Shown here: positions 1 through 64,000 of the stretch, in pieces
Layout: each line of letters opens with the position of its first letter
How positions within the stretch are numbered: position 1 is the stretch's first letter
Assembly (NCBI RefSeq): GCF_031326345.1
Contig: NZ_CP133671.1
Span: 3,348,001 to 3,412,000, forward strand
Origin: Aureispira sp. CCB-E
GTDB taxonomy: Bacteria; Bacteroidota; Bacteroidia; Chitinophagales; Saprospiraceae
DNA: 64,000 nucleotides
Reading direction: 5' to 3'
Notes under the pieces: model-generated
The model's database searches: none
The model's input: only the letters and a program-made list of their open reading frames with translations
What the model was told of the DNA's origin: nothing
Program-made: the position numbers and the translations under genes

Positions 1-963
1 CCATTTTACATTTCGAACCAATAAAGCACCGCTTCCATAAGGCAAAAATAATCCTTTGTGAGGATCAACAACGATGGAGTCAGCTCGTTCAATCCCTTTA
101 AATTTGTCTTTGACTTCATCTGAAAGAATGAAAAATCCCCCATAAGCGCCATCTACATGAAACCATAAGTTTTCCGTTTGGCAAATAGTTGCAATGGTTT
201 CTAAAGGGTCGATAGCGCCAGTATCTGTTGTCCCTGCCGATGCCATGACCATAAATGGTATTAAGCCTGCTTTTTTGTCTTGAATAATGGCTTCTTTCAA
301 CGCATTCGCATCCATTCTAAAATGGGCGTCCATAGGGATTGTACGTTGGATGGATTCATACAAACCACTAATTTTAATTGCTTTTAACGTACAGTGGTGT
401 ACTTGGGCGGTTGAGTAAATGACAACCTTTTCAAAATCTTTGGATTTAAGCTGTTTAAAATCTCTAGCAGCAACAATTGCAGTTAGATTAGCAATAGAAC
501 CACCAGAAGTTAAATTACCACCTGCTTCTGGAGGTAGACCAAAAAGATCACACATCCAACGCAAGAGCAAATTTTCCATCCGAACAGCACCAGGACTTGC
601 ATAAAATACGCCAGCGTAACGATTGCTAATGTCTGCTAAAAAATCGCCTAGTGAAGAGGGATAAATTCCGCCACCAGGAATATAAGCTAAGTGACCACCA
701 GAGGCAGGATTTAGACCAGGTCGATCAACTTGCTGCTCAATTAAATTCAAAATATGTTCTATCTCAAGCCCTCCTTCTTGAATAGGACTATCTAGGATCG
801 CTCGACCTTTATCTTTGCTAATTTGATAAGCTTTGGATGTCTCCAATTGGTTCAAAAAGCGTTCGGAATAATCAATAACAGCATTGCGTACGGCCTTGCG
901 TTCAGGTGGAGTAGGCTCTAGTTGTAAAGCTATCTTTTCTAATGCTTTTATCTTTTCTAACAT
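1..963 (-). CDS. Pyridoxal-dependent (group II) amino acid decarboxylase, C-terminus outside window
   Basis: The 321 codons visible encode the N-terminal two thirds of a PLP-dependent decarboxylase of the aromatic-L-amino-acid/glutamate/tyrosine decarboxylase type, which releases CO2 from an amino acid to make an amine. Visible hallmarks are NPASGGHLAYIPGGG, the cofactor-contact stretch LTSGGSIANLTAI, the HVDGAYGG aspartate motif, and VDPHKGLF with the Schiff-base lysine close to the window edge. Translation starts at the ATG whose complement is at 961-963 (MLEKIKALEKIAL). The frame is open to base 1, so the gene continues outside. Substrate cannot be told from this part. A degenerate inverted-repeat element lies upstream, between this gene and msrA. 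Confidence 0.9.
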   Translation of the reverse strand, partial: MLEKIKALEKIALQLEPTPPERKAVRNAVIDYSERFLNQLETSKAYQISKDKGRAILDSPIQEGGLEIEHILNLIEQQVDRPGLNPASGGHLAYIPGGGIYPSSLGDFLADISNRYAGVFYASPGAVRMENLLLRWMCDLFGLPPEAGGNLTSGGSIANLTAIVAARDFKQLKSKDFEKVVIYSTAQVHHCTLKAIKISGLYESIQRTIPMDAHFRMDANALKEAIIQDKKAGLIPFMVMASAGTTDTGAIDPLETIATICQTENLWFHVDGAYGGFFILSDEVKDKFKGIERADSIVVDPHKGLFLPYGSGALLVRNVKW

Positions 964-1017
964 AACATTATTGAGGTGTACGTTGTTTGTTAAATGGTGA
1001 TTGTTTGTTATAACCAA

Positions 1018-1122
1018 GTAATTCGTTGCAATAGAAATCAAATTTTTAATGCAAAACGCAATAAAACTATAACTTGTTAATTATCAACTGCGCTGCTACT
1101 GCGTGGTTTCAGCGAACTATTG
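1018..1122. repeat. Degenerate copy of the inverted-repeat (MITE-like) family
   Basis: The left end reads GTAATTCGTTGCA, a decayed form of the family end GTAGTTCGTTGA. The right end GCGAACTATTG and the internal module CTGCGCTGCTACTGCGTGG match better copies elsewhere in the window. It also carries the AT-rich core ending CTTGTTAATTATCAA shared with the copy at 1687. No clear target duplication is visible, so this looks like an old copy. Confidence 0.55.
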
Positions 1123-1139
1123 ATTATTGTGATAATGAT

Positions 1140-1673
1140 TTAAGCTTTTAATTGATCCGCAAATTTTGCTCGAAATTTTTTTACTTTAGGACCAACAACA
1201 GCACTACAGTAAGGGTTTTCGCCATGTAGGTTAAAATAATCTGTATGATAATCTTCAGCAGGGTAGAAGGTGTCGAAGGCTGTGATTTCTGTTACAATAG
1301 GTTGACTAAACCTAGGCGCAGCAGCATTTTTGGAAGCTATTGCCGCTTCTTTTTGAGCTTCATTATGATAATAAATGGCAGAACGGTATTGTGTACCAAT
1401 ATCGTTTCCTTGCCGATTAAGTTGTGTAGGGTCGTGAGCATACCAAAGTGCTTCAAGAAGTGTTTCATAACTAATAACACTTGGATCAAAGTGTATTTGA
1501 ATGACTTCTGCATGTCCCGTTGCACCCGTACAAACAGCTTTGTAAGTAGGGTTTTTTACATGTCCACCTGAGTACCCAGAGACGGCTTTGTGTACTCCTT
1601 TTAAATCCTGAAACATTGCTTCTGTACACCAAAAACAACCTGCGCCAAATGTTGCTAACTCTAAATTTTCCAT
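1140..1673 (-). CDS. msrA: Peptide methionine sulfoxide reductase MsrA
   Basis: Reduces the S-epimer of methionine sulfoxide in proteins back to methionine, a cytoplasmic oxidative-damage repair activity. The 177-residue protein has the diagnostic GCFWC motif at residues 12-16, with Cys13 as the predicted catalytic cysteine. Other family blocks are GYSGGHVKNPTY, GHAEVIQIHFDP and the QGNDIGTQYRSAIY region. It is a single-domain MsrA without a fused MsrB. The first ATG gives the usual MsrA N-terminus directly ahead of the catalytic block. The gene sits alone between two repeat elements, so it is probably its own transcription unit. Confidence 0.95.
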   Translation of the reverse strand: MENLELATFGAGCFWCTEAMFQDLKGVHKAVSGYSGGHVKNPTYKAVCTGATGHAEVIQIHFDPSVISYETLLEALWYAHDPTQLNRQGNDIGTQYRSAIYYHNEAQKEAAIASKNAAAPRFSQPIVTEITAFDTFYPAEDYHTDYFNLHGENPYCSAVVGPKVKKFRAKFADQLKA

Positions 1674-1686
1674 TGTTTATATTAAA

Positions 1687-1853
1687 TAGTAGTTCGTTGA
1701 TTTTTTTCTTTTTACCAAAAAGATAAAAAAGTACATTTATATTAGTTTACTTCGTGAGTGCTGTGCAGTTGATAATCAAAATTTTAACACAAAACACAAT
1801 AAAAGTGCAACTTGTTGATTATCAAGCTAATGAAGTTTTTCAACGAACTATTG
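1687..1853. mobile_element. MITE-like element, 6-bp target duplication ATTAAA
   Basis: The element begins TAGTAGTTCGTTGA and ends TCAACGAACTATTG, giving an 11-bp terminal inverted repeat. ATTAAA occurs directly before (1681-1686) and directly after (1854-1859). Inside are an A/T hairpin around TTTTTACCAAAAAG and a core beginning TTGATAATCAA and ending TTGTTGATTATCAA. The right-hand ATTAAA contains the complement of the TAA stop codon of the neighbouring minus-strand gene, so insertion happened at the stop codon without changing the protein. It has no coding capacity. Confidence 0.8.
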
Positions 1854-1854
1854 A

Positions 1855-2565
1855 TTAAACTATTGTTTGTGAATTAAACCATTGTAAAAAATCATTTTCT
1901 TCTTCCCCCAGCCATTCCAAAGGAGCTTCCATGATTTCTAGAGAAGGATGCATAGCCTTATAACTAGAAAAATCGTATTGCTGAAAAATAGCTTTGATAG
2001 CTCTAAAGTACGTTTCTTTTAGAAAATCAATTGAATGGTTTGGCTTAAAAAAATTTAAACCATAGTTAATTAAAAAAGCTGTCCAATCGTAAACCCTGTT
2101 TTTATCTTTTTGTTCATGAGCCTCTAGAATAATTTCAAGACTCAAATCATATAAGTCGAACTCTTGAGGGCTGTCTTCTTCTAATTGATCCCAAAGTGGC
2201 GAACCAAAATCATAGTAAATGGACTTGCTTTTCTGATCCCAATAAGCAGCTACAGGATTGTCACTACTCCAAACCTTATCGACATTGACGTGAATGAATT
2301 CAAATTCTTTTGTTTTTAAAGCATCAAAATAGGCAGTATGTTTTGAAAAACTAGGATGTTCTTCGATTTGTATAGTTTTGGTATAGCCATTTTTAAGCAA
2401 AAGTTGGATAACCCTAAAGTTGGTGAAACTACAATCAAATTGCTCTTGAATTTCGTATAAATTCCAAATGATAGAACGTTTGTATTTCTTTTCTTTTTGA
2501 GATTTGTCAATCAAGCGCACTGCTTCTTCGATGAGTGCTTCAATTTCCCACATAGACATAAGCAA
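1855..2565 (-). CDS. Conserved-looking hypothetical protein, 236 aa
   Basis: I do not recognise this family. The protein is soluble, without signal peptide or membrane segment, acidic overall and rich in aromatic residues, with an amphipathic helical N-terminus (MWEIEALIEEAVRLI) and a tryptophan-rich C-terminus (EWLGEEENDFLQWF). An internal ATG at codon 5 is an equally possible start. Codon use resembles its neighbours. The last codons lie in the 6-bp direct repeat of the mobile element at 1687-1853, so the element abuts the gene end exactly. The product could be a small regulatory or immunity-type protein, but nothing in the sequence proves a function. Confidence 0.65.
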   Translation of the reverse strand: MLMSMWEIEALIEEAVRLIDKSQKEKKYKRSIIWNLYEIQEQFDCSFTNFRVIQLLLKNGYTKTIQIEEHPSFSKHTAYFDALKTKEFEFIHVNVDKVWSSDNPVAAYWDQKSKSIYYDFGSPLWDQLEEDSPQEFDLYDLSLEIILEAHEQKDKNRVYDWTAFLINYGLNFFKPNHSIDFLKETYFRAIKAIFQQYDFSSYKAMHPSLEIMEAPLEWLGEEENDFLQWFNSQTIV

Positions 2566-2922
2566 ATAGTGTGTTTGGTCATAATTTGCAAGTAATAACG
2601 ACCATTATTAGAAATTAATGGATTTCGCTTTGCAAAAAATAAATTTAGTAGGTGAAATTATTACAATAGTTATTAGTAGCATTTTACAACATGATTTTAA
2701 AGAACCATTGTATTATAAACATCTAAGATAGTTATTTGGCGCTGTCAAATTAATTTTAACAAACAATAAATCTTTCGAGGTTTGCGTTTATGCAATAAAA
2801 TATTTTACTTTGTAATTCAAAGTTCTTTTTAATGTTAAGTAGCTGTTTATGTGAGAAGAGACACTTACTAGAAGAGCTTCAATTCTATAGACGGTATTTT
2901 TTTATTCTAAACATTAAAAATG
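2566..2922. other. Intergenic region without recognisable gene
   Basis: AT-rich spacer between the divergent 1855-2565 gene and the polysaccharide block. I see no open frame with protein-like composition, no RNA gene and no copy of the dispersed repeat. It presumably holds promoters for both directions; only the one at 2923 is recognisable. Confidence 0.5.
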
Positions 2923-2930
2923 TATCTTTG
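2923..2930 (+). promoter_or_regulatory. Bacteroidota-type -7 promoter box (TATCTTTG) for the ugd transcript
   Basis: TATCTTTG fits the Bacteroidota primary-sigma consensus TAnnTTTG. Transcription would begin about seven bases downstream, near 2937. That makes the upstream GTG at 2936 an unlikely translation start and supports the ATG at 3005. A -33 TTG is not obvious. Confidence 0.55.
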
Positions 2931-3004
2931 CCCAAGTGTCCAAATCGGGTAAAAAACAGGATGCAAAATTCTTACTTTGCGTAAATCTAATAAAAAAAAA
3001 AAGA

Positions 3005-4336
3005 ATGAATATAGCTATTATAGGAACAGGATACGTGGGATTAGTTACGGGAACCTGTTTTGCAGAAACAGGGAATCATGTTGTTTGTGTAGATATAGAT
3101 GAGGCAAAAGTAGCCAAGATGAAATCAGGTGTTATTCCTATTTTTGAACCAGGCTTGTCAGTTTTGTTTGAACGCAATACGAACAATGGTCGTTTGTCGT
3201 TTACGACAGATTTAGCAGCGGCTGTAAAAGGGGCAGAAATTGTTTTCTTAGCTTTGCCAACGCCTCCAGGGGCAGATGGTTCGGCAGATTTATCTTATGT
3301 ATTAGGTGTCGCAAAAGAGTTGAGTACGATTATTACCAAATATACTGTCATTGTCGATAAGAGTACGGTACCAGTAGGGACAGCAGAAAAAGTAGCTGCT
3401 ATTTTAGCTGAGAAATTGGACAAGAGTTTGTTTGATGTTGTCTCTAATCCAGAGTTTTTAAGAGAAGGCGTTGCTGTAGACGACTTTTTGAAACCAGATA
3501 GAGTTGTTATTGGAACATCTTCAGCGGCAGCTCGTCAGACTATGGAACGTTTGTATTTGCCATTTGTGCGTCAAGGAAATCCTATCTTCTTTATGGACGA
3601 GCGTTCTGCGGAGGTAACTAAATATGCCGCTAATTCTTATTTGGCAACTCGTATTTCATTTATGAATGAGATTGCTAACTTATGCGAGTTGGTCGGTGCT
3701 GATGTTGACAATGTAAGGAGAGGAATGGGCGCCGATGGGCGCATTGGAAAGCGCTTCTTGTTTGCAGGGATTGGTTATGGAGGAAGTTGTTTTCCAAAAG
3801 ATGTAAAAGCACTAGCTAAAACAGCAGACGACTATGGCTATGATTTTCAGATTCTAAAATCTGTTATGGACGTCAATAAAAAGCAAAAATTACGCTTGGT
3901 AGAAAAAATGAATGAGTATTACGATGGAAATCTATCGGGCAAAGTTGTAGCTATGTGGGGATTGGCTTTTAAACCCAATACAGATGATATTCGAGAAGCA
4001 CCCGCATTGGAAGCAATTGACCAGTTGTTGGCAGCAGGAGCAACGGTTCAAGCATTTGACCCTGAGGCGATGGAAAATGTGAAGGCAATCTATGGGGACA
4101 AGATAACGTTTGTTAACTCAAAATATGATGCAACAAAAGGAGCCGATTGCTTGGCAATTATGACCGAATGGAACGAGTTTAGAACGCCTGATTTTGGTGA
4201 ATTAAAACAGCAATTATCAGACAATATTATTTTTGATGGACGTAACTTATATGCGTTGGATATTGCAGCAGATTCTGGCTTGACTTATATGAGTATTGGA
4301 CGTTCGGATGTGAATGTCCCAGTGAAACAGGGGTAA
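3005..4336 (+). CDS. ugd: UDP-glucose 6-dehydrogenase
   Basis: Oxidises UDP-glucose to UDP-glucuronate with two NAD+, supplying the substrate for the next gene. The N-terminal Rossmann motif is GTGYVGLVTG. The central domain contains NPEFLREG, and the catalytic cysteine is Cys262 in GYGGSCFPKD; the C-terminal UDP-binding domain contains WGLAFKPNTDDIREAP. The protein is 443 residues from the ATG at 3005, the usual family length. A GTG 23 codons upstream is open, but it coincides with the predicted transcription start and encodes a lysine-rich non-conserved stretch, so it was not used. The gene opens the polysaccharide block. Confidence 0.95.
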   Translation: MNIAIIGTGYVGLVTGTCFAETGNHVVCVDIDEAKVAKMKSGVIPIFEPGLSVLFERNTNNGRLSFTTDLAAAVKGAEIVFLALPTPPGADGSADLSYVLGVAKELSTIITKYTVIVDKSTVPVGTAEKVAAILAEKLDKSLFDVVSNPEFLREGVAVDDFLKPDRVVIGTSSAAARQTMERLYLPFVRQGNPIFFMDERSAEVTKYAANSYLATRISFMNEIANLCELVGADVDNVRRGMGADGRIGKRFLFAGIGYGGSCFPKDVKALAKTADDYGYDFQILKSVMDVNKKQKLRLVEKMNEYYDGNLSGKVVAMWGLAFKPNTDDIREAPALEAIDQLLAAGATVQAFDPEAMENVKAIYGDKITFVNSKYDATKGADCLAIMTEWNEFRTPDFGELKQQLSDNIIFDGRNLYALDIAADSGLTYMSIGRSDVNVPVKQG

Positions 4337-4392
4337 TCCATTGGTTCCCCAAAAGCAAAAAAGAAGATAAATAAGAACAAGCAAATATAATT

Positions 4393-5337
4393 ATGAAACG
4401 AGTATTGATAACAGGAGCTGCTGGTTTTTTGGGCTCTCATTTGTGTGACCGATTTATTGCCGAAGGTTGCCATGTAATTGGAATGGATAATTTGATTACA
4501 GGAAACATGGACAATATTGCACACTTGTTCAAATTGAAGCAATTTGAGTTTTACCATCACGATGTAAGTACATTTGTGCATGTCCCTGGCGATTTGGATT
4601 ATATCCTTCATTTTGCCTCACCTGCTAGCCCAATAGATTATTTGCGTATTCCTATTCAAACCTTGAAAGTTGGCTCTTTAGGAACGCACAATTTGTTAGG
4701 GTTGGCAAAGGCAAAAAATGCCCGAATTTTAGTTGCTTCTACATCAGAGGTCTATGGTGATCCATTGGTGCATCCTCAAACCGAAGATTATTGGGGAAAT
4801 GTCAATCCAATTGGTCCAAGAGGGGTATATGATGAAGCGAAGCGTTTTCAAGAAGCGATTACAATGGCTTATAACACCTACCATGGTTTAGAAACACGCA
4901 TCGTTCGTATTTTTAATACCTATGGCCCTCGTATGCGAGTAGATGATGGTCGAGTATTGCCCGCCTTCTTCTCACAAGCAATTCAAGGCAAAGAGTTAAC
5001 CATTTTTGGAGATGGTTCTCAAACGCGTTCTTTCTGTTATGTGGACGACTTGGTAGAGGGAATCTATCGCCTGTTGTTAAGCGATTGTTCTATGCCAATC
5101 AATATTGGAAATCCCGACGAAATTACGATTGGAGAATTTGCAGAAGAGGTATTGGAGTTGGTCGGAAATGGAAGTTTGTCCTATCATCCATTGCCTGTTA
5201 ATGACCCCAAACGCCGTCGCCCAGATATTACCAAAGCCAAAGAAGTATTGGATTGGGAACCTAAGGTCGAGCGTGCAGAAGGGATTCGCAAAACATATGA
5301 ATATTTTAAGAAAGTTGTTCCTGTAACTACTGCTTAA
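4393..5337 (+). CDS. uxs: UDP-glucuronate decarboxylase (UDP-xylose synthase)
   Basis: A short-chain dehydrogenase/epimerase that decarboxylates UDP-glucuronate to UDP-xylose. It has the NAD-binding GAAGFLGSH motif near the N-terminus, [22 protein letters not shown], and the catalytic Tyr146/Lys150 pair in GVYDEAK. The [11 protein letters not shown] and [16 protein letters not shown] blocks are typical of bacterial and plant UXS proteins rather than of 4-epimerases. At 314 residues it has family length. It follows ugd by 56 bp, so the pair makes UDP-xylose for the exported glycan. Its TAA stop lies inside the CTTAAG direct repeat of the following mobile element. Confidence 0.92.
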
Positions 5338-5338
5338 G

Positions 5339-5434
5339 CAAGTGAGCAAAAGAAATACAGTTTACTTCGTGAGCGCTTTGCTTTTAGTTAGCTGCGCTGC
5401 TACGTCGTGGTATTTATTATTTTTTGAACGATTG
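5339..5434. mobile_element. MITE-like element between uxs and rfbB, target duplication CTTAAG
   Basis: CTTAAG stands directly before (5333-5338) and after (5435-5440) this 96-bp stretch, and the match extends as TGCTTAAG. The interior carries family modules (TTTACTTCGTGAGCGC, AGTTAGCTGCGCTGCTACG) and the right end GAACGATTG is a shortened form of CGAACTATTG. The left end has lost the usual TAGTAG start. The left duplication includes the uxs stop codon. The upstream start candidate of the next gene (5424) falls within the element. Confidence 0.72.
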
Positions 5435-5504
5435 CTTAAGAATTTCAATTATAAAAATGCAAAAAACTCATTGTTTGACAATGAGAATAGATAGTATAAC
5501 TAAA

Positions 5505-6557
5505 ATGAAACAAACAATATTAATTACTGGTGGGGCTGGTTTTATAGGATCTCATGTAGTTCGTTTATTTGTAGAGAAATATCCTGATACACATATTGTT
5601 AATTTAGATAAATTAACTTATGCAGGGAATTTGGAAAACCTTTCAGATATTGATCAGAAGCCAAACTATACGTTTGTTAAGGGAGATATTGTCGACCGCC
5701 AATTTGTACAAAGTTTATTTGAGCAATATCAATTTGATGGTGTCATTCATTTGGCAGCAGAATCTCATGTTGATCGATCCATTACGAATCCGATAGCATT
5801 TGTGGAAACGAATATATTAGGAACTGTAAACTTATTGTACGCCGCTCGCCAAACCTGGGAGGGAAATATGGAAGGCAAACGTTTTTACCATGTTTCAACA
5901 GATGAAGTATATGGAACGTTAGGTACAACAGGGCTATTTACAGAAGAAACGGCTTATGACCCTCGTTCTCCGTATTCTGCTTCAAAAGCAAGTTCAGATC
6001 ATTTGGTTCGTGCTTATTATCATACCTATAATTTGCCAGTTGTTATTTCTAATTGTTCTAATAACTATGGTTCACATCAGTTTCCCGAAAAACTAATTCC
6101 TTTATGTATTAATAATATAAAAGAAGGGAAACCACTGCCTATTTATGGAGATGGGAAGTACACTAGAGATTGGCTTTGGGTGAATGATCATGCCACGGCA
6201 ATTGATACCATCTATCAGAAAGGCGTATTGGGAGAAACATATAATATTGGTGGACACAATGAGTGGAAAAATATAGACTTGGTGCATTTGCTGTGTGATG
6301 TGATGGACGAAGCGTTGGGCAATCCTCAAGGGAAGTCTAGAGAACTCATTACATTTGTAAAAGATCGTCAAGGTCACGATCGTCGTTATGCTATTGATGC
6401 TAGCAAGATTGCTCGTGATTTGGGGTGGAAACCTTCGGTAACTTTTCAAGAAGGATTGCGAACTTCGGTTAAATGGTATTTGGAGAATGAGGCATGGTTA
6501 AACAATGTGACATCAGGCGCTTACCAAAAATACTATGAAACTCAATACGAAGACTAA
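5505..6557 (+). CDS. rfbB: dTDP-glucose 4,6-dehydratase
   Basis: Converts dTDP-glucose to dTDP-4-keto-6-deoxyglucose, the branch point to rhamnose and other deoxysugars. It shows the GGAGFIGSHVV nucleotide-binding motif, LAAESHVDRSI, HVSTDEVYGTLG with the active-site Asp-Glu pair, Tyr157/Lys161 in SPYSASKASSDH, and NNYGSHQFPEKLIPL. From the ATG at 5505 it is 350 residues, the normal length. An open frame begins 27 codons earlier, but that start lies in the mobile element and adds non-family residues. The companion genes rfbA, rfbC and rfbD are not in the window. Confidence 0.94.
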   Translation: MKQTILITGGAGFIGSHVVRLFVEKYPDTHIVNLDKLTYAGNLENLSDIDQKPNYTFVKGDIVDRQFVQSLFEQYQFDGVIHLAAESHVDRSITNPIAFVETNILGTVNLLYAARQTWEGNMEGKRFYHVSTDEVYGTLGTTGLFTEETAYDPRSPYSASKASSDHLVRAYYHTYNLPVVISNCSNNYGSHQFPEKLIPLCINNIKEGKPLPIYGDGKYTRDWLWVNDHATAIDTIYQKGVLGETYNIGGHNEWKNIDLVHLLCDVMDEALGNPQGKSRELITFVKDRQGHDRRYAIDASKIARDLGWKPSVTFQEGLRTSVKWYLENEAWLNNVTSGAYQKYYETQYED

Positions 6558-6600
6558 ATTTACTTGACAGCGTACTAAGGACATAAAATAAAGTATTACT

Positions 6601-9072
6601 ATGAAATTTCATCCAATCAAATTATTGCTAACCTGTTTTGCCATTTTGATGGTTCAGGTTTGTTTAGCACAAGAACCACCCAGTCCTGTGCCTGTAGTGC
6701 CTATTGGACCCGATGGACCTATTTTAGATCCAGGGGTTCAAGATGCGATTAATAAGAATAAAGGCAAAACTACAAAAACAACCAATACTGATGGTGGGGA
6801 TAAGGATGGAACAAAGGAAAAGACAGGAGATACTGATGTAATCGAAGAAGGGGGAGAAGATAAAGAAGACGAAGATACTAAGATTAAGTTTGATTTGCGT
6901 CAATCTCAATTGCCTGAAGCAAAAATTTGGGGACAACAGTTTTTTAGAGATCAGAGTATTTCACTGTTTACTCGCTCTAGAGATATTAAAGCAATCGATA
7001 GTTACCTATTGGGTATTGGAGATGAATTAGCCATTACTGTTTGGGGGGCGTCTTCTTATAGTGCGAGTGTTACACTAGACGAAGAAGGGTATATTAATTT
7101 GACAAACCCTAATCGTGGTATAGATATTCCTAGACTGTACATCAAAGAAATGCGTTTCGCAGATGCTCGACAAGCGATTATTAAGCGTCTCGAAAAACAT
7201 ATGAATATTAAAAATTCTCAAGTATCTATTGAGTTAAACTATTCTAGAAGTTTGACAATCAATATTACAGGAGAGGTGTTTAATCCAGGGTCTTATACCA
7301 TTCCTGCCGTTAATACAGCTTTTAATGCTTTGGTTGCTGCTGGAGGACCATCTCAAATTGGTAGTGTGCGCCTTATTAAGGTAGTTTCTTCTAGAATGAA
7401 AACACGAACGTTGGATGTTTATAAGTTTATGAACAACCCCAATATAGCCGATGAGTTTTTCTTGCATAATAATGACTACATTTATGTTCCATTGGCCGAA
7501 CGTGTGGTTGAAATAGAAGGTGCAATTGAGCGCCCTTTTTTCTACGAGTTGGTAGGAGAGGAAAATTTGATAGAGCTGATTAAGTATGCAGGTGGGTTGC
7601 GCCCAGATGCCTATCGTAGAAATATACAAATTATCCGATACGAAAATGATGAGGAAAAGCTAATTGATGTCAATTTAGCCGAATTAATGCGAAGAGAGCT
7701 TAATTTTGAGCTTAAAGATGGAGACAGAATTAATGTGAATCCAATCAAGCAGGCTTATGCCAATTATATTACTGTAAAGGGAGCCGTAAAGCTACCAGGT
7801 ACATATCAATTGGAACCCAATACGACTGTATACGATGCTTTGATGAAATCGGGGATAATTCGCTCTGCGGTAATGGAACGCATTTATATTAAGCGCTTGC
7901 AAGAGGATTTGTCCTTGAATTACATCCCAATTAATGTCCATGAATTGTTGGATAATCCCAATTCTCCAGAGAATATGATGTTGTATCCATTTGATGAAAT
8001 TGAGGTGAAATACAAATCAGAATTTATTGATAAATACAACGTCAAAGTATATGGTGCTGTGCGTAAAACAGGGACTTTTGAATATAGTAATAATTTGATG
8101 CTTTCGGATGTACTGTATATGGCAAATGGACTTAAAAGAGAGGCGTCTAATAGTCATATTGAAATTTCTAGATTAACCTTGGATTCAATAGGAAATAGCA
8201 CGTATGTTGTCTTTAAAACATTCAGAATTAGTAGCTTTGAAGATAGTTTAAAGGTAGATGGGGCAAAAGAGTTTTTATTAAGCCCTTATGACCAAGTTTT
8301 TGTGCGTACGTCTAAGGATTTTGAGGCACCTAAAAATGTAGAAATAAGAGGAGAAATCAGATGGCCAGGAGTTTATACGATGGAAAATGAGGAGGAGCGA
8401 GTTTGGGATTTGGTTAAACGTGCTGGCGGCTGGACAAATATTGCTTTCTTAAAAGGTGCCAAATTAATGCGGAAAGAAGAAGGCTTGGTTTTGCTCGATT
8501 TAGATATTTTGCAAAAAGAGGGAGAAGATTCGCGATTTAACTATGTCTTAAGAGCAGGGGATGTTATCATATTACCTAAGTTAAAAGATTTGGTTTCTAT
8601 TGCAGGGAAAATTAATCATCCAGCAGTTAAAGAATATGCCGAAATAGCTTCTAGGGAGTTAGATTTAGAACTAGAAAAAGCCGAAACAGAAATAGAAAAG
8701 AAGGAAATTTTGTTGGATATTTTCAAAAAGGAAACGCTCAATCCAAGAAAAATTAACATTCCTTACCATGTAGGGAAACGAGCCAATTTTTATATCAGAG
8801 AGTATGGTGCTGGGGTAGACCGAAAACAGGGAGGACGCAAACGATTGGTGTATGTTCGCTATGCCAATGGAATGGTTAAAAAAACAAGGCACTTCTTATT
8901 CTTTAAAGTGTATCCTAAAGTAGAAAAAGGAGCGATGGTGTATGTGGGGGCAAAAGAGAAGAAATTGAAAAAAGATAGAGAACCAATCAACTGGTATAAA
9001 ATTATTACAGATACATTAGCAGTCGGTTTCTCTGCGTTATCAATTTATGCCATCATTCGAGCTATAAGATAA
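6601..9072 (+). CDS. Wza-like polysaccharide export protein with multiple SLBB domains
   Basis: Outer-membrane polysaccharide exporter subunit of the poly_export/SLBB family. A signal peptide covers about residues 1-23 (ending VCLAQ). A proline-rich then charged Lys/Thr/Asp/Glu linker (about 25-105) precedes the export domain, which begins near residue 133 (LLGIGDELAITVWG). At least five SLBB-type repeats follow, each starting like ITGEVFNPGSY, VKGAVKLPGTY, VYGAVRKTGTF or IRGEIRWPGVY. A final hydrophobic helix lies at about 798-822. At 823 residues it is much longer than E. coli Wza (about 380), as is common in Bacteroidota. The Wzz-like gene follows after 9 bp, so they are co-transcribed. 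Confidence 0.9.
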   Translation: MKFHPIKLLLTCFAILMVQVCLAQEPPSPVPVVPIGPDGPILDPGVQDAINKNKGKTTKTTNTDGGDKDGTKEKTGDTDVIEEGGEDKEDEDTKIKFDLRQSQLPEAKIWGQQFFRDQSISLFTRSRDIKAIDSYLLGIGDELAITVWGASSYSASVTLDEEGYINLTNPNRGIDIPRLYIKEMRFADARQAIIKRLEKHMNIKNSQVSIELNYSRSLTINITGEVFNPGSYTIPAVNTAFNALVAAGGPSQIGSVRLIKVVSSRMKTRTLDVYKFMNNPNIADEFFLHNNDYIYVPLAERVVEIEGAIERPFFYELVGEENLIELIKYAGGLRPDAYRRNIQIIRYENDEEKLIDVNLAELMRRELNFELKDGDRINVNPIKQAYANYITVKGAVKLPGTYQLEPNTTVYDALMKSGIIRSAVMERIYIKRLQEDLSLNYIPINVHELLDNPNSPENMMLYPFDEIEVKYKSEFIDKYNVKVYGAVRKTGTFEYSNNLMLSDVLYMANGLKREASNSHIEISRLTLDSIGNSTYVVFKTFRISSFEDSLKVDGAKEFLLSPYDQVFVRTSKDFEAPKNVEIRGEIRWPGVYTMENEEERVWDLVKRAGGWTNIAFLKGAKLMRKEEGLVLLDLDILQKEGEDSRFNYVLRAGDVIILPKLKDLVSIAGKINHPAVKEYAEIASRELDLELEKAETEIEKKEILLDIFKKETLNPRKINIPYHVGKRANFYIREYGAGVDRKQGGRKRLVYVRYANGMVKKTRHFLFFKVYPKVEKGAMVYVGAKEKKLKKDREPINWYKIITDTLAVGFSALSIYAIIRAIR

Positions 9073-9081
9073 ATAGAGAGC

Positions 9082-10227
9082 ATGAATAGTCAAGATCCAA
9101 ATCATATCGTTGTTGTTCCTGAAGAAAAGGAGCAACTTAGTATGGCAGACATACTACAAATTGCAAAAGAATATGCGATAGAAGTGCTAAAATATTCTTG
9201 GTTAATTGCAATTTTTGCTGTTTTGCTGGGAAAGTATATGCGTGATCGAAAACTGAGCACTCCAACGACCTATACCGCAACGTGTTCGTTTACAGTTAAT
9301 AAAGTTGCAACACAAAATCAGCAAAATATTGCTAGTATATTTGGAGGCGCAGGAGCCGCAGAAAACAATGTTAATTTCAAGCGTCTGCAAGAGATTATCG
9401 TTACTCGAAAGATCATCTCAAGGGTCTTATTTCACAAAAGCTCTCTTAGAAATGAGGAGGACACGAAGGAGGACTACTTGATCAATCATTACTTAAGGAA
9501 GTTCTATTATAAAAAAGATGCAGATAAAGTTGCCGATAAGGAGGATATGTATTTTCAAGCAGATACCATTGATCCTTATAATCGAAGAGCAAATTATTTG
9601 CTAATGTATGTACACAATCTAATCGTACGAAATCACTTGATTATAGAACCTTCTAAAGGTGGTATTATGATCTTAAAGGTAGTCTCTACTTCCGAAGATT
9701 TTTCTTATGAACTAATCATGGCTTTGTATAAGGAATTAGATCGTTACTATAGTGAAGATGCTTTGGAACAAAAAGAGCACTTCTATGAAATGGCAGAAAA
9801 ACGAACAGAGCAACTCCGAGAAAAATTAAATAGTGCCGAAGCCGCTTATATCAACCATGCGAATACCAATACCGCCGAAGCAGATGGTCGTAATAATACG
9901 TTGATTAAAACACAGTTTTTATCGACAGATTTGAAAAAAGCAACACAGTCGTATTTTGCAGCTTTGGCTAATAAAGAAGCGGCTTGGGTGTCTTATGAAT
10001 CTCAAAAACAAACACCGTCAATGTCTATTGTTGACCCGCCTTTATACCCATTGGCAAAAGCAGTGCCCAATCCATCTTTGCATATGATTGTAGGAGGGAT
10101 ACTAGGAGCAGGCTTGGCATTTTTGTTAATTGTCGGTCGAAAATTTGTCAAAGATTTTCTAGGCAAACAAAAGGAGGAGGAATTGGAAGCTGCTGAAAAA
10201 ACTGAGGAATCTGTGGAATCTGTTTGA
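9082..10227 (+). CDS. Wzz-like polysaccharide co-polymerase / chain-length determinant
   Basis: Inner-membrane protein expected to control polysaccharide chain length and to contact the exporter encoded just upstream. It has a cytoplasmic N-terminus, a first membrane helix near residues 38-54 (YSWLIAIFAVLLG), a large periplasmic part with helical stretches around 235-300, and the proline-rich PPLYPLAKAVPNPS motif ahead of the second helix (about 335-355). The C-terminal tail is only some 25 acidic residues. There is no Walker-type tyrosine-kinase domain, so a BY-kinase, if used, must be encoded elsewhere. It is one of only three intact genes in the window ending in TGA. Confidence 0.87.
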   Translation: MNSQDPNHIVVVPEEKEQLSMADILQIAKEYAIEVLKYSWLIAIFAVLLGKYMRDRKLSTPTTYTATCSFTVNKVATQNQQNIASIFGGAGAAENNVNFKRLQEIIVTRKIISRVLFHKSSLRNEEDTKEDYLINHYLRKFYYKKDADKVADKEDMYFQADTIDPYNRRANYLLMYVHNLIVRNHLIIEPSKGGIMILKVVSTSEDFSYELIMALYKELDRYYSEDALEQKEHFYEMAEKRTEQLREKLNSAEAAYINHANTNTAEADGRNNTLIKTQFLSTDLKKATQSYFAALANKEAAWVSYESQKQTPSMSIVDPPLYPLAKAVPNPSLHMIVGGILGAGLAFLLIVGRKFVKDFLGKQKEEELEAAEKTEESVESV

Positions 10228-10319
10228 TTTAGAGAGGTATGACAGTGTGACTACAGGATTGATACAACTCTTGTAGATAACAAAAGTGCAAAATTAGAGA
10301 AAGCTAAAACAAAAATCAC

Positions 10320-12842
10320 ATGAATCTAGAATTGAAAGACGAATTAAACGAACTCTTAGAGTCAATAAGAACTTATCAAAGACTTTTGATTGCTGAAGAT
10401 GCAAAAGGGAAAGTTTCAAAAAAATATCATAACTATTTCGTCCAATTAAAACCTTTGTTTAAAACAATTCAAAAAAGGCTAAAAGAAAATGATGCTCTTG
10501 AAGGTTGCATCATTGGTGCAAAATTAAGACATCCTTTATCCGATGTGCTTTATATGCCAAAATGCCAAGTGGTGTTAGAGGTAGAAGCTAAAGAGAGCTG
10601 TGATTGGCTTAGCCAAGAAGTGGATATTGAGTATGCGAATCAAGAGCGAAAAACTACTCGAAAAACTACGCTTAAAAAAGAACAGTTTTCTTTTGAAGGA
10701 GGAAATCTACAAGGAAAGCTTACGTTTGAATTAAAATTTGAACAAGAAGAAAAATTTGTCACCATAACTTATGCTAATAACTCTTTCCGTATACAAAAGC
10801 TAGAATATACTGCTATTAAACTTGATACTCCTAGCAATGCAGAGAAAACTAAAAATAATTTTAGTCCTTTATTTGCTAAAGAGGCTTTCCAAAAGCAGTT
10901 GAAAGAAGCGTTTCCTTCTATTAAAATAATTCCCAATAAAGAGGCTTCATGGAAAACAAGTTTTGACCCTTTGAGTATTCAAGAGGACTTAGCTAATACG
11001 GTTCTTGTGGAGTTGCCCACAGAGTTGGAAGAGCTAAGCATGGAGGATTTAGGAGAAAAAAATGTGCTCATTAGTACTAGAAAATTCCAATTGAATACGA
11101 TCAATTTGGAATTAAAAAAGGCATTGCAACGGTATGAGGGCTTAGAGTTTAATTATGAGGGCAACAATAAGACTTCAATATTTGATGCCAATTATCATAA
11201 AATTATTAAGGAAACGCAAGTGGTAATTGAGCATATTGATGATAGAATACAAATTTTGGAAAATAACTTATCACTTGTCCAAGAAGCTCAAATAAGCAAA
11301 AAAGAAATAAAAGCAAGTCCATTTTTGAGTTTGGCTCATGAAGTGAGCAATAAGCTGGAGTATGTGTGGAGCGAAATAATTAGGATTGGAGAGCGTTTTT
11401 CTACTTACCCTGATCTGATGTTAAGTTATGATGAATGGAAAATAGAATTGGAAAATGTCCGCCAAGAAATAAATTCTTTAACAAAGGTGTCACAAGATAG
11501 TTGGAATGCATTAGATGCAATAGAGCGACAGACTGATAGAGAGCGTAAAAAGTATGCTGCGATTAAAGAAAACTTCGACAACCTACAACAAACAATCTCT
11601 AATTTAGATAAAGACACTTACTACACAGACAAGAAAAAAGGATTAGAGAATTCGGATGATGGTTTTTTAGAGTATCAACAGAATGAAGATGAATTTTCAG
11701 CGAAAGAGCAAGTAACTTATGGTCTATCAGATGATGAAAAGGATAAGCTAAAAGTCATAGGAGGAAAAGCCACATTCGAATTTAAAGACCCAGATTTACT
11801 CCTATATGATGAGCAAAATGGAATTGAGCTAGAAGATATAAAACAAGGACAAGTGGGAGACTGTTATCTATTGTCTGCCCTTGCTAATCTAACAGAGGAC
11901 GAATCTTCACTTATTAAAGAAATGATTGAAGAAAAAGATGGATTGTATATCGTTACATTATATCAGAATGGCATTCCTGTACAGATTGAGGTGGATAAAA
12001 AATTGATGGTTCTTCATAGAGAGTATCCTAACTTGGTAGGAAATATAGAAAAAAAAGATGAATACATAGGCGCTAGCCCTGTCAACGACATTTGGGTGGC
12101 CATCTTAGAAAAAGCTTATGCTAAATTAATGGCGAAGGGAGAATTTACGGACGAGAGAGTAACTGGGGGGCATGCAGAAGCAGCAATGAAGGTTTTGCTA
12201 GGCAACAAAGTAAAACAACCTACGGAGATTTATTTGGATGGTGCGGGAAAGCTTAGCGATACGCCTACGGAAAATGAATTTAAAAATCCCTTGGACTTTA
12301 GCAAGGTTTCTGAAAAACACCTTCGACAAATCATTCTCTCTGCCAAAGAGAAAGGATATAAAATAAATGTTTCTTCTCCAACTTCTTATAAGGGAGATGC
12401 TGTTCTAACCGATCAACATGTGGTGAAGATAGGAGAGAAAATATACATGAATTTCAAACATGCTTATTCGCTGCTTGATGCCAATGAAAAGCAAGCTATT
12501 TTGTTCAATCCCCATGGGAAGACCAAGCAAATTAGGCAGATTTTTGATCAAAAGATAGTAGACGAAATAGCTCGATTAGAATCGATTATTCCTCTAAAGG
12601 GGAAAATTTCTAAAGAGGTTAAGGAGACCGTTGAAACTATTTTAGAACAAAATAAAGCACTTCAAGCATCTTTTAATCAAACGCTGGGGAATCTGCGGAC
12701 AAAGCTAAATAATGTATTGACATTGGATCTTGGCAAAGGTTTTATTCGTCAAGAAGTTGAAATTGAAAATCCTCAAAAAATAAGCTACAAAGTATTGAAA
12801 GAGTATTTTAGTTCTTTGGTGATAACCATTCTAAAGCAATAA
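10320..12842 (+). CDS. Calpain-like (C2 family) cysteine protease with long helical N-terminus
   Basis: The region from about residue 495 resembles the calpain catalytic core. It has Cys515 in QVGDCYLLSALANL, a WVAILEKAYAKL segment like the calpain substrate-cleft helix, His714 in FKHAYSLL and Asn730 in LFNPHG, giving the Cys-His-Asn triad order. The calpain NPWG motif reads NPHG here. Residues 1-490 are hydrophilic, Lys/Glu-rich and largely helical, with coiled-coil-like parts at about 295-330 and 370-440, and match no domain I know. There is no signal peptide, so the protein is probably cytoplasmic or exported by a non-Sec route. A secreted-protein gene begins 3 bp downstream, so the two are one operon. 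Confidence 0.82.
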   Translation: MNLELKDELNELLESIRTYQRLLIAEDAKGKVSKKYHNYFVQLKPLFKTIQKRLKENDALEGCIIGAKLRHPLSDVLYMPKCQVVLEVEAKESCDWLSQEVDIEYANQERKTTRKTTLKKEQFSFEGGNLQGKLTFELKFEQEEKFVTITYANNSFRIQKLEYTAIKLDTPSNAEKTKNNFSPLFAKEAFQKQLKEAFPSIKIIPNKEASWKTSFDPLSIQEDLANTVLVELPTELEELSMEDLGEKNVLISTRKFQLNTINLELKKALQRYEGLEFNYEGNNKTSIFDANYHKIIKETQVVIEHIDDRIQILENNLSLVQEAQISKKEIKASPFLSLAHEVSNKLEYVWSEIIRIGERFSTYPDLMLSYDEWKIELENVRQEINSLTKVSQDSWNALDAIERQTDRERKKYAAIKENFDNLQQTISNLDKDTYYTDKKKGLENSDDGFLEYQQNEDEFSAKEQVTYGLSDDEKDKLKVIGGKATFEFKDPDLLLYDEQNGIELEDIKQGQVGDCYLLSALANLTEDESSLIKEMIEEKDGLYIVTLYQNGIPVQIEVDKKLMVLHREYPNLVGNIEKKDEYIGASPVNDIWVAILEKAYAKLMAKGEFTDERVTGGHAEAAMKVLLGNKVKQPTEIYLDGAGKLSDTPTENEFKNPLDFSKVSEKHLRQIILSAKEKGYKINVSSPTSYKGDAVLTDQHVVKIGEKIYMNFKHAYSLLDANEKQAILFNPHGKTKQIRQIFDQKIVDEIARLESIIPLKGKISKEVKETVETILEQNKALQASFNQTLGNLRTKLNNVLTLDLGKGFIRQEVEIENPQKISYKVLKEYFSSLVITILKQ

Positions 12843-12845
12843 AAA

Positions 12846-13556
12846 ATGAAAATACTGCTATTAGTTGCCTTGTTGGGGGTAAATTTATCGCTTGTTGTTG
12901 GGCAGCCTATTCTGATGGATACGGTATTAAGGCTAACGGATAAGGTGTCTATCAAATGTTCCAAAGACTTTGAGATACACCAACGAGAATCATATGGGCC
13001 TATTGGTAAAAAAATAGACATTTCTACTACCATGCTAATCTACAATGAGCTTCGCTTGGAAAACAATGAAACTATTTTTATGTGGGTAATTCCTCTTTAT
13101 GGTAATAGATCAGTAGATGTAATGGCTTATGCTAAAAAACTAGAAGGCGACACGAGTTTGAGTAAGTTGGAGAAATATGAGTTAGTTGCTAAAAAAATAA
13201 GTGTAAGGTATACCAATAGAAATGATATGTTGTCTGGTCGTAGTATTCCTTTTTCTGATATAGAAAAATCAAAATACTATTATTTAGACCGACGAGGTTG
13301 TGATTTAGATGTTTGGAGGTCTACGATAAATTTTTTAGGTATTAAATTGAAGCGAAAGACTTATACGTACAAAAATTATTGGGAGCGGTATTTATTGATA
13401 GATAGCATTGTCTATTATTTTTATGTGCGTTCGAAATGGGGGGTGAAAGGAGGCAAGCGAAAGAAAGATTTTAAGATGCTTGAGCCTATTTTTTACGATT
13501 TGGTCAACGGGATTATTATAAAGGAAGAGGAAGAGGGGCTTATTAAGGAAGAATAA
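12846..13556 (+). CDS. Hypothetical secreted protein in operon with the calpain-like gene
   Basis: The start codon comes 3 bp after the protease stop, so translation is likely coupled. Residues 1-19 form a signal peptide (MKILLLVALLGVNLSLVVG). The mature part is about 217 residues, basic, rich in Tyr/Lys and aromatic residues, with a run of Glu and Lys at the C-terminus. It holds two cysteines after the signal peptide (in SIKCSKDFE and RRGCDLD). I do not recognise the family. Context suggests an envelope protein that works with, or is processed by, the upstream protease, but this is inference. Confidence 0.7.
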   Translation: MKILLLVALLGVNLSLVVGQPILMDTVLRLTDKVSIKCSKDFEIHQRESYGPIGKKIDISTTMLIYNELRLENNETIFMWVIPLYGNRSVDVMAYAKKLEGDTSLSKLEKYELVAKKISVRYTNRNDMLSGRSIPFSDIEKSKYYYLDRRGCDLDVWRSTINFLGIKLKRKTYTYKNYWERYLLIDSIVYYFYVRSKWGVKGGKRKKDFKMLEPIFYDLVNGIIIKEEEEGLIKEE

Positions 13557-13602
13557 AAAATGTTAACTTTAGAACAAAAAAATATTATAAAGAATAACAA
13601 CT

Positions 13603-14427
13603 ATGTTTGATATCAACGCACAAGAACTGTGGAATAAGTTTGGAGGGATGGTGTTAGAATATGCGCCTAGGTTTATGCTAGGGCTAATTGTATTTTATTT
13701 TGGTTTCAAAATCATCAACAAAGCCATGATTTTGTTAGATAAAATGATGCGTTCCAATTCTTTTGATGAAGATTTGCGACCGTTTATTATAACCTTGTTG
13801 GGTTTGTTGCTCAAAGTGATTGTCGCATTAAGTGCCGTAGACTTGCTAGGAATTAAGACCACTTCTTTTGTTGCGATGTTAGCTGCTGCGAGTTTTGCGG
13901 TAGGTTTGGCTTTGCAAGGGTCGTTGAGTAATTTTGCTAGTGGTATATTAATCTTATTTTTTAAGCCTTTTAGGACAGGAGATATGATTAGCATAGGGGA
14001 TAATATTGGGATTGTACAGGAGATTCAAATTTTTAATACCATCCTTAAAACAATACACCAGCGATTGATTGTCATTCCCAATTCTATTTTAACAGGAGAT
14101 GTTGTTGAAAATATTACAGGTGCTGGAATTATTCGATTAAATTTGACATTTGGAATTAGTTATGATGATGACATAGACAAAGCACGTGAAGTAGTTTGGG
14201 GAGTGATCAAAGGTTGCCCATTTTTGGTAAATATAGAGGGGCAAGAACACAAAGTGATTGTTGAAAAATTAAATGATAGTTCTGTCGATTTGGGCGTTTG
14301 GGTATGGACACAAGGTGTAGATTATTGGGATACCATGTTTTTTATGCAAGAATATGTTAAAAAAGCGTTCGATAAAGAGGACATTTCTATTCCTTTTCCT
14401 CAAATGGACGTTCATTTTAAAAAATAG
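13603..14427 (+). CDS. Small-conductance mechanosensitive channel (MscS family)
   Basis: Inner-membrane channel that opens on membrane tension to release solutes during hypo-osmotic shock. Three hydrophobic helices occupy about residues 15-110. The pore-lining helix reads GLALQGSLSNFASGILIL with the Gly/Ala pattern of TM3. The beta domain follows with KPFRTGDMI, then VIPNS and NLTFGISYDDD. At 274 residues it matches the compact E. coli MscS (286). It stands 46 bp after the secreted-protein gene and is followed by a hairpin terminator at 14565. Confidence 0.92.
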   Translation: MFDINAQELWNKFGGMVLEYAPRFMLGLIVFYFGFKIINKAMILLDKMMRSNSFDEDLRPFIITLLGLLLKVIVALSAVDLLGIKTTSFVAMLAAASFAVGLALQGSLSNFASGILILFFKPFRTGDMISIGDNIGIVQEIQIFNTILKTIHQRLIVIPNSILTGDVVENITGAGIIRLNLTFGISYDDDIDKAREVVWGVIKGCPFLVNIEGQEHKVIVEKLNDSSVDLGVWVWTQGVDYWDTMFFMQEYVKKAFDKEDISIPFPQMDVHFKK

Positions 14428-14564
14428 TCATTGGCAATACACTGCCGACTACTTATGTATTTGTTGGTGACGATTCAAAATTTAACCCACCATATAATTA
14501 CACAATAGACCAAATAAAAACTAAAATTTAGACTCTCAATACTGAATTATTTTTTTTGAAAAAA

Positions 14565-14595
14565 AATCTCCTTATTATAGGGGATTATTTTTTTT
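14565..14595 (+). terminator. Rho-independent terminator after the MscS gene
   Basis: AATCTCC pairs with GGGGATT (one G-U pair) across an 8-base loop, followed by a long T tract. An A run precedes the stem, extending the potential pairing. It separates the calpain/MscS transcript from the VTC gene. Confidence 0.7.
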
Positions 14596-14652
14596 GAACG
14601 ACATAAAAGTGGAAGCAACCAACATTCATTACACCCTAGTGAAATATATTTT

Positions 14653-15405
14653 ATGATAAAAAATGACTTAGTGCAATTACTTCGTAAATTTGAACCAATT
14701 TCTTTGAAGGAAATGGACCGAGTAAAGCTTATGAATAGGGTGGAGACGAAGTTTTTGTTTGGTTTGGATCAACTCATGGAAATCCTAGAGGAGTTGATGG
14801 ATGATTATCAAGTTGTAAAAATAGATGGAAATATGCTTCCTGCTTATAGAAGCCTGTATTTTGATAATGCTGAATTTTTCTTTTACAACGAGCATCATAG
14901 AGAAAGAACTAGCCGTTATAAAGTGCGATACCGAACTTATGTTGATTCCAATTTATCTTTTTTAGAAGTCAAACACAAATACAAAGGAAGGACCAACAAA
15001 AAAAGGATAAAAGTAGAAGACATGGCACAAGAAATGCCCGAACCTCATCGCAATTTCTTGAAAGAATTAATGGTTCCTAAAGCTGATTTGCAACCCGTAA
15101 TGATGAATACTTACAATCGAATTACGTTGGTTGCTAAACATGCTGTAGAACGGCTTACTTTAGATATTAATCTAAATTTTGAATTTGGAAACAAACAAAA
15201 AGAACTTAAAAATATTGTCATTGCTGAATTGAAACAAGAACGGATTACTAGAGATTCTCCTTTTTATAAAGTAGTTAGAGAAAAAGAAATGCGTCCTTAT
15301 CGAATTAGTAAATATTGTATGGGCATTATACACCTGTATGGGCAAGAAAATATTAAATATAATCGATTTAAAAAGAAACTCCTAAGATTAAATAACTATG
15401 CTTGA
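14653..15405 (+). CDS. VTC-domain protein (polyphosphate polymerase-like)
   Basis: A stand-alone cytoplasmic VTC domain, the fold that in the yeast vacuolar transporter chaperone Vtc4 polymerises polyphosphate from ATP. The tunnel signature is visible: MNRVETKFLF, YRSLYFDN, SRYKVRYRTY and FLEVKHKYKGRTNKKRI, with basic and acidic residues alternating on beta strands, then IAELKQER near the end. Its length of 250 residues is usual for bacterial single-domain members. The stop codon overlaps the DUF4956 start by 8 bp (ATGCTTGA), so the two are translationally coupled. Whether bacterial members make polyphosphate or use another triphosphate substrate cannot be decided here. Confidence 0.85.
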   Translation: MIKNDLVQLLRKFEPISLKEMDRVKLMNRVETKFLFGLDQLMEILEELMDDYQVVKIDGNMLPAYRSLYFDNAEFFFYNEHHRERTSRYKVRYRTYVDSNLSFLEVKHKYKGRTNKKRIKVEDMAQEMPEPHRNFLKELMVPKADLQPVMMNTYNRITLVAKHAVERLTLDINLNFEFGNKQKELKNIVIAELKQERITRDSPFYKVVREKEMRPYRISKYCMGIIHLYGQENIKYNRFKKKLLRLNNYA

Positions 15406-16024
15406 AGTTACCTGGTTTGATGATGATGTGTACAAATTATTGTTGAGAATGCTCATTAATGTAGTCTTTCTTACAATAATTATTCGATTTTTGTATTATC
15501 CAATCACCAAACGAAAAGACTATTTATTTACCTATTATTTGATAGGTTTTATTACTTTTTTCTTGTGTTTTAGTCTCAAAAAATTGGACATCGATACGGG
15601 AATGGGCTTAGGGCTATTTGCTATTTTTGGAATCATTCGCTACCGTACCAATACCATAGAAATTAAAGAAATGACTTATCTCTTTGTGGTCATTGGATTG
15701 AGTGTAATCAATTCGCTGGCATCCAAAAAGGTGTCAATGGTTGAAATTGCCATTATTAATGGAACCATAACTTTTATAACGTTTGCTCTAGAATATTTGT
15801 GGTTATTAAAGCATGAAACGAGAAAGACAATTGTCTATGAAAAAATAAACCTCATCAAGCCTTCTATGGAAGCCGAACTAAAAAAAGATTTGGAAAAACG
15901 GACAGGCTTAAATATTAATCGTTTTGAGATTGGAAAAATTAATTTCTTGAACGATACAGCTCAAATTAGAATTTACTACTTTGCAGACGAGCAAGAACTT
16001 TCGGATTATAATTCTAGAGAGTAG
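15398..16024 (+). CDS. DUF4956 membrane protein coupled to the VTC protein
   Basis: The 208-residue protein has four hydrophobic helices in its first 140 residues (about 15-35, 40-60, 70-90 and 105-140) and a soluble C-terminal domain. The family signature GLGLFAIFGIIRYRTNTIEIKEMTYLF is clear from about residue 68. DUF4956 proteins often sit next to VTC-domain genes, which suggests a membrane partner for the polymerase. Function beyond this association is unknown. A hairpin terminator interrupted by a mobile element follows. Confidence 0.85.
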   Translation: MLEVTWFDDDVYKLLLRMLINVVFLTIIIRFLYYPITKRKDYLFTYYLIGFITFFLCFSLKKLDIDTGMGLGLFAIFGIIRYRTNTIEIKEMTYLFVVIGLSVINSLASKKVSMVEIAIINGTITFITFALEYLWLLKHETRKTIVYEKINLIKPSMEAELKKDLEKRTGLNINRFEIGKINFLNDTAQIRIYYFADEQELSDYNSRE

Positions 16025-16081
16025 CAAAATTGCCTATTTAGTGAGTAGAAACATTCTTTCGGTTTGCTGCTTATTACAAAT

Positions 16082-16257
16082 AAAATGTGCTGCTGTTAAA
16101 TATAGTAGTTCGTTGATTTTTTACTTTTTTAGCTCGGTTTGTTACTCCCTACGGTCGTGAGCTCGCTATGCTCGGTTCGCTCGTGAGATCGCAAGCTTAG
16201 TTACCAAAAAGATAAAAAAGCAACGAACTATTGTAAATAGATACAGCAGCACATTTT
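16082..16257. terminator. Bidirectional terminator hairpin split by a mobile element
   Basis: AAAATGTGCTGCTGT (16082-16096) and its perfect complement ACAGCAGCACATTTT (16243-16257) flank the element. If the element and one TAAATA copy are removed, the arms are separated by only 9 bases (TAAATAGAT), a classic terminator for the two convergent genes on either side. As it stands the loop is 146 bases. Confidence 0.75.
16103..16233. mobile_element. MITE-like element in a terminator loop, target duplication TAAATA
   Basis: TAGTAGTTCGTTGA opens and CAACGAACTATTG closes this 131-bp element. TAAATA occurs directly before (16097-16102) and after (16234-16239). The interior has GC-rich modules (CTCCCTACGGTCGTGAGCTCG and related) and the TTACCAAAAAGATAAAAAA stretch shared with the copy at 1687. 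The empty site can be reconstructed, which makes this one of the clearest insertions in the window. Confidence 0.87.
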
Positions 16258-16287
16258 TATTATAATGATGGCTTCGATAAATACATC

Positions 16288-16851
16288 TTAATGTACGGTT
16301 GATTGGGACAGTAAGCCTAAAAGCTCTGTTTGGATAGACTGCCCTTTATCTTCTTTGTACCAATGCAAGATTTCTCCGTATTTTTCATCCGTAGAAGCAT
16401 CAGATGTTTTTTGTTTCTGTACCAAAGCTTGTGCTTCGGCAGGACGAGGTCCCCAAGTAAACAGATCATTCCCCTCAGCATCTCTAGCGATCAATTTAGG
16501 AATCGATTTTCCTCCATTGGTCAAGTAGTTATCTATTTCACTATCAGAATCTCGCAACTGCACTTCAATATTGATATTAGGATTAAGGGCAGCCATTTTT
16601 TCTATGTAAGGAATTGAATTAGCAGCATCACCACACCAAGGTTCTGTGATTAAAACCCATTTTTGAGGTTGGTTAATCTCCATAATCGCCTCAGCAAGTT
16701 TGGGTTCAATGGTGCCTTGCTTGGTCCAACGTTTCATTCTAGAGTTATTCAATTTTACATAATTGATATAACTTTCTTTATCATAAGGAGCTGCTGTTAT
16801 TTCTCCCATCAAAATTTGGGCAAATAGATCTCTATATTCTTGTACCGTCAT
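16288..16851 (-). CDS. Thioredoxin-fold protein with a single active-site cysteine
   Basis: A 187-residue cytoplasmic protein with a thioredoxin-like domain at about 60-150. The active-site region reads TEPWCGDAANSIPYIEKM, so the first cysteine of the CxxC pair is kept and the second is replaced (WCGDA). The cis-proline segment GKSIPKLIARD is present. Proteins of this WCGDA type are common in Bacteroidota and are annotated thioredoxin family. Without the resolving cysteine it is unlikely to act as a simple disulfide reductase. It is convergent with the DUF4956 gene. Confidence 0.83.
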   Translation of the reverse strand: MTVQEYRDLFAQILMGEITAAPYDKESYINYVKLNNSRMKRWTKQGTIEPKLAEAIMEINQPQKWVLITEPWCGDAANSIPYIEKMAALNPNINIEVQLRDSDSEIDNYLTNGGKSIPKLIARDAEGNDLFTWGPRPAEAQALVQKQKTSDASTDEKYGEILHWYKEDKGQSIQTELLGLLSQSTVH

Positions 16852-16878
16852 TGTTTTTGTATTAAACGCTTAAAAAAT

Positions 16879-16904
16879 CCACAACTACGCAGTAGTAACG
16901 CAGC
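16879..16904. repeat. Fragment of the dispersed repeat
   Basis: CCACAACTACGCAGTAGTAACGCAGC resembles the reverse-oriented internal module CCACGCAGTAGCAGCGCAGC. No ends or target duplication remain. Confidence 0.4.
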
Positions 16905-16958
16905 ATTATTAAAAATAATCAGACACCTAACAAGGCAACAGAAGAAAAGTTGTTAAAC

Positions 16959-18053
16959 TTATTGAAATTTTTTGCTAATCGTTTTAGGAATGGCTTCCTT
17001 GTGTACTAAAATACCTACTGTTTTCAGTTGGAAATAGGCTTGAGACATATACAAATAGCCTTTAAACGTATTCGATGTCCCCCAAGAGTTCTTAATTTTG
17101 TAATACTTGGTACCTTTTGTATCATAAGCAATGCCTACCAAATGCATTAAGTGATCGTCTGTTGTCGACTTGCTTTCAAACGTACTTTGACGCAATTCTT
17201 GTGTTACTTTTATTTCAGCATCTGGTTTATCCCATAAGTTTTCTCTATTGGGATCTTGAGGCAAAATAGCTAAGCCTTCTTTGTGGCTAAACGTAGCTTC
17301 GCTAACATCTCCATCCCATGCTACCGAAAACCCATTTTGAATCGCATTATCTACAATTTGTTCCAACTCTTCCATAGGAACATTTTGATAAGAGCCATTC
17401 GAATAATTATCAGGAATTTCTAAAACAAAGGATTGGTAAAAAGGATGGTGAGTATAAGAAGTTAAGCTAATGTAGTCGCTTCCCTTGATGCCTAAGAATT
17501 GAGCAAAGCTTTTTGGGGTATACTCCTTGCCATCGTACTTAAATTGTTCTGGGGCATCTCCCATATAAATATCCAAAATGGCATTCATAGCAGCTTTCCA
17601 TCTAGGGCTCAATGTTTTGCGTTGTTGTAAACCGTCTAGCATTCCTTTAGTTGCGCTAATCATTTCTCCATGGTTGTGCACTTCAACTCCTTCAGATTTG
17701 CCAGAGAAGGCAGCTTCAGGAACTAAGCCAACACGTTCTACCGCATTGATAACATCATGAGACAAAGAACCTTCACTATAATTTGCTTTTCCTTGGCGGA
17801 GTATATAGTTCTGTGCTTTGTCCATATAGGTAGCACGAACACTGAACATTTCAGATAAGTCAATGTCCATTTTTTTAGTTCGTTTAACTTCTGATTCTAA
17901 GAATGAAGAAGTAGCAAAGCTCCAACAAGTTCCTGTTCGTTCTTGGTTTTTTACTTCTGTACATACCACATCGTATTTAGGAGTAATTTTGTACTGTGCA
18001 AATGCTGTATTTCCAGTTATGACCAAAGCCAATGGAAGAATAAAATGTTTCAT
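16959..18053 (-). CDS. Secreted C1-family cysteine peptidase (bleomycin hydrolase/PepC-like)
   Basis: A papain-superfamily peptidase related to the aminopeptidase C/bleomycin hydrolase branch. The signal peptide covers residues 1-19 (ending NTAFA). The catalytic cysteine is Cys43 in RTGTCWSFATSSFLESE, the histidine lies in DDHLMHLVGIAYD near residue 309 and the asparagine in KIKNSWGTSN near residue 331. At 364 residues it is shorter than cytoplasmic PepC (about 440), and the signal peptide points to the periplasm or envelope. It is divergent from the TPR-CHAT gene upstream. Confidence 0.88.
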   Translation of the reverse strand: MKHFILPLALVITGNTAFAQYKITPKYDVVCTEVKNQERTGTCWSFATSSFLESEVKRTKKMDIDLSEMFSVRATYMDKAQNYILRQGKANYSEGSLSHDVINAVERVGLVPEAAFSGKSEGVEVHNHGEMISATKGMLDGLQQRKTLSPRWKAAMNAILDIYMGDAPEQFKYDGKEYTPKSFAQFLGIKGSDYISLTSYTHHPFYQSFVLEIPDNYSNGSYQNVPMEELEQIVDNAIQNGFSVAWDGDVSEATFSHKEGLAILPQDPNRENLWDKPDAEIKVTQELRQSTFESKSTTDDHLMHLVGIAYDTKGTKYYKIKNSWGTSNTFKGYLYMSQAYFQLKTVGILVHKEAIPKTISKKFQ

Positions 18054-18339
18054 AAATAATTTTTATTTGATAATAATGGTGCAATTTTGCATTGTGATAA
18101 TATCTAATACTGAATACTTAATTTCTTTTGTTGCAAAGTACTAAAAAGTGCATTAATTTCAGATTAAATCCTAGATAAAGCGTGTGCTAGAAGGGACTTT
18201 AAATGGCTTGTTTTTGAAGAAAAAATTTTGCAATACACATCTTATTTCAAGATTTCGAGAAAACAATGTACCTATAACTCGTTTAAAATTATGTATCTTG
18301 CTGCCATAAACGAGCAGTTTCTACTAGATAAAAAGATAT

Positions 18340-21300
18340 ATGATTCACAAAATATTTACACTACTTTTTCTTTGTTGTTTGGGATGCTTCAAAATGCAGG
18401 GGCAGCAGGATTTTTGTAAGAATACCGATTCGTTGGGAGCAAGAACTTATTTTATCAAAGCTACGCAAGCATCGCAAAAGGGAAAGTACAAGGAAGCCAT
18501 TGCTTTCTTTCAAAAATCGGGAAAGTTATACGAGCAAGTTGGTTGTCAGGGAAAGGCTTTCTTGATGAATCGCAATATATTAAGAACTTATATTAGGGTA
18601 CGTGATTATCTAGGATTTAATGCTTTTTTTTATAAAACCATAAAAACCGTAGAGTTTCCAGCAACAAAAGAAGAATTTGTTTACAAGGGGCGCTTGTATT
18701 TGTTGAAATCAGAAATGTGTGTGGTGAGTAATGATATTGATTCTGCTGCTTTTTTTGCTCAAAAAGCAAAACAGGTTCATGAGCAAAAAGGAGCTTGGAA
18801 ATACTACATTCGGGACAATACACAATTAGCAAAAATTGCTTTTCGACAACAAGATTACGAAAGTATGGAGCGCTTTTTAGACAATTCTTTTAGTGCCTAC
18901 AAAACTTATATCAAGGTTGAAAATAGGTTGTTGCAAGAAATAATGGGTTTGTATGGCGCTTTGTATTACAAAACAGGGGATTATGAAGAAGCCTTGGATA
19001 AAACCATGAATGCTGTCGAGGTCGTACAGAAGGATATGAAAACTCAGGATGATACCTTGTTTTTAGCGCGATTTTATAACAATATTGGGTTGTTTTACAT
19101 TGAATTGGGAGATATTTATAAAGCTGAGGATTATTGTAATAATTCGTTGTATTTATTTAAAAAATTAGGAAACTATTTTGATGCAGCGACCACAAATTTA
19201 AATTTAGGAGAATTTTTTGCCCGCCAAGGAAAGTTAGAGGAAGCTTTGTCTCTTTATAATTCAGGCATTCAGTCTCTTGCAAAATCCAAAGGAGTTCCAC
19301 CTTACCAGTTGGATCAATCCTATATCAATATGTACAATGGCATTGCTTATGCCGCAACGGAGTTAGGAAGTTACAAAGAAGCGTATGAGGCTATTCAAAA
19401 AAATCTTGATATTCACAAAAGGCAAGCAGATAAAAAAGACGAAACGTTTAGTGTTTGTGGGTTATATTACAGAGCAATAGGGAATTACAATACATCTTTG
19501 GAGTATTACCAAAAAGCCTTGAAAATTCGGCATGAGACCTATGGAACAGAGCATCCGTTAATTGCGAAAGTGTACTTTAATTTAGGGCAAACAGAGCAAA
19601 AAAAGAATCATAGCGCCCAAGCACAGATGTATTATAATCTAGCCAAACAGGCAATAAAAGTACCTGCTAAGCAAGAGTTGATCTCTTTTTTGATGAATAA
19701 AGATAGTGCAGATGCTATTCCAGATAAGGCTGTCTTATTGAAAATACTAGATGCAGAAGCTCGATTGCTACAAGAAAAAGATGCCTTGGAATTAGCCAAT
19801 AATAAAACAGAGGCAGCGGTGTTGTTATTAGAAAAAATGCGCAACAACTTTAAGGAAGAAGGTTCTAAATTATTTATGGTACAAACCATGATTCCTACTT
19901 ACGAATTGTCAATAGGCGTGTCGCTTGACTTGTATCAAAGAACCCAAGATAGAAGGTATTTGGAGGAAGCGTTTCAATTGGTTGAAAAAAGTAAAGCAAT
20001 GCTATTGCTTGATGCCTTAAAAGCAGAGGAAGCTAGAAACTTTGGGAATGTTCCCAAAAAGTTGCTCAACGAGGAACGACGACTCGCTAGAGAACGGGTA
20101 CGTTATGAAAAGTTGTTGTTTGAAGCTAAATCGGCTAGAGACGAGTCAATGATTAGTTGGCATCAAAAAGAATTATTAAAGCTTAAAAGAGCTTCGGAGA
20201 AACTTCAAGATACTTTGGAAAATAATTATCCTAAATATCACGAACTAAAGTACAATACACAAATAGCTAACTTAGAGCAAGTACAAAAAGATTTAGATAG
20301 CCAAACTGCTTTGATTGAGTTTTTTGTCGGTGCCAATCATATCTATATTTTTAGTGTTTATTCGGATACTGTTTGGGTAACGAAAGTTCCAATGGACAAT
20401 CAATTTATGTCCGCAATACGAGGTCTACGCACAGCTCTGACGGATGTTAAAATGTTGACCAAAGATATAGAATCTTCTTATTTGTTGTTAACCAAAAATG
20501 GTCGGTTGATTTATCAAAAATTTTTGGAACCTGCTCTAAAAAAAGAAGGAATAGAACGCTTGGTGATAATACCTGATGGTATGTTAAACTATGTTCCTTT
20601 TGATGTTTTGTTGACAGAAAAGCCAGATTATCAGACTGTAAATTTTAAAACATTGCCTTATTTGATTAAGAAACAAACCATCAATTATCATTATTCTTCG
20701 ACCTTAAAATTGTTTAGCAGGGCTCCTGTAAAAACAAATGGTAAGATGTTGGCAATGGCTTCTTCTTATGATAAAGATAAATTTATTAATGCAAAAGGAT
20801 TTAGTGCAAGAGACTATCGCATTCGAACAAGTGTCGAGGATTTGCCAGGAGCAAAAAGAGAAGTCGAGTACCTGTCTAAGACCTTTGCAGGCAAGTTTTT
20901 GTATGGAACAAATTCCAATGAAGCTATGTTTAAGGAATATAGCAAGAAAGCTCCTTATAGTGTCATTCATTTGGCAATGCATGGAATCGTAGATTCAAAG
21001 CAGCCAGAGTACTCTAGTTTGGTGTTTACCCATTCGGGGAATAAAAAGGAGGATGATTTATTGCATGCTTATGAATTGAATTTATTGGAAATAAATACAG
21101 ATTTGGTAGTGCTTTCTGCTTGTGAAACAGGCTTTGGCAAGTATGAACGTGGAGAAGGTGTTGTGAGTTTAGGGCGGGGGTTTATGTACTCTGGAGTGCC
21201 TTCTTTAGTGATGACGTTGTGGCCTATCAATGATAAAGCAACATCTATTTTGGTCAGTGCTTTTTATAACGAATTAGCAATGGGATACGGAAAAGATGAG

Positions 21301-21501
21301 GCCATGCAAAATGCCAAAATTACTTACCTGAATAAAGCGAAAAACCTAACGGCTCATCCTTTCTTTTGGGCAAGTTTTATTCAATTGGGGGATTACAATC
21401 CCATTGAACTTAAAAAACATTGGGCTTGGTGGCAAATTATATTAATGATTCTACCTGTTGTATTGGTGATTTTTTTACTGATAACATACAGGAAGAGATA
21501 A
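18340..21501 (+). CDS. TPR-CHAT protein: secreted or envelope-anchored caspase-like protein
   Basis: The protein starts with a signal-like hydrophobic stretch (IFTLLFLCCLGCF). TPR repeats cover roughly residues 35-460, with clear units such as GDYEEALDKTMNAVE and GNYNTSLEYYQKALKI. A helical linker (about 470-640) leads to a C-terminal CHAT domain (about 680-1020). The CHAT dyad is His881 in HLAMHG and Cys928 in LSACETGFG, and the GEGVVSLGRGFMYSGVPS block is intact. A terminal helix and basic tail (WWQIILMILPVVLVIFLL then TYRKR) anchor it in a membrane. CHAT domains are caspase-like peptidase domains; substrate unknown. A paralogue lies at 56486. Confidence 0.87.
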   Translation: MIHKIFTLLFLCCLGCFKMQGQQDFCKNTDSLGARTYFIKATQASQKGKYKEAIAFFQKSGKLYEQVGCQGKAFLMNRNILRTYIRVRDYLGFNAFFYKTIKTVEFPATKEEFVYKGRLYLLKSEMCVVSNDIDSAAFFAQKAKQVHEQKGAWKYYIRDNTQLAKIAFRQQDYESMERFLDNSFSAYKTYIKVENRLLQEIMGLYGALYYKTGDYEEALDKTMNAVEVVQKDMKTQDDTLFLARFYNNIGLFYIELGDIYKAEDYCNNSLYLFKKLGNYFDAATTNLNLGEFFARQGKLEEALSLYNSGIQSLAKSKGVPPYQLDQSYINMYNGIAYAATELGSYKEAYEAIQKNLDIHKRQADKKDETFSVCGLYYRAIGNYNTSLEYYQKALKIRHETYGTEHPLIAKVYFNLGQTEQKKNHSAQAQMYYNLAKQAIKVPAKQELISFLMNKDSADAIPDKAVLLKILDAEARLLQEKDALELANNKTEAAVLLLEKMRNNFKEEGSKLFMVQTMIPTYELSIGVSLDLYQRTQDRRYLEEAFQLVEKSKAMLLLDALKAEEARNFGNVPKKLLNEERRLARERVRYEKLLFEAKSARDESMISWHQKELLKLKRASEKLQDTLENNYPKYHELKYNTQIANLEQVQKDLDSQTALIEFFVGANHIYIFSVYSDTVWVTKVPMDNQFMSAIRGLRTALTDVKMLTKDIESSYLLLTKNGRLIYQKFLEPALKKEGIERLVIIPDGMLNYVPFDVLLTEKPDYQTVNFKTLPYLIKKQTINYHYSSTLKLFSRAPVKTNGKMLAMASSYDKDKFINAKGFSARDYRIRTSVEDLPGAKREVEYLSKTFAGKFLYGTNSNEAMFKEYSKKAPYSVIHLAMHGIVDSKQPEYSSLVFTHSGNKKEDDLLHAYELNLLEINTDLVVLSACETGFGKYERGEGVVSLGRGFMYSGVPSLVMTLWPINDKATSILVSAFYNELAMGYGKDEAMQNAKITYLNKAKNLTAHPFFWASFIQLGDYNPIELKKHWAWWQIILMILPVVLVIFLLITYRKR

Positions 21502-21551
21502 CCTATAGGAGACTCGGTAAAGGAAATTTTTTCAAATAGGTTGGCAAAACA

Positions 21552-21585
21552 CAATAGTTCGTTGACACCACGCAGCTAACTATTG
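21552..21585. repeat. Minimal inverted-repeat element that supplies a stop codon
   Basis: CAATAGTTCGTTGA and TAACTATTG bracket only 34 bp with a CACGCAGC core. It is the shortest family copy and has no clear target duplication. The TAG stop of the GNAT gene (complement at 21580-21582) is formed by the element's right end. Confidence 0.6.
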
Positions 21586-22098
21586 TTTTAAGAAAGAATA
21601 GATGTGTTCATCTAATAAAACACCATTTTTGATCACTCCTTTAGGGACAATAGATTCGAGGCGAAAGCCCACTTTTTCAAGAACTCTTTGAGAACCAATA
21701 TTCCCTTCAAAAACACCCGCATAGATTCTTTGTACTTCAAAATGCTCAAAGGCATAAGAAATCATATAACGGACAGCTTCTGTAACAATACCTTGTCCCC
21801 AGTATGCTTCTCCAATCCAATATCCAAGTTCTATATTACAACGATGGATATCTGTTTCAGGACGCAAGCCTATTGCACCAATGCAGTTGTCTTCTACTAA
21901 AATGGCCAAATTTTGAGCTGGTCCTTTTATTTGTTGATTGAATTCAACCCAAGATACGGCATCTTTTAACGTATATGGATTAGGAAAACTATCTCTCAAA
22001 TATTGAGCTATAAGAGGATTGTTGGCATGTTGAACTAGTGTTTCACAATACGTCTTCTGCCATTTGGTTAAACTGCACGATTGAAGTTTGATTTTCAT
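21580..22098 (-). CDS. GNAT-family N-acetyltransferase (RimJ/RimL type)
   Basis: Predicted to transfer an acetyl group from acetyl-CoA to an amine, possibly a protein N-terminus. The acetyl-CoA signature is in IGLRPETDIHRCNIELGYWIGEAYWGQGIVTEAVR, with the Q/RxxGxG-like YWGQGI loop, followed by RIYAGVFEGNIGSQRVLEKVGF. The chosen start (complement at 22096-22098) gives MKIKLQSCSL and 172 residues; a start 12 codons earlier adds a hydrophobic stretch not expected in this family. The stop codon lies inside the repeat at 21552-21585, so the natural C-terminus may have been changed by its insertion. Confidence 0.86.
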   Translation of the reverse strand: MKIKLQSCSLTKWQKTYCETLVQHANNPLIAQYLRDSFPNPYTLKDAVSWVEFNQQIKGPAQNLAILVEDNCIGAIGLRPETDIHRCNIELGYWIGEAYWGQGIVTEAVRYMISYAFEHFEVQRIYAGVFEGNIGSQRVLEKVGFRLESIVPKGVIKNGVLLDEHIYSFLKQ

Positions 22099-22338
22099 AA
22101 CAATAAGTTTAAAAATGATAATCAAAGAACCCATTTTTAGTGGTATATGGTTCCATTATATCATAAAGAACCTACTTTTTTTTTTTTATTGCATTCAAAT
22201 CCGTTATTTTGGGTAGCTTTCAGTATTTTAGAACAAGAAATTAAGAAAAAGACCAAAGTAATAATAATCTATTAGAGTCTACTAAAATAATTGTATTCCC
22301 AAATTACCGATTAATATCCCCATAGACGAACCAAATAA

Positions 22339-25300
22339 ATGACGAAGTACAGTATTATATTCGCCATTGTGCTGTTGTTATGCAATAGTGCTTTAGTAGG
22401 ACAATCATTCTCTGCCAAAATACGGAGACTATCTATAGAAGATGGTCTTTCTAATCGTTTTGTCCGCAATACATTTCAAGATTCTAAAGGATTTATTTGG
22501 TTAGCGACCAATTATGGGTTGAATCGATATGATGGATATTCTTTTCGATTGTTAACCAAAGAAAAAGAAGGTCTAGCCAACAATGTTATTGATCAAATTT
22601 ACGAAGATAAAGACAGTTGTCTTTGGGTTACCTTTTTAGATACAGAGTCCCGACCATTTGAGCAAGTTAGTATTATCAATATTAATACCCTAAAAGTAGA
22701 AAGCCTAACCGATAAATTTGGTGCTTCTTTTCCTATAAAAGAATACGATATCTTTGATATTTATCAAGCCGCTCCCAATGTTCTATTTATCGTCACCAAA
22801 TCAAGACAAGTTTTTGAGTACAAAGGAAATGGTGCATGCAAAAAACTATTTGATTTGCCTCATGCCAATCATACATTGAGCAATATTTTGTTTTGCAAAC
22901 ATGCTATTTGGGTAATTGGGATGGGATATATTTTAGAGTATGATAAAGACGGGAATCTTCAAGAAGAAGATTTGTTGCCATTCAAGGATATTTTAGATGT
23001 TCGTTGTGATGGAGATCAGATTTTGGGATATGCCAAATACCTTCAACAGGATAGTTTATTTTATTTTTCCAAAAAGGTATCTAAGCCTGTCGATTACAAT
23101 CCTGCTTCACTGACGTTTAAAAAGGAGGGAATTTATAGTAGTGTCTATATACGACAAGCACCAAATGGTTTGATTTGGTTTTATGATGAAACAATTTCAA
23201 AAATATACACGGCAAAAGGAGAGTTAGTTTACGATTTTACCAACCTCTTGTTGAGGGAGCGAAACCACAGTATTTTTAGCATTTTTTTTGATAATGATAA
23301 TAACTCTTGGATTGCGACAACGGATGGCGTGTACCTATTTACTGTAGAGCCCAATAAGTTTCACACGTATCTCAACCAAGATGAATTTGTTCCTACAAGC
23401 AAAGGGTATAGCATTCGTGGTATCATAGAGGAGGGAGGTTTTTTGTATGTGAATACCTATTCTGGGCGTCAAAAAATTAATTTGCAGACAGGAGATGTCA
23501 TTCATTTAGAAGATTCTATTAAACCAATAAAAGTAGGTGAGAATCGATGGCCGGAACTAGATGCTATAAAGGACCAAGAAGGAAATTTGTGGTTTTGCGG
23601 TCAAACCAACGATGTACAATGTTTGGACCCTAAAACAGGTGTTATCAAAACTTATCCTACCAAACACGCCATTCCTGTTAAAGAAGACTTTTATGAAGAA
23701 ATGAACCTAAAGCTCTACCAAGATAGTTATGGTAGAATGTGGATGGGAACTAACGGAGGACTTTATTACCTTGATACTACTTATCAAGCATTTATTAAGT
23801 ATAATGCTTATGGGTTTTGCGAACAACTCAATACCAGTATGGTCTATGCGTTGATGGAGGATACAGCAAACAATACCTTGTGGGCAGGAACAACATCAGG
23901 GTTGTATAAATTTGATTACAAATTAGGTCGATTTACCTATCATTATGGACCAGAAGAAAGTAAAGCATACTATATTCCACACGATTACATACTAACGATT
24001 CACAAGGATAGAACTGAGAATATTTTGTGGTTAGGAACACATGAAGGAGGTTTGATTAAGTTTCATCCCGAAGATGGTTATTTAGATCATTTTACCGTTG
24101 CGACAGGGCTTTCAGATAATGTAATTTATGCCATTCTAGAGGATGATAATGGTTTTTTGTGGATGAGTAGTAATTATGGGTTGATGCGCTTTAATAAAAA
24201 AACATATTGGAGTGCTGTTTATCTACCTAGGGACGGAATTACCACAGAGGAGTTTAACAAAATGGCATGGCACCAGTCCTCTTCAGGACGATTTTATTTT
24301 GGAGGAGTGAACGGTATTGTTGCGTTTTATCCCAATCATTTTCAAGAAGAGGGGGAAAGCTATACGCCAATGTATATCTTAAGTTATGAGTGTTTGAGTG
24401 GGCAAGCGAAAGAAATGGAGAATCGAACGGCTGAGTTATTGAGGACAAAGGAAATTGTTCTCTCACCCAATGATCATTTTTTTAAACTGAGTTTTGCCCT
24501 TTTAGATTATGAAAAGCCGAGCCAAAATCGGTATATGTACAAAATTGAAGACTCTGGACAAGGCTGGCAGTATACTTCAGAAAATGAAGTGCGAATCAAT
24601 AGATTGCCTTATGGAAATTATGCCTTAATTATAAAAGGACAGGGCACCAATGGCGAATGGTCAAACAATGAAATTTACATTCCAATTAGAGTCAAAGCGC
24701 CTTTTTATAAGACCATTCCTTTTTTTGTAGGAATAGCCATTCTGTTTATTTTTATTGTATTGGGGGGAGCACGAATCTCTGTCCGAAACAGCCAAAAGAA
24801 TAAGAAATATCTCGAACGTGAAATTGCCACTCGTACTCAGAAGTTGCTAGAACGTGAACAAGATTTACTCAAGGCGAAGGAGGAAGCTGAAAAATCATCA
24901 CATGCTAAGGCGGAGTTTTTGTCGATTATGTCGCATGAGATTAGAACTCCAATGAACGCAGTTGTCAATTTGACAAATTATTTGTTGGAAGATGATCCTG
25001 CTCAAAGACAGGTCGAAAACTTAAATATTTTAAAATTTTCTGCGAACAACCTTTTAGCCATTCTTAACGATGTATTAGATTTTAATAAAATAGAGTCAGG
25101 GAAGGTAGAGTTTGAGGCGATTGAGTTTGATTTGTTGGGGTTGTTGGATTCTATCCATTATGGAATGTCTGCAAATGCTCGCAAGAAAAATATCAACTTC
25201 TTCTTAGATGCAGAGGTGAATTTATCTCAAATGCTGGTAGGCGATCCCAATCGATTAACACAAATTTTGAACAATTTGATAAGCAATGCCATTAAGTTTA

Positions 25301-26034
25301 CAGAAAAAGGGCAAGTTAAGTTGACATTGAGTGTTGTTGAGCAAACCGATCAAAATATCTTGTTAAGGTTTGCAATTGCAGATACAGGAATTGGAATTTC
25401 GGAAGAAGAGAAGAAATATATCTTTAATATGTTTACGCAGGCAGCCTCAGATACTACTCGAAAATATGGAGGGACTGGTTTGGGCTTAGCCATTACAAAG
25501 CGATTATTACAACTGCAAAATTCAGATATAGAATTAGAAAGTACGGTAGGAAAAGGTTCTATTTTTTCATTTGAACTTGGTTTTGGAAAGGGGGCTTCGC
25601 TTGCCAAAGAGCGTGTTCTAGGTGCGCCTAAAGAACGCTTAGGAAAAGAATTAAAAGGAGCAAAAGTTCTGGTTGTGGAAGATAATACAGTTAATGTATT
25701 GGTCGTTCAAAAATTCTTAGAAAAATGGGGCGTTGATTTTTTTCATGCAGAAGATGGTCTAGAAGCAGTTAAAAAGGTTGATAAACAGCAATTTGATTTA
25801 GTTTTAATGGATATTCATATGCCTAATATGGATGGCTATGTCGCTACCGAAATTATTAGAGCTAAAAAAGATGGTCATTACAATCAGATTCCTATTATTG
25901 CACTTACGGCATCGGCATTAATGGACAACAAAGAGCGCATTTATGAAGCAGGTATGAACGATATTGTTGTCAAACCGTTTAAACCTGCAGAGTTGTACAA
26001 AGTGCTTGCAAAATATTTAGTAAAAAAAATATAA
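22339..26034 (+). CDS. Hybrid two-component sensor kinase (reg_prop/Y_Y_Y, HisKA, HATPase, REC)
   Basis: A one-protein phosphorelay typical of Bacteroidota. A signal peptide (about 1-21) precedes two-component propeller repeats (about 25-690), with units such as IEDGLSNRFVRNTFQDSKG and ILEDDNGFLWMSSNYGL. A Y_Y_Y domain follows (about 700-785), then one membrane helix (about 791-812) and a coiled coil. The HisKA box has phospho-acceptor His866 in MSHEIRTPMN. The ATPase shows NLISNAIKF, DTGIGIS and GGTGLGLAI. The C-terminal receiver has Asp1158 in LVLMDIHMPNMDG. Unlike many hybrids of this class there is no AraC-type output domain, so the signal must pass to another protein. Confidence 0.93.
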   Translation: MTKYSIIFAIVLLLCNSALVGQSFSAKIRRLSIEDGLSNRFVRNTFQDSKGFIWLATNYGLNRYDGYSFRLLTKEKEGLANNVIDQIYEDKDSCLWVTFLDTESRPFEQVSIININTLKVESLTDKFGASFPIKEYDIFDIYQAAPNVLFIVTKSRQVFEYKGNGACKKLFDLPHANHTLSNILFCKHAIWVIGMGYILEYDKDGNLQEEDLLPFKDILDVRCDGDQILGYAKYLQQDSLFYFSKKVSKPVDYNPASLTFKKEGIYSSVYIRQAPNGLIWFYDETISKIYTAKGELVYDFTNLLLRERNHSIFSIFFDNDNNSWIATTDGVYLFTVEPNKFHTYLNQDEFVPTSKGYSIRGIIEEGGFLYVNTYSGRQKINLQTGDVIHLEDSIKPIKVGENRWPELDAIKDQEGNLWFCGQTNDVQCLDPKTGVIKTYPTKHAIPVKEDFYEEMNLKLYQDSYGRMWMGTNGGLYYLDTTYQAFIKYNAYGFCEQLNTSMVYALMEDTANNTLWAGTTSGLYKFDYKLGRFTYHYGPEESKAYYIPHDYILTIHKDRTENILWLGTHEGGLIKFHPEDGYLDHFTVATGLSDNVIYAILEDDNGFLWMSSNYGLMRFNKKTYWSAVYLPRDGITTEEFNKMAWHQSSSGRFYFGGVNGIVAFYPNHFQEEGESYTPMYILSYECLSGQAKEMENRTAELLRTKEIVLSPNDHFFKLSFALLDYEKPSQNRYMYKIEDSGQGWQYTSENEVRINRLPYGNYALIIKGQGTNGEWSNNEIYIPIRVKAPFYKTIPFFVGIAILFIFIVLGGARISVRNSQKNKKYLEREIATRTQKLLEREQDLLKAKEEAEKSSHAKAEFLSIMSHEIRTPMNAVVNLTNYLLEDDPAQRQVENLNILKFSANNLLAILNDVLDFNKIESGKVEFEAIEFDLLGLLDSIHYGMSANARKKNINFFLDAEVNLSQMLVGDPNRLTQILNNLISNAIKFTEKGQVKLTLSVVEQTDQNILLRFAIADTGIGISEEEKKYIFNMFTQAASDTTRKYGGTGLGLAITKRLLQLQNSDIELESTVGKGSIFSFELGFGKGASLAKERVLGAPKERLGKELKGAKVLVVEDNTVNVLVVQKFLEKWGVDFFHAEDGLEAVKKVDKQQFDLVLMDIHMPNMDGYVATEIIRAKKDGHYNQIPIIALTASALMDNKERIYEAGMNDIVVKPFKPAELYKVLAKYLVKKI

Positions 26035-26109
26035 CTTCCGTACGTTTGTTTCTTGCTAAGTAGAATTGCTAGAAAGCAAAAAGTTGAATCATCATATAGC
26101 TTTTAAATA

Positions 26110-26805
26110 ATGTATTGGTTAACAGAAGAATTGGCATTTCCACACCCCAAATATGCTTCACCAGAGGGATTGTTAGCAGTAGGAGGTGATTTATCTCCTA
26201 AGCGACTGTTATTGGCATATGAGAATGGAATATTTCCTTGGTACAACGAAGGGGAACCCATTTTGTGGTGGTCACCAAATCCTCGTTTTGTGCTATTCCC
26301 TTCTGAAATCAAAGTGTCGAAAAGTATGCGACAGGTATTTCGAAAAGAAAAATTCCACGTTAGCTTTGATACGGCTTTTGATGAAGTGATAGAGGCTTGT
26401 GGCTCTATTCCTAGAACTGGACAAAATGGAACTTGGCTAACAGAAGAAATGAAAGAAGCCTATATTCATTTGCATCATTTAGGATTTGCACATTCTGTAG
26501 AAACTTGGGAAGGAGATAAGTTGGTAGGTGGTTTGTATGGCTTGGCACTAGGAAATTGTTTTTTTGGGGAATCTATGTTTGCAAAAACATCTAATGCCTC
26601 AAAAACTGCTTTAATTTGTTTGGCAAAAACCATAGAAAAAAAAGGATTTGATTTGATTGATTGCCAATCAGAAACCAAGCATTTGGCTACAATGGGCGCT
26701 AAATTTATAAATAGAGTAACTTTTTTGACTTATTTGGAAAAGAACAGACAAAATTCAACAATTAGTGGGAGTTGGTCAGACTGGGAACCTCAAATTCCTA
26801 TTTAA
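26110..26805 (+). CDS. aat: Leucyl/phenylalanyl-tRNA-protein transferase
   Basis: Adds leucine or phenylalanine from aminoacyl-tRNA to proteins with N-terminal Arg or Lys, marking them for ClpS/ClpAP degradation (N-degron pathway). Family blocks are FPHPKYASPEGLLAVGGDLSP, YENGIFPWYNEGEPILWWSP, NPRFVLFP, GTWLTEEMKEAY and the GLYGLALGNCFFGESMF core. At 231 residues it has normal length, starting at the first ATG. It is separated from the sensor kinase by 75 bp and may be transcribed alone. Confidence 0.95.
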   Translation: MYWLTEELAFPHPKYASPEGLLAVGGDLSPKRLLLAYENGIFPWYNEGEPILWWSPNPRFVLFPSEIKVSKSMRQVFRKEKFHVSFDTAFDEVIEACGSIPRTGQNGTWLTEEMKEAYIHLHHLGFAHSVETWEGDKLVGGLYGLALGNCFFGESMFAKTSNASKTALICLAKTIEKKGFDLIDCQSETKHLATMGAKFINRVTFLTYLEKNRQNSTISGSWSDWEPQIPI

Positions 26806-26991
26806 GTAAACTAGATGTTTTTTTGAGTGATATTGGAGAAACGAAGCTAATAAAGCAAAGAAGGAGAATTAGAGCGACACTGCGAATAAGAATGTAGGCT
26901 TACAAAGGGATTCCTGTTATTTTAGTTAAATAAAAAACATAAGTTTGATACATTCATTGCAATGAGCCGTCATTTTTAGTTTAAAATTTTG

Positions 26992-26999
26992 TACATTTG
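26992..26999 (+). promoter_or_regulatory. Bacteroidota-type -7 promoter box (TACATTTG) for parA
   Basis: TACATTTG fits TAnnTTTG exactly and is preceded by an AT-rich stretch. It would give a leader of roughly 70 bases before the parA start. Confidence 0.5.
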
Positions 27000-27078
27000 C
27001 ACTTAAGTATTATCACCTATAAACGTATTGAGAAGATTCTCAATGTTTGAATGCCAAAAACAATTATCATAAAAAAAG

Positions 27079-27894
27079 ATGGGAAAAGTAATTGCTGTCG
27101 CAAATCAAAAAGGAGGGGTTGGAAAAACTACTACGGCAATCAATTTGTCTGCTAGTTTGGCAATTTTGGAATACAAAATCTTGCTGATTGATGCAGATCC
27201 TCAAGCCAATGCTACTACAGGGATTGGGGTTGCTATGGAAGAAGTTGACTACAATCTGTACGATTGTTTGATTAATGATATTCCTGTTTCAGATGCTATT
27301 ATCTCAACAGAAACACCTGGCTTGGATTTAATTCCTGCTCATATTAACTTGGTCGGTGCAGAGATCGAATTGATCAATCGTTTTCGCAGGGAGTTTGTTT
27401 TGAAGGAAATTATCAAAGAGGTAAAAGACTCGTATGATTTTATTGTCATTGATTGCTTGCCTTCCTTGGGCTTAGTGACTGTCAATGCCTTAACTTCTGC
27501 TGATTCTGTTTTAATTCCTGTGCAATGTGAATATTTTGCTTTGGAAGGTTTGGGAAAATTGATGAATACAATTCGCCAAGTAAAAACGCAGTTAAACCCA
27601 GAGTTGGATATAGAAGGAATCTTGCTGTCTATGTATGATGCTCGTTTGAGATTGGCTAAGGAAGTAGTTTTAGAAGCTCGTAAGTATTTTGATAGTAGAG
27701 TGTTTACGACTATTATTCATCGTAATTCTAGAATTGCAGAAGCTCCTGGAGAAGGAATGCCTGTCGCCATGTACGATGCTGCTTCTAAAGGAGCCATCAA
27801 CTTTTTGAACTTGGCACAAGAAATTCTCAAAAAGAATAATATGAAGGTGAAAGTCAAGAAAGTGACAAAATCGAAGTCTAAGTCTAAGAAATAA
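27079..27894 (+). CDS. parA: ParA/Soj-family chromosome-partitioning ATPase
   Basis: Deviant-Walker ATPase that binds DNA cooperatively and, with ParB at parS, segregates the chromosome. The N-terminus carries [17 protein letters not shown] with the signature lysine (Lys11) and P-loop Lys16. [20 protein letters not shown] and [12 protein letters not shown] are the switch and contact regions. The 271-residue length equals other Bacteroidota ParA proteins. The C-terminal tail is Lys/Ser-rich. No parB follows within the window; a terminator ends the gene right away, so parB must be transcribed separately or lie elsewhere. Confidence 0.93.
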
Positions 27895-27900
27895 ATTTAA

Positions 27901-27926
27901 AAAACTCCTATAAGGAGTTTTTTTTT
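27901..27926 (+). terminator. Rho-independent terminator of parA
   Basis: AAAACTCCT and AGGAGTTTT form a perfect 9-bp stem with a 3-base loop (ATA), followed by a T run, starting 6 bases after the stop codon. Confidence 0.88.
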
Positions 27927-27986
27927 GGCTTTTTTTATGCTATTTGCAGCTAAATAACCCTATCTTTCGACCTTCGTATTAACAAA

Positions 27987-28107
27987 TAGTAGTTAGCTGT
28001 GCTGCTACTGCGTAGATGTTGCTTTCTCACTTTTTTAGCTCGCTACGCTCGTAAAATTGCAAGCTTAGTTAGTGCCACTGCTACGATGTGGTTTTAACGA
28101 ACTATTG
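27987..28107. mobile_element. MITE-like element downstream of parA
   Basis: The left end TAGTAGTTAGCTG has lost the CGTTGA part, and the right end TTTTAACGAACTATTG is good. The interior holds TTAGCTCGCTACGCTCG and two CTGCTAC modules. No target duplication (AACAAA left, ATTTCC right), so it may be a recombinant of two copies. Confidence 0.65.
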
Positions 28108-28135
28108 ATTTCCAATTTGGAATTGTTAATATATA

Positions 28136-28414
28136 TAGTACTTCGTGGATTATTTTATGAGATTGCTTTGCTTAGTTAGCTCGCTACGCTAGTGAACAAC
28201 TTCTTTGTGCTATTAAGCACAAGCTTAATCGGCAAGCTTAGTTACCTTTGTTGCTCCCTTTGGTTGTGAGGTAGCCTTTGTTTAGCCGTTTGCTTAGTTC
28301 TCGAAAAAATAAAAAATCATGTTTGTATTGTTCTGATTATCAATGGTGTCGTTTTTGTCTTTTAAAAGGTGTTCTGATGATAATCAAAATGATATGATTT
28401 TTTACGAAGTATGG
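28136..28414. mobile_element. Long element of the TAGTACTTCG subfamily
   Basis: TAGTACTTCGTGGAT on the left mirrors TTTTTACGAAGTATGG on the right. The interior combines GC-rich modules (TAGCTCGCTACGCTAGTG, GTTGCTCCCTTTGGTTGTGAG) with a pair GATTATCA / TGATAATCAAAAT that can fold back. At about 279 bp it is the longest copy and possibly a nested one. With its neighbour it fills the gap between parA and the MBOAT gene; no protein-coding frame was seen in this gap. Confidence 0.6.
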
Positions 28415-28454
28415 GTATAAGTAATCATTCATCTTTTATTAAGGCTAGCACAAA

Positions 28455-29909
28455 ATGGTATTTAGCAGCATTAGTTTTTTGCTTTATTTTTTGCCTACTT
28501 TCCTATTTTTTTACTTTTTGAGTAGTAAAAAGAACAAGAACTGGGTTATTCTTGCATTTAGTATTTTTTTCTATAGTTGGGGGGCACCTAAATTTGTTTT
28601 CCTGTTATTGGCTTCGACTTTCATAGATTTTTATTTGGTGCGTTTCATGCATCAAACAGAGGCACAGCGAAGAAAAAAAATCCTTTTAGGCTTATCTATT
28701 ACCCTCAATTTAGGACTTCTGGCCTTTTTTAAATACGCCAATTTTTTTGTAGAAAATGTCAATGCCTTAATCTCAACTACTGGAGGAACCGAAATACAAT
28801 GGACAAAAATAGCATTGCCTATTGGAATTTCATTTTATACTTTTCAGACATTGACCTATTCTGTAGATGTTTATCGGAAAGTACACAAGCCATTGGAACG
28901 GGTCTGGGATTATATGTTGTATATCATGATGTTCCCTCAACTAATTGCAGGACCTATTGTGCGTTTTAACAGCATTGCAGATCAGATTGAGGATAGAGAA
29001 GAATCTTACAACGATCGTTTGTTGGGATTTTATAGATTTTGTATTGGCTTGGGCAAGAAGGTGTTGATTGCAAACGTACTAGGAGAAGCTGTCGCATCAG
29101 TCATTGGTTCTAATCCAGAAGCAGTGCTAGCAATTGATTGGAATTTGATTAATACTCCTATCGCTTGGTGGTGTATTCTTGCATATACTTTTCAGATATA
29201 CTTTGATTTTTCTGGATACTCAGATATGGCAATAGGAATTGGAAGAATGCTAGGATTTACCTTCCCAGAAAATTTTGACAATCCATATACGTCTAGAAGC
29301 ATTACCGAATTTTGGAGGCGTTGGCACATTACCTTAGGAGCTTTTATGAGAGAATACCTATACATTCCATTGGGTGGATCAAGAGTAGATTCTAAGGCTA
29401 GGATTTATTTTAACCTTTGGTTTGTATTTTTAATGTCTGGATTATGGCATGGCGCTTCGTGGAATTTTGTGTTGTGGGGAGCTTTTCATGGTATATTTTT
29501 GATTGTAGAACGAGTGTTCTTATTATCTCTGTTTAAGAAAATGGGCAAAATAGGAAATGTCATCAGCCTGTTTTATTGCTTTTTTGTGGTCATGATGGGG
29601 TGGGTTTTGTTTTTTATAGAAGATATTCGAGCCATTGGACGCTTCTATCGAAAACTATTTGGCTTTGACTTTTCGGTGGTAGAATCTCCTTACAGCACAG
29701 AGTTTTTTGTCATCCTATTTATTGCTATTGCCTTTGCTTTTTCGACCTTATTGCGCCCAATCAAAAGAGTACACGATTTGGTGTTTTTGGGAGAATACAA
29801 CACTTGGCAAACGCTGGTTATGTATGTTGTTGCAATTAGCTTATTTGTTTTATCCGTATCGTCTATTGCTGCCAGCAGTTTTAATCCTTTTATTTATTAC
29901 CGTTTTTAA
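28455..29909 (+). CDS. MBOAT-family O-acyltransferase (AlgI-like)
   Basis: Inner-membrane acyltransferase expected to move acetyl groups across the membrane for polysaccharide O-acetylation, as AlgI does for alginate. It has about ten or more hydrophobic helices in 484 residues. The MBOAT signature is visible: SITEFWRRWHITLGAFMREYLYIPLGGS and the catalytic histidine His332 in SGLWHGASWNFVLWG. The AlgX/AlgJ-like genes follow 47-90 bp downstream on the same strand, so the three probably form one module. Confidence 0.92.
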   Translation: MVFSSISFLLYFLPTFLFFYFLSSKKNKNWVILAFSIFFYSWGAPKFVFLLLASTFIDFYLVRFMHQTEAQRRKKILLGLSITLNLGLLAFFKYANFFVENVNALISTTGGTEIQWTKIALPIGISFYTFQTLTYSVDVYRKVHKPLERVWDYMLYIMMFPQLIAGPIVRFNSIADQIEDREESYNDRLLGFYRFCIGLGKKVLIANVLGEAVASVIGSNPEAVLAIDWNLINTPIAWWCILAYTFQIYFDFSGYSDMAIGIGRMLGFTFPENFDNPYTSRSITEFWRRWHITLGAFMREYLYIPLGGSRVDSKARIYFNLWFVFLMSGLWHGASWNFVLWGAFHGIFLIVERVFLLSLFKKMGKIGNVISLFYCFFVVMMGWVLFFIEDIRAIGRFYRKLFGFDFSVVESPYSTEFFVILFIAIAFAFSTLLRPIKRVHDLVFLGEYNTWQTLVMYVVAISLFVLSVSSIAASSFNPFIYYRF

Positions 29910-29995
29910 TTCTATTTGTTCTTTGATACCCCTGACTACTCTGTAAAATAAAAAAAATGATTTTACAGGAAACGAAGGTTTGTATTGTCAATCGT

Positions 29996-31306
29996 ATGAA
30001 ATTTAAGCAAGACATATCGAAGGTATTATTCTGTAGCATTCTTGTATTGTTGTTTGTGCCAATGATACAAGAAGAATATCATTGGGTAAAAGTAGGTAAA
30101 CTGGATGGGTATGACCCTCATGTGCCTCAAGATAGTGCGCTAACAGCTAGTACTTGGTTGACAGGAACTTACCAAGTCGCAAAAGAACAGTATAGAGAGC
30201 GTTTTTTTGGTTTTAGAAATTGGGCAATACGAATAAACAATCAAGCCAAGTATAGTCTATACAGACGATCGGAAGCCGACAATATCGTTGTAGGTAAAAA
30301 TAACTACTTGTATGGTGTCGATTATGTGGAAGCATATATGGGCAATGATTTTGTTGGAGAAGATGTGATTGAAGCAAAGTTACAGCGATTTAAAGAATTG
30401 CAAGATACTTTGAGCGAGTTGGGAAAACATTTATTTATTATTGTTACACCCAATAAAGCAGATTATTTTGCTGAATATTTGCCCAATGAAAATCAAACGA
30501 ATAGAGTAGGGATAAAAACAAATTATGATTATTATGTCAAAGGTTTTAAAACACATGGTATCAACCATATTGATATGAATCAGTGGTTTTTGGATTTAAA
30601 ACCAACCGCTCAATATCCTTTGTTTCCGCAAACAGGAATTCATTTGACGGATTATGGTTCTATTTTGTTTACAGATACTTTGATTGGATATGTGGAGCGT
30701 GTTTTAGATAAAGATTTACCTGATTTTTCATGGTCAGATATGAAATTGAGCGGAGAAGCAAGAGATGCGGATAATGATGCAGAACGAGCTTTAAATTTAC
30801 TATTCAAACTGCCGTATTACGATTTGCCTTATCCAAGCATTCACATCGATGACACCAATAAATACAAACCAAAATCGTTGACAATAGGAGATAGCTTTTA
30901 CTGGACGTTTGTGCATTGGAAGGGGTTGATTAAGGTGTTTGATAATGGCGATTTTTGGTATTATAACCGAGAAGTCCACCCAACAAGACAAGCCGTTAGT
31001 AGCCTTAATTTGGAAGAAGAAATAAAGGATAAGGAAGTCATTTTTATTATCAATTCTGCCTTTAATCTTTGGCGTTTGGGCTTTGGTTTTGATTTGGATT
31101 TGTACAAGCATTTTTTTCCTAAAAAGGTGCTAGAAGACAAAGCATTGTTGGAAATATTGATTCAAGAGCGAATGATAACCGCTCGAAAAGATAAAAAATG
31201 GATGGCATTATTGGAAGAACGTGCTACGAATGCTGGGGTGCCTTTTGAAAAAATGTTGTACGACAATGTGGCTTATGTTATCAAACAAAAATTGCAAAAA
31301 CAATAA
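29996..31306 (+). CDS. AlgX/AlgJ-like SGNH O-acetyltransferase, copy 1
   Basis: A periplasmic, membrane-anchored SGNH-fold protein that would receive acetyl groups from the MBOAT protein and place them on a glycan. An N-terminal helix (about residues 8-22) serves as anchor. The SGNH serine is predicted as Ser300 in LTIGDSFYWTF, and a His-containing block QTGIHLTDYGS lies earlier. The ATG at 29996 was preferred over 29957 because it directly precedes the anchor helix. A C-terminal helical extension of about 45 residues (ending AYVIKQKLQ) is shared with copy 2. Eight bases separate it from copy 2. Confidence 0.83.
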   Translation: MKFKQDISKVLFCSILVLLFVPMIQEEYHWVKVGKLDGYDPHVPQDSALTASTWLTGTYQVAKEQYRERFFGFRNWAIRINNQAKYSLYRRSEADNIVVGKNNYLYGVDYVEAYMGNDFVGEDVIEAKLQRFKELQDTLSELGKHLFIIVTPNKADYFAEYLPNENQTNRVGIKTNYDYYVKGFKTHGINHIDMNQWFLDLKPTAQYPLFPQTGIHLTDYGSILFTDTLIGYVERVLDKDLPDFSWSDMKLSGEARDADNDAERALNLLFKLPYYDLPYPSIHIDDTNKYKPKSLTIGDSFYWTFVHWKGLIKVFDNGDFWYYNREVHPTRQAVSSLNLEEEIKDKEVIFIINSAFNLWRLGFGFDLDLYKHFFPKKVLEDKALLEILIQERMITARKDKKWMALLEERATNAGVPFEKMLYDNVAYVIKQKLQKQ

Positions 31307-31314
31307 CAATTATT

Positions 31315-32658
31315 ATGAGTAGAAAAACAAGCAATACGATGCAAAAACGTCTATTTTATCTTATTGTAGCAATGCTTTTTTTGCCTATACTACAAGTGCT
31401 GTTTAGTTTCGTTAAGGTCGGTAAACTAGGGGGCTACGAGCCTATTCCTGGTGATGTAACGTTTAGTAAGGCTGCTTGGGTAGATGGTTCTTATCAAGAT
31501 GGTAAAGAAAAATATTTAAAAACACATTTTGGATTTAGAAATTGGGCATTGCGTTTGGACCATCAAGTTGCCTATTCTTTGTATAATAAGTCTAAGGTAC
31601 ACGCTGTTGTTATTGGAAAAGAAAATTATTTGTTTGATTACGACTATATCTTGGAACACAATGGAAAGTTTGAAGTCAAAGAATTTGAAATCAACACTCG
31701 TTTGAATCGTTTGGTTCAACTACAAGATACGCTAAAAAAGTTGGGAAAACACTTAATGGTTGTTATTGGTCCCAACAAAGCAGATTATTTTCATGAATAT
31801 TTACCAGATGAAGATCAAATTCCTCGTGAGGGTTTAAAGACAAATTATGATTATTATATAAGAGGAATGCGAAAGCGAAACATCAATTTGGTAGATGCCA
31901 ATGCTTGGTTTTTAGAAATGAAAGGCAAAACAGCTTATCCGCTATTTCCACAGACAGGAATTCACTTTAGTTTCTATGGGGCAGCCTTGTTTGCCGATTC
32001 GATCATCTCTCATGTAGAACATGCACTAGGAAAGGATTTGCCTGATTTTGGATGGACAAATATGGAAATGGCTAAGGAGCCTAGAGAGGAAGACGACGAT
32101 TTAGAACAAGCATTGAATATTATTACTAATATTCCATCTTACGAATTGCCTTATCCTACGATTGTCATTAATGAAGAAGGAAAATATAAGCCTCGTTCTC
32201 TAACAATAGGAGATAGTTTTTATTGGCGTTTTGTCAATTGGGGAGGCTTACAAAAGGTTTGGAAGGATGGTCAGTTTTGGTATTATAATCGAGATGCTCA
32301 TCCTAGTAATCGCCAAGTGGCCAACTTAGATTTTGGAAAAGAAATTGAAAAGGCAGAGGTAATTTGTATTTTGATGGCTTCTGTCAACTTGTGGCGTTTT
32401 GGTTTTGGTTTTGATGATAAATTGTATGATTATTACTTTGGTGACAAGGAAAATGCAAAAGCTATGGCGCCTACTGTAGCGCAACCAGATGATTTTGATA
32501 TTTTGGTGACTCGTAAAATAGAAGAAGCGAGGAATAACAAAGAATGGTTTGAATACATTCAGAAAAAAGCAAAAGAAGAAGGGGTAGATATAGAAATTGC
32601 CTTGCAAAATGAAGCAGTGTATGTAGTGAAAGCAGAGCTAGGTATGTTAGATGATTAG
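31315..32658 (+). CDS. AlgX/AlgJ-like SGNH O-acetyltransferase, copy 2
   Basis: Tandem paralogue of the preceding gene, about the same length (447 residues) and alignable throughout. Shared blocks include VKVGKLGGYEP, FGFRNWALR, GPNKADYFHEYLP, KTNYDYY, YPLFPQTGIH and LTIGDSFYW with predicted nucleophile Ser301. The sequence has diverged substantially outside these blocks, so the duplication is not recent. Two non-identical acetyltransferases behind one MBOAT protein suggest different acceptor sugars or a heteromeric complex; that is inference. A hairpin follows at 32721. Confidence 0.83.
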   Translation: MSRKTSNTMQKRLFYLIVAMLFLPILQVLFSFVKVGKLGGYEPIPGDVTFSKAAWVDGSYQDGKEKYLKTHFGFRNWALRLDHQVAYSLYNKSKVHAVVIGKENYLFDYDYILEHNGKFEVKEFEINTRLNRLVQLQDTLKKLGKHLMVVIGPNKADYFHEYLPDEDQIPREGLKTNYDYYIRGMRKRNINLVDANAWFLEMKGKTAYPLFPQTGIHFSFYGAALFADSIISHVEHALGKDLPDFGWTNMEMAKEPREEDDDLEQALNIITNIPSYELPYPTIVINEEGKYKPRSLTIGDSFYWRFVNWGGLQKVWKDGQFWYYNRDAHPSNRQVANLDFGKEIEKAEVICILMASVNLWRFGFGFDDKLYDYYFGDKENAKAMAPTVAQPDDFDILVTRKIEEARNNKEWFEYIQKKAKEEGVDIEIALQNEAVYVVKAELGMLDD

Positions 32659-32720
32659 ATAAATCATATTTAAAATAGGTTGTTGTGCCTTTTTTGATTA
32701 CAACGTTTTGGGGTGTTAGT

Positions 32721-32786
32721 ATGCTTCATTTTTAGTGTTAAGTAATCGTTCAGAAAAAAACAATCTCAACACTAAAAATGAAGCAT
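32721..32786. terminator. Perfect 19-bp inverted repeat between convergent genes
   Basis: ATGCTTCATTTTTAGTGTT (32721-32739) is exactly complementary to 32768-32786, with a 28-base loop that contains a run of seven A. Position between two convergent genes suggests a bidirectional terminator, although the loop is unusually long. Confidence 0.65.
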
Positions 32787-32803
32787 TGGCATTTAAAACA
32801 TGA

Positions 32804-35140
32804 TTAGCCCATCCACTTTCGAAGCATAATTGGAATGATCAATAAATCGCAAACTAGGGCAGAAATTAGGGTAGAACTAATCAAAATCCCAATCGTGATG
32901 GCTGGTGGATTAACAGACATAAGTAAGCTTAAAAAGCCGAAAAATAAAATAACAGTTGTTAGGCAAATGGCTTTCCCCGTTTCTAATAATGTGATCCGAA
33001 TGGCCGCTTCGGTGTCGTAGCCTTTGTCTTTGGTAAGTTTGAATTTGCTTAATAGGTGGATGGTATCATCAATGGCAATTCCAAAAATAATAGCAAATAC
33101 AATTGCGACCCCTGCTTCTAATGGAATATCCGCAAAACCAAGAATTGCTGCTGCGATAAGCAAAGGAAGTAGGTTTGGAATCAGTGTTATAAGCAACATT
33201 TTTATGTTTTTATAAATAAAAGCAACTAGACAACTAATAACTAAAATGGCGAATAAAAGCCCTTGTAATAAAGAGTCTCGAATGTACGAAGAATTCTTAT
33301 CGATGATGATTCCTGTTCCTGTCGAGCGTGTTTGAATGATAGTCGAATCAATATGTTGACTAATCCATTGTTTGCTTTCTGCCCGTATCTTATTAATGTT
33401 GTCGGCTCCAATATCTAAAACCTTGGCAGAAATACGCGTGTGTTTTTTATCCTTGCTGACCAGAATCCCAAAGTTGCTATTCTTCGACATTCGTTTGGCT
33501 AACTTCTGATACTTTTTAAACTCTTGTTCTGTTTCGGGAAGTTTAAACGCTGTTGCTTTATTGCTATGATAAGCTTGATGAATAGTTTTGTACAAGCCTG
33601 TGATAGAGCTCATGGATTTGACGGCAGGATATTGTTTGAAATGTTGCTCTATCTTGTCAATTTCTTGAATAACTTCAAAGTCATTGGCATCATAATCTCC
33701 CTGTATACTAACAGCGATTTCAAAGGGTCTAAAACCACTAAATTCTCGTTCGAAGAATAAAAAATCTTTTGTTACCTCCGCACCTTTAGGAAGGATTTTG
33801 ATAAATTGTGTGTTGGTGGTGATTTTACTTACCCCAATCAAGCAAACAACAACTAATACAACAAAACCTGCCAAAATAGGACGGGTGTGTGTTTGTGTAA
33901 TTTGATAGACCCATTCCATCCAAGTCACCCAAATGCTCGGTTTCTCATTTAGTTTGATAATTTGTTCTTTTTGAAAAAGGGCTAAAATGGTGGTTGTAAA
34001 AATAACGACAGAAATGTAGGCAATCATAACTCCTATAGCGGCATTGATTCCAAACTGTTGAATGGGAATCAGTCGGCTTGTGACTAAGGATAAGAAACCA
34101 ACGGCTGTTGTTGTTGAGGTTAAGAAAATAGACATACCTATTTCTCGAATAGTCGTCTGGATGGCATCAAATTTTGATTGCCCTTTTTGTAATTCATCAA
34201 TGTATTTGGACATGACATGGATCACATCGGATGTTGCCACAATAATCATAATAATGGGATAAAGCAAAGCCATCGTATCTAAAGTTCGTGCAAATACTCC
34301 TAACATTCCAACAAACATAAGAAGTCCAACAACAATCGAAACTAAGGCAACAACAATTCCCCAAAGTCGTCGAAAAAGAAAGAGCATGACCACAAACACT
34401 AAAAAGAAAGAAACGATGGTAGAAAGAATGAATTCTTTAATTTGTAGTTTGACAATCTCTGTTTGAAAGAAGGATCTGCCTAAGAGATGATGATCGTTAA
34501 ATTGATATTCTTGAAGCAGTGCTTTCACTTGACTTATCATCAAACTAGCTGCTTGTTGTTCAATATTATCTACTGTTTTGAGAACCACAACCAATGTCTT
34601 AGCATCTTCAGAAATAAAATTATCGACTAGGCGTTCATCAGCTAATATTTTTTGTCTATCCTTTTCGTAGCGACTAGTATCTTCTAAGTGTATAGCGGGA
34701 ATGGTGCTGAAACCTGTAAATGGATTTTTGATAGGATATTCTACTTGCAACAACGATTGAGCACTTAAAATAGGGCGCATCATAACAATAGAGTCACCTT
34801 GATCGTTGATACTAGGTCGATATATTTTATGGTCAATGCTATCTAGATGGTTGGGCGCTTCAAATTCGATGTGACGGACTTTTAAAGAAAAATCTAAGAC
34901 TCGCTCTAGAAAATCTTGCTCAAAGACCCCTTCTTCGCGATGAATGCCTACTAAAAGAAAATTATCATCAGGTTCAAAACGTTCTTTGAATTCTAAAAAG
35001 AACTTTAAATCTTCGTCTCCTGCTGGAAAAAATTGTTCAAAATCAAATTCAAATTGGACGCGTTGGGTGGCAAGGTAGGTTCCCGTGATACTTAAAATAA
35101 CAAATAAGGAAATGATAAACTTTGGATAACGTACAAACAT
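32804..35140 (-). CDS. RND-superfamily exporter (MMPL/HAE-type)
   Basis: Inner-membrane proton-driven exporter of the type used for lipids, hopanoids or hydrophobic compounds. The two-fold RND architecture is clear: a first helix at the N-terminus, a periplasmic loop, helices 2-6 (around SFFLVFVVMLFLF, LYPIIMIIVATSDVIHVMS, GFLSLVTSRL), then the repeated half with FAIIFGIAIDDTIHLLSKFKL and FLSLLMSVNPPAITIGIL. At about 778 residues it has the single-chain HAE3-like size. The start at the complement of 35138-35140 was chosen because the open frame upstream runs into the repeat element at 35168. Substrate unknown. Confidence 0.88.
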   Translation of the reverse strand: MFVRYPKFIISLFVILSITGTYLATQRVQFEFDFEQFFPAGDEDLKFFLEFKERFEPDDNFLLVGIHREEGVFEQDFLERVLDFSLKVRHIEFEAPNHLDSIDHKIYRPSINDQGDSIVMMRPILSAQSLLQVEYPIKNPFTGFSTIPAIHLEDTSRYEKDRQKILADERLVDNFISEDAKTLVVVLKTVDNIEQQAASLMISQVKALLQEYQFNDHHLLGRSFFQTEIVKLQIKEFILSTIVSFFLVFVVMLFLFRRLWGIVVALVSIVVGLLMFVGMLGVFARTLDTMALLYPIIMIIVATSDVIHVMSKYIDELQKGQSKFDAIQTTIREIGMSIFLTSTTTAVGFLSLVTSRLIPIQQFGINAAIGVMIAYISVVIFTTTILALFQKEQIIKLNEKPSIWVTWMEWVYQITQTHTRPILAGFVVLVVVCLIGVSKITTNTQFIKILPKGAEVTKDFLFFEREFSGFRPFEIAVSIQGDYDANDFEVIQEIDKIEQHFKQYPAVKSMSSITGLYKTIHQAYHSNKATAFKLPETEQEFKKYQKLAKRMSKNSNFGILVSKDKKHTRISAKVLDIGADNINKIRAESKQWISQHIDSTIIQTRSTGTGIIIDKNSSYIRDSLLQGLLFAILVISCLVAFIYKNIKMLLITLIPNLLPLLIAAAILGFADIPLEAGVAIVFAIIFGIAIDDTIHLLSKFKLTKDKGYDTEAAIRITLLETGKAICLTTVILFFGFLSLLMSVNPPAITIGILISSTLISALVCDLLIIPIMLRKWMG

Positions 35141-35167
35141 TCTTTTATTTTGGTTGAGTAAATCAAA

Positions 35168-35212
35168 ACAGTTCGTTGAGATCACGCAGCAACAGCGGAA
35201 CAAACGACTAAA
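35168..35212. mobile_element. Short MITE-like element, target duplication ATCAAA
   Basis: A 45-bp copy with ACAGTTCGTTGA at one end and CAAACGACTAA at the other and a CACGCAGCAACAGCGG core in reverse orientation. ATCAAA precedes (35162-35167) and follows (35213-35218), and the match extends to AATCAAA. It lies between the divergent RND and ftsX genes. Confidence 0.72.
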
Positions 35213-35218
35213 ATCAAA

Positions 35219-35726
35219 TACCTAATCTAAGGTAGCATGCATAAAAAGTGAGGATTGTTTTTGTTATTTTCTATAAACAATTGACCACATTTTTTATATT
35301 TTACTCTATAACACAAATACAAAATATGTGTTTAGAAATTTCTGTTAGAAATCCGCTAAATTTGCATTTAATTCTTATGATTTCTCTGTACTTTCGCTAA
35401 AGAATTGTTAAGCAAGTTCCTAAATGATAATTTATAGCCTTCTTTCTATTACCTTGTTAGGTAGGATATAATATAGAATGGAATAATCATTGAAATACGT
35501 GTTCGTTACAGTTGCCTTTTTTAGCATGTAAATGTCGATCTACAGTAGTAGAATTAACTATTAGATCTAATAACAGTAAAAAATAAGTTGATAAGTAACT
35601 GGGCATAAAAAAGTAAGACTATTTTCCGATACTTTTTTTGAACAATTACCTAAGTTAGAAAAGTAATACCAAACTAAGAATAAGTCGATTAGAGAACTAC
35701 TACTGTTAAAATATACCATTTAATTT
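35219..35726. other. Intergenic region upstream of ftsX, nothing recognised
   Basis: About 500 bp of AT-rich DNA between divergent genes. I see no protein-like frame, RNA gene or repeat copy. Promoters for both neighbours are expected here but no exact TAnnTTTG box stood out. Confidence 0.45.
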
Positions 35727-36614
35727 ATGCCTAAAACAAGAATCCCCATAGCTGGTGCCCAAAAAACATTTGTCAATTATATAGCAACAATTATTAGTTT
35801 AATTATTATGTTATATTTATTGGGTGTTTGGGGGTTATTAGCGATTTACACCAATCAATTTCTTAATTATTCTAAAGAGAACATACCGTTTTATATAGAA
35901 TTAAAAGACGAAGCAAGCGAAGCGCAAGTATTTGCTTTTCAGAAAGAGTTGGAGGCGAGTACTTTTGTCAAAGAAAAGACCGTAGAATACATCTCAAAAG
36001 AACAGGCTTTGGAACTGTTTCAAGACGATGACAAAATGACCAAAGAAGATGTATTGCTTTTTGGTGAGAATTTATTACCCAATATGATTCGGTTTTATCT
36101 AAACGATGGGCATTTTGAAGATTATGGAGAAATTGTTAAAAATATACAAGATAATGACTTCGTAGAACATGTTTTTTATACCAAAGCACCTGCCGAGAGT
36201 CTATCGGGCAAAGTATATCGTTTAGAAATAATACTATTGGTCTTAATGCTTTTTTTTATCTTTGTCGTGGTTACTTTAATCAAGAATACATTAAAATTAA
36301 CCTTCTTGGCTAACAAGGATTTAATAAAAACCATGCAGATGGTTGGAGCTACTTTTGAAAAAATGGCAGGACCATATATGCGTCAAAGTTTGAAAAATGG
36401 TATTTTGAGTGGTATTATTGCAGTCGCTTTTTTATGGTTAACAAGGATTATGTTAGAAAATGGTTTGGGAACTTTTGAACAGTATGACTTAGATTTTTGG
36501 ACAACTATCTTATCTATTATTATCATTCTTGTTGGCGTTTTGCTATCTTGGATATGTACAAGACACAGTGTGCACAAGTATCTCAAAACGCCTGTAGAGG
36601 CATGGAATATATAG
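35727..36614 (+). CDS. ftsX: Cell-division protein FtsX
   Basis: Membrane subunit of the FtsEX complex, which couples ATP hydrolysis at the divisome to activation of periplasmic peptidoglycan hydrolases. The topology is classical: a short cytoplasmic N-terminus, one helix at about 18-42, an extracytoplasmic domain (about 45-165, with VEYISKEQALELF), and three C-terminal helices (about 172-192, 224-244, 258-280). At 295 residues it fits the family. The order ftsX, DUF3098, uppP is conserved in Bacteroidota, which supports the call. ftsE is not in the window. Confidence 0.9.
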   Translation: MPKTRIPIAGAQKTFVNYIATIISLIIMLYLLGVWGLLAIYTNQFLNYSKENIPFYIELKDEASEAQVFAFQKELEASTFVKEKTVEYISKEQALELFQDDDKMTKEDVLLFGENLLPNMIRFYLNDGHFEDYGEIVKNIQDNDFVEHVFYTKAPAESLSGKVYRLEIILLVLMLFFIFVVVTLIKNTLKLTFLANKDLIKTMQMVGATFEKMAGPYMRQSLKNGILSGIIAVAFLWLTRIMLENGLGTFEQYDLDFWTTILSIIIILVGVLLSWICTRHSVHKYLKTPVEAWNI

Positions 36615-36671
36615 GAATAATGATTCATTAATTAGGGAACTATGCCATTGTTGTGTGGCTCAGATAAATTC

Positions 36672-36863
36672 ATTACTCCGTTGGAAATTTAATTAATGTA
36701 AGGTGCTTTTTTATGTTTTACTTTGAGGACCTTTATTACTTGCTCGTGGCTTTTGTGCTACCAGCAAAGCCTACACAAAAAGCTTAATTAGCTCCCTTTA
36801 ATCACATGAGCTTGATATGCTTGGTTTAGGTGCATAGAAACATTAAAAAGTAACGGAATATTA
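36672..36863. repeat. Degenerate long copy of the dispersed repeat
   Basis: ATTACTCCGTTGG on the left mirrors AACGGAATATTA on the right. The interior contains decayed modules (ACTTGCTCGTGGC, AGCTCCCTTTAATCACATGAGCTTG). It fills most of the ftsX-DUF3098 spacer; no clean target duplication. Confidence 0.45.
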
Positions 36864-36914
36864 ACAAATTATTACAAGAAAAAACTCAAAATAAAAAATA
36901 TTTAAATAAAGATC

Positions 36915-37265
36915 ATGGGAAAAGGAGATAAACAAAAAGAAACGACTTTGGAAGGACCAAACATGGACAAAAAGGATGCTGCTATTGCAAGAAAAAGAAG
37001 AGAGAGTAGGAGAGAAAAAGTAGAGAAAGAGCTGCTTTTTTCAAAAACCAATTATACTATTATAGGTGTAGGGTTAATTATGGTTATCGTTGGTTTCTTT
37101 TTGATGTCTGGAGGACACAACCAGCCAGATGAGTGGAACGCTGATGAAATATATAGCTTTGTTCGAATTACAGTTGCTCCACTAGTTATTTTAAGTGGTT
37201 TGGGCGTTGTTATTGTTGCCATTTTTAAATCTTCAAGTGAAACCCCTCAAAATATTGAGGCTTAA
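36915..37265 (+). CDS. DUF3098 small membrane protein
   Basis: The 116-residue protein has a strongly charged N-terminal half (Lys/Glu/Arg, about 1-45) followed by two hydrophobic helices (about 49-70 and 86-107). FSKTNYTIIGVGLIMVIVGF and the conserved GGHNQPDEWN loop identify DUF3098, found in Bacteroidota between ftsX and uppP. Role unknown; linkage to division and undecaprenyl-phosphate recycling suggests an envelope function. The upstream methionine is used, though a start 16 codons later (MDKKDAAIARK) is also possible. Confidence 0.85.
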   Translation: MGKGDKQKETTLEGPNMDKKDAAIARKRRESRREKVEKELLFSKTNYTIIGVGLIMVIVGFFLMSGGHNQPDEWNADEIYSFVRITVAPLVILSGLGVVIVAIFKSSSETPQNIEA

Positions 37266-37276
37266 TTTATTTACTG

Positions 37277-37459
37277 TAATCCGTTGAAACTACGTAGCAA
37301 CAGCGAGCTGAGCTGTGCGAGCTCACGACAAGAGGGAGTAACAGTTAACTCAGCGATAGCAACCTCACGAAGTACCACGCAGTAGCAGCGCAGCTAACTA
37401 AAAGCAAAGCGCTCATAAAGTACCACGGAGTAGCAGCGCAGCTAATCAAGAACGACTAA
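37277..37459. mobile_element. Composite reverse-oriented repeat element
   Basis: The left end TAATCCGTTGA and right end AACGACTAA resemble degenerate family termini. Inside, a 27-bp unit (37371-37397) recurs at 37419-37445 with one mismatch, AGTACCACGCAGTAGCAGCG versus AGTACCACGGAGTAGCAGCG. The rest holds GAGCTCACGACAAGAGGGAG and related modules. It looks like two copies fused or one internally duplicated. Confidence 0.65.
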
Positions 37460-37485
37460 AAAAATACTAATATAGATAATTAATT

Positions 37486-38283
37486 ATGGAGTGGTTTGAG
37501 GCTTTGATTTTAGGCATTGTACAAGGATTGACGGAATATTTGCCTGTAAGTAGTAGTGGACATTTAGAGTTGGGGAAAATTCTATTAGGGATTAACCCTT
37601 CAGAATTTGGAACTACATTCAATGTGGTATTGCACTTAGCAACCGTATTCAGCACTTGGGTTATTTTGCGCAAAGAAATTGCCGAAATATTAAAAGGTTT
37701 ATTTCAGTTCAAAATCAATGAAGAATTTTGGTTTGCTGCCAAAATAGTGGTATCAATGATTCCTGCGGCTATTGTAGGGTTGTTGTACGAAGATCAAATT
37801 GATGCCGCTTTTAGTGGTTCGGCACTTTTGGTAGGCTTGATGCTATTTTTGACAGGAGCTTTACTATTCTTAGCTGATAAAGCTACTCAAACAGATGGAA
37901 AAGTAGGTTTTAAAGAAGCGATTTTGGTAGGCGTAGCACAAGCAATTGCTTTGGCTCCTGGTATTTCGCGTTCTGGAGCGACTATTTCAACCTGTGTTTT
38001 GTTAAAAATAGATAAAGAGCGCGCTGCTCGATTTTCTTTTTTGATGGTCATGCCTTTAATTATTGCCAAAGTGGCTAAAGATTTATTGGGAGGAGAGTTT
38101 GCTTTAGGGACAGATACCTTGCTTCCGATGGGCGTTGGATTCTTAGGAGCCTTTTTTGTTGGCTTGTTGGCTTGCCAATGGATGATAAATTTGGTCAAAA
38201 ACGGAAAATTGGTCTATTTTTCGATATACTGTTTTATAATAGGTACAGTTGCAGTAGGGTATAGTGTTCTATATAATGTATAG
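37486..38283 (+). CDS. uppP: Undecaprenyl-diphosphatase UppP/BacA
   Basis: Dephosphorylates undecaprenyl diphosphate so that the lipid carrier for peptidoglycan and polysaccharide can be reused; overexpression of the family gives bacitracin resistance. The two signature regions are present: GIVQGLTEYLPVSSSGH near the N-terminus with the catalytic glutamate, and APGISRSGATIS with the key arginine in the second half. The 265 residues form about eight helices. It is the third member of the ftsX-DUF3098-uppP order; in related genomes truB often follows, but it does not here. Confidence 0.95.
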   Translation: MEWFEALILGIVQGLTEYLPVSSSGHLELGKILLGINPSEFGTTFNVVLHLATVFSTWVILRKEIAEILKGLFQFKINEEFWFAAKIVVSMIPAAIVGLLYEDQIDAAFSGSALLVGLMLFLTGALLFLADKATQTDGKVGFKEAILVGVAQAIALAPGISRSGATISTCVLLKIDKERAARFSFLMVMPLIIAKVAKDLLGGEFALGTDTLLPMGVGFLGAFFVGLLACQWMINLVKNGKLVYFSIYCFIIGTVAVGYSVLYNV

Positions 38284-38339
38284 AAGCTGAGGTTGTAGGA
38301 TTTACCCACGAACTATTGGAGAAAGATAAACATAGGTAT

Positions 38340-38933
38340 ATGACTATTTTTAGACAAATTTTAGGGCTTGTTTTAGCATTGAATTGCCTTTCATTATCGG
38401 CACAATTTAAACCAGTTGTACTGGACAATACTTCTTTTGAAGGAGTGCCACACGATGCACAAACACCCGATAATTGGCAAGCTTGTGGCTTAGATTCTTC
38501 GCCTGATATTTTGCCAGGTCCTTGGGGAGTCTATCAGAAACCAACAGATGGAAATACATTTTTAGGCTTGATTACTAGAGATGATAATACTTGGGAAGCT
38601 TTGGGGCAAAAAATGCCTAAGCCATTCAAAAAAGAGCGTTGTTACAAATTTAAGGTAGATTTGTCTTCCTCACCAGCATATGCAGGATATTCCAAGCCAA
38701 CCTGCTTGAGAGTATGGGTTGGAAATTCGGCTTGTGATCGCGCACAATTAATCGCAACGTCACCCGTTATTGACCATTATGAATGGAAAACGTACGAATT
38801 CTTGTTTTCAACAGAAGAAGATTATAAATATATTATCATAGAATGTTATTATAAGCAGCCTTCATTAGATTATTATAAAGGTAACTTACTAATCGATAAT
38901 ATTTCCGCTTTTGAAATGTGCGATAGAGCATAG
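38340..38933 (+). CDS. Secreted protein with probable jelly-roll (carbohydrate-binding-like) fold
   Basis: Signal peptide at about residues 1-21 (FRQILGLVLALNCLSLSA). The mature part contains alternating strands with LDNTSFEGVP at the start, FLGLITRDDNTWEALGQ, CYKFKVDLSSSPAY and NLLIDNISAFEMC at the end. This pattern (N-terminal SFEG, C-terminal LLIDNIS) is typical of calcium- or carbohydrate-binding beta-sandwich domains seen at the front of Bacteroidota outer-membrane proteins. Four cysteines remain after the signal. The start at 38340 removes eight charged residues that would precede the signal peptide. No enzymatic function can be assigned. Confidence 0.7.
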   Translation: MTIFRQILGLVLALNCLSLSAQFKPVVLDNTSFEGVPHDAQTPDNWQACGLDSSPDILPGPWGVYQKPTDGNTFLGLITRDDNTWEALGQKMPKPFKKERCYKFKVDLSSSPAYAGYSKPTCLRVWVGNSACDRAQLIATSPVIDHYEWKTYEFLFSTEEDYKYIIIECYYKQPSLDYYKGNLLIDNISAFEMCDRA

Positions 38934-39011
38934 TGTTAGCTCATGCATGTGTTTAGACTTGCTCTCAAGATTGTAAATTGATACCCACCAACCCTTTATT
39001 GTTAATAAACT

Positions 39012-39590
39012 ATGACAGAGCGCTTATTGGAAATTCTCAACGAATATGTTCATCTAGATGACCAAATGAAGGTAGATCTAGGAAAAGTTTTGATCAAAAA
39101 AACAATACTTGGAGGAGAATGCTTGTTTCAAGCCAACCAAATTTTTTCATTTGTAGTCTTTGTGGAAGAGGGCGGTGTTTATTATTACAAAGTCGATCAA
39201 CAGGGAAAAGAGCGTGTGGTTCATTTTGCTTTTGAAGGAGATTTGTTTACAGATTTAGAGTCGTATGTAACAGAGACAGACACCGGTTTTTATTTAAAGG
39301 CCTTAGAAACCTCTGTCATCTATATATTAGAAAAAAGGGATTTGGAAGAATTGTTAGACAAAGATATGCGCTGGGAACGTTTGATGCGTCTTTTGATGCA
39401 AGATGCGTTTATTCGAGTAATGAATGAAAGAAAAGATATGGGAACCCTCTCTAATGCAGCGCATTATCAAAAATTAGCAGAAACATATCCTGATTTGTTT
39501 CAACGAGTTCCACTGTACTTAATAGCGTCTTATTTGAATGTTACTCCCGAAGGTCTATCCAAAATTCGTCGTCGACTAAGTCATAAATAA
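39012..39590 (+). CDS. Crp/Fnr-family transcriptional regulator
   Basis: DNA-binding regulator with an N-terminal cyclic-nucleotide-binding beta roll (about 15-115, including FVEEGGVYYYKVDQQGKERVVHFAFEGD) and a C-terminal winged helix (about 150-190, recognition segment YLNVTPEGLSKIRRRLS). No FNR-type cysteine cluster is present. The 192-residue size and the RVPLYLIASYLNVTPE motif fit the Bacteroidota subgroup whose ligand is usually unknown. The P450 gene starts 162 bp downstream on the same strand, so it is a candidate target. Confidence 0.88.
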   Translation: MTERLLEILNEYVHLDDQMKVDLGKVLIKKTILGGECLFQANQIFSFVVFVEEGGVYYYKVDQQGKERVVHFAFEGDLFTDLESYVTETDTGFYLKALETSVIYILEKRDLEELLDKDMRWERLMRLLMQDAFIRVMNERKDMGTLSNAAHYQKLAETYPDLFQRVPLYLIASYLNVTPEGLSKIRRRLSHK

Positions 39591-39752
39591 TTTGTATTTT
39601 TTATATTTGTTTATTGAACTTGTTCAAGGAAATTTATTTCTGTATGCATTAGCTTTGTTTTATCAATCCAAAATAGATACAAACACCAACAGACAGATTG
39701 GCTGTTGTATTTATTTTATTAACGAATAAAGATAAAACAAAAAATCATACCA

Positions 39753-42700
39753 ATGAATGTTATCCCTCAAGATAGACCGCTTCCTTTAATCGGCAATCTG
39801 CTAGAGTTAAATTTAAAAGAAGGCATGGTGGCCAATTTAGAAAAATTAGCTGCCAAACATGGTGAAATTTATCGCCTGAGTTTGCCAAGTAAATCACTTC
39901 TAATAGCCTGTTCTCATCGAATTATTGATGAAATGTGTGATGAGACACGTTTTCAAAAATCATTACTTCCTCCTCTTGAAGTAATTCGTGATTTTGCCAA
40001 AGATGGTTTGTTTACTGCTTATGGAGATGAACCCAATTGGATTAAAGCCCACCGTATTTTGACACCTGCTTTTGGCCCAATGTCGATTCGCAGTATGTTC
40101 CCTCAAATGCTAGATATTGCGGAGCAACTGATTTTGAAATGGGAACGAATGGGAGAAGATACGCCATTTGATGTGCCCGATGATATGACTAGATTAACAT
40201 TGGACACCATTGCGTTGTGTGCATTTAATTACCGATTCAATAGTTTTTATAGAGATGAGATGCACCCCTTTGTACATGCAATGGTGGAGGGGCTGGTAGA
40301 AGCAGGGGACAAAGGGCGACGATTGCCACTTCAAGATAATGTGATGTTTTGGGCACGTAAAAAATACGAAAGCAACATCGAATATATGAATAGAGTTGCT
40401 GACGCAATCATAGAGAAAAGAAAGGAGAATGGTATTGAACAAGCCCCTGATGATCTTTTGAATAAAATGCTGAGTGGCAAGGATCCTATTACTGGAGAAG
40501 GCTTGAGTGATGAAAATATTCGTTATCAGATGCTTACGTTTTTAATTGCGGGGCATGAAACCACAAGTGGTTTGTTATCTTTTGCACTTTATTATCTTTG
40601 TACGCATCCAGATATTTTGAAAAAGGCTCAAGATGAAGTGAGCATGGTATTGGGCAACAAAAAACCTCGAATTGAACACATTAATGAATTGACGTACATT
40701 AGTCAAATTCTTAAAGAAACTTTGCGATTGATGCCTACCGCTCCTGCTTTTGCCGTAGAACCCTTGGAAGATACTGTTATTGCAGGGGAGTATAGTGTCA
40801 GTAAAGGAGAAACGATTTTGGCTTTAATTCCTCGATTACATCGAGATAAGGTAGTTTGGGGAAATAATGCAGATGAATTTGATCCCAATCGTTTTTCAGA
40901 AGAAAACTTTAGTAAATTGCCTCCAAATTGTTGGAAACCATTTGGGAATGGAGCGAGAGCTTGTATCGGAAGACCTTTTGCTATGCAAGAAGCAATTTTG
41001 GTTTTGGCAATGATTGTACAACGATTTGATATTCAATTGTCAGATCCAAATTATAAATTAACAATCAAAGAAACCTTGACCTTAAAACCAGAAGGGTTTT
41101 ATCTAAAAGCCAAGCGCAATCAGGTTGTTATAGAAGATGAAAAAGTAGAGGTCGCTACACAGGCATTTGCCCAACAAGAAGATGCGTTGAGTGATGTTGA
41201 ACACCCTCAGTTATTGGTATTGTTTGGTTCTAATAGTGGAAGTTCTAGAAGTTTTGCACTGCAATTGGCTAAAGATGCTGTCCAGAGAGGTGTTAAAGCG
41301 AAGGTTGATGAATTGGATAATTATGTAAGTGCATTGCCTAAAGATAGTAAATTGATTATTGTGACAGCATCTTACGAGGGACAACCTACTAATAATGCTA
41401 AGAATTTTGTACAATGGTTAAAAACAGCAAAAAATAAGGATTTAGATGGATTGCAATACTGTGTTTTTGGTTGTGGGAATAGGGATTGGTTCAATACATA
41501 TCAAGCCGTTCCTATCTTTATTGATAATCAATTGGAAGCATTAGGGGCAAGTCGATTTTTTGAGAGAGGAGAGGCAGATGCCAAAGGCGATTTTGTAGGA
41601 GCTTGGGAGACTTGGGAACACCAACTTTGGCAAAAACTAGAAACAGAGTTGGAAACAACCGAGGGAACAGTTGAGAAGACAAGCCAATTGGCTATTCAAG
41701 TGATCAATAAACCACTAAAATTGCAACAACTCAAACAAACTCAATTACAAAAGGGGACTATAGTTGTTAATAAAGAGTTGGTTGATGTAGCTCATGCATT
41801 GGGGCGTTCCAAGAAGCATATAGAAATTACGTTGCCTACAGGTATGAACTATCGTGCAGGAGATTATTTGACGCTATTGCCTACGAATACAACAAATAAC
41901 GTAGAAAAAGTACTGCGCTATTTTTCTTTAACAGAAGATACTCAATTAATCTTAAAAGATGATTCGGGAACTTCTCTATTGCCTTTAAATTATCCGATCT
42001 CGGTTGGAGAAATTCTTAGAGAATACGTCGAACTTGGGCAGCCTGTACAGCGTCGCCAATTAGAAATATTAGCAAAAAAAACACCTTGTCCACCAGAACG
42101 AATTCAATTAGAACAATGGTGTCAAAAGGAAGTTTACAACAGGGAAGTGTATGAAAAAAGAATGAGTCTTATTGATGTTTTATTACGAATGGGGTCTTGT
42201 TCCATAACTTTTGAAGAATTTCTAAGCCAATTGCCTCCTATGCAAACACGGCAGTATTCCATTTCCTCTTCGCCTATTACGAATAAAGGTACTTGTACCT
42301 TGACGATAGCTGTGGTTGATGCTCCTGCGTGGTCTGGGCAAGGGAATTACGAAGGTGTTGCTTCTAATTATTTGGCTTCAAGAAAGGAAGGAGATAGCAT
42401 TTGGTTAGAAGTTGTTCCATCCAAAGAAGCGTTTCATTTGCCGAAAGATGTTACAACTCCTATTGTGATGATAGGGGCAGGATCAGGAATTGCACCCTTT
42501 AGAGGATTTATTGAAGAACGAGCAGCGTTGGAAAATAGTGGGAAAATGCTCTTGTTTTTTGGTTGTGATCACTCTGAGGTAGACTTTTTGTATCAAAATG
42601 AGTTGAAGAACTGGGGCAAGGCAGCCAATTTAGAAGTATTTCCCGCGTTTACCTATCAAATAGTAGAAGAAGTGAAATACGTGCAAGATAGGGTATGGAA

Positions 42701-42902
42701 AGAAAGAGAAAAGATATGGGCTGTTTTAGAACAGGGGGCTATAATTTATGTTTGTGGAGATGGCAATTATATGGCACCTGCTGTCAAACGTGTGTTGATA
42801 GATATGTATATGGAGAAAAATAACGTTGTTCTTAAAGAAGCTGAGGCTTGGATGGAAAGTTTGATACGAAGTGGGCGATATGCTTTAGATGCGTTTTCGT
42901 AA
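39753..42902 (+). CDS. Self-sufficient cytochrome P450-reductase fusion (CYP102/P450-BM3 type)
   Basis: A soluble fatty-acid-hydroxylase-like monooxygenase with its own electron-transfer chain. The heme domain (1-455) has the I-helix AGHETTSG (Ala266-Thr271), ETLRLMP, and the thiolate loop FGNGARACIGRP with Cys404. A flavodoxin-like FMN domain begins near 486 (LFGSNSGSSRSFA). The FAD/NADPH part has RQYSISSSP (about 832) and GAGSGIAPFRGF (about 908). The 1049-residue length equals P450 BM3. Phe87 is conserved, but the BM3 carboxylate-anchoring residues Arg47 and Tyr51 are Lys47 and Ile51 by ungapped alignment. Such fusions are known mainly from Bacillus, Actinobacteria and fungi. Confidence 0.95.
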   Translation: MNVIPQDRPLPLIGNLLELNLKEGMVANLEKLAAKHGEIYRLSLPSKSLLIACSHRIIDEMCDETRFQKSLLPPLEVIRDFAKDGLFTAYGDEPNWIKAHRILTPAFGPMSIRSMFPQMLDIAEQLILKWERMGEDTPFDVPDDMTRLTLDTIALCAFNYRFNSFYRDEMHPFVHAMVEGLVEAGDKGRRLPLQDNVMFWARKKYESNIEYMNRVADAIIEKRKENGIEQAPDDLLNKMLSGKDPITGEGLSDENIRYQMLTFLIAGHETTSGLLSFALYYLCTHPDILKKAQDEVSMVLGNKKPRIEHINELTYISQILKETLRLMPTAPAFAVEPLEDTVIAGEYSVSKGETILALIPRLHRDKVVWGNNADEFDPNRFSEENFSKLPPNCWKPFGNGARACIGRPFAMQEAILVLAMIVQRFDIQLSDPNYKLTIKETLTLKPEGFYLKAKRNQVVIEDEKVEVATQAFAQQEDALSDVEHPQLLVLFGSNSGSSRSFALQLAKDAVQRGVKAKVDELDNYVSALPKDSKLIIVTASYEGQPTNNAKNFVQWLKTAKNKDLDGLQYCVFGCGNRDWFNTYQAVPIFIDNQLEALGASRFFERGEADAKGDFVGAWETWEHQLWQKLETELETTEGTVEKTSQLAIQVINKPLKLQQLKQTQLQKGTIVVNKELVDVAHALGRSKKHIEITLPTGMNYRAGDYLTLLPTNTTNNVEKVLRYFSLTEDTQLILKDDSGTSLLPLNYPISVGEILREYVELGQPVQRRQLEILAKKTPCPPERIQLEQWCQKEVYNREVYEKRMSLIDVLLRMGSCSITFEEFLSQLPPMQTRQYSISSSPITNKGTCTLTIAVVDAPAWSGQGNYEGVASNYLASRKEGDSIWLEVVPSKEAFHLPKDVTTPIVMIGAGSGIAPFRGFIEERAALENSGKMLLFFGCDHSEVDFLYQNELKNWGKAANLEVFPAFTYQIVEEVKYVQDRVWKEREKIWAVLEQGAIIYVCGDGNYMAPAVKRVLIDMYMEKNNVVLKEAEAWMESLIRSGRYALDAFS

Positions 42903-42914
42903 GTAGTAATTAAA

Positions 42915-42954
42915 AAAATGGCAGTTTTGACCCATGGATCAGAACTGCCATTTT
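42915..42954. terminator. Bidirectional terminator between P450 and YceI genes
   Basis: A 16-bp stem, AAAATGGCAGTTTTGA with TCAGAACTGCCATTTT (one G-U pair), closes an 8-base loop and is bordered by A on one side and T on the other, as expected for convergent genes. Confidence 0.9.
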
Positions 42955-42980
42955 GTTTTAAATCTTTTATACAGTACTAG

Positions 42981-43027
42981 TAGCAGTGAACTCATGACTA
43001 GAGGGAATCACAACGCTAACACTATTG
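42981..43027. mobile_element. Short MITE-like element, target duplication TACTAG
   Basis: A 47-bp copy in reverse orientation, beginning TAGCAGTG and ending AACACTATTG. TACTAG occurs directly before (42975-42980) and after (43028-43033). It contains GACTAGAGGGAATCACAACG, a variant of the module GACCGTAGGGAGTAAC. Its right flank is 5 bp from the YceI stop codon. Confidence 0.78.
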
Positions 43028-43038
43028 TACTAGGCAAC

Positions 43039-43620
43039 TTATTCTTTAACCAAGGTAAGAGCCACGGTAACTTTTACATTGTCAGCAATTGTTGGCAATC
43101 CACCTTTGATACCAAAATTACTTCTATTAAAATCAAAGGTAGCTTCAGCTCCCATAATACTTGATTTTTTGCCATCTTTTCCCTCTACTTCTCCTTGCCC
43201 TTTTATCACTACAGTCACCGTTTGAGAAAGAGTAGTACCAGCAATAGATAAATCGCCAGTCATTTCATAAGTATTGTGTCCTGTTGGCTTGATGTAATTG
43301 CTTTTGAAAGTAGCGGTTGCTGCTTTTTCAGCATTAAAATAACGCTCTCCCTGCAAATGCCCATCTCTGGTTTCAGAATTGGTATTGATAGAGGCGATTT
43401 GTACTGTAAAGTCAACTGCTGCCGTGCTGAAATCTTTCTCATCTTTTAACGCAACTTTTCCAGCTATATCGCCAAAACTACCATGAAAATCGCTGAATTT
43501 ATACCCAACAGCAAATACCAAAGAAGAATGGGCGCCATCAACGGTATAAGTAGCATCTTGAGCTTGTGTAAATAGAGTCGTAGTGCATAGTAATAAGGCG
43601 ATAAGAAGAATATTTTTCAT
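43039..43620 (-). CDS. YceI-family periplasmic lipid-binding protein
   Basis: Signal peptide at residues 1-20 (LLIALLLCTTTLFTQA), then a complete YceI lipocalin-like beta barrel with TYTVDGAHSSLVFAVGYKFSDFHGSFGD at the start, FTVQIASINTNSETRDGHLQGERYFNAEK in the middle, and EATFDFNRSNFGIKGG at the end. Members bind polyisoprenoid or amphiphilic ligands in the periplasm. The gene starts 24 bp after the thioesterase gene on the same strand, so they share a transcript. Confidence 0.92.
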   Translation of the reverse strand: MKNILLIALLLCTTTLFTQAQDATYTVDGAHSSLVFAVGYKFSDFHGSFGDIAGKVALKDEKDFSTAAVDFTVQIASINTNSETRDGHLQGERYFNAEKAATATFKSNYIKPTGHNTYEMTGDLSIAGTTLSQTVTVVIKGQGEVEGKDGKKSSIMGAEATFDFNRSNFGIKGGLPTIADNVKVTVALTLVKE

Positions 43621-43644
43621 CGTTTGATTTTATTTTATAATGAT

Positions 43645-44169
43645 TTAATCTTTTAATAATTCTGATTTTAATTTCAGGGTTTCTTCCTTCCCTAATCTTC
43701 CAGAGAAAACCAATCGCATTTGGCGACGTTGCAATGCTTCATCGTAACGTTTTTTCTCCTCGGCGGTTAAAGGTAATAATGGCGGAACTTTTACAGGACG
43801 TTTCTCTTTGTCGTCAACAGCTACAAATGTAAAATAGGCATCGTTGCATCGACGGGTATTTTTGCCTTTAATATCAGAAGAAAAAACTTCTACATATACT
43901 TCTACAGACGTTGTAAAAGCTCTAGTCACCACACATTCTAGTGTAATGACATCTCCAAGAGGAATCGGCTTATCAAAAGATACATTGTCTACAGAAACCG
44001 TAACAACATAACTTTCGCAATGCTTGCCTGCACAAATTCCTGCAACAACATCCATCCATTTTAATAAATTTCCCCCCATTAAATTATTGATAGGGTTGGT
44101 ATCATTGGGCATGATCATCTCCGTCATAATCGTTTTCGACTCGGATACTTTTTTAGGCGCTAATTCCAT
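43645..44169 (-). CDS. Acyl-CoA thioesterase (hotdog fold)
   Basis: Hydrolyses acyl-CoA to free acid and CoA in the cytoplasm. The hotdog signature is PNDTNPINNLMGGNLLKWMDVVAGICAGKHC, with the asparagine and Asp expected at the active site, followed by VSFDKPIPLGDVITLECVVTRA and the RCNDAYFTFVAVD strand. The 174 residues fit the YciA/BACH-like single-domain type. First gene of a two-gene unit with yceI. Confidence 0.92.
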   Translation of the reverse strand: MELAPKKVSESKTIMTEMIMPNDTNPINNLMGGNLLKWMDVVAGICAGKHCESYVVTVSVDNVSFDKPIPLGDVITLECVVTRAFTTSVEVYVEVFSSDIKGKNTRRCNDAYFTFVAVDDKEKRPVKVPPLLPLTAEEKKRYDEALQRRQMRLVFSGRLGKEETLKLKSELLKD

Positions 44170-44283
44170 AGAATGCTTCTTTTGTTATTGAATAATCTGT
44201 TGGATTTTAACAGGTGCTTATACAGTTATTAATAAATTTTATGGAGAATATAGAATAGAATAAAATGTCTATTCTGAATTCTT

Positions 44284-44291
44284 TATCTTTG
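44284..44291 (+). promoter_or_regulatory. Bacteroidota-type -7 promoter box (TATCTTTG)
   Basis: An exact TAnnTTTG match about 90 bases ahead of the lipoprotein gene, in the divergent spacer from the thioesterase gene. Confidence 0.5.
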
Positions 44292-44383
44292 CACCACAAA
44301 AGTAACAAAAACATTGGTTTTAAGTTCTTAGAAAGTCAATGTTCACCTATAAAATGTTTTATAATAGAAAAAATAAGTAACAA

Positions 44384-44839
44384 ATGAAGTATTTAATTTT
44401 GCTGATAATCAGCTTTTTATTGGTTTCTTGTTCTAATCCTGAGCCTTCCAAAAAGATAGAAAAAGAAACTTGGAAATTAAATGAAGATGCTGCAACACTC
44501 TATCAAGTAGTTGGAGAGAAGCACGACACGGCAATGCTCTTAATGACAGATATAGAAGCAACAAGGAGTCAACTAAGGTTAAGAATGAAAACAGCAGAAA
44601 TTGATAGCCTTAAAAAAGATACGATACTCAACTTGTTGACGGCACTCAAAAAAGCAGACGATGGAATGATGAATTGGATGCACGAATTTAAAAGTACGGA
44701 ATTAAACGAGGAGGAGTACAAAAAAATGTCTGAGACAGACATTATGACTTATCTAAAAGATGAAGAGCAAAAAATCGAACAAGTACATATAGATATGTTA
44801 GAAAGCATTAAAGATGGAAAAGCTTTTTTGAAACAATAA
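44384..44839 (+). CDS. Small lipoprotein, function unknown
   Basis: A 151-residue protein with a lipoprotein signal (LLIISFLLVSC, lipidation predicted at Cys16) followed by a wholly helical, Lys/Glu-rich mature part with heptad-like spacing (KLNEDAATLYQVVG, TRSQLRLRMKTAEIDSLKKD). It ends in KDGKAFLKQ. Similar short helical lipoproteins in Bacteroidota carry the uninformative name viral A-type inclusion protein. No catalytic motif is visible. It has its own predicted promoter and a hairpin after the gene. Confidence 0.78.
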   Translation: MKYLILLIISFLLVSCSNPEPSKKIEKETWKLNEDAATLYQVVGEKHDTAMLLMTDIEATRSQLRLRMKTAEIDSLKKDTILNLLTALKKADDGMMNWMHEFKSTELNEEEYKKMSETDIMTYLKDEEQKIEQVHIDMLESIKDGKAFLKQ

Positions 44840-44892
44840 AGTAAACACTTTTAGCTCAAATTAAAGCAAACGTACTTGGGAGTTAAAAAACA

Positions 44893-44958
44893 AAACCGCT
44901 TCGTATAGGGTTGATAACCATATATATTCTAAGTTAGCAATCCTATGCGAAGCGGTTT
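44893..44958. terminator. 17-bp inverted repeat with long loop, probable terminator
   Basis: AAACCGCTTCGTATAGG pairs with CCTATGCGAAGCGGTTT (one G-U pair) across a 32-base AT-rich loop. It stands between two convergent genes, 18 bp ahead of a repeat element. The GC-rich stem is unlike the surrounding DNA. Confidence 0.7.
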
Positions 44959-44975
44959 AATAATATTACATTATT

Positions 44976-45028
44976 TAGTAGTTCGTTGATTAGCTGCGCT
45001 GCTACTGCGTGGTTTTAACGAACTATTG
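44976..45028. mobile_element. Short MITE-like element between convergent genes
   Basis: TAGTAGTTCGTTGA on the left and TTTTAACGAACTATTG on the right enclose only the AGCTGCGCTGCTACTGCGTGG module, making this the most compact canonical copy (53 bp). The 6-base flanks are ATTATT and ACTACT, not an exact duplication; an alternative 8-base repeat ATTATTTA at 44970 and 45039 is possible but may be chance. Confidence 0.75.
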
Positions 45029-45039
45029 ACTACTAAAAA

Positions 45040-45747
45040 TTATTTATAATTCTCAATCAACCGAGCTTTCATTTGTGCAAACTCTTCATCATCAATGACC
45101 CCCATATCTTTTAATTCTGCGAGTTCTTTTAATTTACGAACGATTTCAGAATTAGCATTTTCTTCCGAAGCCTCCTTTTGGGGAGTAGTGTTGGTGTACT
45201 CTACGGTATCTTCTTTAACAGCTCCTTTTTCTTCTTTTTCCCTCTGAATGTCCTCAGCAACTGTTTTCCCCTTTTCAAATTGCTCATCATAATAACGTTG
45301 AAAGCGATCTGTATCAAAGTCTAGGAATGTTCCTCCGACCGAAAAATGTGTTTTGAATACCTGACCTAAGGCATAAGTTGAAGCACCAGAAACAATTGAC
45401 ATAGATACGCCTCCTAAGACAGAACCAAAGCCAGGAACCAATTTGAGCAAAGCATTGGCACCTAATCTAGAAAGCCCCGAACCAGTAAGAGAAGTCACTA
45501 AAGCCTTGCCTTCTGTTTCCTTGAAATCAACACCATATATATTGCTAATGGTGCGAATCATATCCAACTGAACAGCTGCAACAGCAACAAAATCAGCAAT
45601 TGGAATTGGAATAAAACCAGCTCCCATAGACCAAATTACATGATTTCTTACAGCAGATTCTGCTCTCTGATTCAAATCCTCATTATTATTCTTATTACTC
45701 ATTTTTCGTACAAATTTTGCGGCTTTAATGAATTTATTCTCCATCAA
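45040..45747 (-). CDS. DUF697-type membrane-associated protein with C-terminal SHOCT domain
   Basis: The central part (about residues 30-140) matches the DUF697 pattern: VIWSMGAGFIPIPIADFVAVAAVQLDMIRTISNIYGVDF followed by glycine-rich hydrophobic stretches that may dip into the membrane. A Glu/Lys-rich linker (about 165-200) leads to a terminal SHOCT motif (LKELAELKDMGVIDDEEFAQMKARLI), a short helical module found at the end of many bacterial proteins. The function of both domains is unknown. Alone on its transcript. Confidence 0.8.
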   Translation of the reverse strand: MMENKFIKAAKFVRKMSNKNNNEDLNQRAESAVRNHVIWSMGAGFIPIPIADFVAVAAVQLDMIRTISNIYGVDFKETEGKALVTSLTGSGLSRLGANALLKLVPGFGSVLGGVSMSIVSGASTYALGQVFKTHFSVGGTFLDFDTDRFQRYYDEQFEKGKTVAEDIQREKEEKGAVKEDTVEYTNTTPQKEASEENANSEIVRKLKELAELKDMGVIDDEEFAQMKARLIENYK

Positions 45748-46250
45748 TAGGTTGATTAATGATTACTAATTTAATAGACACTTACGAAATAATAGATACT
45801 TGGAATTGTATTCGTAATAGCTTTTGTTGCTTGTCTAACCAATATACAAATTTGAATAAAAAAAAGTTGCATTGAGCTTCATCTTTTGAAACTCTTAAGG
45901 AGGGGGGAGCTATATTCATGAGTAAGAGGTTCCTTATCTGTGGTACTTATTGGTCTTATTTCGAAGAAGAGCAAAAGTCTTGTTAGTAAGATAAAAAAAG
46001 GTATCAGTTCTAATGTGCTGATAGATAGTAGGGTGCAGCTAGTTTTTTTTGTAAAAACAATTTTTTTTTTGATTTTATTTGAACAATCTGTGCTGTGGGA
46101 TGTTATAATTATGTATCAAGTGACAACGAAACATACATTTTTAACTTACTTAAAAGTTTTGAAAATGAGCTGATTACCCTAGATCAGTTGACTCTGAAAA
46201 AAGAGACCTTCAATACAAATATTAATAATCACCCTTATTTTTGAGTAAGT

Positions 46251-46301
46251 TTAGTTTGCAACTATTTTAACGACCACGTAGTAACAGCGCAGCTAACTAT
46301 C
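46251..46301. mobile_element. Short reverse-oriented repeat element, possible target duplication GAGTAAG
   Basis: Core CCACGTAGTAACAGCGCAGC with AACTATTTTAACGA on the left and AGCTAACTATC on the right. GAGTAAG occurs at 46244-46250 and 46302-46308. The left 10 bases (TTTAGTTTGC) do not look like a family end, so the exact border is uncertain. Confidence 0.6.
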
Positions 46302-46393
46302 GAGTAAGAGTACTATTTATTGGTATAAATGGTCTTGTTGCCCCTTGCTATTTATCTCGAAAACTTATTATTTAATAAAAAACAACGTAAATC

Positions 46394-46558
46394 ATGCTTA
46401 GAATTATCATAACGTTACTGATCATCGCTTTTATTGCTGCTCTTTTTGGATTTGGAGGAATTGCTGGTGCGGCTACAGGTATTGCTAAAATTATTTTTTA
46501 CATTTTCCTTGTATTATTAGTCGTTTCATTGTTATTCAGTCTATTAAGAAAGGCGTAA
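46394..46558 (+). CDS. DUF1328 small membrane protein (YtjA-like)
   Basis: A 54-residue protein made of two hydrophobic helices (about 4-20 and 33-50) separated by [15 protein letters not shown], the family signature, and ending in LLRKA. DUF1328 proteins are small inner-membrane proteins linked to stress in proteobacteria; the role is unknown. The csbD array begins 515 bp downstream, and DUF1328 and CsbD genes both tend to belong to general or osmotic stress responses, so joint regulation is plausible. Confidence 0.85.
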
Positions 46559-47073
46559 TAAAAGAAAGTTGAAATTAAAATGAACATTTTTTGATTATAT
46601 TTGTTATAATAATATAGACGTTAAACAACAAATGATAAAAATCAAAATTTGCATACATTGCTGCTGATGAGCAGAGTGAATCGTTCCTAGAATTAAACCA
46701 TTCTGTTTTTGTAAAACACCCGTTTCAAAGACCCAATACAAGCACATATAGTTAGTAGTAATATTCCCCAAACCTGTTCGTAGTTCATATCATGTTCGAG
46801 CAGTCTAAGCCTTAGAATCTATATTTTTATACTTCTACAACTTCTAGTTTATTTATTAGGCTTAAGTAGGAGGAATAAACTAACTTTTCAATACAGCTAA
46901 TCAATCGGTAGGAGTCAATTTTAATGTCCTGCACACATTGAAGAATCAGAATGCACGCTTTTATTTAGTGATGTAGTTAATGATTCCTGTGTTGATTACC
47001 CATGAATAATAACCAACAAATACACGCATATTATCACAATAATCAATCTATTAATAATTAAAACATACAAATT
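46559..47073. other. Intergenic region before the csbD array, nothing recognised
   Basis: About 515 bp, AT-rich, no repeat copy and no plausible reading frame. The stress promoter for the csbD genes is expected near its right end but no clear box was found. Confidence 0.45.
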
Positions 47074-47271
47074 ATGAGTGCATTTAGCGATAAAGTTAAA
47101 GGAAACTGGAATGAAATCAAAGGTAAGTTGAAGCAGGAATATGCTCAATTGACTGACGATGATCTGAAGTACCAAGAGGGAAAAGAAGATGAAATGCTTG
47201 GTCGCCTACAGACAAAATTAGGAAAGACTAAAGAGGAAGTTAAAAATTGGATTGACTCAATTGGTAGCTAA
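47074..47271 (+). CDS. CsbD-family stress protein, copy 1
   Basis: A 65-residue hydrophilic helical protein with the CsbD signature: SDKVKGNWNEIKGKLKQEYAQLTDDDL, then GKEDEMLGRLQTKLGK and a C-terminal IDSIGS. CsbD of Bacillus subtilis is a sigma-B general stress protein; the molecular role remains unknown. First of four direct tandem copies with a 302-313-bp period. Confidence 0.93.
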   Translation: MSAFSDKVKGNWNEIKGKLKQEYAQLTDDDLKYQEGKEDEMLGRLQTKLGKTKEEVKNWIDSIGS

Positions 47272-47375
47272 TTATACCAGACGTATATCCTAAGGTACTC
47301 TCTATGTATCATACAACACATTAGGTGTTGGAAAAAGGAAAAATATATTTATTCACCTTAAAAAATTAAAAAGAA

Positions 47376-47573
47376 ATGAGCGCGATTAGCGATAAGATTA
47401 AAGGAAACTGGAACGAAATCAAAGGTAAGTTAAAGCAAGAATATGCTGAGTTAACCGAAGATGATTTAAAGTACCAAGAAGGGAAAGAGGATGAAATGTT
47501 AGGTCGCCTACAGCAAAAGCTGGGAAAATCTAAAGAACAAATCAAAAACTACATCGACTCAATTGGTAATTAG
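47376..47573 (+). CDS. CsbD-family stress protein, copy 2
   Basis: Exactly the same length as copy 1 and very similar, with SDKIKGNWNEIKGKLKQ and GKEDEMLGRLQQKLGK. Changes are mostly conservative (Gln/Glu, Asp/Glu). The spacers between copies also resemble one another, each ending in an AT-rich stretch with TTCAC about 25-30 bases before the start. That indicates duplication of gene plus leader. Confidence 0.93.
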   Translation: MSAISDKIKGNWNEIKGKLKQEYAELTEDDLKYQEGKEDEMLGRLQQKLGKSKEQIKNYIDSIGN

Positions 47574-47683
47574 TATAGTCACTTTCAAAATCCCTACAAG
47601 AACAAGCATTTAGGTTGTACAGCTTCAAAAGAACCTGTGCAACAAGAAAAAAATATTTGTTCACTTTCAAAAATTGAAAGAAA

Positions 47684-47881
47684 ATGAGTGCGCTTAGCGA
47701 TAAAGTAAAGGGAAATTGGAAACAAGTTAAAGGTAAAATGAAGCAAAGGTATGCTCAATTAACCGATAACGATTTAATGTATGAGAAGGGAAAAGAGGAT
47801 GAAATGCTTGGACGATTACAGCAGAAGCTAGGAAAGTCAAAGCAAGAAATAAAACGTTGGATTAATTCCATTGGAAACTAA
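47684..47881 (+). CDS. CsbD-family stress protein, copy 3
   Basis: 65 residues, more diverged and more basic: GNWKQVKGKMKQRYAQLTDNDLMYEKGKED and SKQEIKRWINSIGN. Trp12 of the GNW motif is kept. It shares KGKMKQ and DLMY with the broken copy 4, so copies 3 and 4 are probably the youngest pair. Confidence 0.93.
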   Translation: MSALSDKVKGNWKQVKGKMKQRYAQLTDNDLMYEKGKEDEMLGRLQQKLGKSKQEIKRWINSIGN

Positions 47882-47996
47882 ATTTATTTCTTTTAAACTC
47901 CTAATAAAACCTGTACACAGGTTGTGCAATTTCAAATGGATTTGTACAGCATGAAAAAAACTATATTAATTCGTTCACCCGAAAAATAAAAAAGAA

Positions 47997-48194
47997 ATGA
48001 TTGCAATGAGTGATAAAATCAGAGGAAACTGAAATGAAATCAAAGGTAAAATGAAGCAAAAATATGCTGAGTTAACCGAAGATGATTTGATGTATCGAGA
48101 GAGAAAGGAAGATGAAATGCTTGGGCATTTGCAGCAAAAGCTAGGCAAGTCGAAGCGAGAGATAAACGATTATATCAACTCCATCGGTAACTAA
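47997..48194 (+). pseudogene. CsbD-family copy 4 with in-frame TGA replacing the conserved Trp
   Basis: Same 198-bp length as the other copies. The frame starts ATG (47997) or ATG (48006) and reads SDKIRGN, then TGA at 48030-48032 exactly where copies 1-3 have TGG (Trp12), then NEIKGKMKQKYAELTEDDLMY and so on to TAA at 48192. There is no second stop or frameshift. It is either a fresh nonsense pseudogene, or a shortened protein restarts at an internal ATG (48051). Confidence 0.85.
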
Positions 48195-48255
48195 AGTCAT
48201 CATTTCTATAAAACAGACAAAAATTGGGACGTTCTATTCAGAACATCCGATAGCA

Positions 48256-48292
48256 AGAAAGCTCATCTGGGAATATCCCAGATGAGCTTTCT
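48256..48292. terminator. Bidirectional terminator after the csbD array
   Basis: AGAAAGCTCATCTGGGA and TCCCAGATGAGCTTTCT form a perfect 17-bp stem with an ATA loop, placed between the csbD array and the convergent phosphatase gene. The T tracts are weak, but the stem is very stable. Confidence 0.85.
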
Positions 48293-48312
48293 ATGTATTG
48301 GTAATGTGTGTC

Positions 48313-50409
48313 TTATCGAATAATCAGTTGACCAGTAGCATGAATATTATCATTTTTTAGATGGTACCAGTAAGTTCCCGCAGTAAGAGAACCTCTCTTG
48401 ATTGTAATTTGATTGGACGCTATATTGGTATAAGTATGAATGATTTTTCCTTGCAAGTTGGTAATGATTAAATCAAAACTTTCTTGCTCAACGTTATTAA
48501 ACGTCAATGTTGTTGCTTCTTCAAAAGGATTGGGGGTTACTGAAATGTTGAGTCCCTGTATTGCTTGAGTGTTTTGAATATTAGTGGCGCCAACTGTTAC
48601 CAACTGACTAATCGTATCGCTTCCACAAACATTGCTGACTATTAGCTCTACGGTATACGTACCAGCACTTGCGTAAGTATGGGAAGGATTTTGTTGAGTA
48701 GAAGTATTGTTGTCTCCAAAGTTCCAAGCATAAGAATCGCCAATACTAGAGGTTGTAAAATTGACATCCAAGCCAGAAACGTTTTGTTGAAAATTACTAA
48801 TAGTTGGACTACTGTTTGCTGTAATTATAACCGTATCAGGAATGGAAGCACAACCCAATGCATCGTAAGCTGTAACACTATATGTGTTTGGAGAGCTAAT
48901 TTGAGTACTTGCTGTTGTGGCAGCGTTCGACCAAGAATAAGTAGCAAAATTCCCTGTTGCGGTTAAGGTTAAAGGCGTATTGTCACAAAGAACATATTGT
49001 CCTGAAGTAGAAGTAATTTGTGTCGTAGTGGGAGCAGGTTCTGTAATGGTAACACTATCCAAATGCTCACAACCTACAAAGTCTGTAATGACAACTTGAT
49101 AGGTTCCAGAAGATAAATTGTTGATATTGGCACTAGTTTGCCCATTACTCCAAAGATAGGTATAGGGTGGTTTAGGACCTGTAACATTTAAAACGGCTTG
49201 CCCATCATTGGCACCAAAACAGCTTACATTAGTACTGCTAATAGCTTGGTTGTAATGTACATAAGGTTTTATAACAATAACTGAATCTCTGCGTTGTCCA
49301 TTATCATTAATCATGACATATTTAGCCGTATCGCCATTAATATCGAACCGAACATAATGGTTTTCGTAGATCTCTACACTTAAATTAGGAGCATTATTAT
49401 TCGTATTAGCATCTAGTGTACTTGCACCAGCACCACCCGTTACTAGATATTGTACGCCATTCATTTCTCCTCTTTGATAACAATGAGAATGTCCATTAAC
49501 CACAAAATCGACGTTATACTTCTCAAATTCGGGTACTAAGTCCGTACGCATATCTTCGTCTCCTTGGTATAAAAAATAAGGAGAAAAAGGAACATAATAA
49601 TCTAAACTTCAAGCATTGGTCCATGGCGGTTGGTGAAAGAAAATAAAGAGCCACTTTTTGTCATTGCACTTAAATTCATCAACCATCCAATTGAATTGAG
49701 CGGATCCTGTTGTGTAATCGAGGTTGGCATCCAAACAAACAAACTTAGCGTCCCCCCATTCAAAGGAGTAATAACGTTCTGTATTCGCAGGATTATTACT
49801 AAAAAGATAAAAAGCATCTAAATAAGTTGCTGCATTATCTGCGTACGTATCGTGATTTCCAATGCATGTAAAATGACATTCTCGTTTTAACATATCTTTG
49901 TATACTCCAAAGAAAATATTGTCGTAATTATCGCCCACATTTTGATCGACATCTCCTGTCACTATTGCAAAATCTGCATTTTCTGATTCCATTAATCCTG
50001 CGACTTGATTTTGTATGGTATTGTTATAACCGCAATCTCCATAGGCCAAAAAACTAAATTCATCGGCTAAAGGTAGAGGTGCTGTTTCAAAATGCTCGAT
50101 GGCAGAAATAAAAGTATCGTTGGGAGCGATTGATTTTACTTGGTAATAATAAGTCGTATTAGCTTGCAAGCCAGCCAAATCAAAAAAATGTTTTTGATCT
50201 AGTCCTGTCGTAGAAAGAGAGTCAAACCATACGCCTGAGGTAGTTCCTAAATATAGTGTTCCAGTAGAAGGAGTGGCACGGCGCCAAGCAATAGTTGCTG
50301 TTGTTTGAGAAGGACGCTGCACATTGGGATAGCGATTGACAACCTGTGCATTAGAATATTGGGAAAGACAAAAGAATAGGAAAAGTAGAATTGTGTACTT
50401 CATTATCAA
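48313..50409 (-). pseudogene. Secreted purple-acid-phosphatase-like metallophosphoesterase with T9SS sorting domain, interrupted by one TGA
   Basis: One continuous frame of 699 codons broken by a TGA (complement of 49609-49611). The first part has a signal peptide (about 1-21), an Fn3-like domain and metal-ligand motifs AYGDCGYNN, TGDVDQN and CIGNHDTYA, ending HQPPWTNA. After the stop the frame continues SLDYYVPFSPYFLYQGDEDMRTDLVP, then VVNGHSHCYQRG with the last metal ligands, SprB-like and PKD-type repeats (VNVSGLDVNFTTSS... AYAWNFGD-like), and a C-terminal sorting domain starting near SVTPNPFEEATTLTF. Metal ligands lie on both sides, so neither half alone can be active. Either a recent nonsense mutation or readthrough. 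Confidence 0.85.
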
Positions 50410-50633
50410 AGAGCGACTAAGTAAATAAAAAGTTAAGATTAAAGATTAAATTTACAAAAAATTATCAATTTATTTACATTGAAAATACTATTAACAAAAA
50501 AGACCATCTTGGGAGCCAAATTTAAATTATTTTTTAGCAGAAAATTTTTTTTTCGTTAAACATTAAATACAGCAAGGAGAGAGATATTTAAATGATTGTT
50601 TCTATTTTTCTAAAACTATTGTATCTTTAATTA

Positions 50634-50778
50634 TAGTACTTCATGGATTTTTTTGCTTTTTTGATAGAAAGACAAAAAAATATCTTTGTATGAATTTAAT
50701 TATCAGTAATTTACTGTTTGAATACTTGAAAGGTATCTTGTTGATAATTAGGCTAATGTAATTTTGTGCGAAGTATTG
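50634..50778. repeat. Element of the TAGTACTTCG subfamily
   Basis: TAGTACTTCATGGAT on the left mirrors GTGCGAAGTATTG on the right. The flanks are TAATTA and TAATGA, an imperfect 6-base duplication. The interior has a fold-back pair ATTATCAGTAA / TTGATAATTAG and lacks the GC-rich CTGCTACTGCG module. Also holds a TATCTTTG box (50681-50688) that could act as a promoter for the M42 peptidase gene. Confidence 0.55.
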
Positions 50779-50897
50779 TAATGAATGGTTCTTTACGCTT
50801 TATGGTTAGAAATAGCCAAACAAAAAGAAATGAGTTTTTTAGTTTGTAGAACCCTATTGTAAATATTGAAAAAATCTGAATTATAAGTAAATCCATT

Positions 50898-51980
50898 ATG
50901 TCAATAATAACAAAGAAATCAGAAAAATTTTTAGAAGCTTATCTGAATAACTTTTCTCCAACTGGGTTTGAATCACCAGGTCAAAAGATGTGGCTGGACT
51001 ATATAAAACCTTACATTGATGATTATAAGGTTGATAATTATGGAACGGTCTATGGAATTATCAATCCAGAAGCAGAATATAAGGTCGTTATTGAAGCGCA
51101 TGCCGATGAAATTTCATGGTTTGTACATTATATAACCAAGGATGGTTATATAAAAGTAATTCGAAATGGAGGTTCTGATCATACTATTGCGCCATCTAAA
51201 CGAGTTAATATTCATACTGGGAAAGGAATTGTTCGAGGTGTGTTTGGGTGGCCTGCTATTCATACTAGAAGGGACGAAGATTCTACTTTAAACCCTAAAC
51301 TAACAAACATTTTTATTGATGTAGGTGCAGATAGCAAAGAAGAAGTTTTGGAAATGGGAATTCATCCTGGTTGTGTCATTACCTACCCCGATACTTTTGA
51401 GGTGCTTAACAAGCGTTATTATATTGGTCGTGCTTTGGATAATCGTATTGGTGGTTTTTGTATTGCAGAAGTTGCCCGATTGTTGCATGAAAATAATATC
51501 AAACTGCCATTTGGCTTGTATATAGTCAATTCAGTTCAAGAAGAAGTTGGTTTAAATGGTGCCAAGATGATTGCCAATGCCATTAAGCCAGATGTAGCTA
51601 TTGTAACCGATGTTTCTCATAACACACATACTCCCTTGGTAAGTGTCGAAAAACACGGAGATATTAAAGGAGGGGATGGACCCGACTTAACATTTGGTCC
51701 TGCGGTACACAACAATTTACTAAAATTGATTCGAGAAGCCGCAGAAGCCAATGAAATTCCTTATCAACTAAGTGCAAGCTCTAGAATTACAGGAACAGAT
51801 ACCGATGCCTTTGCGTTTTCTAATGCTGGTGTTCCTTCTGCATTGATCTCTTTGCCAATTAAATACATGCATACAACAGTAGAAATGGCACACAAAGACG
51901 ATGTGGAAAATGTCATTCGTTTAATCTACCAAGCCTTGCAAAGAATAGAAGATAAACACGATTTTAGATATTTTACATAA
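50898..51980 (+). CDS. M42-family metallo-aminopeptidase
   Basis: Cytoplasmic di-metal aminopeptidase of the glutamyl-aminopeptidase/FrvX type, usually a dodecameric shell that trims peptides. The metal and catalytic motifs are EAHADEISWFV, ALDNRIGGF, NSVQEEVGLNGAK with the general-base glutamate, VTDVSHNTHTP and the final MHTTVEMAHKDDVEN. At 360 residues it is full length. The UbiA-like gene follows after 9 bp, so both are in one operon, although no functional link is evident. Confidence 0.93.
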   Translation: MSIITKKSEKFLEAYLNNFSPTGFESPGQKMWLDYIKPYIDDYKVDNYGTVYGIINPEAEYKVVIEAHADEISWFVHYITKDGYIKVIRNGGSDHTIAPSKRVNIHTGKGIVRGVFGWPAIHTRRDEDSTLNPKLTNIFIDVGADSKEEVLEMGIHPGCVITYPDTFEVLNKRYYIGRALDNRIGGFCIAEVARLLHENNIKLPFGLYIVNSVQEEVGLNGAKMIANAIKPDVAIVTDVSHNTHTPLVSVEKHGDIKGGDGPDLTFGPAVHNNLLKLIREAAEANEIPYQLSASSRITGTDTDAFAFSNAGVPSALISLPIKYMHTTVEMAHKDDVENVIRLIYQALQRIEDKHDFRYFT

Positions 51981-51989
51981 GTAGTTTGA

Positions 51990-52841
51990 ATGGCGAAGTT
52001 TATCAATTTCCTATTGTATAGCAATATTTATATTGCATTGTGTGCAGTAGCGATGACTGCTCAAACGCTATATGTATTTGATATAAGTGTACCAACAAGT
52101 CCTGCTTTGCTAGGGCTTGTTTTTTTTTCTACCTTGGTTATTTATGCCTTGCATCGTTTGGTGAGTTTGTCAAAGGTCGACAAAAATTTAAAAGTAGAAC
52201 GTTTTAATGTGATTGAAACGTATCAACGGCACATTCAAATTTATGCTGCTTTAGGGACGATAGGTGGTGGTGTTTGTTTTTTCTTTTTAGCGAGAACTAC
52301 TCAATATGCTTTAGTGCTGCCTGCGATATTGTCCTTGGGCTATGTGATTCCATTTATGGGAAATAAAAAACTACGATTGCGGGATGTGCATTTTATCAAA
52401 ATTTTTTTAATTGCCATTGTTTGGTCTTATGTAACTGTTTTATTGCCAGTTTTAGAACATGGTATTCCACTTGAGGAGCAAGCAATTGGAGCAATAATAG
52501 AACGGATATTATTTATTTTTGTGATCACCTTGCCTTTTGATTTACGAGATTGGGAAATTGATAAAAAGAATGGTGTAAGAACAATTCCTGCGACCATTGG
52601 TGTAAAAAAGACGCTTCAATTGGCATTCTTTATACTGGTTCTTTGGATGCTTGGAGTCACTCAAATTTATACTTGGTCGATAGTAGTAGGTTTGTGGGGT
52701 TCAGGAATTACAACAGGAATATTGGTCTATTATTCGCCTCAGCAAAAGCACGACTACTATTTCACAGCATTGATGGACGGAACAATGCTCTTGCAGTATG
52801 GGCTCGTATTACTATCAACGGCTAGCATGTTGAGCAATTAG
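51990..52841 (+). CDS. UbiA-like prenyltransferase-family membrane protein
   Basis: Eight or so hydrophobic helices in 283 residues. The second UbiA aspartate motif is recognisable (LPFDLRDWEIDKKNGVRTIPATIGVKKT). The first motif NxxxDxxxD is not clearly present (VSLSKVDKNLKVERFN stands in its place), so catalytic competence is doubtful. Family enzymes transfer prenyl chains to aromatic acceptors in quinone, heme O or pigment synthesis. No quinone or pigment genes are adjacent. A terminator-like hairpin follows. Confidence 0.75.
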   Translation: MAKFINFLLYSNIYIALCAVAMTAQTLYVFDISVPTSPALLGLVFFSTLVIYALHRLVSLSKVDKNLKVERFNVIETYQRHIQIYAALGTIGGGVCFFFLARTTQYALVLPAILSLGYVIPFMGNKKLRLRDVHFIKIFLIAIVWSYVTVLLPVLEHGIPLEEQAIGAIIERILFIFVITLPFDLRDWEIDKKNGVRTIPATIGVKKTLQLAFFILVLWMLGVTQIYTWSIVVGLWGSGITTGILVYYSPQQKHDYYFTALMDGTMLLQYGLVLLSTASMLSN

Positions 52842-52880
52842 AAAATAAATTGCCTAAGCCTTGAAATGAGAGATAAAAAA

Positions 52881-52905
52881 GCCCCAAAGTTTTAAACTTT
52901 GAGGC
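52881..52905. terminator. Terminator between UbiA-like and SCP2 genes
   Basis: GCCCCAAAGTTT and AAACTTTGAGGC form a hairpin (one mismatch) preceded by an A tract that serves as the T tract for the minus-strand SCP2 gene. It stands between two convergent genes. Confidence 0.75.
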
Positions 52906-52946
52906 ACAACGATTGAAAATTTGCTAAGTTCAATAGGTTGTTGTGT

Positions 52947-53267
52947 TTACATTAATCCTAACGGCTTGGCAAATTTTGTCATCTCGTTTAAGTTACTAAT
53001 TTTTAGCTTTCCAAACATGATTGCAGTCATTGGATTTTGCTCACGATTGATGATATCCATCAATACTTTATCAGAAGTAGTAATGACACATTTTGCTTCA
53101 CCTTCTAGGCCTTCCACTACCGAAAATTCACCATTTTCAGATGATGCAGTGAATTCTCCTCCACCATCACCAGAAATTTTAAAGTGAAAACGAGTATCTC
53201 CTTTACCATCCAATGCTTCAGGAGTAATTCTATCAGGGAAACCTAGTATAAATTCTTTTGCAGTCAT
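52947..53267 (-). CDS. SCP2 sterol-binding-domain protein
   Basis: A 106-residue single-domain SCP2 fold, with FHFKISGDGGGEFTAS, EGEAKCVITTSDKVLMDIINREQNPMTAIMFGKLKISN as the family pattern. Such proteins bind lipids or acyl-CoA in a hydrophobic tunnel. No signal peptide, thus cytoplasmic. The adjacent lipase-like hydrolase and the desaturase further on suggest a lipid-related neighbourhood. Confidence 0.88.
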   Translation of the reverse strand: MTAKEFILGFPDRITPEALDGKGDTRFHFKISGDGGGEFTASSENGEFSVVEGLEGEAKCVITTSDKVLMDIINREQNPMTAIMFGKLKISNLNEMTKFAKPLGLM

Positions 53268-53441
53268 AAGAATTGAATATTAAATTTAAAATTTTTCGAT
53301 TTAGATTTTTGATGATTGTAACAGATATTCTTATCAGAATACCTTTAACAGACCCTTTTTGACAAAAATATCTTAAAAACAACCGATTAAATATAGTTGT
53401 TGTTCTCTTGTCTAAAAGAAGCGCTCAATATAAAAATAGTT

Positions 53442-54287
53442 CTATAGTTTTTGTAATATCCATTGATAAATATGTTCCAGTACATCTAATTTCTCAGGCT
53501 CATTATGAAGTTCATGATAGCCGCCTTCCCATATTTTCAAACTAATGTCACCAGTAGCTTTTTCTGCAAAGCGTTGAGTAGCAGCGGGGGAGGTAATACC
53601 ATCTTCGCTACCGTGCAAGAGTAATAAGGGGAGGTTAATTTTAGAGACTGTTTCTAGGCTTTTTTGTCCCGATTCTAGCATGCCTATTGCGGTTTCAGAA
53701 GTTACCTTACTATGGTTTAATGGATCGTTGCTATACGCTGCAACCACCATCTTATCTCTAGAGATTAAGTTAACGTCTAGTTGATTGTCCTGTGTGAATT
53801 TAGGATAAATAGGTCGAATTAATTTGCCTAAAAATAGCAAAAAAGCAGGTGGTTTAAATGCTGGTTCTAACAATGGAGAAGTAGCTATAACTCCTTTGAG
53901 ACCAGTATGTTTTTTGTGCAAAATATAATCTAAGACAATACCTCCTCCCATACTATGTCCATACAAAAAGACAGGTACAGAAGAATGCCTGCGGCTAGCT
54001 TCACTATGCAGTTTTACAATATCATCAAAGACATAGTCGTACTTGGCAATATGACCACGTTTGCCCCCCGATTTTCCATGACCAGAACGGTCGCAAGTTA
54101 AGAGTGCAAATCCATGATGCGTAAAAAACTCTGCCACGTGTTGATAACGGGAAGAATGCTCTCCTAAACCATGAATAAGCAAGATAATTCCTTTAGGGAG
54201 CTTGTATTTAGTTTCATCAGGCCACCAGCCCTGTGCGTAAATTTTGACTTTGGCTGGATTTGTCCAACTAAATTCAGTGTGTTTCAT
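53442..54287 (-). CDS. Alpha/beta hydrolase of the monoacylglycerol-lipase type
   Basis: A serine hydrolase of 281 residues. The nucleophile elbow is GHSMGG with Ser112. LLIHGLGEHSSRYQHVAEF near residues 36-55 forms the oxyanion-hole HG motif, LHGSEDGITSP carries the acid, and GGYHELHNEPE carries the histidine. The HGLGEHSxRY and DRSGHGKSGG blocks are typical of monoglyceride lipase/lysophospholipase. There is no signal peptide. Likely role is release of fatty acid from monoacylglycerol or lysolipid in the cytoplasm. Confidence 0.9.
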   Translation of the reverse strand: MKHTEFSWTNPAKVKIYAQGWWPDETKYKLPKGIILLIHGLGEHSSRYQHVAEFFTHHGFALLTCDRSGHGKSGGKRGHIAKYDYVFDDIVKLHSEASRRHSSVPVFLYGHSMGGGIVLDYILHKKHTGLKGVIATSPLLEPAFKPPAFLLFLGKLIRPIYPKFTQDNQLDVNLISRDKMVVAAYSNDPLNHSKVTSETAIGMLESGQKSLETVSKINLPLLLLHGSEDGITSPAATQRFAEKATGDISLKIWEGGYHELHNEPEKLDVLEHIYQWILQKL

Positions 54288-54483
54288 TTCTATTGTAATT
54301 TGTGACGTATTAATTCAATACATCACGTATGAATATTCCTATAAATCACTTTAAGATAAAAAAAATTGACTACTTGGTTAAGGAAATTTGAGATTTATTC
54401 CTAGAAGCTATTATTAAATATAGAGGTTTGAGTAGAATGCTAAGTATGCCTTGTTTTTGTTTTAAATATTAAGTATATTAGAC

Positions 54484-54566
54484 TCAATACTCCGTTGATT
54501 AGCTTTGTTACTCCCTACGGTCGCAAGCTCGGTTCGCTGCTACGACGTGGTTTCAATGGAATAATG
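54484..54566. mobile_element. MITE-like element, target duplication TTAGAC(T)
   Basis: An 83-bp copy with CTCCGTTGATTAGC on the left and TTTCAATGGAATAATG on the right. TTAGAC occurs at 54478-54483 and 54567-54572, and the match extends one base (T). The interior is GTTACTCCCTACGGTCGCAAGC and GCTGCTACGACGTGG. It lies between divergent genes. Confidence 0.78.
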
Positions 54567-54656
54567 TTAGACTGTCAAAATAGCCTTACTTTAGAAACTA
54601 TACAACAACGGCAAAAGAGATTTTCTGTGAAGCGTACATTAAAATGATTAATAGCC

Positions 54657-55625
54657 ATGCACCAACTACCAACAGCTCCTTATCTAACTACAGAAGAACG
54701 GAAATCATTGTTAGAGATGAACGATTTTAGAGCATTTGTAGAAGTAACTATTCATTGGTTATGGATTGTTATTGCTTTTTTACTACCTTATTTTTATTGT
54801 CACCCTTTGACAATCATAATGGCTCTGTTTATTTTAGGCGGGAAGCAATTGGCTTGTGCCATTTTGTTGCACGATGCCTCCCATTTTTCTGTATTTAAAA
54901 ATAAAAAGGTCAATGATTTTGTAGGGCAGTGGCTAGGGGCTTATCCTATTTTTCAAGATATGTTGGCGTATCGTCCTTATCACAAAATACACCATCTTTA
55001 TACAGGATTAGAAGAAGACCCTGATTTGTTATTGACCAGAGGGTATCCCACTTCTAAAAAGAGTATGATGAGAAAGTTTTTTAGAGATTTGTCAGGACAA
55101 ACAGGAATGAAAGCTTTTGTAGGCTTAATTTTAATGAACTTGGGCTATATAGAATATAATTTAGGAAATAATATTGTTCGAGTATCTCAAAAAGATAGGA
55201 CATGGGAGGAATTTTTTAAGGTGATGATTGCCAACTTATGGAAACCAATTGTAGCCAATTTTATGATCTTTTTACCCTTGTATTTATTCGCTTCTGGATG
55301 GTTGTATTTGTTGTGGATTGGAGCTTATTTAACTACTTTTCAATTTTGTATTCGAGTGCGTTCGATGGCAGAGCATTCTGTGGTAGAAGATGCGACCAAC
55401 CCACTGTTAAATACTCGAACTACTTATGCTAACTTTATTGAGCGGATGTTGTTTGCTCCTTATCATGTGAATTATCATGTAGAACACCATATGTTAATGG
55501 GCGTTCCATCGTACAAATTGCCTGAAATGCATGCACTGATTAAGGCAAGAGGTTTTTATGAAAAAGGAGTGTTAGCACCTAATTATTGGTCCATCATACA
55601 ATTGGCAGTTGAGGTGGAACAATAA
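54657..55625 (+). CDS. Membrane fatty acid desaturase
   Basis: Di-iron integral-membrane desaturase/hydroxylase. The three histidine boxes are complete: HDASH (72-76), HKIHH (109-113) and HVEHH (274-278, within HVNYHVEHHMLMGVP). About four membrane helices surround them. The 322-residue protein resembles the single-domain bacterial desaturases acting on acyl lipids. It has neither a fused cytochrome b5 nor a ferredoxin gene next to it. Double-bond position cannot be inferred. Confidence 0.9.
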   Translation: MHQLPTAPYLTTEERKSLLEMNDFRAFVEVTIHWLWIVIAFLLPYFYCHPLTIIMALFILGGKQLACAILLHDASHFSVFKNKKVNDFVGQWLGAYPIFQDMLAYRPYHKIHHLYTGLEEDPDLLLTRGYPTSKKSMMRKFFRDLSGQTGMKAFVGLILMNLGYIEYNLGNNIVRVSQKDRTWEEFFKVMIANLWKPIVANFMIFLPLYLFASGWLYLLWIGAYLTTFQFCIRVRSMAEHSVVEDATNPLLNTRTTYANFIERMLFAPYHVNYHVEHHMLMGVPSYKLPEMHALIKARGFYEKGVLAPNYWSIIQLAVEVEQ

Positions 55626-55652
55626 AAATAGTTTGTTTGATCATTACCACAA

Positions 55653-56180
55653 CTAATGCTTCGCACTTTCAGCTTCTAGTTGATCCAAACGTTTTGTTAG
55701 CTGCTCAATTAACAACGCTTGTTCTTCAACCTTTTGTTGAAGTAGGGCATTGTTTTTTTCTAAATCTGAAATATTAAGCTGACTCGCTGCCAAAATTCCT
55801 GTCGAGGTAGTATATACAATTCTATTGCCTGTCCCTGTTAACGATTGAATTCTTGCTCCACCTGCCACATCAAGTTTTTCTGTAGGGTTGTAAGTCCCTA
55901 TTCCAATATTGCCATGAGAAGATTCGGTCGGATTTAAGATAATATGTTTATTTGAGGTTGCTGTTATCCAAAAGTCACTGCCTACTGTAGTGATGTCGAT
56001 TTCGCTACCATCTGTACGGACGTGTAGAAACTTTGTTCCATCAGGATTTTGTAACTTGATTTGTCCACCTTCAACAACTAATTTTTGATCGGGAGTTGCA
56101 GTTCCAATGCCAACATTTTGAGCCATTGCTCCAATAGGTAGGAAAAAAAGTAATAAGATATTAGCTAATAAAATACGCAT
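55653..56180 (-). CDS. Secreted fibre-like protein with C-terminal coiled coil
   Basis: Signal peptide at about residues 1-20 (ANILLLFFLPIGAMA), then the NVGIGTATPDQKLVVEGG repeat type, seen twice (again as NIGIGTYNPTEKLDVAGG). This pattern occurs in many Bacteroidota surface proteins resembling phage tail-fibre repeats. The last 40 residues form a trimeric-type coiled coil (LEKNNALLQQKVEEQALLIEQL). No C-terminal T9SS sorting domain or peptidase domain is present. Probably a surface or periplasmic structural protein. Confidence 0.78.
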   Translation of the reverse strand: MRILLANILLLFFLPIGAMAQNVGIGTATPDQKLVVEGGQIKLQNPDGTKFLHVRTDGSEIDITTVGSDFWITATSNKHIILNPTESSHGNIGIGTYNPTEKLDVAGGARIQSLTGTGNRIVYTTSTGILAASQLNISDLEKNNALLQQKVEEQALLIEQLTKRLDQLEAESAKH

Positions 56181-56268
56181 GAGCCGATTTTTTATTAAAA
56201 ATAATAGAGTATGTGTCGTTCTGCTGACAGTAAGTATGAAGTTAAGGTATTATATTCGTAATACTTCG

Positions 56269-56362
56269 TAGTAGTTCGTTGATTTTTTACTTTTTTAGCT
56301 CGCTACGCTCGTGAGCTTGCAAGCTCGGTTCGCTGCTACTGCGTGGTTTCAACGAACTATTG
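56269..56362. mobile_element. Canonical MITE-like element, target duplication ACTTCG
   Basis: TAGTAGTTCGTTGA at the left and TCAACGAACTATTG at the right, with a perfect 11-bp inverted repeat. ACTTCG precedes (56263-56268) and follows (56363-56368), and TAG comes next on both sides. Interior: AGCTCGCTACGCTCGTGAGC, TTGCAAGC and CGCTGCTACTGCGTGG. At 94 bp this is the best reference copy for searching a genome. Confidence 0.87.
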
Positions 56363-56485
56363 ACTTCGTAGACAATACTTTTTTAATTTTTTTAAAGGTA
56401 TTACAAGGCACGCTTAGTGTTTTGTGCAATATCGAATTATTGGACGATTATTTAATGTTGGCGGACTATTAAAAACAATTAAATT

Positions 56486-59146
56486 ATGATCTATCTTCAA
56501 AAAATATTCTTTGTTGCTCTGCTTTTGGAGAGCATAACACTAGCTGCGCAACGTACAACAATGACAGATTTTTCTTTGGCGTATAATCTAGGAGCATACA
56601 ATCGAGCGGCAGCGTTGGGCGAAGAGTTGTTGTTGCGAAAGTCTATACAAAATGATGTAAATATTTGGTTTCCTTTGAGTACGAAGCTAGGGATAGCTTA
56701 TCATTCAATTGGAAATTATACACGTGGATTGGAGCGTTTGGATTTGCCTATAGAATGGGCAAAGACAGAAAAAAATTACCCTGTCGAAGATCTATTGTTG
56801 GCTTATCACGAGAAAGGAAAAATTTTAAATGAATTAGAGCAATATGCTTCTGCTCAATTTGTCTACTCTAAGGCTGTCAAATTATTTGAAAATGATAGAT
56901 CTTTGCAACAAGATAGTAGTGCTCAAATTATTTATCTAAACACATTGATCGGAATTGGCGCTACGGCTTATTCAAAATCAGATTATTCGAAAGCTAAGAC
57001 GTTTTTTGAAAAAGCATTAGTATATAGCAAGGAGGTAGGGGTTAAAGAGATGGGATTATTAGCACAACAGCATTTATATTTAGGTAAGGTAGAGGAGAAG
57101 CTTGGAAATCATAGCTCAGCAGGTGACCAAATGTTGACAGCGATTGAAATGGGAAAAATGGAGGTTATAGAGCAGAGTGTGTTGTGGAGCAATTTTTATC
57201 ACGACTTAGCCAATTATTATATCGAGTACAAGCGAAACGAAGAAGCACTAGAATACAACAGTTTAGCTATTAAGTCCCTGTTACCTACATGGAAAAATGA
57301 AGCTCAGAATGGATTGCCAACTATTGAAGAGTTGAATCAGTCAACATCTCTGGGGTTGGCAGCACAGTTATTGGCTCAACGAGGAGCTATTTTTTTTAGT
57401 AATAAAAATGAGGGAGAATTAAAAAAAGCTTTAGAAAATTACAGACTCATGGATGTGTTTGTTACTCGTTTGCGTCGTCTGTATACTGGAGAAAGTGCTC
57501 GTTTGTTATGGTCCGACCGAGCATTGGATTTTTATGAAAAAGCCATCAAAAGCTGCTTGAGATTATATGATAAGACAGGGCAAGAAGATTATCGTTTGGA
57601 GGCCTTTGAATTGTCGGAAAGAAGCAAAAGTTTGTTGTTATTAGAAGCGTTTAAAAAAATAAAAGCCAAGAAAGTTTCTGGTGTTCCCATTGAAAAAATT
57701 GAAAAAGAAGAAGTACTAGAAGCAGATGTGGATGCTTTGGAAAATCAATTGTACAACTTAAAACGCTACAGAAAAAGTACAGAGAGTTACAAAAATAAGT
57801 TGAGAAAAAAAGAAAAAGAGTTGTTGGAAAAAAAACGAATGTACGAGGATTTTTTGATAGAACTTAGAAAACAATATCCTGATTATTATAAGCTAAAATT
57901 CGATCTATCGGTAACAACGGTGGGAGAGGTGCAAGAACGTTTGGCAAGCGATCAATTATTGATAGAGTATTTTATCACAAAAAATGAATTAATCGTTTTT
58001 AAAATTAGCAAACAAGGGTATGATGTATTGGAATTGCCCTTAGATTTTGAATTGACACCCAAAATTAAAGCCTTTAGAGAAGGTATTTATGGGTATTATT
58101 TGAATAATAAGGAACGTTCCCAATCGTTGCGAAGAAGTTACATACAACAATACCAAACTTTAGGCTATGAATTGTATCAAGGTATTTTGAAACCTGTATT
58201 AGCTGGTCAACAGGAAAGTCGCTTGATGATTATTTTGGCAGGGAACCTGGGATTTTTGCCTTTTGAGGCATTATTGACCGCTCCTACTACAGGCGAAAAT
58301 TTTACGCAAATGCCTTATTTGCTCAATGATTACGCCATTGGGTATTGTTACTCTGCTACCTTATTGCACGAGATGCAACAGAAAGAGCATGTGCCTGATA
58401 AGATATTTTTGGGATTTGCTCCTGAGTTTAAGCAAGGGGTAAAATTGGAGGGAAAGTATGCCTTTGACCCTTTGTTGCATAGCGAAAAAGAAGTGAAAGA
58501 AATTTTTGATTTGGTGGGGATGGGAGAAGTCTTTGATGGAGAACTCGCTACCAAAGAGAACTTTCAAGAAAATTGTGAGGATTATTGTATTGTTCATATT
58601 GCAACGCATGGAGTGATGAATACAGAGAATTCAGAAAACTCTTTCTTGGCATTTTCTGAAGTACCCGATTCTAGTGATAATGAATTGCTTTATGTTCGAG
58701 ATTTGTACAACATGCACTTAACGGCTAGTTTGGTGGTTTTGAGTGCTTGCGAAACAGGAATCGGAGAGCTATACGAAAGCGAAGGAATTGCTTCTTTGGC
58801 AAGAGGGTTTTCTTATGCTGGGGCAAAGAGTCTGATTACTTCTTTGTGGAGTGTAAACGATCATGCTACGGCAGAAATTATGCGCCGCTTGTATGCCAAT
58901 TTAAAGATGGGGATGCCCAAAGATAAGGCTTTACAGCAGGCAAAACATGATTTCATCAAGGATGCAACCAACCAAACAGCCCATCCTTTTTTGTGGTCGG
59001 CTTTTATTCAAATTGGAGATGAAGCTCCTTTGCCAAGTCCTGATGGGCAAGGTGAAGGAAATGGGAGACTGCTATGGATATTGGGTGGCATTGCATTGCT
59101 TTTGTTGGGAGTAGGTTTATTATTACGCCGTTCTAAAAAAGCTTAG
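56486..59146 (+). CDS. TPR-CHAT protein, second copy
   Basis: Same architecture as the protein at 18340 but shorter. A signal-like N-terminus (IFFVALLLESITLA) is followed by TPR-like helices (about 25-330), a Lys/Glu-rich coiled coil (about 390-460) and a CHAT domain (about 490-850). The dyad is His708 in HIATHG and Cys755 in LSACETGIG, with the SEGIASLARGFSYAGAKS block intact. It ends in a membrane helix (LLWILGGIALLLLGVGLLL) and RRSKKA. A CHAT peptidase facing the periplasm or cell exterior is predicted. No recognisable partner or substrate gene is adjacent. Its terminus is 7 bp from the convergent CotH gene. Confidence 0.87.
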   Translation: MIYLQKIFFVALLLESITLAAQRTTMTDFSLAYNLGAYNRAAALGEELLLRKSIQNDVNIWFPLSTKLGIAYHSIGNYTRGLERLDLPIEWAKTEKNYPVEDLLLAYHEKGKILNELEQYASAQFVYSKAVKLFENDRSLQQDSSAQIIYLNTLIGIGATAYSKSDYSKAKTFFEKALVYSKEVGVKEMGLLAQQHLYLGKVEEKLGNHSSAGDQMLTAIEMGKMEVIEQSVLWSNFYHDLANYYIEYKRNEEALEYNSLAIKSLLPTWKNEAQNGLPTIEELNQSTSLGLAAQLLAQRGAIFFSNKNEGELKKALENYRLMDVFVTRLRRLYTGESARLLWSDRALDFYEKAIKSCLRLYDKTGQEDYRLEAFELSERSKSLLLLEAFKKIKAKKVSGVPIEKIEKEEVLEADVDALENQLYNLKRYRKSTESYKNKLRKKEKELLEKKRMYEDFLIELRKQYPDYYKLKFDLSVTTVGEVQERLASDQLLIEYFITKNELIVFKISKQGYDVLELPLDFELTPKIKAFREGIYGYYLNNKERSQSLRRSYIQQYQTLGYELYQGILKPVLAGQQESRLMIILAGNLGFLPFEALLTAPTTGENFTQMPYLLNDYAIGYCYSATLLHEMQQKEHVPDKIFLGFAPEFKQGVKLEGKYAFDPLLHSEKEVKEIFDLVGMGEVFDGELATKENFQENCEDYCIVHIATHGVMNTENSENSFLAFSEVPDSSDNELLYVRDLYNMHLTASLVVLSACETGIGELYESEGIASLARGFSYAGAKSLITSLWSVNDHATAEIMRRLYANLKMGMPKDKALQQAKHDFIKDATNQTAHPFLWSAFIQIGDEAPLPSPDGQGEGNGRLLWILGGIALLLLGVGLLLRRSKKA

Positions 59147-59153
59147 CAGACTA

Positions 59154-60650
59154 CTAAAGATTGGTAAAATAATCATCTAAGAAAAGCAAACGGTCTTGTG
59201 TCCAATTGATTATATAGTATTGTTGTTGGGCGATGTCAATGTGACTGTTCCATTTCAAATTTTCCCAAAATAGAATATCTGATGTACCTATTTCTGCAAA
59301 GTTATTGTCGTAAATGGAATTTAAATGCGAACTACTAAAAACATTTCCTCTAAGCAAGAACCATCTGTTTTTTAACCTTTGTTTGAAATTATTAGAATTA
59401 GTTTGCAGCAGACGATCAAAGAGATGATTGCTCAAAATAGTAGTGGTATTGGTGGGAGAACCATCCCAGAATTGCCCTAAAGAGCCATCCAAATCCCAGG
59501 GAGTAATAAAAAATGGAGCGGTTGCATTTTGACGAACCCAAATAATGTTTTTACCTGTATTGTCAAAGGCAGATGTTAGGTTCAAAAAGATATAATAGTC
59601 TATAAAAAGGTCCAAATCAATGAAGGTATTAATTTGAGTGCTGAAGTTATGGTCGTTTTCATTAATAATAAAATCTCTTAACTGATGTAGTGGCGCCCAA
59701 TGAATTCTATTTTTGGGAATAGGATACTTTTGTTCCCAGCCATCCCAATTATTGGAATGATGGGGCATATTAGAATTTAATTGCTCGAAAGTCGTTGTAC
59801 CATCTCCCCAAGCTGTTGTCTTGTACAAGACAGCTTCTGGATGGTTTAAGCCAAGTTTTTCGGCGTTTATCTTCTCATTCAAACAGTAAATACCTTGATA
59901 ATCATTATTGAGATAAAGTTCTACAAATTTAGATTGTATGCCATGATGCTTTAAGGGGTTCATGGCTTGCCAGATTTCAAAAGAAACTTTATTGCGCAAT
60001 CTAGATGGGTCGTTGTACATAGCATCTAAAATCCAGTCTTCATTCTTATCCCAATCAAACAAAGATTTAGAGACTTTATTACCCAAACTCATGTTGTTTA
60101 GGAAAGCAAAACCATACGATTTTTTGGGATTGGATTGAGAAGAGCCACCTCTGATTTCTATCCCCACAAAAGATGTTATGGGGTAACTTGCATCAGTAGG
60201 GGAATTGATTGTCAATCGAGCTAATTTCTTTGGCTCATCTATAATGACGTTTGGAGTAACAATTCTCACAATGGGTAAATTGGTAAAACGGAGTGTAAAA
60301 TATTTGCAAATGCCTTTGGTGACTAGTTCAACAACATACTCTTCTCCAATTTTAACCTTGCCAAGGTTATTGCTAGCATTATTAGCTAATGAAATACCAT
60401 CAATTGAAATGCTCGCATAATCCTGAAAACGAACATGAGGGGTAAAGTTTGAGATAGAATCCTGCGCTATGCTATATCTTAAGGAATTGGTTGCTTTGTC
60501 AAAAAAACAATCCTTGTGGTCTAAAGCTAAAATTAAAGGAAGTTCTAGTTGGTCATCGGGCAAGGCATCAAAGATGATTTCTTCTTTGTAGCAGGATTGA
60601 GAAAAAAAAAGGAATACGGCGATACAATAAAAAAAGAGGGCTTTATTCAT
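59154..60650 (-). CDS. CotH-family kinase, probable lipoprotein
   Basis: CotH proteins are atypical protein kinases with a secreted or surface location (CotH phosphorylates spore-coat proteins in Bacillus). Family blocks are visible: VGIEIRGGSSQSNPKKSYGFAF, DWILDAMYNDPSRLRNKVSFEIW, VELYLNNDYQGIYCLNEKI and the late metal-binding region PWDLDGSLGQFWDG. The N-terminus has a signal with Cys20 as a possible lipidation site. The start overlaps the DUF2490 stop by 4 bases, so the two are coupled. In other bacteria CotH genes often accompany VTC-domain and DUF4956 genes; here that pair lies 43 kb away. Confidence 0.9.
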   Translation of the reverse strand: MNKALFFYCIAVFLFFSQSCYKEEIIFDALPDDQLELPLILALDHKDCFFDKATNSLRYSIAQDSISNFTPHVRFQDYASISIDGISLANNASNNLGKVKIGEEYVVELVTKGICKYFTLRFTNLPIVRIVTPNVIIDEPKKLARLTINSPTDASYPITSFVGIEIRGGSSQSNPKKSYGFAFLNNMSLGNKVSKSLFDWDKNEDWILDAMYNDPSRLRNKVSFEIWQAMNPLKHHGIQSKFVELYLNNDYQGIYCLNEKINAEKLGLNHPEAVLYKTTAWGDGTTTFEQLNSNMPHHSNNWDGWEQKYPIPKNRIHWAPLHQLRDFIINENDHNFSTQINTFIDLDLFIDYYIFLNLTSAFDNTGKNIIWVRQNATAPFFITPWDLDGSLGQFWDGSPTNTTTILSNHLFDRLLQTNSNNFKQRLKNRWFLLRGNVFSSSHLNSIYDNNFAEIGTSDILFWENLKWNSHIDIAQQQYYIINWTQDRLLFLDDYFTNL

Positions 60651-61336
60651 AATTCAATACTATAAATCATTTTTATAAAAAAGAATGAAAGGGCATCTTG
60701 GGGCTGCAAATTTACTTCGTATCCCACGGCAAAATTAAATTGCCCAATGACTGTTTTTATCTTATTGCCAATATTAAACCTTAACTTATCTAAGTGTGTT
60801 TCTTGATGAGGGGTTGTGCTGACAAATAATTCCGTAGAACAATAGAATTGGTGTGTTTTCTTATACTTATAGGTGAATTTTAGTTTATTGCGAACCGTAG
60901 ATTTCTTTCTAGTTATTATGGTTTGTTCTGGTTGAAATAAGTCAATAAATTTTTGTTGATATCGGAGCCTATAAGACAGTTTAAACTTCTTACTAAACTT
61001 AGTCCTAAATTCAAGATCAAAGTTATAGCGTAGACTGTTTTCTGTTGGCTTCCATTTTTGTACATCATGTATATAGCGAAAGTTGCCATGCAATCGAAAG
61101 TTTTTATTAATCGTATAATTTAGTCCTAGATCAGCTAAATAGGCATCAACAACGCTACTATTTTGGCAGGTTCGAAATTGTTGTTCTAAGGAAAGTTGAA
61201 AATTTTGAGGTAGTTTTTTTTTGACTACAACTCCGACCCAAACCCCAAAATCTTGTTTTATTTTAATTTGTTGAGCATGGGTATGGGCATACAAAAGCAT
61301 TAAAAACAGCAATAAAATGTTACTCTTTTTTCTCAT
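60647..61336 (-). CDS. DUF2490 outer-membrane beta-barrel-like protein
   Basis: Signal peptide at about 1-21 (ILLLFLMLLYAHTHA) followed by about 200 residues of alternating strands with aromatic belts, e.g. DFGVWVGVVVKKKLPQNFQLSLEQQFR and FKLSYRLRYQQKFIDLF, typical of DUF2490. It ends with a hydrophobic residue (L) after FFFIKMIYSIE. Likely a small outer-membrane barrel. It ends in TGA, within ATGA shared with the CotH start, so it is the first gene of the CotH unit. Confidence 0.87.
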   Translation of the reverse strand: MRKKSNILLLFLMLLYAHTHAQQIKIKQDFGVWVGVVVKKKLPQNFQLSLEQQFRTCQNSSVVDAYLADLGLNYTINKNFRLHGNFRYIHDVQKWKPTENSLRYNFDLEFRTKFSKKFKLSYRLRYQQKFIDLFQPEQTIITRKKSTVRNKLKFTYKYKKTHQFYCSTELFVSTTPHQETHLDKLRFNIGNKIKTVIGQFNFAVGYEVNLQPQDALSFFFIKMIYSIEL

Positions 61337-61592
61337 TGATAAAAGACTCTGAATTTACTAAGCAAATAAATAAGTAAGTTAACGACTCTGAATAGAGTTA
61401 GGACGTTTGTGTTTCTTGGAACAGAAGGGGAATAACCTGATAGTTGAAAATGAAATTCTTTAAGAGTTGTTTTGGTATACGGTAAGAATAGAGATATTCT
61501 TTTAAATAGTCTCTAGAAAAGACTATAAGATGATTGAAAAAGGCTGTGTAGGAGATAGCGCAAATCATCATTAAAAAACAACTTGTCAAGAA

Positions 61593-61639
61593 AAAAAACG
61601 CATTGAACATGATTTCTGGATAAACCCAATGCGTTTTTT
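61593..61639. terminator. Terminator downstream of the 61671 gene
   Basis: AAAAAACGCATTG and CAATGCGTTTTTT form a perfect 13-bp stem with a 21-base loop. It terminates the minus-strand gene at 61671-62087; the stem's A/T run gives the T tract on either strand. Confidence 0.85.
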
Positions 61640-61670
61640 AGACCATGTTTATAATTACATCAAACGATGC

Positions 61671-62087
61671 CTAAAACAATGCTGCAACATCTTTATGTTG
61701 AACTTGTTCGACTGTAACGCCACGGGGAACAAAAACTTTGAAGGTATATTTCTCTTCGATAGTCGTTCCTCTAATGACCAATTCTTTTTGTGCTTTTAAC
61801 ATGGTTAAAATCATACTTCCATCGACATCTTTAGAACTTGCTGTATAGCGTCCTGCTTCCGCCAATGCTTTTAAAGTAGGCTCATTAAAATTAACAGCAT
61901 CAATTGTAGTCACTAAACGGACTATTTTTTCGTCCCATTCTTCGATTTCAATTTCTCCATCTACGGCTAAAGTAAGGACTTGCGCACCGTTGTACTGATA
62001 CGATTTGACGATGTTTTTTTGGACTTGGGAAGAAGCCGCTAGAGTGCATCCAAAGACGAATGCCATTGTTAGGAATAAATATTTCAT
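61671..62087 (-). CDS. Small secreted protein, paralogue of 62743 gene
   Basis: A 138-residue protein with a signal peptide (about 1-20, LTMAFVFGCTLAASS) and a mature domain reading IEIEEWDEKIVRLVTTIDAVNFNEPTLKALAEAGRY, then LVIRGTTIEEKYTFKVFVPRGVTVEQV. The repeated strand pattern suggests a beta-rich fold like the adhesin-type auto-transporter head domains (DUF4097/DUF2807-like), which is an impression only. It aligns with the next gene without large gaps. Own terminator at 61593. Confidence 0.78.
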   Translation of the reverse strand: MKYLFLTMAFVFGCTLAASSQVQKNIVKSYQYNGAQVLTLAVDGEIEIEEWDEKIVRLVTTIDAVNFNEPTLKALAEAGRYTASSKDVDGSMILTMLKAQKELVIRGTTIEEKYTFKVFVPRGVTVEQVQHKDVAALF

Positions 62088-62658
62088 ACGCTTGCTTTTT
62101 GGCTCATGTACTGCAGGGAATATACATGACTTGTGATTGAATAAATTGGGTGTGTTTGCTGTGTTTGTAGTTAGGTAGTTTGTTCTAATATTAACTTATT
62201 AAAAAATGTGTTTAGGAACAATAAGAATAATATTATGGGCAAAGATAACTAAAACTAATATGATTAAATATATATCAATTAAACTCTTTTTTAAGATACG
62301 AAAAATGTATGATTATCAAAAGATTATAAGATGAATGTTATCCTCGGAAGGATATTTTTATTTTGCTTGTATTGAATGTTTGTGTATTTATAAAACGAAA
62401 CAAAATAGCAAAAGGTTGGTATCGTCAAAAAAAATAGCTTAGAATTTTTCAAAAACAGCCTAAATATTTATGAATTGTCGCAAAAAGAACAAAAAGAGTA
62501 AGGAATCTTTTTATTTTTTTTAAATAAAGAGAATTGGTCTATGACTTTAATCGAGGGATTACTTCAACGAGACAAAGTCAGTTTACTTATAAGCTAGGAA
62601 TAATGATAATGGTTGGATATATTAACAGCTAGGAGAGAGGCGAGATTTACTTATAAAA
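62088..62658. other. Intergenic region between the two paralogues
   Basis: About 570 bp of very AT-rich DNA upstream of the 61671 gene. No gene, no dispersed-repeat copy and no clear promoter box were recognised. Confidence 0.45.
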
Positions 62659-62688
62659 AAAGCCATCCCTTTATTATAGAATGGCTTT
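62659..62688 (-). terminator. Terminator of the 62743 gene
   Basis: AAAGCCAT and ATGGCTTT pair over a 14-base loop, and the minus-strand reading is followed by seven or more T, as expected for a minus-strand terminator. Confidence 0.82.
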
Positions 62689-62742
62689 CTTCTCAAAAAA
62701 GTTATCTTAAGCAATGAATTGGTGATTTAGTAAACTAATTAT

Positions 62743-63159
62743 TTAGTTAACTGTACTATCATTGTCAGGATTCGAAATCATTTCGACAGTTACGCCTTCA
62801 GGAACAAGAATCTCATAAGTTAAAACTTCATTAAGGACTTGACCTCTAATGGTAACTTTTGTAGCTAGTTTAGGCATTTGAATTGTCATAACGCCATTAT
62901 CAGTAGTTGTTTCTATGTTGTAACGTCCCACAGAAACCAAGCGTTTGAGGATTTCCTCATTAAAGTTGGTCAATTCAATAGTGGTGGTTACACGAATGAA
63001 GGATTCTTCCCACTCTCTAACTTGAGTTGTCCCCTCTAGGTTGATCGCAACACTAGAAGCATCGGCAGCTAGGGATTTGACAAATGTCTTTTGACTTTGT
63101 CCAAAACTAGCTGAAACAAAAAGAATAGAAAGAATAAAAAGTGTAAAGATTTTTTTCAT
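62743..63159 (-). CDS. Small secreted protein, paralogue of 61671 gene
   Basis: From the ATG at the complement of 63157-63159 it is 138 residues, the same length as its paralogue. The open frame extends 26 codons upstream, but those residues precede a normal signal peptide (IFTLFILSILFVSASFG) and include the predicted promoter region. Matching blocks are VREWEESFIRVTTTIELTNFNEEILKRLVSVGRY and VTIRGQVLNEVLTYEILVPEGVTVEMIS. The C-terminus ends in an acidic PDNDSTVN. Role unknown; the pair probably arose by tandem duplication. Confidence 0.8.
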   Translation of the reverse strand: MKKIFTLFILSILFVSASFGQSQKTFVKSLAADASSVAINLEGTTQVREWEESFIRVTTTIELTNFNEEILKRLVSVGRYNIETTTDNGVMTIQMPKLATKVTIRGQVLNEVLTYEILVPEGVTVEMISNPDNDSTVN

Positions 63160-63234
63160 AATAAATTTAATTTTTGGGTTAAAGAATAAGGAAAAAATAT
63201 GCCATTCCTTAATTAGGTTGTTCTTTTGGGAGTG

Positions 63235-63242
63235 CAAAGATG
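63235..63242 (-). promoter_or_regulatory. Probable -7 promoter box (CATCTTTG) for the 62743 gene
   Basis: The complement reads CATCTTTG, one base off TAnnTTTG, about 75 bases ahead of the chosen start. It lies just outside the longer upstream reading frame, so that frame's first codons would be at the transcription start, which supports the later ATG. Confidence 0.4.
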
Positions 63243-63650
63243 CGATTTTTATGTCATAAAGTCAAGCTATTTTTTAACTGAGAATGAATGATCTACATCA
63301 AAAAATTCATTTAAAACTAGAATGCGAAATATTATTTGGTTCAAAAAGCTTGTTGCCTTCTTTCTCGCTCATTTTAAACTCCTTATAGACATAACATTTT
63401 TTTTAGAAAAATAATTCTATTTATTGATTTTAAGTTTTTTTAACACAAAAAGAGGGCATAATGAAACTATTTTTAAAAAACTACAATTGTTAAGTAACCA
63501 CTTTCAAAAACTTTGTATAAATTCGTTGGCTAAACTATGAATGCAGACTCAAATTTTAGCATAAATACTTCACAAAACAATGAAGCGTACTTTAGTCCAA
63601 TGCATAATTAGTTGTAGTAGGTTTTACCATTTGCTGATGGTAAATCATAG
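63243..63650. other. Intergenic region ahead of the repeat and leuS, nothing recognised
   Basis: AT-rich spacer between the divergent 62743 gene and leuS. I found no reading frame or RNA gene here. Confidence 0.4.
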
Positions 63651-63783
63651 CATTACTTCGTTAAAAAATTGTATTAGTTTACTTTGTGAGCGATCTCACG
63701 ACCGCAGAGAGCTACCATGAAGTAGTACCGCAGGTAACTAAGCTTGCGATCTCATGACCGCAGGGAATAATCAACGGAGTATT
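63651..63783. mobile_element. Long MITE-like element upstream of leuS, target duplication ATCATAG
   Basis: ATTACTTCGTTAA on the left mirrors TCAACGGAGTATTA on the right. ATCATAG stands before (63644-63650) and after (63784-63790). The interior, in reverse orientation, has GAGCGATCTCACGACCGCAG and AAGCTTGCGATCTCATGACCGCAGG, i.e. the same module twice, and AGTAGTACCGCAGGTAAC. It lies about 85 bp upstream of the leuS start. Confidence 0.72.
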
Positions 63784-63875
63784 ATCATAGGTAACTATCA
63801 ATAAATAGAAAATAACTTTTTACATAAACAGTAAGCAATTATTGCTTACATACCAACAACTATTTAATTATAACA

Positions 63876-64000
63876 ATGGATTACGAATCAAGTGAAATTG
63901 AGGCGAAATGGAAACAGTATTGGGCTGAGCATGAGGTATACAAAACTTCTAACGATACCTCAAAACCCAAGTATTATGTATTGGATATGTTCCCCTATCC
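63876..64000 (+). CDS. leuS: Leucyl-tRNA synthetase, N-terminus only
   Basis: The 41 complete codons visible read [24 protein letters not shown] and then [14 protein letters not shown], which is the invariant start of LeuRS, with the MFPYPSG motif just ahead of the HIGH signature. The frame is open to the window edge. The start is the only ATG in frame before this conserved region and is preceded by the mobile element at 63651. Confidence 0.93.

Follow-up and report, generated by a model that had tools for sequence, protein, structure and literature searches.

We believe that a short mobile element in the marine bacterium Aureispira sp. CCB-E, a MITE copy of 131 bp, very probably landed by chance in the 9-nt loop of a bidirectional intrinsic terminator that was already in place. 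The element is a member of a new, non-autonomous, high-copy Aureispira MITE family, and the preference its copies have in common is for a short dyad-symmetric AT-rich target, not for hairpins. The insertion described here is the roughly 1-in-100 event expected by chance. It is tempting to conclude from this one site that the element seeks out terminators, and comparing 100 sibling insertions with a proper background removes that wrong inference. All coordinates refer to the window, the stretch of 64,000 nt that was analysed (NZ_CP133671.1, positions 3,348,001 to 3,412,000 of the forward strand; genome G000), unless they are given as genome positions.

The terminator and its empty site

The element lies between two convergent genes recognized by their open reading frames and protein domains. 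The 5' member of the pair encodes a DUF4956 protein of 208 aa (15398..16024, + strand; PF16316, E 1.7e-53), and the downstream gene encodes a thioredoxin-like protein of 187 aa (16288..16851, - strand; PF14595, E 1.9e-38), so the two genes end at 16024 and 16288. Between them AAAATGTGCTGCTGT (16082..16096, + strand) pairs perfectly over 15 bp with ACAGCAGCACATTTT (16243-16257) across a spacer of 146 nt. An earlier note on this DNA described this perfect repeat as bracketing an element with its TAAATA duplication, and its coordinates are right to the base. Direct reading places the two copies of TAAATA at 16097..16102 and 16234..16239; duplications of 6 bp are found around most other copies of the family too. 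They enclose the MITE copy TAGTAGTTCGTTG...CAACGAACTATTG (16103..16233, + strand), which aligns to the 146-bp consensus of a family of more than 100 copies. Its left TIR, TAGTAGTTCGTTG, occupies 16103..16115 and its right TIR, CAATAGTTCGTTG on the - strand, 16221..16233; both were read directly and confirmed by family comparison. The trinucleotide GAT (16240..16242) is what remains of the ancestral loop on the far side of the element, and the right arm follows with its T-run, ACAGCAGCACATTTTT (16243..16258).

Removing the element and one TAAATA joins the flanks into a 15-bp stem with the 9-nt loop TAAATAGAT, as the earlier note had proposed. The stem of the rebuilt site stands between an A-run and a T-run, the build expected of a bidirectional intrinsic terminator. 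We exclude a chance stem on the following grounds. When the flanks of 100 family copies were re-paired 60 times, none of the resulting sites reached a stem score of 32, and the window site scores 38.

The orthologous junction in G001, a genome of the same genus and the closest relative in which both genes are adjacent, confirms the suggestion that a bidirectional terminator once served both genes. The gene order there is identical and convergent, with the DUF4956 protein 92% and the thioredoxin 78% identical. No element is present between the genes. The intergenic DNA contains an intact hairpin of 14 bp, ATGTGCTAATGTAA-CGT-TTACATTAGCACATTTTTTT, followed by a T-run. The outer 7 bp of the stem are the same as in the window, and the upper stem has changed on both sides yet is still paired. 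Since the empty site has an intact and still-paired bidirectional hairpin, the terminator is older than the insertion. In G003 the two genes are far apart, so that genome is of no use as a junction ortholog. In Aureispira sp. CCB-QB1, the other genome of the window's species, the insertion is also present; its element is identical to the base and the region is unchanged. The insertion is shared with CCB-QB1 and absent from G001, and it is therefore older than the split between CCB-E and CCB-QB1.

The family and its target

The family has ends matching YARTAGTTCGTTG and mostly 6-bp duplications. The TIR pattern YARNAGTTCGTTG has 309 matches in the genome, against 9 for a reversed-pattern control. 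In the 1.0 Mb examined around the listed matches there are 105 end pairs flanked by a duplication, of which 64 have an exact duplication of 6 bp, 17 one of 7 bp, 13 one of 5 bp and 11 one of 6 bp with a single mismatch. The copies share TIRs of 13 bp (TAGTAGTTCGTTG / CAATAGTTCGTTG) and their modal length is 146 bp; at this length there are 21 copies, on average 94% identical to their own consensus. The window copy is a derivative of this consensus. It keeps the first 29 bp, then has a GC-rich insert of 72 nt, GCTCG...CTTAGTTA (16132..16203), in the place that a 34-bp module takes in other copies, and most of the inner part is lost: a residue, CCAAAAAGATAAAAAAG (16204..16220), is left, after which consensus positions 47-133 are absent. 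No ORF of at least 60 aa overlaps it. Short copies without a transposase gene, with TIRs and target duplications, dispersed in large numbers and mostly intergenic, are what one expects of a MITE, a class whose members measure about 50-1000 bp. The family has also moved in the past. The copy at G000:C1:3245496 is missing in CCB-QB1, where the site is uninterrupted and holds a single TSD. Two other positions in CCB-QB1, 2964612 and 3625289, were considered as empty sites and rejected, as both are occupied.

Further copies or ends of the family occur in the window at 1687-1853, 44977-45015, 56269-56362, 21553 and 35168; two are complete with duplications (genome positions 3349687 and 3404269) and the rest are short or degraded. 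The same or similar ends with different interiors are found in G003 and G006, genomes of the genus but not of this species, and perhaps in a Prolixibacteraceae MAG, whose record has several similar ends and could hold a related element. The shared end sequence may thus define a wider group of elements. Lone matches to the TIR pattern in records from Helicobacteraceae, Pacearchaeota and Acetofilamentum are probably fortuitous.

The search for a parent transposase gave no autonomous copy: in the DNA examined around the matches, family ends 0.6-6 kb apart never form a pair with matching duplications. Among transposases the search covered DDE_Tnp_1, and none of the 30 loci examined, out of 42 matches, bears family ends at its own borders. 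The MITE copy at 5799183 merely adjoins a DDE_Tnp_1 IS and is not part of it. A candidate autonomous copy was considered at G000:C1:309118-310318, where 94 bases and then a 1,107-base run of N come after a left end of the family; a run of N begins at the same point in CCB-QB1, and in G000 there is no right end past the run.

The copies do have a target in common. We aligned the 88 sites with 6-bp duplications in the orientation of the element and compared them with intergenic controls. T at -3 is found in 76% of sites and A at +10 in 72% (35% of controls for each), W at -13 in 95% and W at +20 in 93% (70% for each). This pattern is AT-rich, dyad-symmetric around the centre of the duplication, spaced at about one helical turn over a span of about 34 bp, and it is reproduced in each half of the genome. 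The window site matches three of the four positions.

Chance and its rivals

The earlier note took the terminator loop as a sign of a possible targeting rule, a preference for hairpin loops, and this part of it fails. Copies elsewhere that showed no association with inverted repeats were to count against such a rule, and that is how the other copies of the genome behave. The test set was 100 of the 105 end pairs, chosen to be non-overlapping and with good ends. The flanks of each were joined with one duplication, the best stem with a loop overlapping the site was scored, and 20,000 random intergenic positions served as background. The mean stem score is 11.25 at the 100 empty sites and 11.40 at the random positions, so the sites are no better stems than any intergenic DNA. 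A score of at least 24 is reached at 3 of the 100 sites, against 2.2% of random positions, or about 2.4 sites expected after weighting for gene orientation. Under a stricter, terminator-like definition, a hairpin with a T-run, a single site lies inside such a hairpin (3.05 expected), and it is also the only one in a loop (1.07 expected); five lie within 40 bp of one (8.0 expected). A single loop site in 100 puts the 95% upper limit at about 5.6% of insertions, which leaves a modest hairpin preference compatible with the data. Nor do the copies prefer convergent gene pairs. Convergent, divergent and tandem contexts account for 12, 28 and 59 sites against 9, 33 and 58% of intergenic bases, so the 12 of 99 convergent sites are proportional to the intergenic DNA available.

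We therefore argue for chance, in the sense that the target was picked by its local sequence. A DDE-type transposase acting in trans would recognize the dyad-symmetric AT-rich consensus, and the insertion would be tolerated since neither the arms nor the T-runs are disturbed. The enlargement of the loop from 9 to 146 nt, with one hairpin nested in another, was also stated in the earlier note, and the measured spacer and the predicted folds agree with it. The full + strand folds as a hairpin inside a hairpin (-78.7 kcal/mol, z = -7.6) with a small internal loop and with the ends of the element paired, and the - strand folds similarly. By the pairing of its TIRs the element would fold on itself and re-join the arms of the terminator, and a long two-storey hairpin would still end transcription from either side. 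Termination probably survives the insertion, given that the arms are re-joined and the T-runs untouched.

A variant of this account replaces pure chance with tolerance. It keeps the sequence-led insertion and holds that insertions into loops are better tolerated than those into stems, the arms still pairing. The sole terminator site in 100 falls precisely in the loop, and arms and T-runs are retained when the hairpin refolds, as this variant would have it, and just 1 of the 100 copies lies within an ORF, from which it follows that purifying selection shapes where copies persist. However, the terminator case is a single event, and the difference between one site inside and one in the loop and the 3.05 and 1.07 expected is not significant. 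We consider tolerance of this kind possible but doubtful. The natural terminator described here, with 137 bases added to its loop (146 nt versus 9) and an intact orthologous hairpin for comparison, lets the tolerance of loop insertions be tested.

It is unlikely, in our opinion, that the insertion instead killed the terminator, leaving the 15-bp repeat as a relic and the convergent genes reading into each other in antisense overlap. One could argue for this from the size of the new loop, and a scanner for short-loop terminators calls none at the site. On the other hand, the arms are still perfect, the element and the region around it are the same in CCB-QB1, the nested fold is very stable, and a long loop that folds on itself need not block closure of the outer stem. 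That the transposase recognizes hairpins, cruciforms or terminator loops is very improbable: the window copy and the copies at 5726132 and 2988300 do lie in inverted-repeat loops whose stems score 25-38, the latter two AT-rich, but three such sites are what random intergenic DNA gives, only one is terminator-like, there is no enrichment near terminators, and 5726132 and 2988300 match all four positions of the consensus and so need no hairpin to explain them.

GC-rich modules and known systems

The more interesting lead, we believe, is not the insertion into a terminator loop but the strikingly modular interior of the family. The main differences between copies are entire GC-rich modules, 22, 34 and 36 bp long (26 bp is also recorded), which sit at a small set of fixed points, behind consensus bases 14, 26-29, 61, 116, 130 and 138, and several of them are paired symmetrically within the inverted repeats of the element. 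Examples are the copies at G000:C1 positions 582291, 746242, 3625289, 3646260, 4325755 and 6324528, as well as 16132-16203 of the window. Of the 41 copies that CCB-E and CCB-QB1 share, 12 are unlike in entire modules, and at 3625289 and 3646260 the strains differ by modules while the remaining 146 bases are identical. In about 258 kb of G000 aligned with CCB-QB1, a sample centred on MITE copies and so biased to their neighbourhoods, there are 31 indels of at least 15 bp; nearly all are modules or multiples of them, and none falls in a gene. Module indels between the strains also occur outside recognised MITE copies.

Two processes might be at work here. The elements diverge between strains by 1.4-2.8% and their flanks by 0.4-0.7%, a difference that points to gene conversion among copies. 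The cases of 3625289 and 3646260 suggest exact gain or loss of modules, which fits them better than gene conversion. A two-level system is conceivable, though we hold it less likely than not, in which a rarely mobile MITE backbone would carry modules of fixed length that are precisely gained and lost, in copies and in other intergenic DNA alike. Should the modules themselves move or be excised, rather than change by gene conversion, they would form a distinct kind of micro-mobile unit, one product of which would be the 72-nt core of the window copy.

A literature search found nothing on insertion sequences within terminator hairpin loops, and for Aureispira and MITE it returned a taxonomy paper only. 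Bacterial MITEs in general have been reviewed (PMC10969869), and within the Bacteroidota those of Porphyromonas gingivalis, including BrickBuilt, are described (PMC4596501). The new family resembles them in being short and AT-rich, with TIRs and target duplications, no transposase gene and many intergenic copies that vary between strains. It differs from them in its TIRs, its 6-bp duplications, its dyad-symmetric target and its fixed modules of 22, 34 and 36 bp; in P. gingivalis, IS with ends that match some of the MITEs have been reported (PMC4596501). What we add is a new high-copy family in Aureispira whose target preference can be measured.

Of known systems, the group IIC introns, mobile elements found at Rho-independent terminator stem-loops (PMC7923331), come closest to a real precedent for the targeting of terminators. 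The likeness ends at the location. Group IIC introns are catalytic RNAs whose stem-loop lies upstream of the insertion point, whereas the Aureispira element has TIRs and duplications and no association with terminators. They have a group II ribozyme core and a reverse transcriptase beside a terminator stem. We reject an identity with them, as the element is 131 bp long with those TIRs and duplications and Rfam has no match in the window. SPRITE, BOX and RUP of Streptococcus pneumoniae are also small interspersed hairpin repeats, some of them terminator-like and some nested (PMC3049150; PMC10969869). The difference is in who owns the terminator. SPRITE is itself terminator-like, whereas in Aureispira the terminator is that of the host genes, and all the element did was land inside it.
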